Source: Siphonodentalium dalli (lineage: Eukaryota > Mollusca > Scaphopoda > Gadilida > Siphonodentaliidae). From it: DNA of 64,000 bases. How positions within the stretch are numbered: the first letter of the stretch is position 1; every line of letters starts with the position of its first letter. This document shows, piece after piece, positions 1-64,000 of the stretch. The notes beneath the pieces were generated by a model. It was not told where the DNA came from and made no database searches. It saw nothing but the letters and a program-made list of their open reading frames with translations. Location: contig CP136068.1 of assembly GCA_032622095.1 (NCBI GenBank), positions 117,601,509-117,665,508 on the forward strand, given 5' to 3'. Position numbers and translations under genes: made by a program.

Positions 1-597
1 AACTATAATTGAGCGTATTATCTGAATATATCCTAAGGGAACTACTCGGCAATGAGTATTTAGTATAGGATGGTTGAGGTCTACACGGATATGTGGCTAT
101 TTATCTCCGTTTGGGTGTCAACTTAGAATGAACAATTGCACCACTTGAGACAATCCAACTTACCTGGTTTCGGACACTCCATTTGCACCCCCTTGAGTGT
201 CAACTTTTCCAACTAGTCTTCAATTTTCCCAAATGTTGGAAATTTCCAAACCTGGCATCCCACTGATGTTAGAAACTTTCCAACCGATGGCAATGCCAAT
301 CCAAACAAATTGACCGAAAGTAAGAAAATATGTTACTTTGGTTTAAAACAACAAATTCCACACACATACTTCTTTGAAAATCGAATTATCAGGACAACTT
401 TAACTTATTTCTGTTGTGATATTTCCAACTGGTAATCCGGCATGAAATGTTCAACTCTTGAACACTTTGACAACATTTGGCGGGAATAACACACGCACCC
501 ACCCATTGTCTGCATTTAGATCACAGCGTTTCGCATTCGAGTGGGAAGAAACATTTGTACATCGCTGCTTTGAATTAATTGTTCATGTGTCTTTTGC
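1..597. other. Intergenic sequence, nothing recognised
   Basis: AT-rich sequence with no coding, RNA or clear repeat signal. Short motifs of the type TTCCAAC recur around 200-290 but do not form a regular array. The stretch ends where the Helitron-like element head begins. Confidence 0.5.
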
Positions 598-1355
598 CAG
601 TATTTTGAAGACCTCTGTTTGTCTGTTTGTCTGTATGTTTGTCTGTCATTAATACAAATCTACGATTCTCGACCGATCGGGACGAAACTTGGTACGTGTG
701 TGTAGTTTGACCAGGCGGTCGACGTTGTCGTATTGGCGACCCCGTGCGGCGCCCGCTTCGTGCATGCGCAGACGAGATCTCGGAAACGGGTGGAGCTATC
801 GACTTGAAATTTGCTATGTGAATATATCTTGCCCCGGATACGAATTTTATCGGGTCGCCGAGCCCGTGCGACGCCAGCTTCGCACATGCGCAGACAAGAT
901 CTCGGAAACGGGTGAAGCTATCGACTTGAAATTTGGTATGTGAATGTATCTTGCCCCGGATACGAATTGTATCGGGTCGCCGAGCCCGTGCGACGCCAGC
1001 TTCGCGCATGCGCAGACCAGATATCGGAAACGGGTGGAGCTATCGACTTGAAGTTTGGTATGTGAATGTATCTTGCCCCGGATACGAATTTTATCGGGTC
1101 GCCGAGCCCGTGCGACGCCAGCTTCGCGCATGCGCAGACGAGATCTCGGAAACGGGTGGAGCTATCGACTTGAAATTTGGTATGTGAATGTATCTTGCTC
1201 CGCATACGAATTTTATCGGGTCGCCGAGCCCGTGCGACGCCAGTTTCGCGCATGCGCAGACCAGATCTCGGAAACGGGTGGAGCTATCGACTTGAAGTTT
1301 TGTTTTTGAATAGCCCGGACAACGTCGCCCGGACAACGTCGGGCTCATCGGCTAG
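598..1355 (+). mobile_element. Non-autonomous Helitron-like element with five 122-bp tandem repeats
   Basis: The element opens with TATTTTGAAGACCTCTGTTT followed by a (TGTC)n-like microsatellite and a short unique segment. It then carries a tandem array in which the motif CGGAAACGGGTG recurs at about 781, 903, 1025, 1147 and 1269, a 122-bp period. It closes with AGCCCGGACAACGTCGGGCT, a 6-bp stem hairpin, then six bases and CTAG before a T. A 3' hairpin followed by CTRR, with no terminal inverted repeat and no target duplication, is the Helitron signature. Microsatellite plus core tandem repeats resembles the bivalve pearl/Helentron type. It encodes no Rep/helicase. Open frames across the array are by-products of the repeat. 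Near-identical relatives lie at 27645-30736. Confidence 0.75.
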
Positions 1356-2119
1356 TATATATATATAAAAGGTCTGTATCCTAGCTGTATGATGATGGAT
1401 TGTGAAATATCACCTTTAAGACTTTTGAAATTTATATACGAGTTGAAGTACAGTTGAAATAACCCATTTGTCACTCTCGCAATCATACTAATCTGTAACG
1501 TTTTTCAAACCCATTATTTTAAACGTGACATTGTATTATACTTTGTTTAGGGAGCGCGTTATTCATAAATACTAATACTAAATTCAGATAATATCGTATG
1601 TTAAAATGTAACATGAAAATGCACGAGTTTAGGATAAACATCAAATACTCGACATAACCGATGTACATGTGTATGTGCCCACAATTTGAAATTCAACATC
1701 ATCATACTCTAGGAACATCATATGTTTTGTATAGCAGGCCATTCGTGATGTATAAAGATGTAGGTGAAAGAAAGTTGCTAATTAGACCTAGGTGATATAG
1801 TACATTTCTGAATAAAAAAACTAAGTGAAAAATTAGTTGGGGCGGAGGTCTGAATTAGGTGCGGATGGGTTATCAGAAACATCACTACGTTTTAGGCCCG
1901 ATGATAACATGGACAAATCAATGCTAAATATTCTTTAGTAATATTGATATTCGGTTTCTTTCAAAACTGTTCCCATATAACAGCACAATTGATAGATTGA
2001 CTGGGGTTTAGCTTCGTTTTAGCAACAAAGCCTTATCACGACGAGAATAAACACATTATCAAAATCGAGTGAAGCAACTGCGATACATGACAGTGAATTA
2101 CAAATAAAAACACCCAAAT

Positions 2120-2370
2120 CGGACATATATCAGCACAATGCGACTAAAATAATAACTATTGCTATTAATACCCATATAACAACCAATTTGTATAATCATA
2201 AAAAATCATTGTCTTTTTTCTTCTTTTTGAAGTCTACGAGTACTTTTGATATTCGTTTTCTCTCAAAACGGTTCTCATATATCAGCACAATGCGACTAAA
2301 ATAATAATTATTGCTATTAATACCAATATAACAACCAATTTGTTTAATTTTTATAATAATAAAAAATAAT
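2120..2370. repeat. Direct duplication, ~150-bp offset
   Basis: The segment starting CAGCACAATGCGACTAAAAT and running through 'caaccaatttg' appears at about 2130-2195 and again at about 2283-2345. A third, weaker partial copy of the upstream part ('ttcggtttctttcaaaactgttccca') lies near 1952-1985. This looks like a decayed local tandem duplication. Confidence 0.6.
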
Positions 2371-4104
2371 TTTCTTTTTCCTTCTATTTGAAGTCCATAT
2401 GTACTTCCTTTTAAATTGTTAATTCCTTTCTGGGACCTTTATTAGTTAATAAATTCTATTCTATTCTACTTTGTCATTGGCGTGTACACTGAAAGCAAAT
2501 CGCTATGGAGTCGAAAACCGCAATAAATAACAACACGTGCGATTGATCCGCAATTATCTAGAAGAACTCTATACAAACTTTCAGCTGTTCAATGTTCGTA
2601 AATGCAAGCTAGAAGAGTTGAAGTGTTGGGCAAAAATACTTTCATTAGCATCACGGTTGGCGGAAATCGCAATATCATAGAAATCGAAACGGCATTGTGT
2701 GTGGTATCGACTTTAAAACAGCTAATATGGTTATCAATTCCATGTTCAAACATCTTATACACTTAAGGATATTTTGTGTATCCACCAGAGGCTTTGTTAT
2801 CATAGGACCTGCATTTCGCTGTTAGTTTTAGCCAGACGAATTGATTTTCATCTTGTTGGTGCCTTAATTAACCGAGTCTAATGTAAATGTAGTTGGCTAG
2901 TACAATGCAAATTCCAATGAGAAGTGTAAATGCAACATCGTACTTGTTGTAAAACTCAATCCCAAGATTATCCCATGTATAGACTACACAATATCATATA
3001 CTAATCGATTGCCAATATACATGTTTGGTATAAACACAACTGCAGAAATCGTCATCTCCAGACTAAACCTCATAGTTTAAACCTGATTTAATCCTGACGT
3101 TCCGACCAAACCGGACCTGACCCACCAATCAAAGTACACAGTTGCCAGGCGGACAACACGCAAGTCGGTAGAAGGAATATTTGCACGACCTCGATTAACA
3201 CGAACAAGCACATGCTTCGTGTGAGAATGAATCGGTTGTGATTTGATTATACCAAGCCGCCACGCTCACCTTATAGACACGCCGTTAATCTAGATTATGT
3301 ACAGCTCCACCCATGTAAACTGCGGTCCAGAAAACGACGGATTGGTCATCTCGGGTCTAGCTTCCATAAACTGTTTTAGCTGAATTGTTCTTGTGTACCG
3401 ATGAAACTGCATGGTTGTTGTGAATATGGTGAAACGATGTACTTGTTTACATGGGTAGAATTCTACATGTATGTTTTATCCGTCCACTAAATGTTAGCTA
3501 CCTATGCTAACCATGATGGAATAGGCTAACTGAGACTAAATAAAATAATACATGTGTTTAGGGTAACCCACCGGCCGTCAAAAAATGGGCCGCCTCCTAG
3601 TCATTTTATCGTTTTATTTAACAGTTCCTCCGAAAATACGCGACCGGAAGGTTGCGACCGGATTAAGATGTTGCTTTAAAGATAGTTAACGACAGTCATT
3701 ATTTTGTCAATTTATGCAGATGAATTCCTTATATTGCCTTTGGGAGTGACCTAACTTCCAGTCCTTGTATTAGACTATTAGTACCCTCTGACACCCAGAA
3801 TAACAAATAAAAACAATAAACAATGACAGAACTAGTGTCGAGCAAGAATAATAAAATAAAACAAAATGAAATAAAATGATTTACCACCGCCCGCCCCTGT
3901 TTTTTCCCCGTTACCATAAACACAGGTATTATGTTATTTAGCCCAACATTGAGCTTTGCCAAAACGAATTCTGGATCAAATACATGCAATCATTAATTCA
4001 ATCTGCGCCGCCAACTCTCCCAAGAACAAAACATTATATGAGACTATTTTTGAAGACACGTTTCCGTTATCATTCACGGTACCCATCAGTGTTCGCTCTG
4101 GCCC

Positions 4105-4197
4105 GAGATTTAGAAATATGCGCAATACATGCAATTATTCCACATGGGTACTACCCATGTGGAATAATTCCATGTGTTGCGCATATTTCAAAATCTC
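4105..4197. repeat. Long imperfect palindrome (hairpin, ~46-bp arms)
   Basis: The arm from GAGATTT at 4105 to the centre at about 4150 pairs with the arm ending AAATCTC at 4197. The inner part (AATTATTCCACATGGGTA and its complement) is perfect, and the outer part carries only a few mismatches. There is essentially no loop. It could be a minimal fold-back MITE. A precursor hairpin RNA is also possible, but nothing supports transcription. Confidence 0.8.
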
Positions 4198-5675
4198 CTT
4201 CCCATTTCGTGAAAACATTTATTTCCTGGAGGAAGAAGCTCCTGGTCTCTACTTATATTACCCCTGATTTAATATATACACATTGGGGAAGAGATGCGCA
4301 ATTTTGTAAACGCTCACTCAAAGTATAATCCTCATTCATTTGCAAGTTCATTGGAAAACAATCAGTACAGCTGCATATAAGTGCTACATTGGGTAGCATC
4401 ATATCATGGTAAATTAATTGAAACGAGTCAAATTTAGTGAACTTCAATTCTCAATTGAACTGGGTCAATGTCATATATTAATGTTTCATTCGTGTTATTT
4501 TTTAATGTAAACTGTAACTTGGTTTTTTTAGTTTCATAACTATTAGAGATAGTGGGTGGCTGGCGTCCGTTTTGTAGTTAGCCTCTGTTTGGTTTTTGTG
4601 CTTAATAGTCTTGTTGTATTATTAAGATAGTGACGACAAATGTTCATGTCTCAGTTTTTGTCATAATATGAAAATAAAACAGAAAAGTCATTTTGATATA
4701 TATATAAGCCAAACCCACCAACAGAAAATAACAAAAGAGGATAGAACGTGACTAACACAAAGGTGCAAAAATAGTATCCGAATATAACATAGTTTGTTAA
4801 TCACGTCACATAATGACATAATTAGACCCGAAACCCGTCCTCGTAGTGTTTAGTAAGACACGCGTGCAATATCGCACGCGCAGTGACGTACGAGCTTAGC
4901 CCAATGATATCGATGTCAATGCCGGAATATAATTATGATACTCAATTTGTGTTGGGTTATTTAGTGTTGACTGTGGGCTAAACATGGGTGATAAGGGTGG
5001 GTTGATCGATTTTGTCAACATGAAAATACGCATTTAAAATGGAACTATAGTTTTTCTTGAAGATGTCTGTACTTCCTCTTTGGTTGTGATAAGGAAATAT
5101 TAATATGTTTTAACCCCAGCCGTTTCAATGTCGATTTTACTTGCTAAAATGTGAATATGTGATAAATGGATCTCAGGTATACATGATATGCTTCACCATT
5201 TTGTTTTATTTTAGTATTTCTCGCTTTAACACATTTGTAGTTTTGTATGCACTCTTCTTTGTATGACATGTTATCCTTGTATCTTTTTTTTTTAAATAAA
5301 TACATAAATTATAGCCAAACTTAATACGTTTTCACTTGCCCAAATAGTATGTGATTTATGTACAGGGTTCATATTCAGATTGCCACCTCAGTATAAGAAG
5401 ACAAATCATGTTCAATAAATTTTGACTTGAGTGTAACATGTAAACTGAAAACTTCAGTCTGAACGCAGGGCTTGATATCGTGTTTTGAATTATCCATCTT
5501 CAGTAAAATTGCGAGAGATATATAGATCACACTAAACTCGTATGTTCTACAAAGTACGTCCTATTGGTCATAATTGGAAACAGTGCACGGGGTTTGTTTG
5601 TAGTGGCTATAATGTTTAGTGTTGGCTTGTAACGTAGCTAGTGTTGATAAGTTTGTCATCTATATTTTTTTCATA

Positions 5676-5809
5676 TGAGTGATTATAAGTTATACCACAA
5701 CATCGGTGTATATGAACATTTGATACATGCATGTCGATGCTGAACCCAAAGGCAGAACCATCTTTGCATGTACTCCACGATGTTCATGGATATAACTTAT
5801 TATCACTCA
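5676..5809. mobile_element. Small inverted-repeat element (MITE-like)
   Basis: TGAGTGATTATAAGTTATA at 5676-5694 is matched by its reverse complement at 5791-5809 with one difference. The ~96-bp interior is non-coding. I could not define a target duplication, so the exact ends are uncertain. Confidence 0.5.
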
Positions 5810-7652
5810 CACAGTTTTTCCCCACAACAATGGGGACACAACGTCCAGTTTGGTATGAACTTCATTGGATCCTCACATATTCACTCGCACCAATAAGAAT
5901 AATTCAGTAACCGATCTGTGGATCACATGTCATGTGACAAGCTCCATGCATAGTTAAGTCCACTACGCAGGACTTACTGCTACCAGCACCTATACATAAT
6001 GTGAAGAAATCGAACATTTATTTATTTGAGACCTGTGTAGGTTACAATTCATTCTGCATTATTCCGAGAAACTGAACTGTCCATGTTAATTTGAAAATTG
6101 TCTATAGATCAAGCCAGAATGAATTTTAACTGACAAAACACTTCAATAAAAAATGTTAGATTTAATTAAGAAAATACAGCCAGTATCTTGAGAGAACTAT
6201 ATGCCATTGGGAGTATATATAACGCACGACACAATTGATGTGTCATTGACGTTAGCAACGATTAAGTGTGTCAAACTTGATTCGATTAATCATTGGCAGT
6301 AAATGAAAACAATATTTTGTGGGTGAAATGCAACCGATTGGCATCGCCAACGACTTAAATGAATGGATATAATGGATGTTTTAGCCCGATATTGTGAAAA
6401 TACTAGGTCTATTTGACGCCCATTGGCCGCTTGATATTATTTTGTTTACAAACGAAGCAAGTCTCTCCACTGCTCACGCGCATGCAGTCACTGTTGCCAA
6501 ACACCTTGTTGCCAGGCAGGATTAAGATCGGAAACCGCCTAGCAGTTTCGCGTGTATTTGAGGAAAAATAGCTAAGTTGTAAGATAAATATATTAATTCA
6601 TACACGAAATATTAATGATTCCGGCGATGGAGTCAATTACGCACCTGGTCAAGAGGTTCTGCTAATATGATTTGATGCTGGTGGTCCTGCTGAATTGCTA
6701 TGATGCGGGTAGGGCAAACTTATGCCGTTACGAAAAAGTACTGTTATTTTTTTTAAAGTTGTCATTTTTGCGGTGTTTGCTACTCCGAGCGATTTGGGAA
6801 AAAACAGTGTGCGTGTGAAACATACAAGAACAATTACATTTTTTCAACAACTAACACAACCACTATTAAAACATATTTCGTAATAAATATGTGTTTGAAT
6901 ATTTCATACGCATAATGGCTTTTCCTGTACATGTATATGTTCAGATTATCGGAACACCGCGAAAAAAGACAAATTTTACGGTGCTTTTTGTTAACAGCAT
7001 CAGTTTGCCATAAAAGCATCATAGCCAGTCAGCTGACCCAACCGCATCATAGCACAAGGGGTGGGGGGGGCGGTGTCACAAAACATAATCTTGGACACAC
7101 TGGCCGGGCGGGTTTTGGTGACAGAGCACGAAGTGAAATTTCTCCCATGTATTGCATTTTTTCCGAATACATTTTAGAAACAAATATTAGCAACCAAAGT
7201 GAATTGAAATGGTCCGCCTCATAGATTTTAATACACGAGGCCATTAATACACGTAGTATGAAAGTTCTCCATATTTAAAGTTTGACCTAATATCTGTCGT
7301 GACATTAGCCGAAACCATGCTGGTAAGTAGTGGCAGAGTTGGGTTTCTCACCTCCAACTTTGGCCAACATTTCATGTCTGACATGTTGAACATTTTGTGA
7401 CAAAAGTACATGTATTTTGAATTTATTCTGATAGTTTGATATTCCAACTATTATTTATCGCGAAATTTGTTTAGACAAAAAGTCCGGTTTCGGATCTGGA
7501 AAAAAGTGCAATAAAAAAAAGATCATCTTCACTCGATTTCACATAATCTCATATACATTGCTATTTAACCGCCTTATATTTATACTAAAATAGTGTTTAA
7601 CTGCTTTCGTTCTCACCATCCCTCAGCGGTGTCCCGTTTTGTGAACAATGTC

Positions 7653-8309
7653 TTCAAGGGGTACTGTACCCCAATTTCAATAAATTCCCGGTGACAATAA
7701 CGATCTAATATCAATATTATATTTTAAAATAACTAATTTGAGACGACGATGTCTACTGAAAACGTTCCGGTTAACAGGCTATCACAAAAGTAAAATTTAA
7801 TTATTTAATATAAATTCATTTATGGCTGGAGTCATAAAATGGAGAATTATGCCAGTACGAGTTACCGTTCTTGAAATAGTATCTGTTGCGTGTCTTTTAT
7901 CGACGGCCGTTCGTGAACATTATTGAGTTGCACACATAACATGTTACCTGCAAAAGAAAGGCCCGCTATAACCGATTCGGAAAAAGGAGAAAGATACAAG
8001 AGTCATGAAGCGTCAAGTATTTTTATACGGAGTGAGATTGTTCGATGGAAGAGATTGGATGCATCAATTGAAGCTCAGAGCTGAACAATGATCTTCCGGT
8101 TCTTCCTGCGACCTGAGTCTTCTCTGGTGAAGGTCAAAAACATGGCGCGTAGTTTGAAATCGTAATATTTTTGTTTCCAAGATCAATATTTTTTTCGCTA
8201 AATTAGGTTTATACGAAACTCATTTAACACGAACACAATCTAAATTGAAAGTTATTTCAATGGGAGTAAATACAAAAATCGCCTATCTTTGTGTACAGTA
8301 CCCCTTTAA
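7653..8309 (-). mobile_element. TTAA-type non-autonomous DNA element, copy 1
   Basis: The left end reads TTCAAGGGGTACTGTACCCC and the right end GTACAGTACCCCTTTAA, an inverted terminal repeat of about 16 bp. The right end abuts TTAA and the left TTCA, consistent with a mutated TTAA duplication. The interior shares sequence (for example the 'tttatggct...gccataaa' region and the '...aataaattcccggtgacaataacgatcta' region) with the element at 34096-34676 in opposite orientation. No coding capacity is seen. TTAA target duplications are typical of piggyBac and Kolobok transposons. Confidence 0.65.
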
Positions 8310-9483
8310 GCTGATCTTAAGATGGACTTAATCTAAGACGTAAGGTTAATCTTATGATTTGCATTTGACTTTTCAGGAATCAGGTTAAAAACAATCTTAA
8401 GTTTGATAACTTCCCGCGCTCTTGGACTGGTTCGTATCTATGTGTTACAGCTACGAGCGACGAAATTCCGCGCCTTGAAACAATTGTTATGTAGACAGAA
8501 CTGTTATAGTGATTTGTCAACAAACATTGCTAATCGTGTAGTTCAAATATTTTAGTATGAACATCATTTTCAAAATATTTTCCAATGTTTACCGTTTTGA
8601 TTAAATTTTTGTATCTTTTTGGACTAATTTGACTACTATCGTTAAACCATATCAGCAGTAATGTTTAAATAACACTTGTTTTGGCATGATAAATCTCATT
8701 ATTGGAGAGTTATAAATCATGAAATTACAAACAAAGTAAATATATTTGGTGATAGCTATATTACATACATGTACTTTTATGTTATTCCACAGGACAGTCT
8801 CTTTGAAAAGCCAACGAAAATCCTATCAAATGTACGTCTCTAGATATCTCACTTACTATTCATTTCTACAACAACTAGGCAACCCAAACACGACGTAATA
8901 AACCGTTTCCAAATATGGAGTGCATTACTTGCGCAGTAAATGTTTGTGAGAATCGTAGTAGTAGTTGTAAAAACAACAAGATGCAAAATAATCAGTCATT
9001 AAAATCGTGGACTCATAAAATCTCGAAGATGATGTCTCCTAGATCGTGATGAGTATAATGAATCATAATGAATTATTGATGTATTGTCTGTATTCAGTTT
9101 TATAACTTAAGTTGTGTTTGACAATGCGTGGGAAAATTGTCAATATGTCATTGGCATCTGATCTCGCAAATTAAACGAGGTAGTCTGCCATTGTGACCGG
9201 CTTTTTTATAGAGAGTGGATTCTGCCTTGAAATGATCTGTTACGTCATTAACCAATGAAATCGCGCATGCTCTGTGTCACTACGAATGAAATGGAGTGAT
9301 CTCATCAATACCGAATCTAATTTTAACACATCCAGAGACGATGAGAGGCCTTCGAAGGCATTGAGTCAATTTAATGAAAAAGGAAATGAAAAATGCTAAT
9401 AACTTAGAAATATTTTGCCAGAGTTATGTTTTTAGTGTTAGAGTTCCCCGTCAAAAGATCAAAACGTTCCCATGTATTTAATG
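8310..9483. other. Intergenic sequence, nothing recognised
   Basis: AT-rich sequence between the TTAA element and the 9-bp target duplication of the following fold-back element. No coding or RNA signal was seen. Confidence 0.45.
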
Positions 9484-9492
9484 GTTGAATAT
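9484..9492. repeat. Target-site duplication, left copy (GTTGAATAT)
   Basis: Nine-base direct repeat identical to 11359-11367, immediately outside the terminal inverted repeats of the 9493-11358 element. Confidence 0.85.
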
Positions 9493-11358
9493 AGCAACGT
9501 GAATTTTGTTACTTATTCCTTATTCCTTATTCGCAAAATGTCGGAAAGTGTGGCAAATGGCCCCAAATTCGTAAGTGGCCAGGTGGGCGGAGCATTTTGG
9601 GCCAAATGTTTTTGGGTCGAGTTCGTAAAAGAGGTCCGAAAAAGTGTCGAACCTGTGCTCGGTCGGGTTTTTTTTGGGGAAAATGTGGCAAATGACGCCA
9701 AAGTCTCAAGTGGCCAGCTGGGCGGAGCATTTGGGCCGAAAATTATTTGGGTCGAGTTCGTAAAAGTGGTCCGAAAAAGTGTCGAACCTGTGCTCGGTCT
9801 GATTTCTTTGGGAAAATGTGGCAAATGACGCCAAATTCTCAAGTGGACAGCTGGGCGGAACATTTTGGGCCGAAAATTATTTGGGTCGAGTTCGTAAAAG
9901 TGGTCCGAAAAAGTGTCGAACCTGTGCTCGGTCCCATTTTTTGGGGAAAATGTGGCAAATGACCACGGCAACATTCTTTGTAAAAAATAACAAAACAAAC
10001 TATTGGGCCGAAAACATTTTGGTCGAAAAGTCCGAAATGCCTCGAAAAACAATCCGACCGAGCACAGGTTCGACACTTTTTCGGACCACTTTTACGAACT
10101 CGACCCAAAAAAAATTCGACCCAAAAAGCTGGCCACTTGAGAATTTGGCGTCATTTGCTACATTTTCCCAAAAAAATCCGACCGAGCACAGGTTCGACAC
10201 TTTTTCAGACCACTTTTAGGAACTCGACCCAAATAATTTTCGGCCCAAAATGTTCCGTCCAGTTGGCCACTTGAGAATTTGCACCCATTCGGGCCATTTT
10301 CCCTTCATTTTTTAGACTTTGCCTAATTTCGGGGCATTTCGGACTTTTCTACCTAAAGTTTTTCGGCCCATTTTTTTTTTTACTAAGTATGTTGCCGTGG
10401 TCATTTGCCACATTTTCCCCAAAAAATCCGACCGAGCACAGGTTCGACACTTTTTCGGACCACTTTTACGAACTCGACCCAAATAATTTTCGGCCCAAAA
10501 TGTTCCGCCCAGCTGGCCACTTGAGAATTTGGCGCCATTTGCCACATTTCCCCAAAAAAATGGGACCGAGCACAGGTTCGACACTTTTTCGCACCACTTT
10601 TAGAAACTCGACCCAAATAATTTTCGGCCAAAAATGTTCCGCCCAGCTGGCCACTTGAGAATTTGCACCCATTGGGGCCATTTTCCCTTCATTTTTTAGA
10701 CTTTGCCTAATTTCGAGGCATTTCGGACTTTTCGACCTAAAGTTTTTCGGCCCATTTTTTTAAAATTTTTTACTAAGTATGTTGCCGTGGTCATTTGCCA
10801 CATTTTCCACAAAAAATCCGACCCAGCACAGGTTCGACACTTTTTCGGACCACTTTTACGAACTCGATCCAAATAATTTTCGGCCCAAAATGTTCCGCCC
10901 AGCTGGCCACTTGAGAATTTGGCGCCATTTGCCACATTTCCCCAAAAAAATGGGACCGAGCACAGGTTCGACACTTTTTCGGACCACTTTTAGAAACTCG
11001 ACCCAAATCATTTTCGGCCCAAAATGTTCCGCCCAGCTGGCCACTTGAGAATTTACACCCATTGGGGCCATTTTCCCTTCATTTTTTAGACTTTGCCTAA
11101 TTTCGAGGCATTTCGGACTTTTCGACCTAAAGTTTTTCGGCCCATTTTTTTTTTTTTTTACTAAGTATGTTGCCACAAAAAATCCGACCGAGCACAGGTT
11201 CGACACTTTTTCGGACCACTTTTACGAACTCGACCCAAATAATTTTCTGCCCAAAATGCTCCGCCCACCTAGCCACTCACGAACTTGGGGTCATTTGTCA
11301 CACTTTCCGACATTTTGCGAATAAGGAATAAGGGATAAGTAACAAAATTCACGTTGCT
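9493..11358. mobile_element. Fold-back transposon with 9-bp target duplication (Mutator-like?)
   Basis: The ends are inverted repeats beginning AGCAACGTGAATTTTGTTAC at 9493 and its complement ending at 11358. The perfect 9-bp direct repeat GTTGAATAT flanks the element at 9484-9492 and 11359-11367. Inside, a module of roughly 135 bp (marked by GTCGAACCTGTGCTCGGT) is repeated in forward orientation to about 9.99 kb. It then recurs in reverse orientation from about 10.05 to 11.28 kb, interleaved with a ~390-bp higher-order unit containing 'ccttcattttttagactttgcc'. A 9-bp duplication with long, repetitive inverted arms fits a non-autonomous Mutator/MULE-type fold-back element. No transposase is present, and all long frames inside read through the repeats. 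Confidence 0.85.
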
Positions 11359-11367
11359 GTTGAATAT
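11359..11367. repeat. Target-site duplication, right copy (GTTGAATAT)
   Basis: Identical to 9484-9492. Removing 9493-11367 would rejoin the pre-insertion site. Confidence 0.85.
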
Positions 11368-11646
11368 GGTCTATACGGGCATAGCCAAAGTAGAGATTCG
11401 TGGCATGATATACCATTGTTCTGGAGGCAGCTATATATACTGGTCGATGTAGAGGCTAATCACCACGTACAATACGTATTAAGGACCGTATATCAGACAT
11501 AGGTAATCACATGGTTGTGATATTCAGCAAGAGTGAACCAATCCTGGGATCGATAGAACCCGTCTTGTATTCTGCAGATTTTTCAGCTCTGTGATTTCTG
11601 AATTGCTATCTATATAATAGGTGTGCGTTGGGCAAACCGGTGAACA
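11368..11646 (+). promoter_or_regulatory. Probable upstream/promoter region of the lectin gene
   Basis: Only about 280 bp separate the fold-back transposon from the first start codon. TATATATA lies near 11432 and TATATAA near 11611. The second is too close to the ATG at 11647 to leave a normal 5' leader if it is a TATA box, so the first is the better candidate. No initiator or transcript evidence is available, so this is positional inference. Confidence 0.25.
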
Positions 11647-11934
11647 ATGTATCTTAGCATGTGGTCTGCTCTTGCCTTAAGCATTCTTTCTGTACATATT
11701 GCCGTTTGCGTCATAGAAATTTTCACTTTACCAGAGGTTTATAGCTTCATTAATGCAGGCATAATACTACAGGCACGGGTATCCAATGTTCTACGATGTC
11801 GAAATTTATGTCGCTATCAAGTTCGGTGTGACGCAACCGCATTCCACACGCGAACGAAAGTCTGCATACTTCTGAAAAACGGAACAAGCACAGAATACAC
11901 AGGTGCTGTGTGGACTTTGTGGAACAACACACAG
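11647..11934 (+). CDS. Secreted PAN/EB/C-type-lectin protein, exon 1 (signal peptide + PAN/apple domain)
   Basis: The 96-codon exon opens with ATG and a hydrophobic leader (residues 2-21), read as a signal peptide. A PAN/apple-like module follows, with Cys at residues 51, 55, 61 and 73 (C-x3-C-x5-C-x11-C) and a closing WTLWN strand. PAN modules bind proteins or carbohydrates in secreted molecules. The strong donor CAG|GTAAGA ends the exon at 11934 in phase 0. A weaker upstream donor, CAG|GTGCTG, would end it at 11902 in phase 1. The next exon I can recognise needs phase 1, so either the weak donor is used (cutting off the last PAN strand) or a small 0-to-1 exon lies unseen in the 23-kb intron. 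The downstream modules suggest a secreted recognition or adhesion protein, possibly in mucus or immunity. Confidence 0.7.
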
Positions 11935-13501
11935 GTAAGAACTGGTAACAATTATTTCTGTTTGTTTGTTTTGTTTTATACATATATGCTCATTAGTCAT
12001 GCACACACTAATTTTAATATGTGACACTGTTCGTGCTGCCGCTTGCCAAATTTTCAAAAGACAAACAAAATTCAATTCACAAAAAAATCTATTTGGCAAT
12101 CGTTTTTGACACAAGTGGGGTTTTACTTCTGTGATGTGAACCATCTATCAACAAAACATAATCGAAGGTGGTTGTCCCTTACGTGTGTCGACTCACATCC
12201 ATTACAAGGGGAACCCCGACCAACTTAGCAGGATCTCGCTTAGATACACATGTAACTATAGTTACAGTATATAGTAGCAGTATATAGTAACAATACTAAC
12301 TTGATTTACTATAGCTTATCTTACACGTACGTGTCTGTTGTTAGTTTCTATCTATCTATATTACCTTACTCGTATTTAGATTCGCGCACCCGTCGATAAA
12401 TAGTACGAATCTGAAATTAAAAATGTACCACCCGGATCTAGACTCAGACTTTGATTAATAATATATAACACGCAGTTTAATTAGCTTTTAGCTACAGTAT
12501 GTCAACACCATTATCCTTTGTTTGTGCTCAACACAATATTTTATGTCAATTTCCGACACAACCCAAACAAATTTAGCTAGTTCCATCTTCCGACACAACC
12601 TAACAAAATTTATGTCAATTTCTGACACAAATTAACAAAATTTATGTCAATTTCCGACACAGCCTAACAAAATTTAGCTAGTTGCATAGAAATAATTACA
12701 TAAGAAATCGGATTCCGACCTGTGCCTACGCTCTCCATACTTTCCAAATATCTATATTACCTTACTCGTATTTAAATTCGCGCACCCGTCGATAAATAGT
12801 ACGAATCTGAAATTAAAAATGTACCACCCGGAAAACAAGAGAATTGTGTTAATGAGTTACATAATATACATTATGAAACGTTTGGCACATTACGTTTGAC
12901 AATTTTACGCCTTTATATACATGTAGGCCTATATTTACATTCATTCAACCAATAGGAAACCCATAACTCAATCCCAAGCGACGTACACATCATGGTAATT
13001 TGGAATAGCCTTGATAATATATCCCAAAAGTGTGCATCTATATATAGATACGTTTGTAACATCACAAATCATATAAATGCATCAAATTCTAAAACCGCCT
13101 CGTTTTTATTGTAATGGTCGCAGAAAAAGAAATATATTATTTTGTAGACTTCGGAATAATTGGAGCGACTTAATTGGCGACAATTTTAAAAATCGTTTGA
13201 TAACTAATCCAAATTGTGCAATTTTTCTGTGATTCCTTTCCTCATACCTCAGAACCAACCTAACTTTTACTAATCATTATTATTCGAGTTGTTTCAGCCT
13301 GGACATATCCCTTATTATTCCTGATTATTTTGTGTAATCCTTTCATTTATGCGTCAGTTCTGGCCCGTTTTTGTTAATTTGGTCATCAATAAGGGGAGAT
13401 GAGCTTTTCTAAGTTTACATATCTTGTGCTCCCATACCCATTGTTCATCCTACTGTTTATCTTTCACTCATAAACAACCACGTACGTATTCATCTAGGCT
13501 T
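11935..13501. other. Intron 1, 5' part, with local repeats
   Basis: No exon was recognised. An 80-bp segment beginning ATCTATATTACCTTACTCGT occurs at about 12353-12433 and again at 12751-12833. Between the copies, from 12540 to 12690, there is a short tandem repeat with the motif TTATGTCAATTTCCGACACA at about 45-bp spacing. Confidence 0.5.
12353..12833. repeat. 80-bp direct duplication flanking a ~45-bp tandem repeat
   Basis: Both copies contain TTCGCGCACCCGTCGATAAA and end at GTACCACCCGGA. They are nearly identical over 80 bp. The interior motif AATTTATGTCAATTTC...GACACA is repeated three to four times. The arrangement could be a solo terminal repeat pair of a small element or a local duplication; I cannot tell which. 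Confidence 0.6.
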
Positions 13502-13512
13502 CATTTGGTATC

Positions 13513-13826
13513 CGGGGTCTCGGTGGCTCAATCGGTTAGGGGTACAACTCCAAGCCGTTTCGCCCTCCAGCGCTGGCGATAAGGGTTCAAATCCACATGT
13601 TTCCGTCGTGGACTTTGTAGCTCGAAATCGTTATCTGGTGGAGTTACCAGTTACTCGCCGATGGCCGGTGGTTTGCCGCACATGGTTGACGAGTTTATCA
13701 GCCATTGAAATCACTGTCAGATTAGTCGCAAGTGTGTGGATTTCCTCCTCCACTAAAACTGGCAATGTCGTGATATGTCCTTAGTTGCTAAAGCGACAAT
13801 AAACCCCAATCAATCAATCGATCAAT
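13513..13826 (+). mobile_element. tRNA-derived SINE with 11-bp target duplication
   Basis: The head (13513-13595) carries RNA polymerase III promoter boxes: an A-box-like TGGCTCAATCGGTTAGG and a B-box-like GGTTCAAATCC, spaced as in a tRNA gene. The body contains a conserved-looking segment (TTTCCTCCTCCACTAAAAC) resembling the central domain of invertebrate SINEs. The tail is an (AATC)n simple repeat. The perfect direct repeat CATTTGGTATC occurs at 13502-13512 and 13827-13837, as expected for LINE-driven insertion. It lies in the plus orientation inside intron 1 of the lectin gene. Confidence 0.85.
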
Positions 13827-13853
13827 CATTTGGTATCTACAGTATATATAATA

Positions 13854-14657
13854 CTAGAAGGTGACCCGACTTCGTCCGGGCTTTGACCTTGAATTAACCA
13901 TTTTGAAGGTCAAGGTCAGGTGGGGTCAAACACCAACACCCCCAAAATGGTGGAAATCGGCCCAGCGGATACCGGGAAATCGGCCCAGCGGATACCGAGA
14001 TACCATATGCATCAAATTTCGTCCGTAAAAATCCGCCAGTTTAACCCGATTTGATTTCCACTCAAGTATATAAACGCGCCTCATATACACACGCTCATTA
14101 ATTATCAAGTTTCAACGTAAAGATAAATTACCATCGGTGCCCGAGATATCGCCAAGACGTCTGAAACAGTCAAATCCATCGGCCGGTTAAGTGTTAACGT
14201 GAGCTAACGTTATGACTTCTAACGACGTCATAGAAGTTACGCATTGTTTTTATCCTGAAGGAAGATAGTACCACTTCTTCTTGATAATTGAGGCAGATAA
14301 CTAAAACTGATACATACGCATTATATATCGTTGGAAAGAGGAAACACGAACGATTCTCACAGTGTCATTATTATGACTGGCATTTTATTATTCGCGCTGT
14401 TTCGAATCGATTTGTAAGCACCGAACTCAAATGAAAGTCCCGTAACACAGCGTAAAAACAGATTTGACCTCGGCACGTGAAAATTTGACCTCGGATCTGA
14501 ATATCAATAGGCCTATGTCACCCCCCGGCCGAAAATACCCCCACATAACAAGTTTCATCGAAATCCGGTCGGCCGTTTTCGAGTTCATCGATTACACACA
14601 CACACAAACACACACACAAACACACACACAAACAGATCTTCCAAAATATATAATAGA
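13854..14657 (-). mobile_element. Helitron-like element, minus-strand train, copy A
   Basis: Read on the minus strand, the element starts with TATATATTTTGGAAGATCTG followed by a (TGTGTTTG)n microsatellite. It ends with a hairpin around GCCCGGACGAAGTCGGG, then TCACCTT and CTAG before T. This is the same plan as the plus-strand family at 26-31 kb but with different interior sequence. It is ~800 bp and carries no coding sequence. The interior motif AGGTCAAGGTCA is repeated near the 3' end. Confidence 0.7.
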
Positions 14658-15463
14658 CTAGAAGGTGACCCGACTTCGTCCGGGCTTTGACCTTGAATTG
14701 ACCATTTTGAAGGTCATGGTCAGGTGGGGTCAAACACCAACACCCCAAAAATGGTGGAAATCGGCCCAGCGGATACCGGGAAATCGGCCCAGCGGATACC
14801 GAGATACCCTATGCATCAAATTTCGTCCGTAAAAATCCGCCAGTTTAACCCGATTTGATTTCCACTCAAGTATATAAACGCGCCTCATATACACACGCTC
14901 ATTAATTATCAAGTTTCAACGTAAAGATAAATTACCATCGGTGCCCGAGATATCGCCAAGACGTCTGAAACAGTCAAATGCATCGGCCGGTTAAGCGTTA
15001 ACGTGATCTAACGTTATGACATCTAACGACGTCATAGAAGTTACGCATTGTTTTTATCCTGATGGAAGATAGTACCAATTCTTCTTGATAATTGAGGCAG
15101 ATAACTAAAACGGATACATACGCATTATATATCGTTGGAAAGAGGAAACACGAAAGATTCTCACAGTGTCATTATTATGACTGGCATTTTATTATTCGCG
15201 CTGTTTCGAATCAATTTGTAAGCACCGAACTCAAATGAAAGTCCCGTAACACAGCGTAAAAACAGATTTGACCTCGGCACGTGAAAAGTTGACATCGGAT
15301 CTGAAAATCAATAGGCCTATGTCACCCCCCGGCCGAAAATACCCCCTCATACCAAGTTTCATCGAAATCGGGTCGGCCGTTTTCGATTTCATCGATTACA
15401 CACACACACACAAACACACACACAAACACACACACAAACAGATCTTCCAAAATATATAATAGA
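14658..15463 (-). mobile_element. Helitron-like element, minus-strand train, copy B
   Basis: Head-to-tail copy of the preceding element, differing by scattered substitutions and in microsatellite length. The junction is exact: the CTAG 3' terminus of this copy is directly followed by the head of copy A. Confidence 0.7.
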
Positions 15464-16243
15464 CTAGAAGGTGACCCGACTTCGTCCGGGCTTTGACCTT
15501 GAATTGACCATTTTGAAGGTCATGGTCAGGTGGGGTCAAACACCAACACCCCAAAAATGGTGGAATTCGGCCCAGCGGATACCGGGAAATCGGCCCAGCG
15601 GATACCGAGATACCCTATGCATCAAATTTCGTCCGTAAAAATCCGCCAGTTTAACCCGATTTGATTTCCACTCAAGTATATAAACGCGCCTCATATACAC
15701 ACGCTCATTAATTATCAAGTTTCAACGTAAAGATAAATTACCATCGGTGCCCGAGATATCGCCAAGACGTCTGAAACAGTCAAATGCATCGGCCGGTTAA
15801 GCGTTAACGTGATCTAACGTTATGACCTCTAACGACGTCATAGAAGTTACGCATTGTTTTTATCCTGATGGAAGATAGTACCACTTCTTCTTGATAATTG
15901 AGGCAGATAACTAAAACGGATACATACGCATTATATATCGTTGGAAAGATGAAACACGAAAGATTCTCACAGTGTCATTATTATGACTGGCATTTTATTA
16001 TTCGCGCTGTTTCGAATCGATTTGTAAGCACCGAACTCAAATGAAAGTCCCGTAACACAGCGTAAAAACAGATTTGACCTCGGCACGTGAAAAGTTGACC
16101 TCGGCCCATGCCACCACCCGGCCGAAAATACCCCCACATACCAAGTTTCATCGAAATCGGCTGGGCCGTTTCGAGTCCATCGCGATCACACAGACACACA
16201 CACACACACACACACAAACAGATCTTCCAAAATATATAATAGA
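15464..16243 (-). mobile_element. Helitron-like element, minus-strand train, copy C
   Basis: Same family, with a slightly different segment next to the microsatellite (CACCACCCGGCCGAAAATAC). It joins copy B without spacer. Confidence 0.7.
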
Positions 16244-16991
16244 CTAGAAGGTGACCCGACTTCGTCCGGACTTTGACCTTGAATTGTCCATTTTGGAGGT
16301 CAAGGTCAAGTGGGGTAACGATTTGACCAGTCCAAAACACTGCCCAGACAAAAGTACCCGACAAACGTGCCCGTCGAAATCCATCCGGTTTTACCAGATT
16401 TGACCTTGAATTGATCATTTTGAAGGTCAAGGTCAGGTCGGGGTCACGATATGGCCCGTCCAAAACAATCAATGGACAAAAGTAACCCCACGTATAAAAT
16501 TTCGTCGAAATCCCATCAAAATTGGCGATTTTACCTTGAAGTTACCCGATTTCAAGGTCACGTCGCACGGGCAAATGAATATGCTTATGAGACTCCCCAT
16601 ACGAAACGACCCCCACATACAAAGTTTCATCGATATCCCGTGATATTCGGGCGTTTGACCTTGATATGACCCGATTTCAAGGTCAAGGTCACGTCGCACG
16701 GGCAAATTAATAGGCATATGTCACTCCCCGGCCGAACATATCCCCACATACCAAGTGTCAACGAAATCCCGTGATATTCGGGCGTTTGACCTTGAAATGA
16801 CCCGATTTAAAGGTCAAGGTCACGTCGCACGGACAAATTAATAGGCCCATGCCACCCCACGGCCGAAAATACCCCCACATACCAAGTTTCATCGAAATCG
16901 GGTCGGCCGTTTTCGAGTCCATCGCGAACACACACACACACACACCCTCACACACACACACACACAAAGATCTTCCAAAATATATAATAGA
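16244..16991 (-). mobile_element. Helitron-like element, minus-strand train, variant copy D with 131-bp tandem units
   Basis: The terminal sequences are shared with copies A-C but the interior differs. GGTCACGTCGCACGG recurs at about 16557, 16688 and 16819, a ~131-bp period. These units belong to a sub-family in which the core has been replaced by tandem repeats. Confidence 0.65.
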
Positions 16992-17152
16992 CTAGAAGGT
17001 GACCCGACTTCGTCCGGGCTTTGACCTTGAATTGTCTATTTTGAAGGCCAAGGTCAAGTGGGGTCACGATTTGACCCGTCCAAAACACTGCCCGAACAAA
17101 AGTCCCGACAAAAGTACCCGTCGAAATCCATCCGGTTTTACCCGATTTGACA
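16992..17152 (-). mobile_element. Truncated Helitron-like 3' end
   Basis: About 160 bp matching the 3' end of copy D, broken off where the next copy's terminus (TAGTAGAAGGTGACCCGAC) begins. Confidence 0.6.
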
Positions 17153-17922
17153 TAGTAGAAGGTGACCCGACTTCGTCCGGGCTTTGACCTTGAATTGACC
17201 ATTTTGAAGGTCAATGTCAGGTGGTGTCAAACACCAACACCCCAAAAATGGTGGAAATCGGCCCAGCGGATACCGGGCAATCGGCCCAGCGGATACCGAG
17301 ATACCCTATGCATCAAATTTCGTCCGTAAAAATCCGCCAGTTTAACCCGATTTGATTTCCACTCAAGTATATAAACGCGCCTCATATACACACGCTCATT
17401 AATTATCAAGTTTCAACGTAAAGATAAATTACCATCGGTGCCCGAGATATCGCCAAGACGTCTGAAACAGTCAAATGCATCGGCCGGTTAAGCGTTAACG
17501 TGATCTAACGTTATGACCTCTAACGACGTCATAGAAGTTACGCATTGTTTTTATCCTGATGGAAGATAGTACCACTTCTTCTTGATAATTGAGGCAGATA
17601 ACTAAAACGGATACATACGCATTATATATCGTTGGAAAGAGGAAATACGAAAGATTCTCACAGTGTCATTATTATGACTGGCGTTTTATTATTCGCGCTG
17701 TTTCGAATCGATTTGTAAGCACCGAACTCAAATGAAAGTCCCGTAACACAGCGTAAAAACAGATTTGACCTCGGCACGTGAAAAGTTCCCGGGTCGAATT
17801 ACGTGTCCGTACCAAGTTTGGTCGATATCGGTCCAGTCGTGTTCGAGTCCATCGCGAACACACACACACACACACCCACACACACACATACAAACACACA
17901 GATCTTCCAAAATATATAATAG
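17153..17922 (-). mobile_element. Helitron-like element, minus-strand train, last copy
   Basis: Nearly identical to copies A-C over most of its length, with a variant next to the microsatellite. It is the outermost member of the train on its 5' side and ends at AATATATAATAG. The CTAG terminus is altered to GTAG at the junction with the truncated copy. Confidence 0.65.
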
Positions 17923-19936
17923 ATGTCATCAATCATGGTAACCTCGACGATGTGGAAATGTTGAAATACTTGTAAGAAATACACATAATCTAGGTTGCAT
18001 GTGCATGACAGCACGTCCCCTATATATTAACCACCATGAAGTGACAGTGACCAAACAGTCTGCGTTAGTTATGTCTTCACAACCGCAGCCAAGTCAGTTG
18101 AATTCGCTGTTGTGGTTTTCAACTTTCTTTGTTAATTTCATTGATGTCCAGTCCGTAACAATTTCCATATATGAATAATTATTTGGAGCATATTCACATC
18201 CATCATCGCAACAACATGATGATGCAGTTATGTTCTACATGATGTAAATCCGCCGTGTTCGTGCTTAATATACACATGTGTCTTCAGAAACGACTATAAA
18301 CTGAAACCGTCATATATCATCACATCCAGGATTTTTACGCAGCTAGCTCGAATTCAAAACTTAGTGAAACAATAGTACGGCATAATTTTAAAAACGATTA
18401 TGGTATACAGTATATACCTATATAGAAACATTACCCTTTAAATTTTCGTACGCGTCTTGGCAATCTATAGATACATGAGCTGAACGATGTTATTCGACAT
18501 GATGCAAACTCAATTGTTCTTGCCATGAATTTCCGTTTCTGTTGTTGCATTCTTGTCATTTTATAGCAATGTATTGTCAAGTTTTGTATACGGGAGACGG
18601 GCTACCCAAGTTGAGATAACTTGTGCCCGATCCCTTTCGTGCATTCTTATACGAATAAAATATGTTTAAAATAAAGCATAGGTTGCAAATCGGCTTGAGT
18701 TATCAGTGGAAAGTTAGGTGCTAATTGAATTTTACGTACAATGGTATTTCGGTCTGGTTCCAGTACTTTATATAGGGAATATTTAAAGTAAATGGTCACC
18801 CTTCAGTCACGTCCCTGACCACGTATAATTGGGCCACCAGGAGGTCACGCCAACCCTGTTCTCGATTACCCCCTCAACGTAGCAAATATAGTCCACGGAC
18901 CAGACCACCGACATCCAAACGGTTATCGAAAAGCGACGTCTTATGCGGTTAACAATAAATATATTGCCAATACACAAACAATGTATTTTGTATACAGCGT
19001 TCTGGTAAAATACTACCATGGAAGATGATAACCACCAACATCGATTTTTCGAGAATCATTCAATGAGTGGATACCAGGGTAGAATACCAAACTAAAATCC
19101 TTATTGTGGCAAATTCAACCAAAACGTTTTGCAGCGAATTAAGTAGTGAAATATTGGGTGGGGCAAGTTTACTTACCTGACTTATCTTCATCCTATGTAT
19201 CCCACATGGTCATAACAAACTTCTTTTGCAGCGAAAGTTGTAGAAGCAAGTGAGAAAAAACATGGTTGATTCGGTGACTGATCTTTGTTCAACATATCCC
19301 ATATATGGTAATATATAAAATATTAATTAAGATCCCTATATGCCAACATGCATATGGGTGGCATTATCATCGTTCACTAATATAATTTAGAGATATGTAA
19401 TACAATGAAGGCAGAAACACGGAACATCAAATTTATTACTATATATCCTAATTCCACTATAGTGTACATTGTTTTAGAAAGTGGTAACTGTGAAAGAACA
19501 ATTAAGTTTATTTGTGTGCATTTTCAATCACAGATATTAGTTCTTTTTAGAGGGGAGAGTCCGAATCATGTTCAGGAACAACTTGCAAATTATATACTCT
19601 TACTACGGATTTATTATGGGTATTTATCCTCCACACACTGCCTCTATTGCCTTTTAGGTTAGATTAAACTTATTGTATTACCCATACAAAAAGTATATGA
19701 CAGACAGGGATTAGAGCACATAGATAAGCGCCGCTTGGAAATGTATCTCAGAGTAACAAGACATGTTTGTTCATTTGCGGTGTGATTCAAGTTAGATTTT
19801 CCCAGTACCACACATTCCAGCGTCACTGGGCCGAGTTTCGTAGGGCTATTTATCAACTACGTACGATTAATGTAATAAAGGGGATATTAAATATATAGTG
19901 CTATGTACCTTCAATTGTATTTCCGCATTCGCAATG
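17923..19936. other. Intron 1, nothing recognised
   Basis: AT-rich intronic sequence. I saw no exon with the phase (0 to 1) that would bridge the first two recognised exons of the lectin gene, but a small exon could be missed by eye. Confidence 0.4.
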
Positions 19937-20992
19937 TCATGGGGATCAGGTTATCGTATTTTGTATTTGTATTGTATTTGTAATCAAGAAGTCTATAAGC
20001 CAAAATATTGTATTTCTAGTTAATTACTTTGAAAATTTGATTTTTTAATTACCTTTTTTATTACTTTCGACTGCTTCTTGTAAAAGTATTCTAGAATATA
20101 TTTGTAGAAGGTTGAGCTAAAACATTCGTACTGTAGTATATATTTAAATGGGGCCAACGAATAATCATTTGTATATATATCATTACTGATTACACTGCCA
20201 TCAAGGAACATGTTCACAAATTGTTGCTTCAGTGAAATATATAAGTTAACATACTTATACCAAAACAGTGTGTACTAGTGTTACATCTTGCCAGCTTTAA
20301 AACATCACAACCAATTCAGTCCAGTTACCGGTTATCCCAATAATTGAGTCGGGTATAACATATGATAGAGCATTTTTGAGCTATGCTTTTATGTGAGAAA
20401 ATTTACAAAGATTATTCCTCTGTATTTGGCAATAAACTGGTGTATCTGTTTCACGAAAACGAAATAGGTGGAGTTATATTAGATAACGTCAAATCAGATG
20501 CCACCTATACGACAAAGAATAGTGCAGATAGATACGTTAATTAAACTGACTACGTTTTCTAAAAATCAATACATAGTGATGTTGTTTTGTGTGCTATGAT
20601 ATTTGGAGAATGCCGTTCTATGTCCAACCAAATAATACCAGAACTTCCATATGGCCCAGTTGTGTTGAATATTTACAACTTATATCTAGCACATATGACA
20701 GGGGTTGCATTCAATTTTTTTAAGTTAAATTATTTAGGTTGACTATATTTTTGTGTCTCTTTTTAATATCAAACACGCACTATCAAACTATAATATGAAT
20801 GTCTTCATTGAATACTATCGAAGTATTCTGATGTAATCAAAAAGTATTTGATCACTTTTACAAAGTATTGAATATGTAATGAAATACATCAATTGGAACT
20901 ATTATTTGTATTGTATTTGTAATCATAAAATTGGAAAGTATTTGTATTGTAAACAAATACTTTAGGCATATAATCGCCCATCCCACTAGTGA
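19937..20992. mobile_element. Possible hAT-like non-autonomous element
   Basis: The right end, read on the minus strand, is AGTGGGATGGGCGATTATAT followed by AAGTATTTGTTTACAATACAAATAC, the style of many animal hAT termini. The left end (CATGGGGATCAGGTTATCG then TATTTTGTATTTGTATTGTATTTG) is a degraded partner. No 8-bp duplication is visible, so limits and identity are tentative. Confidence 0.4.
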
Positions 20993-21339
20993 TCTGATAT
21001 ATGATTAAGATATTTGTCACTACAATCACATCTAATTTTTCAATGGGAAATATTCACATGCCGCTTCCCAACTAGAACGTAATTCGGGGGGCTCTGTGTG
21101 CTTAATGAATATATATTTGTAAAAAGTTGCACTGATTGTAATCTAGTGTTAGAGTCTAATTGATGCTATTCGTTGCCGCTTGATATGAAGAAAATCGTTT
21201 TGAAGGTTGGGTTTGCACGGAACGTTTAAATAATTGAGCCGCACTTAAGTTATGATCAGTTTTGTCTGCAACTTCTCGCTGTAGTCCAACAATGAAATAG
21301 TTTGGGGCTTAATTTAGAAAAATATTTGGGAAAGCGATC
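20993..21339. other. Intron 1, nothing recognised
   Basis: Non-repetitive AT-rich sequence between the hAT-like end and the reverse-transcriptase remnant. Confidence 0.4.
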
Positions 21340-21785
21340 ATGTTAAAGGTGTCTTCGGGTTGACAGTGTTTGCCCCAATCATCAAGAAGACGCTATCTTG
21401 GCATTGACGAGTACACCCAGAAACTATTTGGACAGCGTCACATGGAAGGTCATCGGGTTTCTTCAAGGGAGAGTCCGATGCACAGCCCCAAACAGGGCTG
21501 GAATATTCCATTGGGGGTTATATAAATGACAGATAGTGTTTGAAGTGTGCTTCTAAACAAATGTATAAGCTTCCGCAGTTTGGGCAGTCATGATGCTTCT
21601 CTATTACGTATGGTGTTGATGTGTTTATCCCACGAACTGTCCGATGTGAATTGCATCACCTAATGTAGATGCTTACGGGACTAGTGAAATTCCAATGTTT
21701 CCCAACATATTCGGGAACAGATAGGATCGCGCTAGTGGGTCGAGTAACATATACTGCTTTGGTCTTGTCTTGGTACAAATGTAAT
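21340..21785 (-). pseudogene. Decayed non-LTR reverse transcriptase fragment
   Basis: The minus-strand translation contains, across interrupted frames, DKTKAVYVTRP, then LYICLEAHFKHYLSFI and PPMEYSSPVWGCASDSPL. These match the C-terminal (thumb) part of LINE reverse transcriptases, where 'KTK/E-VxxT' and 'SFIRPxxEYxSPVWG' are characteristic. Several stops and frame changes are present, and no endonuclease or catalytic FADD motif remains. It is a 5'-truncated fossil inserted antisense in intron 1. Confidence 0.65.
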
Positions 21786-24700
21786 TGCTATTACGTCAGC
21801 GTTTATGCTATTTTGTAATTCGGGCAAAATCGGAGCCGGTTTTGAAAAGGCACGCATCGTCAGAAAAACGTCGGGTAGGTCATGTAATGTATATCGTTAA
21901 TGTTGAGATAAAAAAAAAACGTCGGTCCCATAACTTAAAGGTACGGTTGGCCTTGGCGGTGGGTATCCTGTGAAAATATTTCCACCCATCAAAAACCGCC
22001 ACAAACAGAAAGAACATCAAAATGTAGACAGACTTTGTCCGTATACAAATAAGAAATATCGCATAAACAGTATGTTATTGTCATTTGTTTGACCATTGTT
22101 ATGTAAACAAAAACATAAAAAGTAACTTTTCTGGTGTTTGTTTATATTATGATGGTAAACATAAAGAGCGTTCTGTGTTGCTGAATTCCTGATATGGAAC
22201 TAATAAAGAGCGTTTATATCATTTGTGAGTGATTAGCCAGTGACACTGTGCTGTCTTCTGTAACACAATCAGGCTCTTGCTTATGTAAAATATAGTAAGT
22301 CTTTATGATAGCATGCTGTTTACGCGATGGTCATGGTATATATGAACGTAACTGTATGCGTTTTAATGTTTGTCTGTTTACGGTGTTTGGAACAAATATG
22401 AATATTTTCGACAACTAAGGCCAATCGTGCCTTTAACCCTGTGGTACTCCAATCGTAATGAGGGTTATATATCGAAAGAGAGCCAGAAATTTTAACCATT
22501 TGTTGCATATTACTAGGGTAGCAATTGAACCAATTAATTGTCGAATACCTTTTTTCAAATACTTTAGCAATGCAGCATACCAAGAAATTAAGTATGTAGT
22601 TATTTGTATCGTGACAATCTCCTTTATTAAATATCAGGATTACATCGGCCTTTTTTCCATTCACGTGGGTATGTTGACGTATATGTATATAATGAGTGAT
22701 TGAATAGTTTCATGAGGGTTTAGAAACGTTGTAACATGTTGTGTTTTTGATGTTGCTGATTTCAGCATGAGCGGTGTCTTTCTCTATCGTCAAACCAGTT
22801 AATTTGAGGACATTTCGGATTCACTAGTTTTTTATAGATTTCAATTTGTTGAGGCCCTAAACTAAAATTCAGGTAGCTGTGTTGGTTCAGGGGGCATACC
22901 GACTCTCCACGGGAAGACCGAGTTTATTATTTCTGCTTTGAGTTTGTCGTCGTCGACGATATAAGTTCGTTAGATGTGATATATAATATAAGTTGTTAAT
23001 GTTATAGTTTCCTAGATACGTCTCTCAATAGTAATATTATTCATGGAATGCTTGTTATTTTCAAAAATAATTTGGGATCTTTTACTAATTACAATAGGCC
23101 CCTTTGGCAAACGTTTTCCTATTATTTGCTTTGTTACGTACGAGTTTCTTTATTATTTAACACAACGATGTTGCCAACATAAATTCTGCGCAATAAACAT
23201 TAAGTGTATTACGCCAACGAGGTTGTATTATGTGGGTACTACTTCGTGACGTACGCATACATGTATATATGCAAATTACCAGTTTTAGGTGATTGTGATT
23301 GCAAGTAATTATCTTGTTTTATTTGCTATGTAAGATGAACACTAACTTTGGCAATGTTGACATATTTTATGTCATATCGGACAATGCATTTTTAAGTTCA
23401 CCACATGGAAGATTGAGTTTGTCCTTATGTACATATGGTGCAATTATATGACATATGGTATCAAATTTTAGGCATAATTCTTCTCTGATAGTCGCTTAAA
23501 ACACTTCTCAAAATCGATATATGTTTGGGGTACCCATTTTATATGTCAGTATTTTACCAGAACGCTGCAATTAAAAAATCTATACTCTACCTTAAATGTG
23601 TCGGTAGGTATTATCTACCAAGAACAAACATACCCTTTGTCTCTTTTGATACCGAGTTTCGGTTTGGTCGATAGACTAATGTAGACCTCAAATTTGAGAA
23701 AAAACGAACAAACAATTGATCCTATATAACAATAATGTGTGACGAACATTAAAATGTTTTCTATCCAATGTGAATTAAAGAACATTTTTAACGTTATATG
23801 TGTGTCACAAAGGGATATAAGCATGATGGAAATATTGTTGCTCTGAAGAACTTCTTCGAAGGGCAGTGTGATACACGTATTCTTTGGTATTTGTTTGCTG
23901 AGATATATATCTTATGATCGCCATAATTATGGGGACAGCACAATCCCAGCTTTTATCGAGCGCATTGGTTGCCCCAGTGTTAAATGGCTACTTGGATCGA
24001 GTTTTTCTTAAGAAACTAAAACCCCAGATGACTAAGAATCCGTGATCAATGCTGATTCTTTGTTGTTGGGACCAGCTATATGATAATGCCTAATGTACAC
24101 ATGGTTAATGTATATTCACCGACCAGCGTTTTATAAAACAGAGAACGCCGGGAATGTCGGTCATGTAATAAGGATGACAACAACAAAAAACAAAAAAGGC
24201 TGAACACAAAACAAAAGTGGAAACCGAACAAAACAGAAGACAAACAAACTCAGCACAAAAACAAGGACCGGTGACGCAGGCGATGGAACTCTGATACGGG
24301 ACAGCATTGTGGAACGACGTTTAGATTTCTTACAATGTGTTTAGACTTCCTCGTTTAAAGGGCGACCTATTCATGCACTGGGTAACCAAAGAGCGGAACG
24401 TTCCTGAATTGTAGTTTCCCGATTGTAACAAAAGAGTTCTTAATCGTCTCATTTGGGAACAGATGACATGAGGTGGTATATTTCGATGACTACATGGCAT
24501 TCATGAAGATTTTAACGTGTGTGGTCTCGCTCCGAAATACACATAATGATATTCGCTTTTGAATTCTTCCCGGTATCGACATCGGCAGATAAATACCTAA
24601 ATGACCTTTCTACATCCATTATAATTATGTCCCGGAAAACGCATTGGAGTCATAATGCTATACAACTTCGCACGCGTTGTTCGTGCCCGAGCGCTTTGTA

Positions 24701-24869
24701 CCTCTTTTTGTATTCATTAAAGTTCCGGGATTCAGGACGGAATAATTATCGACTGTCCGCTACTCTATTGTGCATAACTTTTGATCCCTTGTTACTTATT
24801 TACAATTTATCAATAGTTGTCATTAGCAAACACCGTTGCTGTGTACACAGTATATATCCCCTTATTAAA
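21786..24869. other. Intron 1, nothing recognised
   Basis: No supported exon or element. A CAAAACAAAA-rich simple stretch lies at about 24178-24260. Open frames of up to 152 codons here lack any recognisable motif. Confidence 0.4.
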
Positions 24870-25440
24870 AAACACTCCGGTAAAAGCCAGGTAAACCCTG
24901 ATTTACCAGGCTCTAAGCTGGTAAAATGTCGTAAAAGTCATGTTTCCAATAAAAACACTTTGGTAAAAGACCGGTAAACCATGGTTCTATTCTCGCAAAA
25001 TCAGGTTTACAATGGTATACTATGGCAAAAGCCATGTAAAAACACATGTACAAATAACATACCCTTGCCAATACCAAGTAAATCATGATAAAGTCAGGTT
25101 AACAATGATATACTACGTTAAAAGCCTTGTAAAATGGACATACCCTTGTAAATTCCAATAAATCATGGCAAAGTCATGTTAACAATGATGCATGTATACT
25201 CTAGTAAAAGCCATGTAAAAGCCATGTAAAAGCCATGCAAAAAGGACATAATCTTGTAAATTCCTAGTACAGTCAGGTTAACAATGATAAACTCTGGTAA
25301 AAGCCACGTATACCCATGTAAAAAGACACACACTTGTACATTCCATGCGAGTAAAGGCACGTGTTCCCCACTTTACTCTCGTAAAATGCGTGTGTAACAG
25401 GACATACATGGATAAAACCCATGTAAATCAGATAACCCTG
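24870..25440. repeat. Degenerate tandem repeat, ~80-bp units (GTAAAAGCCATG)
   Basis: Units contain GGTAAAAGCCATGTAAAA, ACATACCCTTGTAAATTCCA and AAGTCAGGTTAACAATGATA. The last motif starts near 25091, 25171 and 25271. At one point GTAAAAGCCAT is itself triplicated (about 25205-25235). Inverted relatives lie at 26030-26190 and 31350-31610, so the arrays may mark arms of an old fold-back element. Confidence 0.6.
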
Positions 25441-26470
25441 TAGTACATCACTTCTTCTGGAAAAAAGCTCTTTAAAAACGCTCTTTACATGTTTGTATTA
25501 TTTTTTAATTTCTGAATACATCCGTTATTTAGTCAATATATATTTCTTCGAAGAAAAAAAGCGATCTTTAAAAAACGCTTTACTTCAAAAGTCGTCAGTT
25601 ACTTCAAAACGTGGCGCTATACAACATGGTGCTTTTTATATGGGTTGGTTCCAGTCAGAGCTGGATTATGTCAATAACTGAGTTTTACATTCTCTAGTAT
25701 TAGTGTTATGTGGCATCATACAAGGGGAATAATAGTATGAATCTTAGTCCTATTCCAGACTAAAGTCCGGCATGTTGTCCTTGTATCAGTTCAAACGTAC
25801 ACTACCGATCCTACGAAACGTATTTCAACTGGGGATAAGAATTTAGGTGGGTTGGGTTTTTGTATATTTAAGTCCAAAACGGAAACAACTCTGCAAGGTG
25901 GAGTCGGGCCAATCTCAAAATTGCTGGTACATATGCCCCCATGTTGATTTATGTTTCGTATGTAATTATAATTCAGCAGACTTTAATGTAAGTGTACGTA
26001 TAATGTAAGTGTACGTCAAGTGTAATGTAAGTGTGGTACATCATGCCCTTACTTGGAATTTATAAGGGTATGTCCTTTTACATGGACCTTACATGGCTTT
26101 TACCAGAGAAAATAATTGTCTATCTGACTTTTCCATATTTTACCAGATTTACCATGATTTACCTGATATTACCAGAGTAATTTTACGCGGATATCAGCGA
26201 TAACTCTATTTCACAACAGTACATTTCTCAGCTGGTGTATTTTCTGTCTCTTTTGTGAGAATAAAATCGTATTTAGTTCGCTAATCATTGGAAACAATTG
26301 TACCCGGTGTCATACTCAAAAGTTAGTCATATATAAGTAGGCTAAACCCAGAGTTTAACACCTTATGTAATCACATGTGTGAATCATATAGCTTCCAAAC
26401 TGTGATCTCAAATGTTAAAGCTTCTGAAAGCGCACATTGGTACTACCGTAGTAACTACCGTGGTATCCTA
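25441..26470. other. Intron 1 with inverted GGTAAA-type repeats
   Basis: Mostly unrecognised sequence. From 26030 to 26190 the motifs ATAAGGGTATGTCC, TTACATGGCTTTTACC and TTTACCATGATTTACC are the reverse complement of the 24.9-25.4 kb units. Confidence 0.5.
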
Positions 26471-27057
26471 ATCTCTCCTATATATTTTGATACAATCTGT
26501 ATTCGAGAGATAACCCACATCCTCCGGACCTCAATGATATGATCGTGAATGAGTATTGATATACCCCACTAAACTTTGACAAACACCAGTAATGGTGTGT
26601 AGACAATTTACATATCTCTCTTATATATTTTGATACAATCTTTCTAATTTACATATCTCTCTTATATATTTTGATACAATCTATCTGTTTGTCTGTCTGT
26701 CATTTATACAAATCTACGATTCTCCACCGATCGAGACCAATCTTCCTATCTAGGGGTAAAATCCCACGGAAACGGTCGTTGTCGCGTTTTGGAGAAGCTC
26801 CGAGCACCGCTTCTCACTTCCCAGTCACAATAAACGGCACCGTGGGGGTTAACACACCGACGCTCCTTATATCTTTCATATTGGGAGATTTAACCGGTTA
26901 ACGCTCTTTATTAACGTTGCTCAAATATCACCTATGTGTACGAAACTACGGATGCAAAACGCACCGGAACGGCGAAATGCATTTATCTTGATTAAAAACG
27001 CAGAACGGGTACAAATATTTCTTAAATAGCCCGGACAACGTCGGGCTCATCGGCTAG
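26471..27057 (+). mobile_element. Helitron-like element, plus-strand train, copy 1
   Basis: It contains three successive heads of the type TATATATTTTGATACAATCT (about 26477, 26625 and 26667) followed by a (CTGT)n tract and a unique core. It ends at the AGCCCGGACAACGTCGGGCT hairpin, CATCGG and CTAG. No 122-bp array is present in this sub-family. The nested heads suggest repeated insertion into, or partial replication of, the 5' end. Confidence 0.7.
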
Positions 27058-27644
27058 TCTCTCCTATATATTTTGATACAATCTGTATTCGAGAGATAAC
27101 CCACATCCTCCGGACCTCAATGATATGATCGTGAATGAGTATTGATATACCCCACTAAACTTTGACAAACACCAGTAATGGTGTGTAGATAATTTACATA
27201 TCTCTCTTATATATTTTGATACAATCTATCTAATTTACATATCTCTCTTATATATTTTGATACAATCTATCCGTTTGTCTGTCTGTCATTTATACAAATC
27301 TACGATTCTCCACCGATCGAGACCAATCTTCCTATCTTGGGGTAAAATCCCACGGACACGGTCGTTGTCGCGTTTTGGAGAAGCTCCGAGCACCGCTTCT
27401 CACTTCCCAGTCACAAAAAACGGCACCGTGGGGGTTAACACACCGACGCTCCTTATATCTTCCATATTGGGAGATTTAACCGGTTAACGCTCTTTATTAA
27501 CGTTGCTCAAATATCACCTATGTGTACGAAACTACGGATGCAAAACGCACCGGAACGGCGAAATGCATTTATCTTGATTAAAAACGCAGAACGGGTACGA
27601 ATTTTTCTTAAATAGCCCGGACAACGTCGGGCTCATCGGCTAGT
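27058..27644 (+). mobile_element. Helitron-like element, plus-strand train, copy 2
   Basis: Nearly identical to copy 1 (about 590 bp, same nested heads and core, few substitutions). It joins copy 1 exactly at CTAG|T, so this is a head-to-tail duplicate. Confidence 0.75.
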
Positions 27645-28610
27645 CTCATATATATTTTGAAGACCTCTGTCTGTATGTCTGTCTGTCTGAATGTCATTTA
27701 TACAAATCTACGATTCTCGACCGATCGGCACGAAACTTGGCAAGTGTGTGTAGTTTGATCAGGCGGTCGAATATTTCGTATTGGCGAGCCCGTGTGGCGC
27801 CCGCTTCGCGCATGCGCAGACGAGATCTCGGAAACGGGTGGAGCTATCGACTTGAAATTTGCTATGTGAATGTATCTTGCCCCGGATACGAATTTTATCG
27901 GGTCGCCGAGCCCGTGCGACGCAAGCTTCGCGCATGCGCAGACCAGATCTCGGAAACGGGTGGAGCTATCGACTTGAAATTTGGTATGTGTATGTATCTT
28001 GCCCCGGAAACGAATTTTATCGGGTCGCCGAGCCCGTGCGACGCCAGCTTCGCGCATGCGCAGATGAGATCTCGGAAACGGGTGGAGCAATCGACTTGAA
28101 ATTTGGTATGTCAATGTATCTTGCCCCGGATACGGATTTTATCGGGTCGTCGAGCCCGTGCGGCGCCAGCTTCGCGCATGCGCAGACCAGATCTCGGAAA
28201 CGGGTGGAGCTATCGACTTGAAATTTGGTATGTGAATGTATCTTGCCCCGGAAACGAATTTTATCGGGTCGCCGAGCCCGTGCGACGCCAGCTTCGCACA
28301 TGCGCAGACGAGATCTCGGAAACGGGTGGAGCAATCGACTTGAAATTTGGTATGTCAATGTATCTTGCCCCGGACACGGATTTTATCGGGTCGTCGACCC
28401 CGTGCGACGCCAGCTTCGCGCATGCGCAGACCAGATCTCGGAAACGGGTGGAGCTATCGACTTGAAATTTGCTATGTGAATGTATCTTGCCCCGGATACG
28501 AATTTTATGCGGTCGCCGAGCCCGTGCCCGGACAACGTCGGGCTGGGTAGAGCTATCGACTTGAAATTTTGTTTTTTAATAGCCCGGATAACATCGGGCT
28601 CATCGGCTAG
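27645..28610 (+). mobile_element. Helitron-like element, plus-strand train, copy 3, with six 122-bp repeats
   Basis: Head TATATATTTTGAAGACCTCT, (CTGT)n tract, then CGGAAACGGGTG at about 27828, 27950, 28072, 28195, 28317 and 28439. It ends with the hairpin and CTAG. Same family as the element at 598-1355. Confidence 0.75.
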
Positions 28611-29582
28611 TATCATATATATTTTGAAGACCTCTGTCTGTATGTCTGTCTGTCTGTCTGTATGTCATTTATACAAATCTACGATTCTCCACCGATCGGC
28701 ACGAAACTTGACACGTGTGTGTAGTTTGACCAGGCGGTCGTCGTTGTCGTATTGGCGAGCCCGTGTGGCGCCCGCAAGGCGCATGCGCAGACGAGATCTC
28801 GGAAACGGGTGGAGCTATCGACTTGAAATTTGCTATGTGAATGTATCTTGCCCCGGATACGAATTTTATCGGGTCGCCGAGCCCGTGCGACGCAAGCTTC
28901 GCGCATGCGCAGACCAGATCTCGGAAACGGGTGGAGCTATCGACTTGAAATTTGGTGTGTGAATGTATCTTGCCCCGGATACGAATTTTATCAGGTCGCC
29001 GAGCCCGTGCGACGCAAGCTTCGCGCATGCGCAGACCAGATCTCGGAAACGGGTGGAGCTATCGACTTGAAATTTGGTATGTGAATGTATCTTGCCCCGG
29101 AAACGAATTTTATCGGGTCGCCGAGCCCATGCGACGCCAGCTTCGCGCATGCGCAGACGAGATCTCGGAAACGGGTGGAGCAATCGACTTGAAATTTGGT
29201 ATGTCAATGTATCTTGCCCCGGATACGGATTTTATCGGGTCGTCGAGCCCGTGCGAAGCCAGCTTCGCGCATGCGCAGACCAGATCTCGGAAACGGGTGG
29301 AGCTGTCGACTTGAAATTTGGTATGTGAATGTATCTTGCCCCGGAAACGAATTTTATCGGGTCGCCGAGCCCGTGCGACGCCAGCTTCACACATGCGCAG
29401 ACGAGATCTCGGAAACGGGTGGAGCAATCGACTTGAAATTTGCTATGTGAATGTATCTTGCCCCGGATACGAATTTTATCGGGTCGCCGAGCCCGTGCCC
29501 GGACAACGTCGGGCTGGGTAAAGCTATCGACTTGAAATTTGTTTTTTTTAATAGCCCGGATAACATCGGGCTCATCGGCTAG
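28611..29582 (+). mobile_element. Helitron-like element, plus-strand train, copy 4, with six 122-bp repeats
   Basis: Same structure as copy 3. Array markers lie at about 28799, 28921, 29043, 29166, 29288 and 29410. Variant repeat units recur in the same order as in copy 3, indicating that the whole element was duplicated rather than assembled anew. Confidence 0.75.
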
Positions 29583-30100
29583 TCTCATATATATTTTGAA
29601 GACCTCTGTTTGTCTGTATGTTTGTTTGTCTGTATGTTTGTTTGTCTGTCATTTATACAAATCTACGATTCTCGACCGATCGGGACGAAACTTGGTAAGT
29701 GTGTGTAGTTTGACCAGGCGGTCGACGTTGTCGTATTGGCGAGCCCGTGCGGCGCCCGCTTCGCGCATGCGCAGACCAGATCTCGGAAACGGGTGGAGCT
29801 ATCGACTTGAAATTTGCTATGTGAATGTATCTTGCCCCGGATACGAATTTTATCGGGTCACCGAGCCCGTGCGACGCAAGCTTCGCGCATGCGCAGACCA
29901 GATCTCGGAAACGGGTGGAGCTATCGACTTGAAATTTGGTATGTGAATGTATCTTGCCCCGGATACGAATTTTATCGGGTCGCCGAGCCCGTGCGACGCA
30001 AGCTTGGCGCATGCGCAGACCAGATCTCGGAAACGGGTGGAGCTATCGACTTGAAATTTGGTTTTTGAATAGCCCGGACAACGTCGGGCTCATCGGCTAG
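29583..30100 (+). mobile_element. Helitron-like element, plus-strand train, copy 5, with three 122-bp repeats
   Basis: Shorter member of the train: array markers at about 29786, 29908 and 30030, and the same head and hairpin-CTAG end. Confidence 0.75.
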
Positions 30101-30736
30101 TCTCATATATATTTTGAAGACCTCTGTTTGTCTGTCCGTCTGTCTGTCTGTCTGTATGTCTGTCATTTATACAAATCTACGATTCTCGACCGATCGGGAC
30201 GAAACTTGGTACGTGTGTGTAGTTTAACCAGGCGGTGGACGTTGTCGTATTGGCGAGCCCGTATGGCGCCAGCTTCGCGCATGCGCAGACGAGATCTCGG
30301 AAACGGGTGAAGCTATCGACTTGAAATTTACTATGTGAATGTATCTTGCCCCGGATACGAATTTTATCGGGTCGCCGAGCCCGTGCGACGCAAGCTTCGC
30401 GCATGCGCAGACCATATCTCGGAAACGGGTGGAGCTATCGACTTGAAATTTGGTATGTGAATGTAGCTTGCCCCGGATACGAATTTTATCGGGTCGCCGA
30501 GCCCGTGCGACGCCAGATTCGCGCATGCGCAGACCATATCTCGGAAACGGGTGGAGCTATCGACTTGAAATTTGGTATGTGAATGTAGCTTGCCCCGGAT
30601 ACGAATTTTATCGGGTCGCCGAGCCCGTGCGACGCCAGATTCGCGCATGCGCAGACCAGATCTCGGAAACGGGTGGAGCTATCGACTTGAAATTTGCTTT
30701 TTGAATAGCCCGGACAACGTCGGGCTCATCGGCTAG
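30101..30736 (+). mobile_element. Helitron-like element, plus-strand train, copy 6, with four 122-bp repeats
   Basis: Array markers at about 30297, 30419, 30541 and 30662, the same head, and a terminus ending CTAG at 30736. Confidence 0.75.
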
Positions 30737-31339
30737 TCTATTATATATTTTGAGACTTCCGTGTGTTTGTGTGTATATCCTTTATAGACTCGAAAACGGC
30801 CCGACCGATTGAGCCCAAACTTCCTATCTAAGGGTAAAAACCACACGAAGTCCATTCGCAGCATTTCTGAGAACGTCTGAGCACCCCATCACTCTTCGCC
30901 TGCCAATGTCGCTGGAATTGATGGGTTAATGAGCGTTTGTATATGAGGCGTCGCTATTAAAGAGCGTTTATCTACTTTAGTGAAAATATATACGGCATTT
31001 GACCGTCTCGGGACGGGGGAGATTTTCGTCGGGTCAGTTTGTCCGCCCGATGTAACATTGACCTTGAAACGGGTACCCACTAATGACCTTGGGCGATATC
31101 TCGGTAGTCAGCGGTGACATCGATGTGAAATTTGTTATGTATGGTCAACTCGGGACGGGAAAAATTTTTGTCCGGTTATTCTGTCCACCCAACATGACCT
31201 TGACACGGGTAACCGCAAATGACCTTGGGCGATATTTCGGGCATCAGCGGTGGCAGCGACGTACGGGGTTACCTTGAAAATTTAATGAATCCACCAAAGC
31301 CATGGGACCAATCCCGCCAGTGGCGGGATAATCTGCTAG
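30737..31339 (+). mobile_element. Helitron-like element of a second plus-strand family
   Basis: The head TATTATATATTTTGAGACTT plus a TGTG-rich tract is similar in design, but the core and 3' end differ. The terminal hairpin is CCCGCCAGTGGCGGG (6-bp stem), followed by ATAATCTG and CTAG before T. Two ~130-bp units (marker GACCTTGGGCGATAT) lie at about 31085 and 31219. It closes the train. Confidence 0.7.
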
Positions 31340-32599
31340 TATCTATATAAATTACCCTGGTATAATTTTTTATGGTAGAATTACTCTAGTAGAATCCCAC
31401 ATGCATACATACATGCCGGTAAAATACCTTGGTGAAATACTTGGGTGGGAACATTTTACTACCTTTGTGCGTATAATATGCTGACCATTTACTAGATGCA
31501 TTTTACCAGATTACAATTACCTGGTTCCAATCGCCCTGGTAGAATACCGCATAATACAATAATGTCCATGGTTTACCAGAATGTGTTTTTATAAGGGTAT
31601 GTGGTAGCAACGCAACTAGTTCGATAACCTATCGATGTGGACTGGCACACTTGCGCTTGCGGGCCCGGATGCTTTCATCCGCTGACAGATTTACCTGTTA
31701 AATGTATTTTATTCTACCCGTTCTCGTTAAAATAAGCACAATACGGGCTTCTTTTATAATTGCGCGAAATAAGCTCATATTGGCGTTATTTTAAAACTCA
31801 AATATATATATACGTTCTATATGGGCCTAAACGCTGGTACTAAACCAATCCTATAGGGGGCTATTGGTGTGAAATAAGTCCGTATTATGCTTATTCTCAC
31901 AAGAACAGGCTAAAAAATAACACAAATTAACCAACTCACTACTTACCAGATGTACGCTACTGTAATGTGTTTTCACTGTGGCCTGCGCTATCCAACGGAA
32001 TAACGGGCTCAGACTCAAATAAGTCCAATATGAACCTATGTTAATATTTAGACCCAATATGAACCTTTGTTAATATGTAGACCCAATATGAACCTATGTT
32101 AATATTTAGACCCAATATGAACCTTTGTTAATATTTAGACCCAATATGAACATATTTGCACGAGGATATGCTGATTTTATCGGACAATTCGTCCTATATG
32201 TGTATACATGTGCATTCTTATATCAACGAGAAACTACTTAATATAACGTGCATATTAATATGCAGTGTTTACTATGCTTATGAACCGAAATTTGCCAGAA
32301 TTTAGAACATTCCACAAATGTTGTTTTTTTTAACTAATCGCTTCTGGTGCCGTTGGCCTCTGTGATTTATCTGGCGCACTTGTTTTGCAATTGCGAAAAT
32401 GTAATCACATGGTGAGGCACAATTATTAGTCAATAGAAAAAAAACTATCCACTCTCGATTTTCAGAAAGTACAGACTACTTGTACTAAGAATAGTGTATA
32501 CTCGCCTAGTCGCCTTGGCGGAGGGAATAAATGTTTCAGACCAGACGGTGAGTATTATCTCTGCTTAGTGAGACATTTAACAATTTCATGGGGTTTCAT
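31340..32599. other. Intron 1 with GGTAAA motifs and a 30-bp tandem repeat
   Basis: From 31350 to 31610, TTACC/GGTAAA-type motifs recur and end with GTTTTTATAAGGGTATGT, the complement of the 24.86-kb boundary sequence. From 32026 to 32152 the unit AATATTTAGACCCAATATGA is repeated about four times at 30-bp spacing. Nothing coding is seen. Confidence 0.5.
32026..32152. repeat. 30-bp tandem repeat, ~4 copies
   Basis: The unit contains GACCCAATATGAACC(T/A)(T/A)TGTTAATATTTA. Copies are nearly identical, so the expansion is recent or homogenised. Confidence 0.8.
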
Positions 32600-33617
32600 A
32601 GCGGTAGCTGCGCGGGGGCAGCATTAAAGATCCTCTGCTGGTGCATTCTCTTATATATGCGAGTCCCCCTCGCATATTTGATATCTAAGATAATGCACTG
32701 GCTTACAATATCAATGTAAATATTGTTAGGCCAACGTATTCTGGTAAATATGCTAGGCTCCCTATGGGGGACTCGCATATATAAGAAAATGCGTTGGCAC
32801 AGGGTTTTCGCAAACTTTCAGGAAGTTCCAATCATGGACGGGTTAACCATAATATAAAATACTCATTGACGTGTAGTTATCATGTTGGAAGTGTTCAAGT
32901 AATAAATTCAATATACGTTTGTTGAACTTAATATCTGAACATTTCCCATCAAAGAATATGAGTCCTTCTGCACATATATTATCTTTCATCATATATACTG
33001 TCGTCTGCTCATTTTTCCTGAACACCCCTCCAAATGGATAATAGACTAATCCAATATATACTTTTTACCGATGTGAGAATGCATTTAGTACTGAAAGGGC
33101 CAAGCGACTCATCGTGTTCATGTCTCAAATTAACCCTTCCATGAATGGAGCTTCCTGAATTTTTTTGAAAACCCTCTTACAGTGCATTCTCCCATAGGGA
33201 GCCTCGTATATATACGAGAATACATTGGCCTAACAATATTTACCATGGTCTTGTAAGCGAATTAATAATTATCGGCATCGCCAACCCAATGTGAATACAG
33301 TTACATTAGATAAATGAAATTTCATAACTATACATGAAAAATGAATATGAAAATGAAATTGGGGGTGGCATGTTGATATTTTGTGTCACTATTATCATAA
33401 CAATATATAAAAATATATTTGGTAATAAATAAAAAACATTTAATTAGTATCACATATATATAGGAGAATGCATTTGCCTAACAATATTTACCTTCGCCTT
33501 GTAAGCCAGTTTATTTTGTTATATATGCGAAGCTTTCTATGGAAGACTCGCATATTTAAGAGAAAACACTGGTACGGGATATTTAATGCTGCACACGCGC
33601 AGCTACCGTAATGGAAG
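32600..33617. mobile_element. Composite inverted-repeat element containing several TATATGCGAG hairpins
   Basis: The outer arms GCGGTAGCTGCGCG...GCAGCATTAAA (about 32601-32628) and their complement (about 33581-33609) enclose hairpins at 32637-32702 and 32730-32798 and partial ones near 33180-33228 and 33462-33575. The hairpins belong to the dispersed family described at 49142-49210. The element is non-coding. Confidence 0.55.
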
Positions 33618-34095
33618 GGTTAACTACATTATTTGATGAACTTTGTCATATGTTAACCCTACATGTATACGGGTTCATTTACACCGTGTAATATTCGACG
33701 TACGAGATCAGTGTTATCATTAATCGCTTTGTCAAAGCTGTTACTCTTTGGCAGACGAAACAATTGTGCATAGTTATATTGGGCTCTCAAACTGCTCGCT
33801 AACAGAAATTTAGGCCAGGACTGGTGCATGTTATAACCATGTCTTACCAAATTCGTACAATAATTCAATACATTTTGCGTGTTATCGGGTACTTTGCTGA
33901 TGAAACAGAAGCGCCAAGTGTAAGTTGAACACCAAAAACGGAGCCCCTCTAGCCAATAGCCATATTTATCTTTTTTTTTTATATAAATTTTTCTTACATT
34001 CGTTAACAATTTTTAAATATTTTATAATTTTTTCAATGATTCTTATGTTTTTTTCTGACATTCTATAACAATTTTTCTAATTTTTCTTATATTAT
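33618..34095. other. Intron 1, nothing recognised
   Basis: AT-rich, with repeated 'ttcttacattctttaacaatttt'-like low-complexity text near the right end. Confidence 0.4.
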
Positions 34096-34676
34096 TTAAA
34101 GGGATACTGTACCCAAATGTTGTTGTTGGTTTCTATAGTCTCTGAGTCGGAGAATAAGGTAACAATTTTTTCATTATTTGAAAGTCTGTTGAGTACGAAG
34201 TAGTGTTACGGAGCAAATTTACCGGAATGCAAAAATACAAATTGTTGTTGTTGTCGATTAATTTTTGTACAGTTTTCAACCAAATGTATCAAGTTATATA
34301 TGCATACTAGTCCCATATACTCATTTATCGTCACTAGTCAGTGAGTGGCTTGAGTTTTCTCCCCGTATCAGCATAATGTTTCAAACGATCGTGTGTGCAA
34401 TGGGTTTACTAATCCAGTATCCCTCAATTATAATTTGATTACGTCTGGTACACGGAAATTCGTATTTTAATTTACGCCATTTTATGGCTCAAGCCATAAA
34501 TTCAATTTATATTAAATTATTAACTTTTAAATTATTAAATTTTAAGATAGCCTATTAACCTGAGCGTTTACAGAATACATCTTCGACTCAAATTACTTAT
34601 GTTTCTATATATTATCGATACTAGATCGTTGTTATCACCAGAAATTTATTGAAAATGGCGTACAGTGCCCCTTTAA
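34096..34676 (+). mobile_element. TTAA-type non-autonomous DNA element, copy 2
   Basis: TTAA plus AGGGATACTGTACCC at the left and GTACAGTGCCCCT plus TTAA at the right form inverted ends with perfect TTAA flanks. The interior shares segments with 7653-8309 in reverse orientation, so this is the second member of one family in the window. Confidence 0.7.
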
Positions 34677-34785
34677 CAATTTTAGAATTTTTTTAATAAT
34701 TTTCTTTATCAACTTTTTATCATTTATTTTAATTTTTTCTTACATTCTTTAATAACTATCAAAAAAATAATATAAAATTTGTTTG

Positions 34786-34854
34786 GCCAATGCAGGCTCT
34801 TATATATGCGAGACGACCTATGGTCGACTCGCATATATAAGATAATGCATTGGC
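34786..34854. repeat. TATATGCGAG hairpin element
   Basis: Inverted repeat of about 27 bp per arm (GCCAATGCA...TATATATGCGAG and its complement) around a short loop with TCGAC-type palindromic bases. It is a member of the dispersed hairpin family. Confidence 0.75.
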
Positions 34855-35212
34855 ACACGATTTTCGCCCCAACGCTGACTGGCCACGTATGGACATACCT
34901 ATTGGGTCTCCGTTAGGGGTGTCTGACAGAAGTTCCAGCCATTTAAACCAGATCCACACGTCAGCTTACCGGAACAAAATTCGCATTCCACACATTTCGC
35001 CTAAGTTATGGCCCTTAGGTCACACCAATAGAATAGCCTGATTTACGAACATTTGGGTAGAAAAAAGGTAGATGCAGGGTGGAGAAAAACTATGCATGAA
35101 TTTCATAAAGTTTTTTATGACATCTTTTATTCAAATTATACTAGTAAACTGAGGTATGTTTTCTCATAAAATAATTTGAATAATTGAGAAATAAACGCGT
35201 TTTTGTTTTCAG
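34855..35212. other. 3' end of intron 1
   Basis: Unrecognised sequence leading to the acceptor TTTTGTTTTCAG at 35201-35212. Confidence 0.5.
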
Positions 35213-35350
35213 TGAAGGGCGTATTTCTAGGATCGATCTGCGCCAATGAATGTTTGGCCAATGGAACTGTTTGTGGTAAGGGCAGCGGCAAGTGCATCTG
35301 CAAGAGGTATCACCACGCCTCCGCCGATATCAAGGGTGAATGTCATCCTA
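35213..35350 (+). CDS. Secreted PAN/EB/C-type-lectin protein, exon 2 (EB/EGF-like module)
   Basis: This 138-nt exon has phase 1 at both ends, the usual design of shuffled extracellular modules. A pyrimidine-rich acceptor (TTTTGTTTTCAG) precedes it and the donor A|GTAAGT follows. It encodes about 46 residues with six Cys in the pattern C-x3-C-x6-C-x6-C-x-C-x14-C, including GSICANECLANGTVCGKG, and ends ECHP. The spacing matches EB/EGF-like modules found in molluscan and nematode secreted proteins. The next exon encodes a second copy of the same module. The reading frame has no stop in this phase, whereas the other two phases stop quickly. Confidence 0.75.
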
Positions 35351-36072
35351 GTAAGTACATACACGCGTAGTCTCAATTGATCATGTGCAGACAAGTTATA
35401 TTCAAATCGTTTTTCAGTACGAAGTATCTGTAGCAACAATCAAAACTCCCTATGTATTCATAAGAGCAGACGCTGAACAATTTATATGTGAACAGTTACT
35501 GTAGTTGAACCCCCACAACTAAAACTAATATTGTTATGAAGCACCATCGAATCACCACGATCTAATGTTAACGATGACATTGAACACTACAATCACCACC
35601 CAACAACACCATGTGTTTGGCCGAAGTGGATCAAGAGTCAGACAGAAGCATGTGTGCATATTCGCACGTCTGGATGCCGGCCATTTTTATCCGGGTGGTA
35701 TGTTCTGGGTGTTTCCGAAGGGAGTCTTGTGTGCCACTCTACAATCCTTTATTTGACCCAAATACAAAATTTCCAAATAAGGGATAAGTCTTCGTCCCAA
35801 AACGAGTCTGTACTAATATTACATTAGATCATCACCCCACCATGTCACATGCACAGGCCAGTGTTGTTGTTTGATGCATTTGGACTGTAATAGTGTTTTA
35901 TTATGTCAATTTTTATAGTGTTAATACGGAATTTAAAAACTATTACAATAAATACACTGATTGAAATCCTACTAGGTCATAACAATTGCGACCAAATAAC
36001 AGAAATGTCATATGTCAGAGTTCATATCAGATATGTGTTTTAAATATAATTTCCGTTGTCTTCAACAGCTAA
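35351..36072. other. Intron 2, 5' part, nothing recognised
   Basis: Unremarkable intronic sequence before the TTAA MITE. Confidence 0.4.
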
Positions 36073-36246
36073 TTAAAGGTACTCGATTGCGGATGAAGAT
36101 GGATAACTCTAAAATTAAGTGGTAATAATAACCACTTGATTTTAGAGTTATCCGTCGAATCCAATTTTGTTACCCCCCCCCCCCCCCCCCCCACAAGCCA
36201 AAGAAATAGTAATTTAGGAACGACTGATCGGATTGAGTACCTTTAA
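36073..36246. mobile_element. 174-bp MITE with TTAA ends, containing a C-tract
   Basis: TTAAAGGTACTC at 36073-36084 and GAGTACCTTTAA at 36235-36246 are perfect inverted repeats that include TTAA. An internal hairpin (GGATAACTCTAAAATTAAGTGGT pairing with ACCACTTGATTTTAGAGTTATCC) spans about 36108-36153. A run of about 20 C follows at 36173-36192. The element is non-coding. Confidence 0.75.
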
Positions 36247-37658
36247 CTAACAATAAAATACTAACATATAAACACTTCCTATGCACCAAGATGCCAAACT
36301 CGTCGCCCTCACTGTCGGTGATTTATCCCACAATAGGGAAAACTTCTTAACGTCCAACTTCATGATATAGGCTTTCTTGGATATTGATAAATGTGGATCA
36401 TATCGATACGTATATCGATACGAACAAGTCTGGTGATGGAATCACTCCGGCAAATAAAGTAGCTAGCATGCAACGACTGGCGTTTGAAGTGAGAAGCGCT
36501 CGAACTAATCCCCCATAATACGGAATAACATATTCGTACAAGAAAACCATAGTCATAAATGGTAAAGCCGCCAAGATCATATTGTTAGCCATAAATATAA
36601 ATTATAATATAAAATATATTGGTTACATGAATGCACCGCCTCAGATTTCCGTTAAAACAACTAATCCTTCAAAGTATTGGATAAAAAATTGGGTTCCCGC
36701 CATAAAATCTTCAACTGTGCATGGCCAGCCATTGTTCATACCTAAACATCAAACGCAAGTAACGCGGTCATAATAGTTACATATATACTGCAACTATAAG
36801 ACATCCAGCTAATACACACCCCACTAAAACCCGAAATGTGTAGTCATGCGATATATCCCATCGCTATAGCTCAATTTGACACGGCCAGATTAGCCTTTCT
36901 ACAATATCCTAAAACAATAAAGCTTTTCAAATCATCGGCATAGTCAATAGAACTTTCACGAACTTGGACATTCCAACTACAGCTTTTACCGGACTCGGGG
37001 TCGCAGTACAACTTTAGCGCGTCCCAAAATAACCGGAAAAAACAATTATCTACACAGGTCCACAGATTTCTAAAAATTGCCCAACAGTATACACCGGTGG
37101 CGTTAATAAGAGCGACGTATTTTATCCCAAAAGGTTAACCAGATCCGTGAATTTAATTAAACCAGAAATTTGTAGAACTGCAAACATGTTTGGTAGCGAG
37201 ATATTTCACCGACATAGATCATTACGCCATACCGCATGGAATCCATAAAAGTAAGCTATATAATGACGTGGGGAAGTACTTAGATGGAATTACAACATAA
37301 TCATGAAGTACAAGAACTATATTTTACCGGTAGGGTTGAGCGATGCGGTTGAAAACCCTGCCTCCCTCCCATTTTCGTTTGTGTTGTTTGGAGTTCACAC
37401 AGGATTGATGTCTTTGCCTTTTTGCTTATATGCGGTTATTTGTTTTTGTTATTACTACCATCTATTAATCCGCTTCCTGTAATTAATTGTTTTTTCTAAA
37501 GAGGTAGCTAAAACGCATTCCATACTTTGTCTTTCATTTTACCTTGTGGGATAAATAAACATCGACGGACGGATTTTGTTGTGTATGTGGCACACTTACA
37601 TGTAACACAATCATGCATCCTTGTATATTAATTTAAACCATTTGAACGTTTATTGTAG
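36247..37658. other. Intron 2, 3' part, nothing recognised
   Basis: No element or exon identified. It ends in the tandem acceptor TTGTAGTAG. Confidence 0.4.
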
Positions 37659-37796
37659 TAGTGGGGCAAGTTTTTGGCGACATTTGCTACAAAATCTGCC
37701 ACGCGAACAACACAGAGTGCAACATGCTCTCTCACACGTGCCAGTGCACCGAACTGTATACAACACACGAAGGAAATTGCCTTCCAGAAGTTCCAG
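37659..37796 (+). CDS. Secreted PAN/EB/C-type-lectin protein, exon 3 (second EB/EGF-like module)
   Basis: This phase 1-1 exon is 138 nt, or 135 nt if the second acceptor is used, because the 3' splice site is a tandem TAGTAG. Both choices keep the frame and differ by one residue. The donor is CAG|GTGAGC. The module has six Cys as C-x3-C-x6-C-x6-C-x-C-x12-C (for example GDICYKICHANNTECNM), the same plan as exon 2, which points to an internal exon duplication. It lies between the first EB module and the lectin domain and probably acts as a disulfide-rich spacer or binding module in a secreted protein. Confidence 0.75.
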
Positions 37797-38533
37797 GTGA
37801 GCAAGTGTTATATGCTGAAACTACTTTTCAACACTGGTCATTATCGAGATGTTTTCGTTGAACCCTACTTGATTTTATGATTTAAAGGCAACTTAAAACT
37901 TTAAAGCATGAACATATCTAATTTGGACTAACACTTCAAAATTGTTGAACCAAAGTGAGTTCAGTGATCGTTATTTTACTAAAACTTCGAATTTTGTTCT
38001 TCGTAGCTGTGTTTAGTTCTTAATTTGGTTCTGAATATGGAACACATTTCGGAACCGAACTTTTTGATATTTTGGTTCTTTGTCGTTTAAAGCATTTGGT
38101 TCCTTGGTTGACTGGGTTTAGATTTATTGGGCTCTGTATTATGTTCTATGTGCTATTCACCAAGAACCAAACAGGGTGAACCAAATGGTTCTTTGGCCAT
38201 AAAGATCCAAATTAATTGGTACCGCTAAGGGAAAAATTATGGAGTTATGTCGGCTATAATGCTATATCCCCATCCATGTCAACAAATGTGTTATATCGTA
38301 TCATGTAACGGGCAACATGACCAGCCGCATGCATCATCTAATCTTGGCCAATCTCCTCCATATCGTTATATATCTTTCATCCCCTCTGAAGTGTTTTCTC
38401 TCTTCTTTTTGTCTCTCACTCCCTTATTTTTCACTCTTTTTTCTTTTCTTAATTTCCAGTGTTTCCTTCTGTTTATAGTTGTATTCTATTTTCCTGTCAC
38501 GCCCTTGTTCTCGCACTTCTGTACCAATTATAT
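37797..38533. other. Intron 3, 5' part, nothing recognised
   Basis: Short GGTTCT/GAACC motifs recur at about 37990-38220 without regular spacing. Confidence 0.4.
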
Positions 38534-38592
38534 CACACACACACACACACACCCTCACACACACCCCCTATACACACACACACACACACACA

Positions 38593-38677
<85 letters not shown>

Positions 38678-38684
38678 TCCCTCT
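38534..38684. repeat. Compound microsatellite (CA)n(CT)n
   Basis: CA repeats with short interruptions run to about 38592, followed by about 45 CT units to 38684. Open frames across it are artefacts. Confidence 0.95.
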
Positions 38685-38992
38685 TTCATTTGCTTTTTCA
38701 CTTCTTTTTTTTCTCGGCTTTTATTCTTTCCTTCTGTTTTTCTTGTGTTTTTTTCGTTTTCGGTAAATTCCTGGTTATCGCACTAAGTTTATATATATAT
38801 ATCTAATCTTTCTCATATAAATCTGTTTTCTCTATGTTTTCCCATACATATAACTTCGTTTGTAATTATGTTACTGTTTATCCTGTCCTGTTTCATTTTG
38901 TCTTCGTTATTGGAGGCATTAACAATATTTTTACAAATACATATAGCGCGTGCTGCATGCTTTAAAATGGAAATGGTAGGCCTATTATATAG

Positions 38993-39140
38993 AGGATCTC
39001 ACATGAGTTTCTATTTTATACGGAAATTATCAACCGAGTTCACTAAATTCGATTTGAGCCGAGGTTTACCGAGGCTCAAATAGAATTTAGAGGACAAGGT
39101 TGATAAATTACGTATAAAATAGGACGAGTGTGAGATACCT
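38993..39140. repeat. Fold-back repeat, ~65-bp arms
   Basis: The arms contain GGATCTCACATGAGTTTCTA / TATCTCACACTCGTCCTATT and ATTATCAACC / GGTTGATAA. They meet around a GAGCC...GGCTC centre near 39057-39079. The right flank (TATCACATGATC) resembles the right flank of the fold-back at 51507-51653, suggesting one family. Confidence 0.65.
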
Positions 39141-40309
39141 TTTATCACATGATCAAATAAACCCGAAGCAACGCGAAATATTCATCGAAAACAACAATCA
39201 TAAACTACAGCGATCGCAAGTTATTTGAAGAACGCCGTGACGTCATCGCACGCGCTGATATTAAACGTGTCTATTACCGATAATTATGAAACTGCTTTTA
39301 TGGCCAAATTATGTGATAAAAATGCATCTAATGTGAGTGTAGCAACATATTGTCCAACGATACGAAAATATCAGACACATTGTGGGTGACTTCAAGATCT
39401 TTCCGATGAATGGCAACAAGCCATATTTCCGACTAAATCCTGAAAAGTTACCCATAATTCTGCTGTGGTTAAGGAGTCGATTAATTAGGACATTAATGTA
39501 GCTACGCGCGCTCCTGGCTATTTAATTAGTGCGTGTCTTTTTCTGTTCTTTTATTTTACATATACATCTTATATATTCTTAGAAATAACCAGCCAATAAG
39601 CCAATGATTATATATTAAACGATATATAATCGGGGTTCGCGATTAGATAGCAATTGACATTCAATCCGAGTAACAAGTGCCACGAGATGTTAGGATTATT
39701 TTAGTTCCTCGCTGTAATAGTTGGGGACGAATCTCCACCATATTTGCTCATTTTTCCAACTTCTCTGTTGAAAATGATCAAACCGCGCATGAGTTGTGAT
39801 CATATCGGCGGACCGATCTCCTTCCAATCACATATATGTACCTTTATGATGTTATAAAATATTTTGCATTGTCATATATCATCATGTTTAATGTAATGTG
39901 TTGACTATATATTATGTATATTGTATACTGTTTTGGGAGAAGACCAACGTTACGTTTTTTTGTATTTCTTAACACTGTATGTTATACAGTTAAGAAGAAT
40001 AAACAATTATAAAATGAGTATCTTGATTTAGTCGATAGGGGAATAACCGAAGCCAACTAGCCACTTCTATATATACATCCTTTTTGGAATGATTATATTT
40101 TCTAAATAACAGAGATATTCAGAAATTAAAACATATTTTAAAAAACATTTTGTTAAGTTCATCGTACATGAGAAGTATTTTTTAATGAAAACTGTTTTAA
40201 AGGGTTACTGGTCGCCCTTACTCAAGAAAATGTAGCTACATCCTTTCAAAGGCTGTGTCTGTTACATTAACTAATATGCTTTCAATAATGTGTTTCCGAC
40301 AATTACCTC
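39141..40309. other. Intron 3, nothing recognised
   Basis: AT-rich sequence preceding the LINE fragment. Confidence 0.4.
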
Positions 40310-41016
40310 TTGACGTCACAAAACTTTCTTAAATTGAACTCTGATAAAACTGAAGTTTTATATGTTGGTTCAGACCGCCAATTGTCAAATTTCGTAAAGC
40401 ACAATATTCTTCTTGTCGATTATGTTGTTCCTCTGTCGAGTGCGGTCCGCAATTTGGGATATATCATGGATGATGATTTGTCAGCAGATGAGCATGTTTC
40501 TCTAGTCTGGCATATTATCATCTCGGAATTATCGGCAGAGTGCGGAGTGTAATCGACGGGAACTCGGCAGAACAATTGGTCCACGCATTCAGCACCGGCA
40601 GACTGGATTACTGCAACTCATTGTTATACGGATGTAAGCAAGCTCTTGTTGACAAACTTCAAATGGTTCAAAATTGTGCGACAAGAACGATTACATGTAC
40701 AAAGAAATTTGATCACATTTCCCGAGTTCTTGAAAGTGTGCATTGGCTATCCATTGGACATCGAATCAATTTTAAATTGCTACATATGCTACTATAAGCT
40801 AGCACCATGCGACATGTTACATGTACCTGGCTGAATTGGTGGCACAATATATACCGGCCTATCCTCAAAGGTCTGGAAATGCGTGCAATCTTGTACTGAA
40901 GCCGGTGACCCCAAAACGTGCGGCAATCAGGAATTTTCGTTAGCTGTGCCAGTTCTTATCAAAACTGCAATAGATATTTCGGAATTTACATCGGCCCTCA
41001 AGACACATATCTTCTA
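40310..41016 (+). pseudogene. 5'-truncated non-LTR (Jockey/CR1-like) reverse transcriptase remnant
   Basis: The translation, with frame changes near 40540 and stops near 40795 and 40833, gives NFLKLNSDKTEVLYVGS, then RLDYCNSLLYG, then LQMVQNCATR and VLESVHWLSIGHRI. Later come remnants of the 'LKTHIF' C-terminus. These are hallmark segments of the thumb region of Jockey/CR1-type reverse transcriptases. Finger and palm domains, the catalytic Asp pair and the endonuclease are absent, as in 5'-truncated copies. It lies sense to the lectin gene inside intron 3. Confidence 0.85.
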
Positions 41017-41206
41017 AAATAAATTCCCGCCTAAGGACAAGAAGACCCGCTGAAATACAACATGTTCACCGCACGGTTTGATAAAACCATGGTGTCACAA
41101 TGTATTTAATGCATGTATATATGTATATGTATATATGTGTCCATGTGAAGCCAGAGAGCACCCGGTTGATTCGTGGGTCAAAACTGCATTATTATTATCA
41201 TAACAG

Positions 41207-41392
41207 TTTGTCCAACCGAGATGGGATACGTCATCGTCCAGGGCATATCATGGGTGAAATACTGCGTCAAGTTCCACTCTGCTAAGAAGTCTTACATGAC
41301 CGCAAACCAGACATGCTATGATGAAAACGGTCACTTGATCCTGTTCACAGACCAGGATATGTTCGATGCATTCCAACCGATATGCAAGCAAG
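41207..41392 (+). CDS. Secreted PAN/EB/C-type-lectin protein, exon 4 (N-terminal half of C-type lectin-like domain)
   Basis: The acceptor CATAACAG gives phase 1 entry. The frame encodes CPTEMGYVIVQGISWVKYC and then NQTCYDENGHLILFTDQDMF, the start of a C-type lectin-like domain (Cys, SWVKYC strand, then 'NGHL' before the second helix). The donor chosen is CAAG|GTACAC at 41392, ending in phase 1. It is weaker than CCG|GTAAGT eight bases downstream, but only this choice joins in frame to the next exon, giving CKQ-DDVWIDG, where WIDG corresponds to the WIGL core motif of the fold. Use of the downstream site would throw exon 5 out of frame. Confidence 0.75.
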
Positions 41393-43246
41393 GTACACCG
41401 GTAAGTACATATAGACCAGGCTGTCACGGAGAGGAGAGAAATTGCGATTGGTATTTTCTGATAGTACGATATAATGTAAGCAAACACACCCCTCATCGAG
41501 CTGCGATTTTTTACAAGGAAGGAAAACATGACAATATACGTACCGTATACAGTAAGTCTAAGGTGAGCTCCTTTTGTTCAGATTATAGTTTACCGAAAAA
41601 CCAGCGTCCATACACAGTTTTTTTAATGAATCAATGTATCTGTATGGTTGGTAGAATGCGCTCTATATTGTGCATCACATGGCAGTATCCATTCGCGCTC
41701 ATGTAACAGTACACGGGTTATCGGGTTGTAGGGGGTGGTCTGAAAATAGAAAAATAAGTATCTGGGTCATTACAGCCAGTGTAGACTGTGTAAGCGTGGC
41801 ATTGCTGGTTTGAATGTTTGATCATTTTACAACACTGGGGAAGTTTACAAAAAGTGATAAATTTGGATACGTAACATGATTTTCGTATTCAGTGGATGCC
41901 AACTTTGTGTGTTTGGTTAAAGGAAACTAGCCCAGTTCTCTCCCCTGAATTTTGTCATCTGCACTTGCAGTATATTGTTTTGAAATTGCTACCATAACTT
42001 TGTTTTCTGTTGCCCAGCTCTGTTTACTGACATTCACTATGCCATGGTCTGTTTTTGTGTTGAAAATTGTCAGTTTGAGTAAAACAAAATGGTAAAATTT
42101 GTTGTTTTTGTGTGCAAACCAAGGGACATAACTCTTGACAAATTGTACGAAGAGGCTAAATTACAGACATTCGATAAACATTCGATAAACAGGTTTTAAC
42201 CTAGAATGACACGATATATCATCTCGACCACAGATGTGAGTAATAAATTCAATGCAATAAATAAGAACTTGAAATATACCATCACCAAGGTGATTGAGTA
42301 TAAGAACACATACAGTACAACTTTGATAAATAACTGAGTATAAACTTAATCACGACCATATTCTTGTGAGATGGATGAATTTGAAATGAAGATGAATAAA
42401 CACGATGCAGTAAGTGATATGAGGACGTTATTTGATGAAATTACACGAAATGAAAAAATTAAATGCCCACATGCATGCGACATGGGTTCGATGATGTACG
42501 TTGGCACAACATGCATGAAATAGACGACATGAATACTGGTGACATGACATGGACGTGGGAATAAATGAAGGTGGAGATGGAAGTGAACATATATGAAAAT
42601 GAACCCTGATTCAGATGAACATGCTCTTATGAATGCGTACTATATTGAATGCGATCAAAAGTAGAGAACGTTCTGGTTAACCGATTTAACACACATAGTA
42701 AAATAATTAATACAATAGTTTAAGAAATGACAATTGATTGGGGTCATTGCATTGTCATCGGCAGAGTGGTCACACAACTTTGTTTAGTTACTCTGTCGGT
42801 CAATACCAATGACCCCAATCGATCTTCAAGCCATTCCGAGTAACAATTCACCAGTACATTTTACTGGAACACTAATAACATGAACAACTTTTCAAAACTA
42901 CCAAAACAAATGTAAGTAACGTATTGTTCAACACAAGAGAGAAACCACGTGTGGTAAACACGTATGCCACACGACATCACTAACCCTGACCGCCAGCTTG
43001 TAGCGCATCTTCGTTGTATCATTCGACATGGTCTATCGCTACACGTTATATTTACTTATATATATATATCCCCCATCCAACGAAGGGTTACAAGAACAAC
43101 AGAACAACACAAAAATATAGGAAAAGGAAAATACACCTTCCCCATCATATACGTATAAATCATGGGCGAAATTTGGAAGTGTTCAATATAAAACTCTAAC
43201 CTATCACACTTTTACTCTTTAAACACAAGATCTTCTTTTCACCTAG
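41393..43246. other. Intron 4
   Basis: It contains a short hairpin at 42736-42820 and otherwise nothing recognised. It ends in TTTTCACCTAG. Confidence 0.5.
42736..42820. repeat. Small imperfect inverted repeat (MITE-like)
   Basis: GATTGGGGTCATTG at the left pairs with CAATGACCCCAATC at the right. Inner segments (ATCGGCAGAGT and ACTCTGTCGGT) also pair. Confidence 0.7.
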
Positions 43247-43467
43247 ATGATGTCTGGATAGATGGCTATGATGCAGATCTTGACAACATATTCCAGGCAT
43301 GGAATGGCGATGTTATGTCTTGGTTCGCATGGGCATCATTTGCCGAACCAGGAGTATCTGGGAGTGACTATTGCCTGGCATGTAGGATATTTTACAATTT
43401 CCTGATGGGGGATAGGTCCTGCGCTGAAACACACTTGGAGTATTTCATCTGCCAGATAGACATATAA
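43247..43467 (+). CDS. Secreted PAN/EB/C-type-lectin protein, last exon (C-terminal half of C-type lectin-like domain)
   Basis: This exon enters in phase 1 after CACCTAG and ends at TAA (43465-43467). It encodes DDVWIDGYDADLD, WFAWASFAEPG, SDYCLACRIF, and GDRSCAETHLEYFICQ, completing a C-type lectin-like fold (WIGL-like motif, paired Cys, final FIC). The two usual calcium/sugar motifs look altered. EPG stands where EPN or QPD is expected, and MGD where WND is expected. Classical calcium-dependent mannose or galactose binding is therefore doubtful, and the domain may bind protein or another ligand. With exons 1-4 this gives a signal peptide, PAN, two EB modules and one lectin domain. Confidence 0.75.
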
Positions 43468-44353
43468 CGAAAGTGCAATGTACCCGAGATCATGTACACG
43501 TGTGAGAGGGTGGTGTGTCATATGAAAACAGTAACCGTTCACTTACTTAGTCATTAGAACAGTTTCCGTTTTTAGTTCTACATATACATGGACCTCAGCT
43601 CTCATCAAAAAAATATAAAGACAAACATATAACTGTGTGACAATGCGCCAGCCATTGGTGTGATCGGTAGCATAGATGCATACAATCGTTCATGCAAGTC
43701 TTTTTTTTATGTGCGTTCAGGTAGTGGGAAATTAATTACTACGTGCATATATATCCATGTATATATAGAGAGAGAAACTAAGAACTGTCAGCTCACATGA
43801 AGATGGTGCGAAACGTTTGTTTGTGGCGGTTAGAAAAACTGGTAAGTAGAAAGGGTGGATCAGTAAAAGAGAGTGAATCTCTTCATAGCAAGTTTTATAT
43901 AGATTCCGGGGTATAATTCGCTGAACAAACAAAAACTCCCGCCTGGGCGAGGATGATGTCTATTTTATTTCTATTTTTTATCATGGATTCCCGGGACATT
44001 AAAAGTCGATATTTTTAGAACAAAAATCTCGCGAAAACATTCGGAGCGCACCAAGGGTGCATGTAGGAGAACTGTTTAATAAATAGATCATTGACGCGAA
44101 ACGGAGTGAACTATACCCACCATTGGGCACTACACCCGCGTAGTCAACTACTAGACATGCTTTATTTCACCGAACAATTCGAACATGTAACATGCATAAT
44201 AGATAACCGTATCTTACCAACACCAAGTGCTGGACTGTTTAAATCCTCTTCATAAGACGTAAATTGAAATCAAGTACAACACCATTACTGAGAACAAATG
44301 TGATTATCCACTTACCGATAAACAGTTCAAGAGAAACATAATCGTCACAAGAA
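43468..44353. other. 3' flank of the lectin gene
   Basis: No perfect AATAAA was found shortly after the stop. Nothing else is recognised before the target duplication of the next fold-back element. Confidence 0.4.
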
Positions 44354-44361
44354 TGGGTTGG
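44354..44361. repeat. Target-site duplication, left copy (TGGGTTGG)
   Basis: Perfect 8-bp match to 48585-48592, immediately outside the long inverted arms. Confidence 0.9.
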
Positions 44362-45114
44362 GGGACATGACAATCTGCGGGATGGGATGGGATATGGGAC
44401 AAAATGACAATCTGCGGGACAGAATTTCAAATTGCGTGGGACGGCCGATATATCGAGGAATACAGCGCGTAGAGGGCTCATTTTGGTGTCTAACGAAAGG
44501 TCCACATTCCACACATATTAACACCGCCACTGACCGGACATGGAAGTTACATTATTCGGTCGACAACTGACCTAACATAAAATGCCACAAACACGAAAAA
44601 CTGCGTTCGACATTAATGTTTAGAATTTAGATTTCTCGATGAATACGCTAGCAAACAACAAGTTTTAGATATCAAATAACGCAGTGGAATACTGTGCATT
44701 CCTTTTAAGCTACAATATGGCTGTTTTAGTGCGAATATTTTAATGGCGAACACGCAAACACGCGCCGATAAAACAGCTAAAAATAGACTCGATGTTTACA
44801 ATTACAGGATCGATTTCAGCTGGTATATTCAATATAATGGGGCGTATATTATATCAAAATGTAGGATTAGACACAGGGAATGTATTTTTTTCCATATGGG
44901 TCCACCAGGCGGTGAAATTGTTGCAGAAATTCGCTCCAAGATATTCGCACTTATTTTTATTTCAGTTGTGACTAAAAGCCCAGATGCCGGAGCCCGGCGA
45001 CTACAAGTCAGTTACAAAATAGATCAACTGGTTTGAACGAATGAATATGTCAATGGTAAGACTATTCAAAAGAATATTCAAATCAAATAGTGTTTATAGA
45101 CTAAAAAACTTATG

Positions 45115-46034
45115 TGTCCGCCATTCATATGCGTTGGAGGTTCTCATATTATCTGCCAGTCATACGCGGGGGAGGTTCTCATATGAACATATTATCTGCC
45201 GGTCATCAGCGGTGGAGGTTCATATTATCCGCCAGTCATACGCGAGGGAAGTTCTCATATTATCCTCCGGTCATACGCGTGGGAGGTTCTGATATGAACA
45301 TATTCTCCGCCGGTCATACGCGGTGGAGGTTCATATTATCCACCGGTCATACGCGAGGGAGGTTCTCATATTATCATCCGGTCATACGTTGGGGAGGTTC
45401 TCATATGAACATATTATCCGCCGGTCATACGCGAGGGAGGTTCTCATATTATCCACCGGTCATACGCGAGGGAGGTTCTCATATTATCCTCCGGTCATAC
45501 GTAGGGGAGGTTCTCATATGAACATATTATCCACCGGTCATACGTGGTGGATGTTCATGTTATCCGCCGGTCATACGCGAGGGAGGTTCTCATATTATCC
45601 TCCGGTCATACGTGGGGGAGGTTCTGATATGAACATATTATCCGCCGGTCATACGCGGTGGAGGTTCATATTATCCACCTGTCATACATAGGGGAGGTTC
45701 TCATATGAACATATTATCTGCCGGTCATACGCGGTGGAGGTTCTCATATGAACATATTATCCGCCGGTGATATGCGAGGGAGGTTCTCATATTATCCACC
45801 GGTCATACGCGAGGGAGGTTCTCATATTATCCTCCAGTCATACGTGGGGGAGGTTATCATATTATCCTCCGGTCATACATGTGGGAGGTTCTCATATCAA
45901 CATATTATCCACCGGTCATAAGCGGTGGAGGTTCTCATATCAACATATTATCCACCGGTATTACGCGATGGAGGTTCTCATATTATCCTCCGGTCATACG
46001 TTGGGGAGGTTCTCATATGAACATATTATCCTCC
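45115..46034 (+). repeat. Left-arm tandem array of the fold-back element
   Basis: Monomers of about 33-45 bp share GGAGGTTCTCATATTATCC followed by a CCGGTCATACGCG core. Three monomer types (with TTCTCATATT, TTCTCATATGAACATATT, or TTCATATT) alternate into a higher-order unit of about 110 bp. Markers GAACATATTA lie at about 45185, 45295, 45407, 45521 and 45630. Confidence 0.9.
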
Positions 46035-47614
46035 GGAGGATAATATGAGAACCTCCCCCCACGTGTGACTGGAGGATAATATGATAATCTCCCTCGCGTA
46101 TGATCGGTGGATAATATGAGAACCTCTCTCGCATATGACCGGCGGATTATATGTTCATATGAGAACCTCCCCTACGTATGACCGGTGGATAATATGAACC
46201 TCCATTGCGTATGACCGGCGGATAATATGTTCATATCAGAACCTCCCCCACTATGACCGGAGGATAATATGAGAACCTCCCTCGCGTACGACCGGCAGAT
46301 AATATGAACCTCCACCGCGTATGACCGGCGGATAATATGTTCATATGAGAACCTCCCCTACGTATGACTGGAGGATAATATGAGAACCTCCCTCGCGTAT
46401 TACCGGCAGATAATATGAGAACCTCCACCGCGTATGACCGGTGGATAATATGTTCATATGAGAACCTCCACCGCGTATGACCGGCGGATAATATGTTCAT
46501 ATGAGAACCTCCCCTACGTATGACCGGTGGATAATATGAACCTCCATCGCGTATGACCGGCGGATAATATGTTCATATCAGAACCTCCCCCTCGTATGAC
46601 CAGAGGATAATATGAGAACCTCCCTCGCGTATGACCGGCAGATAATATGAACCTCCACCGCGTATGACCGGCAGATAATATGTTCATATGAGAACCTCCC
46701 CTACATATGACTGGAGGATAATATGAGAACCTCCCTCGCGTATGACCGGCGGATAATATGTTCATATGAGAACCTCCCCAACGTATGACCAGAGGATAAT
46801 ATGAGAACCTCCTTCGCGTATGACCGGTGGATAATATGAACCTCCACCATGTATGACCGGCGGATAATATGTTCATATCAGAACCTCCCCCGCGTATGAC
46901 CGGAGGATAATATGAGAACTTCCCTCGCGTATGACTGGCGGATAATATGAACCTCCACCGCGTATGACCGGCAGATAATACATTCATATGAGATCCTCCA
47001 CCGCGTATGACCGGCGGATATGTTCATATGAGAACCTCCCCTACGTATGACCGGTGGATAATATGAACCTCCATCGCGTATGACCGGCGGATAATATGTT
47101 CATATCAGAACCTCCCCCACGTATGACCGGAGGATAATATGAGAACCTCCCTCGCGTATGACCGGCAGATAATATGAACCTCCACCGCGTATGACCGGCA
47201 GATAATATGTTCATATGAGAACCTCCCCTACGTATGACTGGAGGATAATATGAGAACCTCCCTCGCGTATGACTGGTGGATAATATGAGAACCTCCCTCG
47301 CGTATGACCGGCGGATAATATGTTCATATGAGAACCTCCCCAACGTATGACCGGAGGATAATATGAGAACCTCCCTCGCGTATGACCGGTGGATAATATG
47401 TACCTCCACCATGTATGACCGGTGGATAATATGTTCATATCGGAACCTCCCCCGCGTATGACCGGAGGCTAATATGAGAACTTCCCTCGCGTATGACTGG
47501 CGGATAATATGAATCTCCACCGCGTATGACCGGCAGATAATATGTTCATATGAGAACCTCCCCGCGTATGACTGGCAGATAATATGAGAACCTCCAACGC
47601 ATATGAATGGCGGA
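46035..47614 (-). repeat. Right-arm tandem array of the fold-back element
   Basis: The same monomers run in the opposite orientation. The array is about 1.58 kb, compared with 0.92 kb on the left, so the arms differ in copy number by unequal expansion. The order of variant monomers partly mirrors the left arm. Confidence 0.9.
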
Positions 47615-48584
47615 CACATAAGTTTTTAAGTCTATAAACACTATTTGATTTGAATATTCTGTTGAATAGTCTTACCATTGACATATCCATTCGTTCAAAC
47701 CAGTAGATCTATTTTGTAGCTTGGCTTTTAGTCGCCGGGCTCCGGCATCTGGGCTTTTAGTCACAACTGAAATAAAAATAAGTGCGAATATCTTGGAGCG
47801 AATTTCTGCAACAATTTCACCGCGTAGTGGACTCATTTGGAAAAAAATACATTCACTGTGTCTAATCCTACATTTTGATATACTATACGCCCCATTATAT
47901 GGAATATACCAGCTGAAATCGATCCTGTAATTGTAAACATCGAGTCTATTTTTAGCTGTTTTATCGGCGCGTGTTTGCATGTTCGCCATTACAATATTCG
48001 CACTAAAACAGCCAAATTGTAGCTAAAAACGAATGCACAGTATTCCACTGCGTTATTTGATACCTAAAAATTGTTGTTTGCTAGCGTATTCATCGAGAAA
48101 TCTAAATTATAAACATTAATGTCGAACGCAGTTTTTCGTGTTTGTGGCATTTTATGTTAGGTCAGTTGTCGACCGAATAATGTAACTTCCGGTGTCCGGT
48201 CAGTGGCGGGGTTAATATGTGTGGATATGGCGAATGTGGACCTTTCGTTAGACACCAAAAGGCGCGTTCTACGCGCTGTATTCCTCGAGATATCGGCCGT
48301 CCCACGCAATTTGAAAATCCTGTCCCGCAGATTGTCATTCTATCCCAAATTCCACCCCATGTTAGGTCAGTTATCGGTCAAATAATGCAACTTCTGGTGT
48401 CCGGTCAGTGGTAGGGTTAATATCTGTGGATATGGCGAATGTGGGCCTTTCATTAGACACCAAAATGAGCCCCCTACGCCCTGTATTCCTCGAGATATCG
48501 GCCGTCCCACGCAATTTGATATTCTGTCCCGCAGATTGTCGTTTTGTCCCATATCCCATCCCATCCCGCAGATTGTCATGTCCC

Positions 48585-48592
48585 TGGGTTGG
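48585..48592. repeat. Target-site duplication, right copy (TGGGTTGG)
   Basis: Identical to 44354-44361. Confidence 0.9.
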
Positions 48593-49141
48593 AATATATT
48601 TCGATAAACCGAAACGCGCAGTAATCAGGTTCTATTTTGAATGCGCGACACTTTGCATGCTGACGTCGTTCCTGTGAACAAATTGTTCACTATATTGTTT
48701 TAAGTTCTTAATTTCGCAAAGCGGTTCTCACAAAATGTGTTTCAACCCCCCCCCCCCCCCCCTCCCCCCCCACCCCACCAATCACCAACCACCACAGTAC
48801 AGTATCCCCGAATCACACACACACCTTATCAATTAGTAGCGTGAATAGTACGGCGTAAAGATAAGCAGATAAGCTAGAATAATTGTATCTTATGTACAGG
48901 ACCCACGAAATAAAATTCGATTTATGCTGTTTTTGTTGTTTAAATTCTGTCAGAATTAAAGTTAACCAATATAAACATGGCTAATGTGAATTTTCAAATT
49001 TATGTCAATGAGTTCTTCAACAGATAAGTTATCAGAATATTTGAGTAATATAATAATGATAAGGTATAGGGTAAATTGACATACATGTATGTGATCCGCC
49101 ATATCAAATCCAGTCGTAAGTCGAGATTTTTTTTACCCTGT

Positions 49142-49210
49142 GCCAATGCATTCTCTTATATATGCGAGTCGACCATAGGTCGCCTCGCATATATAAGAGA
49201 ATGCATTGGC
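49142..49210. repeat. TATATGCGAG hairpin element (best copy)
   Basis: A perfect 27-bp stem: the arm at 49142-49168, starting GCCAATGCATTCTC and ending TATGCGAG, pairs with 49184-49210. The 15-base loop contains TCGACCATAGGTCG. Related copies lie at 32637-32798, 34786-34854, 49430-49498 and 61434-61502. Confidence 0.9.
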
Positions 49211-49429
49211 CTAACAATTTTTTATAATTTTTTTAAAATAAATGTTTCTTACAATTTTTATGACATAAAAAAAAAAAACATCTATTACCCTGCAGGGAGC
49301 CCCACACATATATAGAAGCATATAGAAGAGTGTCGTCTGCTCATGTTTGTCTGGGGCTCTGTATGGGTGAAATTATAAAATTGTTAAAGAATACAAGAAC
49401 AAATTATTAAAATTGTAAAAAATTGTTAG

Positions 49430-49498
49430 GCCAATGCATTCTCTTATATATGCGAGGCGACCTGTGGTCGACTCGCATATTTAAGAGAATGCATTGGC
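49430..49498. repeat. TATATGCGAG hairpin element
   Basis: Same family as 49142-49210. One mismatch in the stem (TATATT versus TATATA), and the loop is inverted relative to the other copy. Confidence 0.85.
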
Positions 49499-51112
49499 AC
49501 AGGGTAAATAAATCCCGACTTACGACTGGATTTGATATGGCGGGTCACATATGTTACTCACACTGTTCCGGCACACAAACGAGTGATTTAAAATTATGTA
49601 CCCAACTATAACAGCACTAACGAGATATGCGATGTCAATTTCTTGTAACTATATTCCAATGCATTGTGATTGTTTGGTTTTCCCATCTCCATGCATAACA
49701 TTTGGCAAGATAAGGCGGTAATTCCCCAACAAATCATCCCTTGGAGAGTATAACACTATGTGGTCCATTATCTCAAATGTGTACATAGTTTGATTTGATA
49801 GTTTTAACTAATAAGCTTATCTAGCCCTTCCTAATCCGCTCATCATATTTCCATTTGTCACCTCTCTGGCTCAGCGTGACATTTCATAATTTACTAATCC
49901 AAAAAGTCCATAGAGCGAAGCTTTCGGATTCTGTTACTGTTATATTATTATATTGTGTCAACTTACATGAAACCAATACTCTTTTATACAAAACAAAATC
50001 AAAGCGACATAGAGTAAGCCAGTAAAAATGAGTCTTTTTGTCTAACCGCCTGTTCGCAGAAGCGACCATTGCTCCAGGCTGTATAATGCAATTATCTCAT
50101 TGGCTCACACAGCTAATTGCGGTAGGGTCAATTAGACTCCTCGTACGTCACTGAGATTTATAAGTGAAAGTCTGGTTATCAACAACTAAAGCTTTAAATT
50201 GTAGTTGATTCCTTACACATGTAATTTTAAAACGACATACCAATTAAAGATAATATTGCGCTGTAGTACAATCATTGCTCTATGAGAATGTGTCTCTTTG
50301 AGAAACTTTATTGTTAGGGAATAACGTGCAAGTTTGTATATGGGCAACACATAGAGAGACCAATTTCTGGATCAATATTACAAATGCGAATCCTAAGATC
50401 ATACCATGCGATATTGGCGGTATAGCTTGCCACCATAATAATAAAATGTTTTTTTATTTAATAAGTCGAAGCATTAAAGTGATGTGAAACACTCCAGTAG
50501 GGTGATCACATAGACATCGAGAATAATCTTTCTCAAAGTAGTTATTTTTACGAATATTAATCCAAATTGACGATATACACCGTCACTCTTATATATTAAT
50601 TAAATACAATGACTCTCGATGGCGAAATCATTTGTGTTAGATTATCGCCGATATATAGTTTCGTCCCGAATCGAGATATAAATATTTACAATTGGGCGTA
50701 GTTCAGACGATGTTTTCCATGGAGTGATATGGCCGATTTCTTTCAAATTTTCGGCGATGTTAGCAAAATGCTACATTCCCGATGTTGGCATAGCGCCTGA
50801 GTACTAACTTATCAATTTCACGCTCCCGAACAAGTCCATAATATGTCTTTAACACTCATTTCTTATTGCAAAATAAGAATAATACTGTCATGTCTGGTGA
50901 TTTATAGAGTTATCTATCTTGGACCGAAATAAATACTTGCGGCCGAACGCTCATTTTACTTACTCCTTGGGTGTATTCGAATCCGTATTTTCTATGTTCG
51001 TGAACCGGGTCAACATGTTCTTGGAGATGCGAGTTTTGTGGAGAGTAAAGGTCGCGAACAAGGGATTTCCACGGCGGAGACTCATAAATGTATGTTCGCC
51101 AGTGTATCAACA

Positions 51113-51375
51113 AAAGAGTAGGATATGTATGTCCGTCCGTCTGTCTGGCCAGATTTTTTTCCAAGACCCCCTGGACCGATTTCTACAAACTTTGGTGTGT
51201 TGACTCGGGTTACCCTGACGGATGTTATAACGGCATTTTTTTTTTTTAAATCAAACTGTTTCAACGATCAAAATGTGCGCACACAGGGTCCGCTTCTAGC
51301 TGCATAAGATCAAAATTTGCGCGAAGCGCACACAGGGGCAACAGGGCCCTCCGACTTTCAGCTGGTCTATATATA
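51113..51375 (+). mobile_element. Short microsatellite-headed element
   Basis: The head AAAAGAGTAGGATATGTATG is followed by a (GTCC/GTCT)n tract and a core with a T-run. It ends with TGCGCGAAGCGCACA and GGGCCCTCCGACTTTCAGC. A second head (AAAAGAGTAAGATATGTCTG) follows at about 51379 and is truncated. The plan is like the Helitron-like families, but the CTAG end is not evident. Confidence 0.5.
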
Positions 51376-51506
51376 ATAAAAGAGTAAGATATGTCTGTCT
51401 GTTCGCTTTTGTTCTCCAATGCGTTCATGTACGCACACATAATAACATATTTGTTTTGGGTTGAACTGTTTTGGGTTGAACAAATAGCGTAGTATATATA
51501 TAGAGA

Positions 51507-51653
51507 AGATCTACAACGAGTCCCCAGTTTATAGCGGAATTTACAAAACGAGTCCAGTAAATTTGATCTGGACCAAGCCTCTGGCGAGGTCTAGACCTAA
51601 TTTACTGGACGAGTTTTGTAAATACCGAGGGACTGGGGACAAGTTGTAGATTA
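51507..51653. repeat. Fold-back repeat, ~60-bp arms
   Basis: AGATCTACAACGAGTCCCCAG pairs with CTGGGGACAAGTTGTAGAT, and AAAACGAGTCCAGTAAAT pairs with TTTACTGGACGAGTTTT. The right flank TTACATGATCC resembles that of 38993-39140. Confidence 0.7.
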
Positions 51654-53584
51654 TATCTATTACATGATCCAAAACCTCGACAAAACATACTTAAATCAAC
51701 AAACGGGGCCCGAAACTAACATCGGCTTCTATACGGCATGATATGACGTTTCACGCAACTATGCGTTGTTTGCCGCGTAAAGAAATAGTCCCAGATAAAA
51801 AACAAACATCTTTGGCGTATTTAATAGCGTATATTCAATAACATAACTTGTCAAACTCTTCATTATAGTTTATTGGAAATATATTGGAAGCCATAGTATT
51901 TTTGAGACGTAATTGCACGGAATGTAAAAGACGACAAACCGGAAATCAAAGGTCACCTGGCACTATTTCCTGTTGTGCAATGAACGTTTCATATCACAAT
52001 TTATAGAATTAGTTTATTGAATTGAATAAGGGTAGGATCATGCAATAAATACGTACATGTAATATATACTGTCGACGCAATTTAATCTATATTTTAGGAC
52101 GTATGCATATGCTTGGCTTGAAAAATCCATTGGTATTAGCACTATGTTGTTGTGCACAGAAGAAGAACAGTAACTCCATTACTACAGACGTTAGGTGTCA
52201 AAGTGATAGATATCCACTGGTATGCACATGACCAATAAACCTGCTGTGACGTGTGATTGGATTACGTGGGGTTCACAAAGCACTGTGCATATATTTATCC
52301 TTGAGGGCAGATGCTGCAGAGAGACAACCGCGGTGAGCTCATTGTGCACACATGGGTGTTCTAGTTTACTAATGTCGACCAGTAGTATACGATATGAACG
52401 ATCTATATTACGAATGTCGACTTGTGGTATAACCCATTGTATAGTATAAAGTGCCCATTCGGAGAAATAGAAGGACGATGTAGAACAAAGAAGCTGGGGG
52501 TTAATCTAGTTATAGCATAATGGCAAGCGCTGATAAACTAACCTATTTCTGCAAACACACTAAATTGCCTAGCAAACGTAAGCTCCTCCCTCTAGTGAAT
52601 ATATGTGGAAAGTTCCATTCGCATCTGTACACAATTCTAACACTCGAGATCACCCGAGAACATAGACGAACACTGATTAGAATACACCCCTTGTGATTGA
52701 ATATTCTGGTTTGCAGGAACGGAACGAGGAACAGGTTCCGAGTAACAAGTGACTATTCTGGGTAATAGAAATTGGAACAGAAATATAAACTCAAATATCT
52801 ACGAAACATTACATATTATACACCATTCAAAAGCTTATCATCTCTCCTTCATGAATATTACGACATGTATACGCTACTATAAACTGCAAAGAACGTCGAG
52901 CGGTGTATGTGTAATTACCACATCGAGGAACGGTACAGATTCTTTGTAGAAAGTCGCAGTAAATTACACAATTTCACCGTCAAATATTCACCAAAATGAG
53001 AAGAATACCAATCATTCTGACACATATGATGCTTTTTCTACAACAAATTTCGGAAAAACTTTGATAAATGATTCCTGTCGAAATTTTTGTCAGGAATACA
53101 GATTCTTCGACGAAAATCTCACATTTTTCACAACTAACAAAATAATACCAAAAACTAGTATTACAGTTAGGGAAAATATAACCCGTCTGTCAAAATATGA
53201 CGCGTTCGGTGTTTTGTTATTTGTGTGACGTTTTGACAAAAAACTTCCAAAAATGATTGACACATAATTATCCGGGGGGGGGTGAATTTGCGAGAAACAG
53301 GAACATCATCTTTGTCGAAAACGTCAGTGATTCGCAACTAATACAATACTATCGCAGTATTTTCATAAAGAGTATAAACTATTCTGTCGAAATATATTAT
53401 ATATAGAGGTTTTATGCCACATTCTGTCAAAAAAAAATTCAAAAACTTGCGTACGGAGTCCGGAGCTGAATTTGCAAGGAACACTTCGTAGCAAATCACA
53501 GAATATTAGCTAATCGCAATGGTGCTACGGAATATCAACAACTACTTGCTCGACTATATAGTACTTACGACGGGGGTTGTTAAC

Positions 53585-53663
53585 GCTTCCCCAAGTTGAG
53601 CTACAGGGTGATTGACACTTGTATTACAAATATCAATGATACTGTAGCTCAATTTGGGGAGGC
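53585..53663. repeat. Small hairpin repeat, 22-bp arms
   Basis: GCTTCCCCAAGTTGAGCTACAG pairs with CTGTAGCTCAATTTGGGGAGGC with few mismatches around a ~35-bp loop. Confidence 0.75.
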
Positions 53664-53809
53664 TTTAATTTTAAGCTGAGCAGCCAATAGAATGCCGCAG
53701 AACAAGGACAATCAAAACGTTTTAGTAAAGGGCTTGTATTGTGTAGAATAAATTAGTTTCATTTCAAACATTTCACCAACAAATGTGAGCAGCATGTATG
53801 CCGTTGGAT

Positions 53810-54764
53810 TCACATGTCAATTCAAAGATGGCTGCTGGCGGCTATGTTGTTTAACATTATTTGGAAAACAAATTGATGGCCCCAATCTAGTGGTCACCCA
53901 AAAGATCCATGTGAAATTTGGGATGGTCGTATGACGGATGTGGTCTGTAGTATATGCCAAAGGATTTAGTCACGCAAAAAAATAGAATCCAAAATGGCCA
54001 CCCGTGGCCATGTTGTTCTACGAAATTCGGAACAATTATAGAGATCCAAGAGGTGATCATAAACACACCATTTTTCCGATAAATGCGGGCTACATGGTGT
54101 GCCAATGGATTCAAATTTGAAATACAAGTTGTTTGCTGGCAGTCATGTTTTAAAACTAATTTCGGGAGAAATCGATAGCATCTAGAGGTCACCCTGATTA
54201 TTCATATGACGTTTGGTGATGATCAGTCAAGGGATGTGGTTTGTAGGGTGTGTAAACGGATTTGGTAGTGCAAAGTGTAACATACAAGATGACTGCCGGC
54301 GGCCATATTTTTCATCGAAAATCGTTCAAATTCGATAGATCCCATCTAGAGGTGATCCTAAACATACCTGTCAAAACAGTTCAAAACAGTTCTCAGATAA
54401 ATACGACTGCTGGGTGTGCCGATGGATTCAAATTTGAAATCCAAGATGGCTGCTGGTGTCCAGATTTTAAACGAGTTTCGAAAATAATATATGGCTCCCC
54501 TCGAGAGGTCACCCCGAAGATCCATGTGAAGTTCGGTGACGATCGGGTGAGGGGTGTGGCCTGTAATTGTGTGCTGAAGGATTTTGTCATGCAAAGAGTG
54601 AAATCCAAGATGGTCGCTGGTTCAAATGTATTAGTGTGCAGCCATATTTTTAAACGAATTTCGAAAACAAATCGATGGCTCCCATCTAGAAGTCACCCTG
54701 AAGATTCATATAAAGTTTGGTGATGGTGGGATGAGGAATGTTGCCTGTAAGGCATGCCAAATGA
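53810..54764 (+). repeat. ~160-bp tandem array with AAGATGG motifs (left part)
   Basis: Degenerate units are marked by CCAAGATGGCTGCTGGCGGCC-type text at about 53825, 53993, 54127, 54287, 54444 and 54604. Each continues with a GATAGCTCCCATCTAGAGGTC-like segment and a 'gccaaaggatttagtcatgcaaagag'-like segment. The array is interrupted at 54764 by the transposon and resumes at 61270. Confidence 0.8.
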
Positions 54765-54768
54765 TTAA

Positions 54769-55150
54769 ACGGACATGGCTCTTTCGAACCTCCATTTTTT
54801 TTCTACGTAATTTTGAGCGACGGATACGATAGGTCGATAAATAAACGAACTATTGATATGCCGGCTGCATATGCACTGATAATCACTTGCCAAAGTCACA
54901 GTCATTTTTCAGCCGTTTTCAACTTTTCGCCAGAAGTCAAACAAACGCTCTTTATTGCTACCATATCAATAATAGACTAAAACAGAACGCTCTTTTCTGT
55001 TCCGTGTCGTGCAAATAGTATAGTCGTTGTGGTGATTTTGGAGGGTGAACGTAGAAAAATTGTTATAAAGCCAGTTTTGGTGTCATTTTGACCGGGAATG
55101 TTTGGACAACAATATATCCAAAATCCGCTAAAATCCGCTTTGGGGAAATT
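54769..55150 (+). repeat. Left terminal/sub-terminal inverted repeat of the transposon
   Basis: Best matched to the right end over 55033-55150, about 80% by eye, including the nearly identical AACAATATATCCAAAATCC. The outer part is more diverged (a GTCGATAAATA-type block is shared). Confidence 0.65.
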
Positions 55151-55739
55151 TTTTTGCAGTCATTTGAATACAGGACGTTTCGTCATTATGCCACAAAATT
55201 TCGTAATGCAGATAAATACAAACAGTTTACTTGTGTTAGCTCGCAAACACTTATGCGTGGCAAGTTCGCATGGATAATTGTCATATGATGATACGATAAC
55301 ATGACCCACCACAGTGTAAGCCATATTTGCCCCCACCAATAAAGAGCGTTGAGTAAAATACCAAGGCATGCGTGCGCACCATACATAAATAGTGTTTTGT
55401 GAGCGTTGGAGGAAAACACCACAATAAGCCATGTGTGCGCTCCAGTGATAAAGAGCGTTAACATAGAACGACATAACGCACTTCACTGCAGTTGTGCAAA
55501 CCACAAGTCGCATTGTTTAGTTGTTTCTAATATATCACTTCGATTTTGTATCTCTAATTGTGAAAGTTGTAAAAGTAGCCTGTTTAGGAGTCAGACACAT
55601 GTTTCCTGTTGAAACCTAACGGTGACAACGTACGCATGAGATTTGTTTTGGTTAATTTGACTGCTTCATTCATTGTTCTCGTGTTCTGTTTTATTATTGC
55701 ATATTTATTCTCGCTCTATTTCATTTCTCATTGTTGATA

Positions 55740-55785
55740 ATGGCTGACAATCGTACCGTCGGCGAGGAGCTTAACCCAGCTGAAG
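55740..55785 (+). CDS. Transposon protein, first coding segment
   Basis: The ATG at 55740 opens MADNRTVGEELNPAE and one extra base, then the frame runs into the inserted MITE and stops within 15 codons. The sequence continues logically at 56240: the last G here plus AC there makes the Asp codon before LCVICG. The start is chosen as the only ATG in frame with the zinc-binding segment once the MITE is removed. Confidence 0.6.
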
Positions 55786-56233
55786 GTTACACTGGTGTAA
55801 ATGTTTTCCATAGGCCTCAGTGCTAACGTTTTAGCGTATAGTGTTGCCAATATAAATGTTGGGTCCAAAATTTTCTTTAAATCTGAAAAATTGACATTTT
55901 GGGAAACTTTTTACACAAAAAAATCATGTCTGTCTAGCAGGGAATTCGCCTTTAAATCTTATGTTTTCGTAACTAGTGTCAGAACCGCATAAAAAATACA
56001 GTCATATTTTAGACCACACCAAAAAATTCAAACTTCACTACAAAGGGTTAATTCCTGTGCCAATGGTTATTTTACCTATGGGAAATCATAGGGAAGAGGT
56101 GTGATGATTTTTTTATGTGAAAAGCACACAAGGCTATTGACCAATCAGGGTCCAGTGTCTATTTTATTCTCTCCTATATATTCCTCCCGCATCCGCTAGA
56201 TGTCACTCGGAACCTTATTTACACCAGTGTAAC
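55786..56233 (+). mobile_element. 448-bp MITE forming a potential intron (introner-like)
   Basis: The terminal inverted repeats are GTTACACTGGTGTAAA at 55786-55801 and its exact complement at 56218-56233. CTGAAG is duplicated at 55780-55785 and 56234-56239. An alternative reading is 17-bp inverted repeats with a TGAA duplication. The element's first two bases are GT, and the downstream duplication ends in AG. An intron spanning 55786-56239 would therefore excise the insertion and one duplication copy exactly and restore the interrupted frame. The donor GAAG|GTTACA departs from the consensus after GT, so splicing efficiency is uncertain. No coding sequence is present. Confidence 0.8.
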
Positions 56234-56239
56234 CTGAAG

Positions 56240-57078
56240 ACCTCTGTGTCATATGCGGTTTTGGTTTTGTTAATGATCCACCGGTAAAGGTTGGGGCAAA
56301 AGGTATTGTGACTCTCATAAGCTTTTGCGGACAACGGGGGCGACTTAATTTGAAACAATACCTCACCGCGCGCAGCCAGGTGACGCCTGTCGACAAAGTG
56401 CTGGTGCATGCAGGTTGCCGGAGAGATTTTACCGACACAAAAAGAAAGACACAAGATAATTTGGTGGTTTCAGAAGCGAAACGACTACGATCTGATGCAA
56501 CGCCAATCAATATAACAGAAGACTGCTTACTATGTGGAGTTCATACAAGCACTGATGTTAGACACCCAGATAGGTCCACACCAATGAGCAAAGTAGAGAC
56601 CATCCCTTTTAGGGACAAGCTCTTACAATGCTGTGCGCATAGACAGGATACTTTAGCATATGACGTGGAGAAGCGCATTCAAGGGTGCATTGACTTGGTA
56701 GCAGCAGAGGCCGTTTACCACCACGGATGTCTGACTCGAGTCTTGCAAGGCAAGAATGTGAGTCCACCCGAGAAAGGAAAAGCAGGTCGAAGATCAGATC
56801 AGGGTATGAAACATTGGTTCGAAAAGATTTGTAATTGGCTCGAGACAGAAGCTGGTGCTGAATTATACACTGTTAGTGAGTTACATTCCAGAATGGTTGA
56901 ATTCGCAGGCGAGTCAGAGGATTATACTATTAAAAGTTTGAAAGGTAACTTAGAGGAATACTATGCAGAATTCATGTTCTTCGCCGAGGTTAAGGGACGG
57001 AAGGATGTCGTTTGTTTTCGAAATATGGCCAAATTCATTATAAATGAAAAGTGGTACACTGATAAAAACAGGATTTAG
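56240..57078 (+). pseudogene. Transposon protein, N-terminal region with two C-x2-C...H-x2-C modules
   Basis: Counting from the ATG at 55740 with the MITE removed, two similar modules appear: C18-x2-C21 ... H72-x2-C75 (CVICG ... HAGCRRDF) and C111-x2-C114 ... H176-x2-C179 (CLLCG ... HHGCLTRV). Each would bind one zinc, and the pairing suggests an internal duplication of a DNA- or protein-binding module. A helical region follows (ELHSRMVEFAGESEDYTIKS). The frame ends at TAG (57076-57078) directly after a one-base loss near 57070; the conserved-looking sequence continues in another frame (DLDEEADRIVLTAARIIKAQ). Members of this family are common as multi-copy uncharacterised proteins in marine invertebrate genomes. 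Confidence 0.7.
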
Positions 57079-57422
57079 ATGAGGAGGCAGACAGGATTGT
57101 CTTAACTGCAGCAAGAATAATAAAAGCACAAATAAGGGAGGCCGATTACAGTCGCGAATCTTATCCACCCAGTGACGCTATATCTAGTATTAGTCAGGGG
57201 CAAAATTGGATCCCGAATCACCTGCAAAGCCTACTAAAGATTTTAATTCCGTCCGATGTCAAGCAGAATGACATCGGTAATTCCATTGTACAGGGTGCTC
57301 GTCCACGTTCGGTTATAACACCAACGCTGTTTGGACTCGGTGTAGAAATGGACCATGTGTTTGGTTCCAAATGGCTAGTGAACGAGTTATCCCGCAAAGG
57401 GATTCTCTGTTACCCACGATGA
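57072..57422 (+). pseudogene. Transposon protein, frame-shifted middle segment
   Basis: In the frame opened at 57072 the sequence reads DLDEEADRIVLTAARI and later SKWLVNELSRKG before running into TGA at 57420-57422. The following part of the protein (FSVTHDEVERY) resumes in the earlier frame after one extra G in the GGG at 57399-57401. A single-base loss followed by a single-base gain 330 bp later brackets this segment, showing decay of an originally continuous frame. Confidence 0.7.
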
Positions 57423-59259
57423 AGTTGAGAGGTACAAACAATCCGTCATTCAGACCGAAACGCCCAGTCAAATACTAACTGACTATGCACCCGGTGCCTT
57501 CGTTCAGTGGGTGGCAGATAATGTCGACCACAACATAGCAACTCTGGATAGCAGGGGGACCTTCCATGGAATGGGGATAATTGCAATATCTGCACCCGTG
57601 AATCAATCAGCACTGAACATGAAATCGCGTGTAATCATGAGACAAAAGCGGTTGAGGGTTGATGAGCTCGTGAAGAACAAAGGAGTGTCCATCTCCCAAT
57701 ATGTTGATGTTATTGGCAAAGGAATTTCCAATATCAAACTGAAACCTCTTCTTCGTTTGGCCACACCCTATACCCTCCCATCTGACCTCAGCACAGATCT
57801 GCTGTGGCACTCAGCATGCTTTTTCAGTAAGAGTGAAAAACCTAGCGCGAACTGGTCAGGTTTCATGCAAAGTGCTTACTCGCAGGACGACACTCTGACC
57901 GCTGAGAAATCTGATGTTCTGTTCCTTCCCATCATCGATCTGAATCCGTCGGATGACGATTGCATTTATTCTACACTGATTTATGTTGAGGAACAGGCAC
58001 GTAGATTGAACATCCACACGCCATGTATCACTTTCGACCAGCCGTTGTGGTTCAAGGCTGTAAACATAATAAGTTCTAAGTCGATGAACATAGTGTGTAG
58101 GCTGGGCGGATTTCACACTGTAATGAGCTTCATGGGGAGTATCGGTTCGATGATGAAGGGGTCGGGGTTAGAAGAAGCTTTGGAGAAAGTGTACGGTCAG
58201 AACACAGTGACCCATATGATATCTGGAAAGGCAGTGTCGACGGCATTGCGTGGTCACTACCTAGTTGAGGCTGCGCTTTTCAATAAGTTGATAGCTGAAG
58301 TTGTCCCAGTTGAAAAGGACGGCAGTTCTGCGGACATCGAATCGGTACTGGAACAAGATGACATAGAAGCCTCACACGTGCAACAGGGTGGTGTACACGT
58401 TGTTGGTGAAAACACGATGGGCAAAATGCACCAGAGTGAAATGGACAGAATACAAAAATTGCGTGAAGAAATTGAAATTGGTGTTGTTCCTATATCCGCG
58501 GCTGCGGACTCAACTGAACCGTTGAAGCTCGAGCAATTTATCAATTGTTATAAACCACTGCTTGTCAAAGAATCCCTCACAGCAAAATTGTGGGTGCAGT
58601 ATATGGATTATGTGCAAACCCTACAGAACTTCATCCGTGCTGAGCGAACAGGGGATTGGAATCTGCATATTGTAACAGTAGGGAAGATGCTGAACCTCTT
58701 CGCAGCCACTAGTCATATAAATTACGCAAAGAGCTGCAGACTATATCTCCAAATTATGCTAGAATTACCAGTGAAGCATCCTTGGGTACATCAGTGTTTT
58801 GAGGAACATGGCTTCCACATAGCCCGTAGAAGTAGCAGATTCTGGGCGGGGTTATCAACCGATCTTATTATTGAACAAGTACTGATGAGATCTATCAAGA
58901 GTCGAGGTGGGTTAACTCGAGGTAGAGGACTGACAGAAACAGTGCGTTTGCAGTGGATACTCAGTATGCACAGATGTGCAGAGATACACGATGCAATGAC
59001 CGAGTTTACCAAAATGCGACATAGTACCAGTGATCAGCACATTGAAATGGGAGAATCTAGGCGAAAGCGTGATTTCGATGATATGGTTAGTTTGCAAACC
59101 TGGTTTGATGACCACGACCCCTTTGATGCCAATGAGATAAAACTCCGTTCGTTGTCATCGGGGCTAACGTCCAATGGAACTGATGGCGTGAATTGTTCCG
59201 ATTCTGAGAGTGTTGGCCAAACAATCCAGAGAAAACTTGACAATTTGAGCATCACTTAG
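57403..59259 (+). pseudogene. Transposon protein, conserved central region
   Basis: About 618 codons read without interruption from FSVTHDEVERY to a TAG at 59257-59259. Conserved-looking blocks are CITFDQPLWFKA (near 58024-58059), RLGGFHTVMSFMGSIG (58099-58146), FAATSHINYAKSCRLYLQ (near 58700-58755) and FWAGLSTDLIIEQVLMRS (near 58842-58895), then GGLTRGRGLTETVRL. I recall these blocks as a family signature in marine invertebrates, but no function has been assigned that I know of. An RNase-H-like (DDE) core beginning at the Asp of TFDQ is conceivable and unproven. The terminal TAG may be a mutated CAG, since IKRKDHIKSL just after it continues plausibly. Confidence 0.65.
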
Positions 59260-59299
59260 GCATCAATTAAAAGGAAAGATCACATAAAGTCGCTGGATC

Positions 59300-60619
59300 A
59301 TCTGTATCCCGGGATTCGAGTTGATAACGAGCGAGTTGACGACCATACCAACTTCTCTGTTCAAAGATCAATCAATGCGAAAACCAGCAAAATCACAGTT
59401 AGCAAAGGCTCTGACTGACTCCGTTCAGCAAGTCGAATATTCCCAGAAGGGAATTGCGACCGTTCTTGATGGCGGAGCTCTTCTCCATAGAGTGAAGTGG
59501 ATCAAAAACTCAACATACAAGGAAGTAGCCACTCAATATCAGAACTACGTCAGAACAAAGTATGGCTCGAGTTGCATCGTGTTCGATGGTTATGGTCATG
59601 GCCCGTCTATTAAAGATCACGAGCACAACCGGCGATCTGGCAAAACATGTGCCGAAGTTCGGGTCACTGAAACAACAGCGAGCCACAATAACCAGCAAAT
59701 TTTCCTCTCAAATGAGAGAAACAAAAGTCAGTTCATCAACTTGATTGGCCGCCTCTTATCGGGTGATGGGCATGCAGTTCACAACAGCAGTGGTGACGCA
59801 GATACTCTGATAGTTTCTCATGCCCTAGAGTTTGCATCACATGGAAGAAACGTCAGAGTTATTGCGGACGACACCGATGTGATTATTCTTTTGATCCATC
59901 ATTGGAAATCCAAAATGGCCGACAGATTTTTCCAATCTGATGCTCGGAAATCTGGCAAAGGCAGTGCTGCCATATGGCGAATCGGTGACATCGTGCGCAA
60001 GGCTGGACAGTTCACAACTTCCCATATCCTGTTTGCACATGCATGGGGAGGCTGTGACACCACCTCTGCAATATTCGGACATGGGAAAACAAGTATCGTC
60101 AGAAAGATAAACGAGTCTGCTGAAGTTCGCAAAATATCATCACTCATGCAGGAATCTAGTGCTAATCAGAAAGACATTGGAGAGGCCGACATGAGGCTCT
60201 TCGTTGTAGTGTGTAGTGGTAAGAAAGAAGATTCTCTAAATACACTTCGGTATGCGAAGTTTATGGATATGGTATCTTCTAGCAAGACTGCATTAGAGCC
60301 CCAAAAACTCCCACCAACAGAACGAGCGGCATACTATCACAGTCTCAGAGTTCATCTCCAGGTGATGATTTGGAAAACACTGAATAATGACGTATTGAAT
60401 GCTGATGGGTGGGGTTTGGAACAACGTGGTGCGGATCTTTCCCCAGTCATGACTGACCAGAATGCAGCCCCAGACGAATTGCTCAAGTTTGTACGGTGCA
60501 AGTGTAAGATGTCATCAAAAAAGCCATGTGACACCAATGTGTGTACATGTCGCAAACATGGTCTGAAATGTGTTATCGCTTGTGGAGATTGTCGTGGAGA
60601 GGGCTGCATGAATTCATAA
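59300..60619 (+). pseudogene. Transposon protein, C-terminal FEN/PIN-like nuclease domain plus CXC domain
   Basis: A third frame carries ~437 codons to TAA at 60617-60619. Counting from ATA at 59321 as residue 1, acidic residues fall at D50 (LDGGALLHR), D89 (VFDGYGHGP), D159 and D161 (GDADT), D184 and D186 (DDTD), and D246 (GGCDTTSAIFGHGK). Human FEN1 uses D34, D86, E158, E160, D179, D181 and D233, so both the paired i/i+2 residues and the overall order match. The GCDxxxxIxGHGK stretch resembles the FEN/XPG helix-hairpin-helix GxGPKxA. Residues ~392-432 (CKCKM, VCTCRKHGLKC, CGDCRGEGC) form a tesmin/TSO1-type CXC zinc-cluster domain, a sequence-specific DNA binder. The segment is separated from the central region by a stop and a frame change at 59257-59320. 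Confidence 0.7.
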
Positions 60620-60944
60620 GAGGTTCTGATAGATGACGAGGATGAGGTCTGAGTATAAATGTTATATTTGACACACAATCTTGAAGTATTTCTCATTCTG
60701 GTCATCACTGGCTGATTTCGATCAACAAAATAAACAAAAGAAATAATTGTCATTTTAGCGGCCATTTTGGTTGCCATCTTTTGACTCTGTGACTGATATT
60801 TTGTCAGTGTGACTCCCGTGGAATCCTTTGTCAAACGTGATGACATTTGTACGAGAGCAAACTCATTACCCCTACCTAACAATGGACTAATGCTGATTGG
60901 GGAATATTTATAATCGTTGGCCGCCACCTTGGACGCCATCTTGA
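60620..60944 (+). other. Transposon 3' untranslated/sub-terminal region
   Basis: It contains AATAAAC near 60730 and AGCGGCCATTTTGGTTGCCATCTTTTGAC, a minus-strand AAGATGGC-type motif similar to the surrounding array. No further coding sequence is seen. Confidence 0.5.
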
Positions 60945-61265
60945 ATCCTGAATTTTCCCCAAGGCGGATTTTAGCGGATTTTGGATATGTTATTCCTGAT
61001 ACTTTTGCGCGCAAAATGAGACCAAAACCAGCTTTATAACAATTTTTTCCAGGTTCAACCTCCCGACGATCACACTAAAATGGCTGATTTGAGTTTGGGA
61101 CCCAAAAACCGTATTCACAGTAGTATTTTTAATTACTTCAATGCGTCTTTTTTGGTTACATAATGCTCGTAGAAAGGTAGTTAATATATTTATCGACTTA
61201 TTTCGAGAAAAATTCAAAAGCGAATAATATTATGTGTATTTTGGAACCCAAACCGCCATGTGGCT
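60945..61265 (-). repeat. Right terminal/sub-terminal inverted repeat of the transposon
   Basis: Complement of the left end: GGCGGATTTTAGCGGATTTT, TTTATAACAATTTTTTCC and GGTTCAACCTCC correspond to left-end segments. It ends at the TTAA of 61266-61269. Confidence 0.65.
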
Positions 61266-61269
61266 TTAA

Positions 61270-61400
61270 GTCATGGAAAGAGTAAAATTAAAGTTGGCTG
61301 CTGGCGGCCATATTTTTAATCGATAGCTCCCATTTAGCGGCCACCCTAGACGTGCCTGTAAATTTTAAAATAGGAGTAGTTTCAACACGTTTTTGAATCT
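61270..61400 (+). repeat. ~160-bp tandem array, continuation after the transposon
   Basis: AAGTTGGCTGCTGGCGGCCA, then TCGATAGCTCCCATTTAGCG, in the same orientation and register as the 53.8-54.76 kb units. It supplies the other half of the unit broken by the insertion. Confidence 0.75.
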
Positions 61401-62433
61401 TTGCCAGGCTAGCAAAAACTCCGATAATCCTGTGCCAGGGAATTATCTTATATATGCGAGTCTCCCACTGGGAGCCTTGCATATATACGATAATGCACTG
61501 GCTTACAAGTAGTCCATGAGCCAGGACCGAGAATGGTACCATTTTGGTTGGCAAATTCTATCAACATATTTCTCAAAGCTTATAATCTGAAGTTTATCTG
61601 AGTGCTGGTGCGCACTGTGGCAGTGTAGCTTAGTGTGCAAAATTTGTGTTTCCATGGCAACAGAGGTTGTTTTTGGCCAGTATAAAAAATATGCCTATAA
61701 TGGTTTACAACTGGAAAGTTTAAAGCAGTAACTCTATCTTTGCATTGATATAGGGTTTTGGTGGACTTTCTTTTGGCACGGGGGATTTCATCCCTAGAGG
61801 TCAAGGTCATACACAAAGGTCAAGGTCATTCACCAAAATATTAGCTTTTTTCATATCGGGTCATACATTTTCTACCCCCAGATTTTATATATTTGTTCTT
61901 AATACGTTATCTGTGTTCCTAAATAAGCTGTAGCGTATATGCTACATGGAGAACTGCGTTATTGTTGAAACTGACATGTCAGTCATGAGATGTGGCCTTT
62001 AAACTTGGTGACCATTTTCCAAAATGGGTCAAATCAGTTATTTCCGTATATATCATGCTTCTGTGTGCAGTCCAGGCCGCAGTGCATGGAAATGTAAGAA
62101 TTGCAGAAATTATGGTAAAAGCATGAAATTTCCAACATATGTCAAGTTCCTTAGACATAATCTTTTCATTTTCAGATATAGACCCTATCAAGATATGGCC
62201 CTGCTTAGCAAGGGTTGCTAGGCAACTACCCAAAAGTATTAAATGCTCATATAAGGATGTATTACAGTATTTCATTCAACTTTAGTTGTTGTGAATTGCA
62301 TATGTGAGGTCTATGTGTGGCATAGGATGAATTACAAAGACTTGTGACCTTGGTTCCTATCATAATGTCCATAACAACCGTTGCTATGCAACTACCCAGA
62401 CAGTAAAATGTATATGTGGCACTCTTCTCGATG
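61401..62433. other. Intergenic sequence with hairpin and direct repeat
   Basis: A TATATGCGAG hairpin lies at 61434-61502. AGGTCAAGGTCAT is duplicated at about 61798-61830. GTTGCTAGGCAACTACCCA near 62212 recurs as GTTGCTATGCAACTACCCAG near 62381. No gene is recognised. Confidence 0.5.
61434..61502. repeat. TATATGCGAG hairpin element (diverged copy)
   Basis: GCCAGGGAATTATCTTATAT pairs with ATATACGATAATGCACTGGC with several mismatches around CCCACTGGGAG. Confidence 0.75.
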
Positions 62434-62690
62434 GCATTTTGGGAAGATTAGTGTGGTCGTTGGAGAGTTGAACCCAGAATAAATTGGATACAAGCTGATT
62501 TTTGTGTTATTCGACGCGGGAAAACACCAGGAACAACATATCCAAAATCCGCAAAAATCCGCTCATGGGAAAATTCAGGATCCAAGATGGCGTCCATAAT
62601 GTCTGTCGTTATCGCAAAATACTGAATTTCTGCGGTAGGTGCTCCAATTAATGCCAAATTCGTTATAAATTGAAATATATACAAACAATG
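62434..62690 (+). repeat. Third, solitary copy of the transposon terminal repeat
   Basis: The text from GGCATTTTGGGAAG through GTTGAACCCAGAATAAATTG, ACAACATATCCAAAATCCGC and AAATTCAGGATCCAAGATGG matches the transposon end in the orientation of the left end. The right-end complement is the closer relative. No matching gene follows within the window, so this is a solo end or a deleted sibling copy. Confidence 0.65.
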
Positions 62691-64000
62691 CTTTGTCGTA
62701 AGCCATATCTGTAGAATGTATTTCCCAAAATGGCCGCCAAAATGGACAAAATCGAATGAAATTTACATGTTGTGCACAATTGAAGAGCTAGTCCTATACG
62801 AGTGAACAAACTCTCGAATTATGCGAGGAAGAATGATTTCAAAGTATAAGAGAAACTTTTGATTAGAGATGTACGAATTATCTCTGATGTATCTCACGAG
62901 AGAGCAAGCGAAACCAGGGTCTTATGCAACGGTTAAATCTTGACTTTTGTACGCCCAGAAACGGAAACATAACGCAGTTTTTTCTGTACTGCTTATCTTG
63001 AATCGTGTGATATATGTGTAATTAAACAGCTAAATGGGATTTAGTAGAGATGTATTGACTATGGGACCTTTTTCTAGAAGCAGAAAAATGTGTACTCCGA
63101 GCAGTCTCACGAATGTGACCGATCATCATTTATTTTGATATCTACCGCATGAAACATTTAAAAATTAACTGATATAAAACGATATGAAAGATATTCATAT
63201 AGTACTGGGTAAAATGCGTATATTCTATTGTCCGTGTCTCAAAATAGTGGTCATAGTTGCCTCAGATCAAGTGATAAAACACGAATATTTCGCTTTTATC
63301 ACAAGAATGCATGGTGGTATACCATGAACTAAATTTATTAAAACACGAAGGAGTACCATAGACTATCGTCAATAAATTCTAAACTTGACCAATATTGCCT
63401 ACATACTCTGTGACAAAGACTGTGTTTATACCTGGAAATTATATTTGGTTGAATTCACCAAGACCACATCTACTCGAAACTTACTACGTTTTCTTCAACC
63501 GCATCACCACGTTTACTCCTTCTCCCTAATGTTACACATAGCTGCTGCACACAGAACCACAATTAATACTATTGCGTGAATGTTCAACGTTGAAATAACA
63601 TCTTAAACGTAGTCCCAGTCTTCTTGTACTAAAACCAGCTAAGATATTGGGATGGCGATTTGCTGTTTTTAGTCCCAGCCCGCTTGCATACCAATCCTAT
63701 CACACGAGTTACGCCCACGATCTGTGGCGGGAATCTGTGGTGTATTTTACTCGATTTACCTAATGAATCAATACATGATGCTATATACATCGGAAAGAGA
63801 GACATATCATGGTCATAATGGTGTATAATAATCTAACTTTCATGTTAAATTACGCATAGAATATTCCGGTTGATTGTCACCAACATCGCTGTTTTTTCTG
63901 TTTGTTTACTTAACTGAAAGCCGAACTCAGGTTCCGAAGAACTTCGGCATTGTCCGGTGTTTGTTTTGGCCGAGACGAATTTCGATACAAACAAAATGGC
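62691..64000. other. Intergenic sequence, nothing recognised
   Basis: AT-rich with no supported exon, RNA gene or repeat boundary. Confidence 0.45.

Follow-up and report, generated by a model that had tools for sequence, protein, structure and literature searches.

A decayed Siphonodentalium dalli transposon, very probably of AcademX type, whose broken gene encodes a predicted DDE core joined to an Exo1/FEN-like nuclease

Academ elements (Kapitonov and Jurka 2010), counted among the DDD/E superfamilies in the excerpt of PMC9587614 consulted, appear to be the closest described relatives of the transposon reported here. According to PMC10045372, which cites Kojima 2020, two lineages can be distinguished: AcademH, which encodes a helicase and makes 9 or 10 bp target-site duplications, and AcademX, which encodes a nuclease and makes duplications of 3 or 4 bp. 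A 3-bp duplication is given for Academ in an excerpt of PMC5199201, and in the available part of PMC10294476 curated bivalve Academ elements average 5565 bp in length and the superfamily is, among molluscs, almost confined to bivalves. KolobokE, KolobokD and KolobokP, as excerpted in PMC9587614, also have an accessory nuclease beside a DDE transposase, as does the element described here, but their nucleases have other folds and their duplications are TTAA.

The locus lies in a window of 64 kb, the whole stretch of DNA that was analysed, and a first-pass annotation had described it as a TTAA-flanked transposon. That it is a transposon is borne out by multiple genomic copies that share sharp ends and duplications; the limits and the target are not those first assigned. 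With the window region as BLAST query, similarity to the loci of other copies breaks off sharply at approximately 55016 and 61077 (Table 1), and alignment of the copies places the ends about 250 bp (left) and 190 bp (right) further in than had been claimed. Among 16 pairs tried, counting the window and the related copy L031, 14 yielded both ends, and every one of these copies has identical 3-bp flanks, of varied sequence (AAA, TAT, AAC, TGG, GTG, TTG, TAT, CGG, TTG, AAG, TAA, TAC, CTA and ATA). The exact left end was fixed on the window and L031 by their equal 3-bp flanks, and the other 12 copies constitute an independent test; the two pairs in which the right end was not found, and 14 further loci at which the left end alone was found, have no bearing on the duplication. 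Left and right flanks taken from different copies, as a mispaired control, agreed in only 4 of 182 cases. For a second family, whose ends were set on L032, both ends were found in four of six copies, with a 3-bp duplication in three of the four (TTA, TAG and TAG, L032 included). One second-family copy, L065/L066, has unequal 3-bp flanks, TTA versus CAT, with a CAT lying another 2 bp outwards at the left end. The element is a transposon with a 3-bp duplication and imperfect inverted repeats of about 137 bp.

Because the other copies end further in and carry varied 3-bp duplications, TTAA is not the target of this element, and both TTAA sites first proposed as its flanks lie outside the sequence that copies share. 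A TTAA-specific transposon of piggyBac or Kolobok type with the wider ends would account for TTAA at 54765 and 61266, for ACATGGC near both, and for a weak inverted repeat just within the pair (24 nt, 83%, 54829-54852 and 61178-61201), but the ends of the other copies lie 190-250 bp inside these, and we consider this identity highly improbable. For the gene-bearing element it is ruled out by the copy-end alignment, in which its TTAA duplication was not seen. TTAA is frequent locally, with 374 occurrences in the window. The sequence between the TTAA sites and the element (54765-55015 and 61081-61270) may be an older, separate insertion, of approximately 440 bp when joined, that was the target of the transposon's jump. 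Partial matches to this outer sequence (81% and 75%) occur on the opposite strand at 22163-22215 and 24531-24622 of the window, and parts of it may be a dispersed repeat. Other local repeats include two 86-nt direct repeats directly left of the element (54481-54750; 78% identical, starts 184 bp apart), a near-palindrome at 61434-61502 (34-nt arms, 85% complementary, 1-nt spacer), and, at 47041-47619, an open reading frame of short repeated stretches resembling YEHIIxRSY, which is perhaps a minisatellite read in frame.

Table 1. Features of the window element, in window positions
Feature	Position	Strand	Basis or detail
Left target-site duplication AAA	55013..55015	.	copy comparison
Whole transposon copy	55016..61077	+	TAGTATAGTCGTTG...CCCGACGATCACACTA; sharp ends common to copies at other loci
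Left terminal inverted repeat, imperfect	55016..55152	+	repeat analysis
Transposase gene, broken	55740..60619	+	open frames and comparison with L031
Nested 448-bp insertion in 5' coding region	55786..56233	.	missing from L031; ends GTTACACTGGTGTAAAT / ATTTACACCAGTGTAAC
N-terminal region, two C-x2-C ... H-x2-C modules, probable zinc fingers	56245..57075	+	sequence and conservation
DDE transposase core	57403..59256	+	predicted RNase H fold; the helix with the E is preceded by a large all-helical insert
First catalytic Asp candidates D39 and D42 (model numbering), motif ADNVDHN	57517..57528	+	222/225 each, 3 gaps
Second catalytic Asp candidate D212, motif FDQP	58036..58038	+	225/225
Catalytic Glu candidate E491, motif DLxIEQ	58873..58875	+	225/225
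FEN/Exo1/XPG-superfamily nuclease domain	59378..60410, limits approximate	+	fold, profile, conserved residues
CXC (Tesmin/TSO1-like) Cys-rich tail	60494..60616	+	sequence, homologue conservation, UniRef names
Right terminal inverted repeat, imperfect	60951..61077	-	repeat analysis
Right target-site duplication AAA	61078..61080	.	copy comparison

The open reading frame stretches noted earlier are real, and ORF analysis makes them pieces of one gene, which runs in frame 1 from 56233, in frame 0 at 57066-57419, in frame 1 again to a stop at 59257, and in frame 2 to 60619. Its lesions are frame changes near 57073 and 57400, the stop at 59257-59259, and, relative to L031, a deletion of approximately 80 bp near 59335. 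The nested insertion has a 6-bp duplication, CTGAAG, and short inverted repeats (GTTACACTGGTGTAAAT). Since the frame is broken, the window copy is presumably dead. L031 retains a single frame of 1469 aa that ends before the CXC tail, and L032, of another subfamily, a single frame of 1570 aa that includes it. Single-sequence scans of window pieces, L031 and L032 against Pfam and NCBIfam gave nothing above curated cutoffs, and Rfam gave no match at gathering thresholds; a LacAB_rpiB match (E 0.006-0.03) was judged to be chance.

The annotation had allowed that a helper nuclease might be fused to an undetected DDE core, and this alternative is supported by structure prediction for the core (57403-59256), which yields an RNase H fold carrying conserved D, D and E residues, the features of a DDD/E transposase. 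Foldseek returned nothing at E ≤ 0.001 for the core model. The best structural matches of the core were the P element and Hermes (hAT) transposases, in which an RNase H DDE core likewise has an all-helical insert before the E, as in the core predicted here. These transposases are not known to have such a nuclease domain. Despite the likeness of the cores, the 3-bp duplication speaks against membership of either group, for which the published duplications are 7-8 bp (P) and usually 8 bp (hAT). Pfam covers part of the core as DUF6589: one scan, at E ≤ 0.05, detected this family in 7 of 33 members (best 3.5e-6) and a second, at E ≤ 0.1, in 13 of 33 other members (best 1.3e-6); the homologue P0203 passes the curated cutoff of this family (27.8 versus 27 bits).

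Downstream of the core, the proposal of a FEN/XPG-like nuclease stands on the predicted fold, a profile match and conserved acidic residues. The seven acidic residues, at codons 59468, 59585, 59795, 59801, 59870, 59876 and 60056, follow the FEN1 order as had been claimed, and the numbers given to them are correct when counted from a start at 59321. In the protein that also has the DDE core, this Asp set is retained by 214-221 of 225 homologues, and the FEN-like helix-hairpin-helix stretch is present at 60050 as GCDTTSAIFGHGK. PDB sequence searches found no matches for the complete L032 protein or for a profile of the full length; a nuclease-only profile matched Exo1/FEN-type nucleases. By profile and by fold, the closest relatives are Exo1 and FEN1, and membership of the FEN/Exo1/XPG superfamily is supported by this modelled fold with its seven active-site acidic residues. 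Exo1, FEN1 and XPG share fold and acidic residues with this domain but are free enzymes with an N-terminal nuclease, whereas here the nuclease lies near the C-terminus of a transposase.

Both Cys-rich regions that had been assigned to the protein are also upheld by sequence and by conservation among homologues. In the N-terminus, H79 and C82 are each kept in 182 of 225, C122 in 191, C125 in 190, H186 in 199 and C189 in 197, the remainder being nearly all gaps, and the first C-x2-C pair is conserved in at least 90% of 33 members. After the nuclease, nine Cys of the tail are kept in 166-175 of 225 homologues, with almost all of the remainder gaps. The CXC label was taken from UniRef names on homologues, and Pfam CXC did not match the tail in the Pfam scans run. 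CXC domains occur in KDZ transposons. Membership of Zisupton/KDZ is not supported by the 3-bp duplication, that of Zisupton being 8 bp in PMC12730594.

A search of the genome (2.23 Gb, nine contigs) found at least 101 matching places (96 of 3922 candidates scored), of which eight are free of stops within the match and have open frames of 1494-1585 aa. L010/L031 and L032, among these eight, were examined in sequence. Over the nuclease/tail region, L031 is matched by 22 sequences of its family. Of these, 20 align over more than 900 bases, the window and L031's own locus L010 among them, and they have 95.1-100% identity to L031 (median 96.3%). This region is open and stop-free in seven loci from five subfamilies. 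The nuclease region has been under purifying selection across subfamilies, with pN of 0.14-0.28 versus pS of 0.68-0.85 (mostly saturated) and, for L025 against L029, dN of 0.16 and dS of 1.77; the two pairs within subfamilies carry no purifying signal (L019-L024, dN 0.020, dS 0.033; L029-L030, dN 0.005, dS 0). Five loci (L009, L013, L014, L045 and L052) form a same-family cluster of approximately 10 kb in both orientations at C2:102926374-102935887, where three nuclease-region matches are enclosed by two left ends in facing orientation.

Three protein searches found 250, 423 and 520 relatives in overlapping sets. Sources among the best 120 of each search include molluscs (Patella, Littorina, Mytilus, Mercenaria, Mizuhopecten, Argopecten and Pinctada), a sponge (Dysidea) and corals (Porites); such gastropod, sponge and coral relatives fit less well with Academ being almost limited to bivalves among molluscs, as stated in PMC10294476. 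Among the matches listed, proteins are named uncharacterized, unnamed, hypothetical, Tesmin/TSO1-like CXC domain-containing, or 5'-3' exonuclease, the last name having been given by JGI to three among the best 120 of one search (P0145, P0183 and P0203). One relative, P0093 (49% identity across 65% of the query), is assigned to a bacterial MAG, Sedimenticola sp.; it lies on a contig of 5.6 kb and may be stray animal DNA in the bin.

In identity and anatomy, and with Academ compared by published description, the window element is very probably an AcademX-type DNA transposon, present here as a decayed copy. In the excerpts consulted, AcademX has a DDE transposase, an encoded nuclease, duplications of 3 or 4 bp and a similar length (L031 is approximately 5.7 kb); here the duplication is 3 bp in 14 of 14 copies and in three of four of the second family, and a nuclease encoded with the transposase is indicated by predicted fold, profile and conserved residues. 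The statement that no described superfamily has this architecture is accordingly very probably wrong, as AcademX, in the part of PMC10045372 available, combines a nuclease with 3 or 4 bp duplications. If the assignment is right, AcademH belongs to the same superfamily, but it encodes a helicase where AcademX has the nuclease, and its duplications measure 9 or 10 bp. With a possible link between DUF6589 and AcademH in view, the best 120 of 520 relatives in the third protein search were found to include no protein with a precomputed helicase domain. It is also conceivable, though we judge it unlikely, that this is a separate, undescribed superfamily that resembles AcademX merely in having a nuclease and 3-bp duplications. 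Consistent with such a separation, Pfam has just DUF6589 for part of the core, relatives are found well beyond bivalves, and Academ and XPG as whole words did not co-occur in the literature searched. Kojima reportedly termed the AcademX nuclease XPG in 2020. The AcademX descriptions, as excerpted, do not mention a DUF6589 core or a CXC tail. Against a separate superfamily, the DDE-joined nuclease, the 3-bp duplications and a length of approximately 5.6 kb all match the published Academ/AcademX accounts.

For an AcademX-type element encoding one protein of approximately 1500 aa, with N-terminal zinc modules, DDE core, Exo1/FEN-like nuclease and CXC tail, we propose that the zinc modules and the CXC tail would recognise and bind the element ends. 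The DDE core would generate a 3'-OH at each end and join the two to the target at sites separated by 3 nt, a stagger that would give rise to the observed 3-bp duplications. The nuclease would most likely, at roughly an even chance, serve to remove the 5' strand that is not transferred: it might trim or incise the ends on their 5' side, or cut a 5' donor flap on the branched intermediate that follows transfer of the 3' strand. In Tn7, the DDE enzyme TnsB acts on the 3' strands and a second nuclease, TnsA, which has a restriction-enzyme fold, acts on the 5' strands. The division of labour proposed here is similar, but TnsA and TnsB are separate proteins, whereas the window element would encode a single predicted polypeptide. 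We tentatively suggest two active sites in one eukaryotic transposase, with the DDE site nicking and transferring the 3' ends and an Exo1/FEN-type nuclease releasing the 5' strands, possibly by a flap cut in a join-first, cut-second order. The main rival, itself doubtful, is that the nuclease serves host-like repair (flap removal or resection) after ordinary cut-and-paste and does not cleave the ends, as might be expected from Exo1 and FEN1, its closest relatives by profile and fold, which are established repair nucleases. Conservation of the nuclease Asp set within the transposase itself speaks against a repair role and suggests, without proof, a core one. A core role is also favoured by the suggestion, in the part of PMC10045372 available, that duplication length in Academ lineages is related to the encoded helicase or nuclease.

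Elements of this kind apparently have a place in the Repbase classification already, which limits the surprise. Nevertheless, the analysis assigns to the transposases a large set of proteins that are mostly unannotated and in many cases come from marine animals, and it maps two likely active sites, as predicted by modelling, to individual residues. The long open copies in one genome offer a basis for asking what need a transposase has of a flap-type nuclease.
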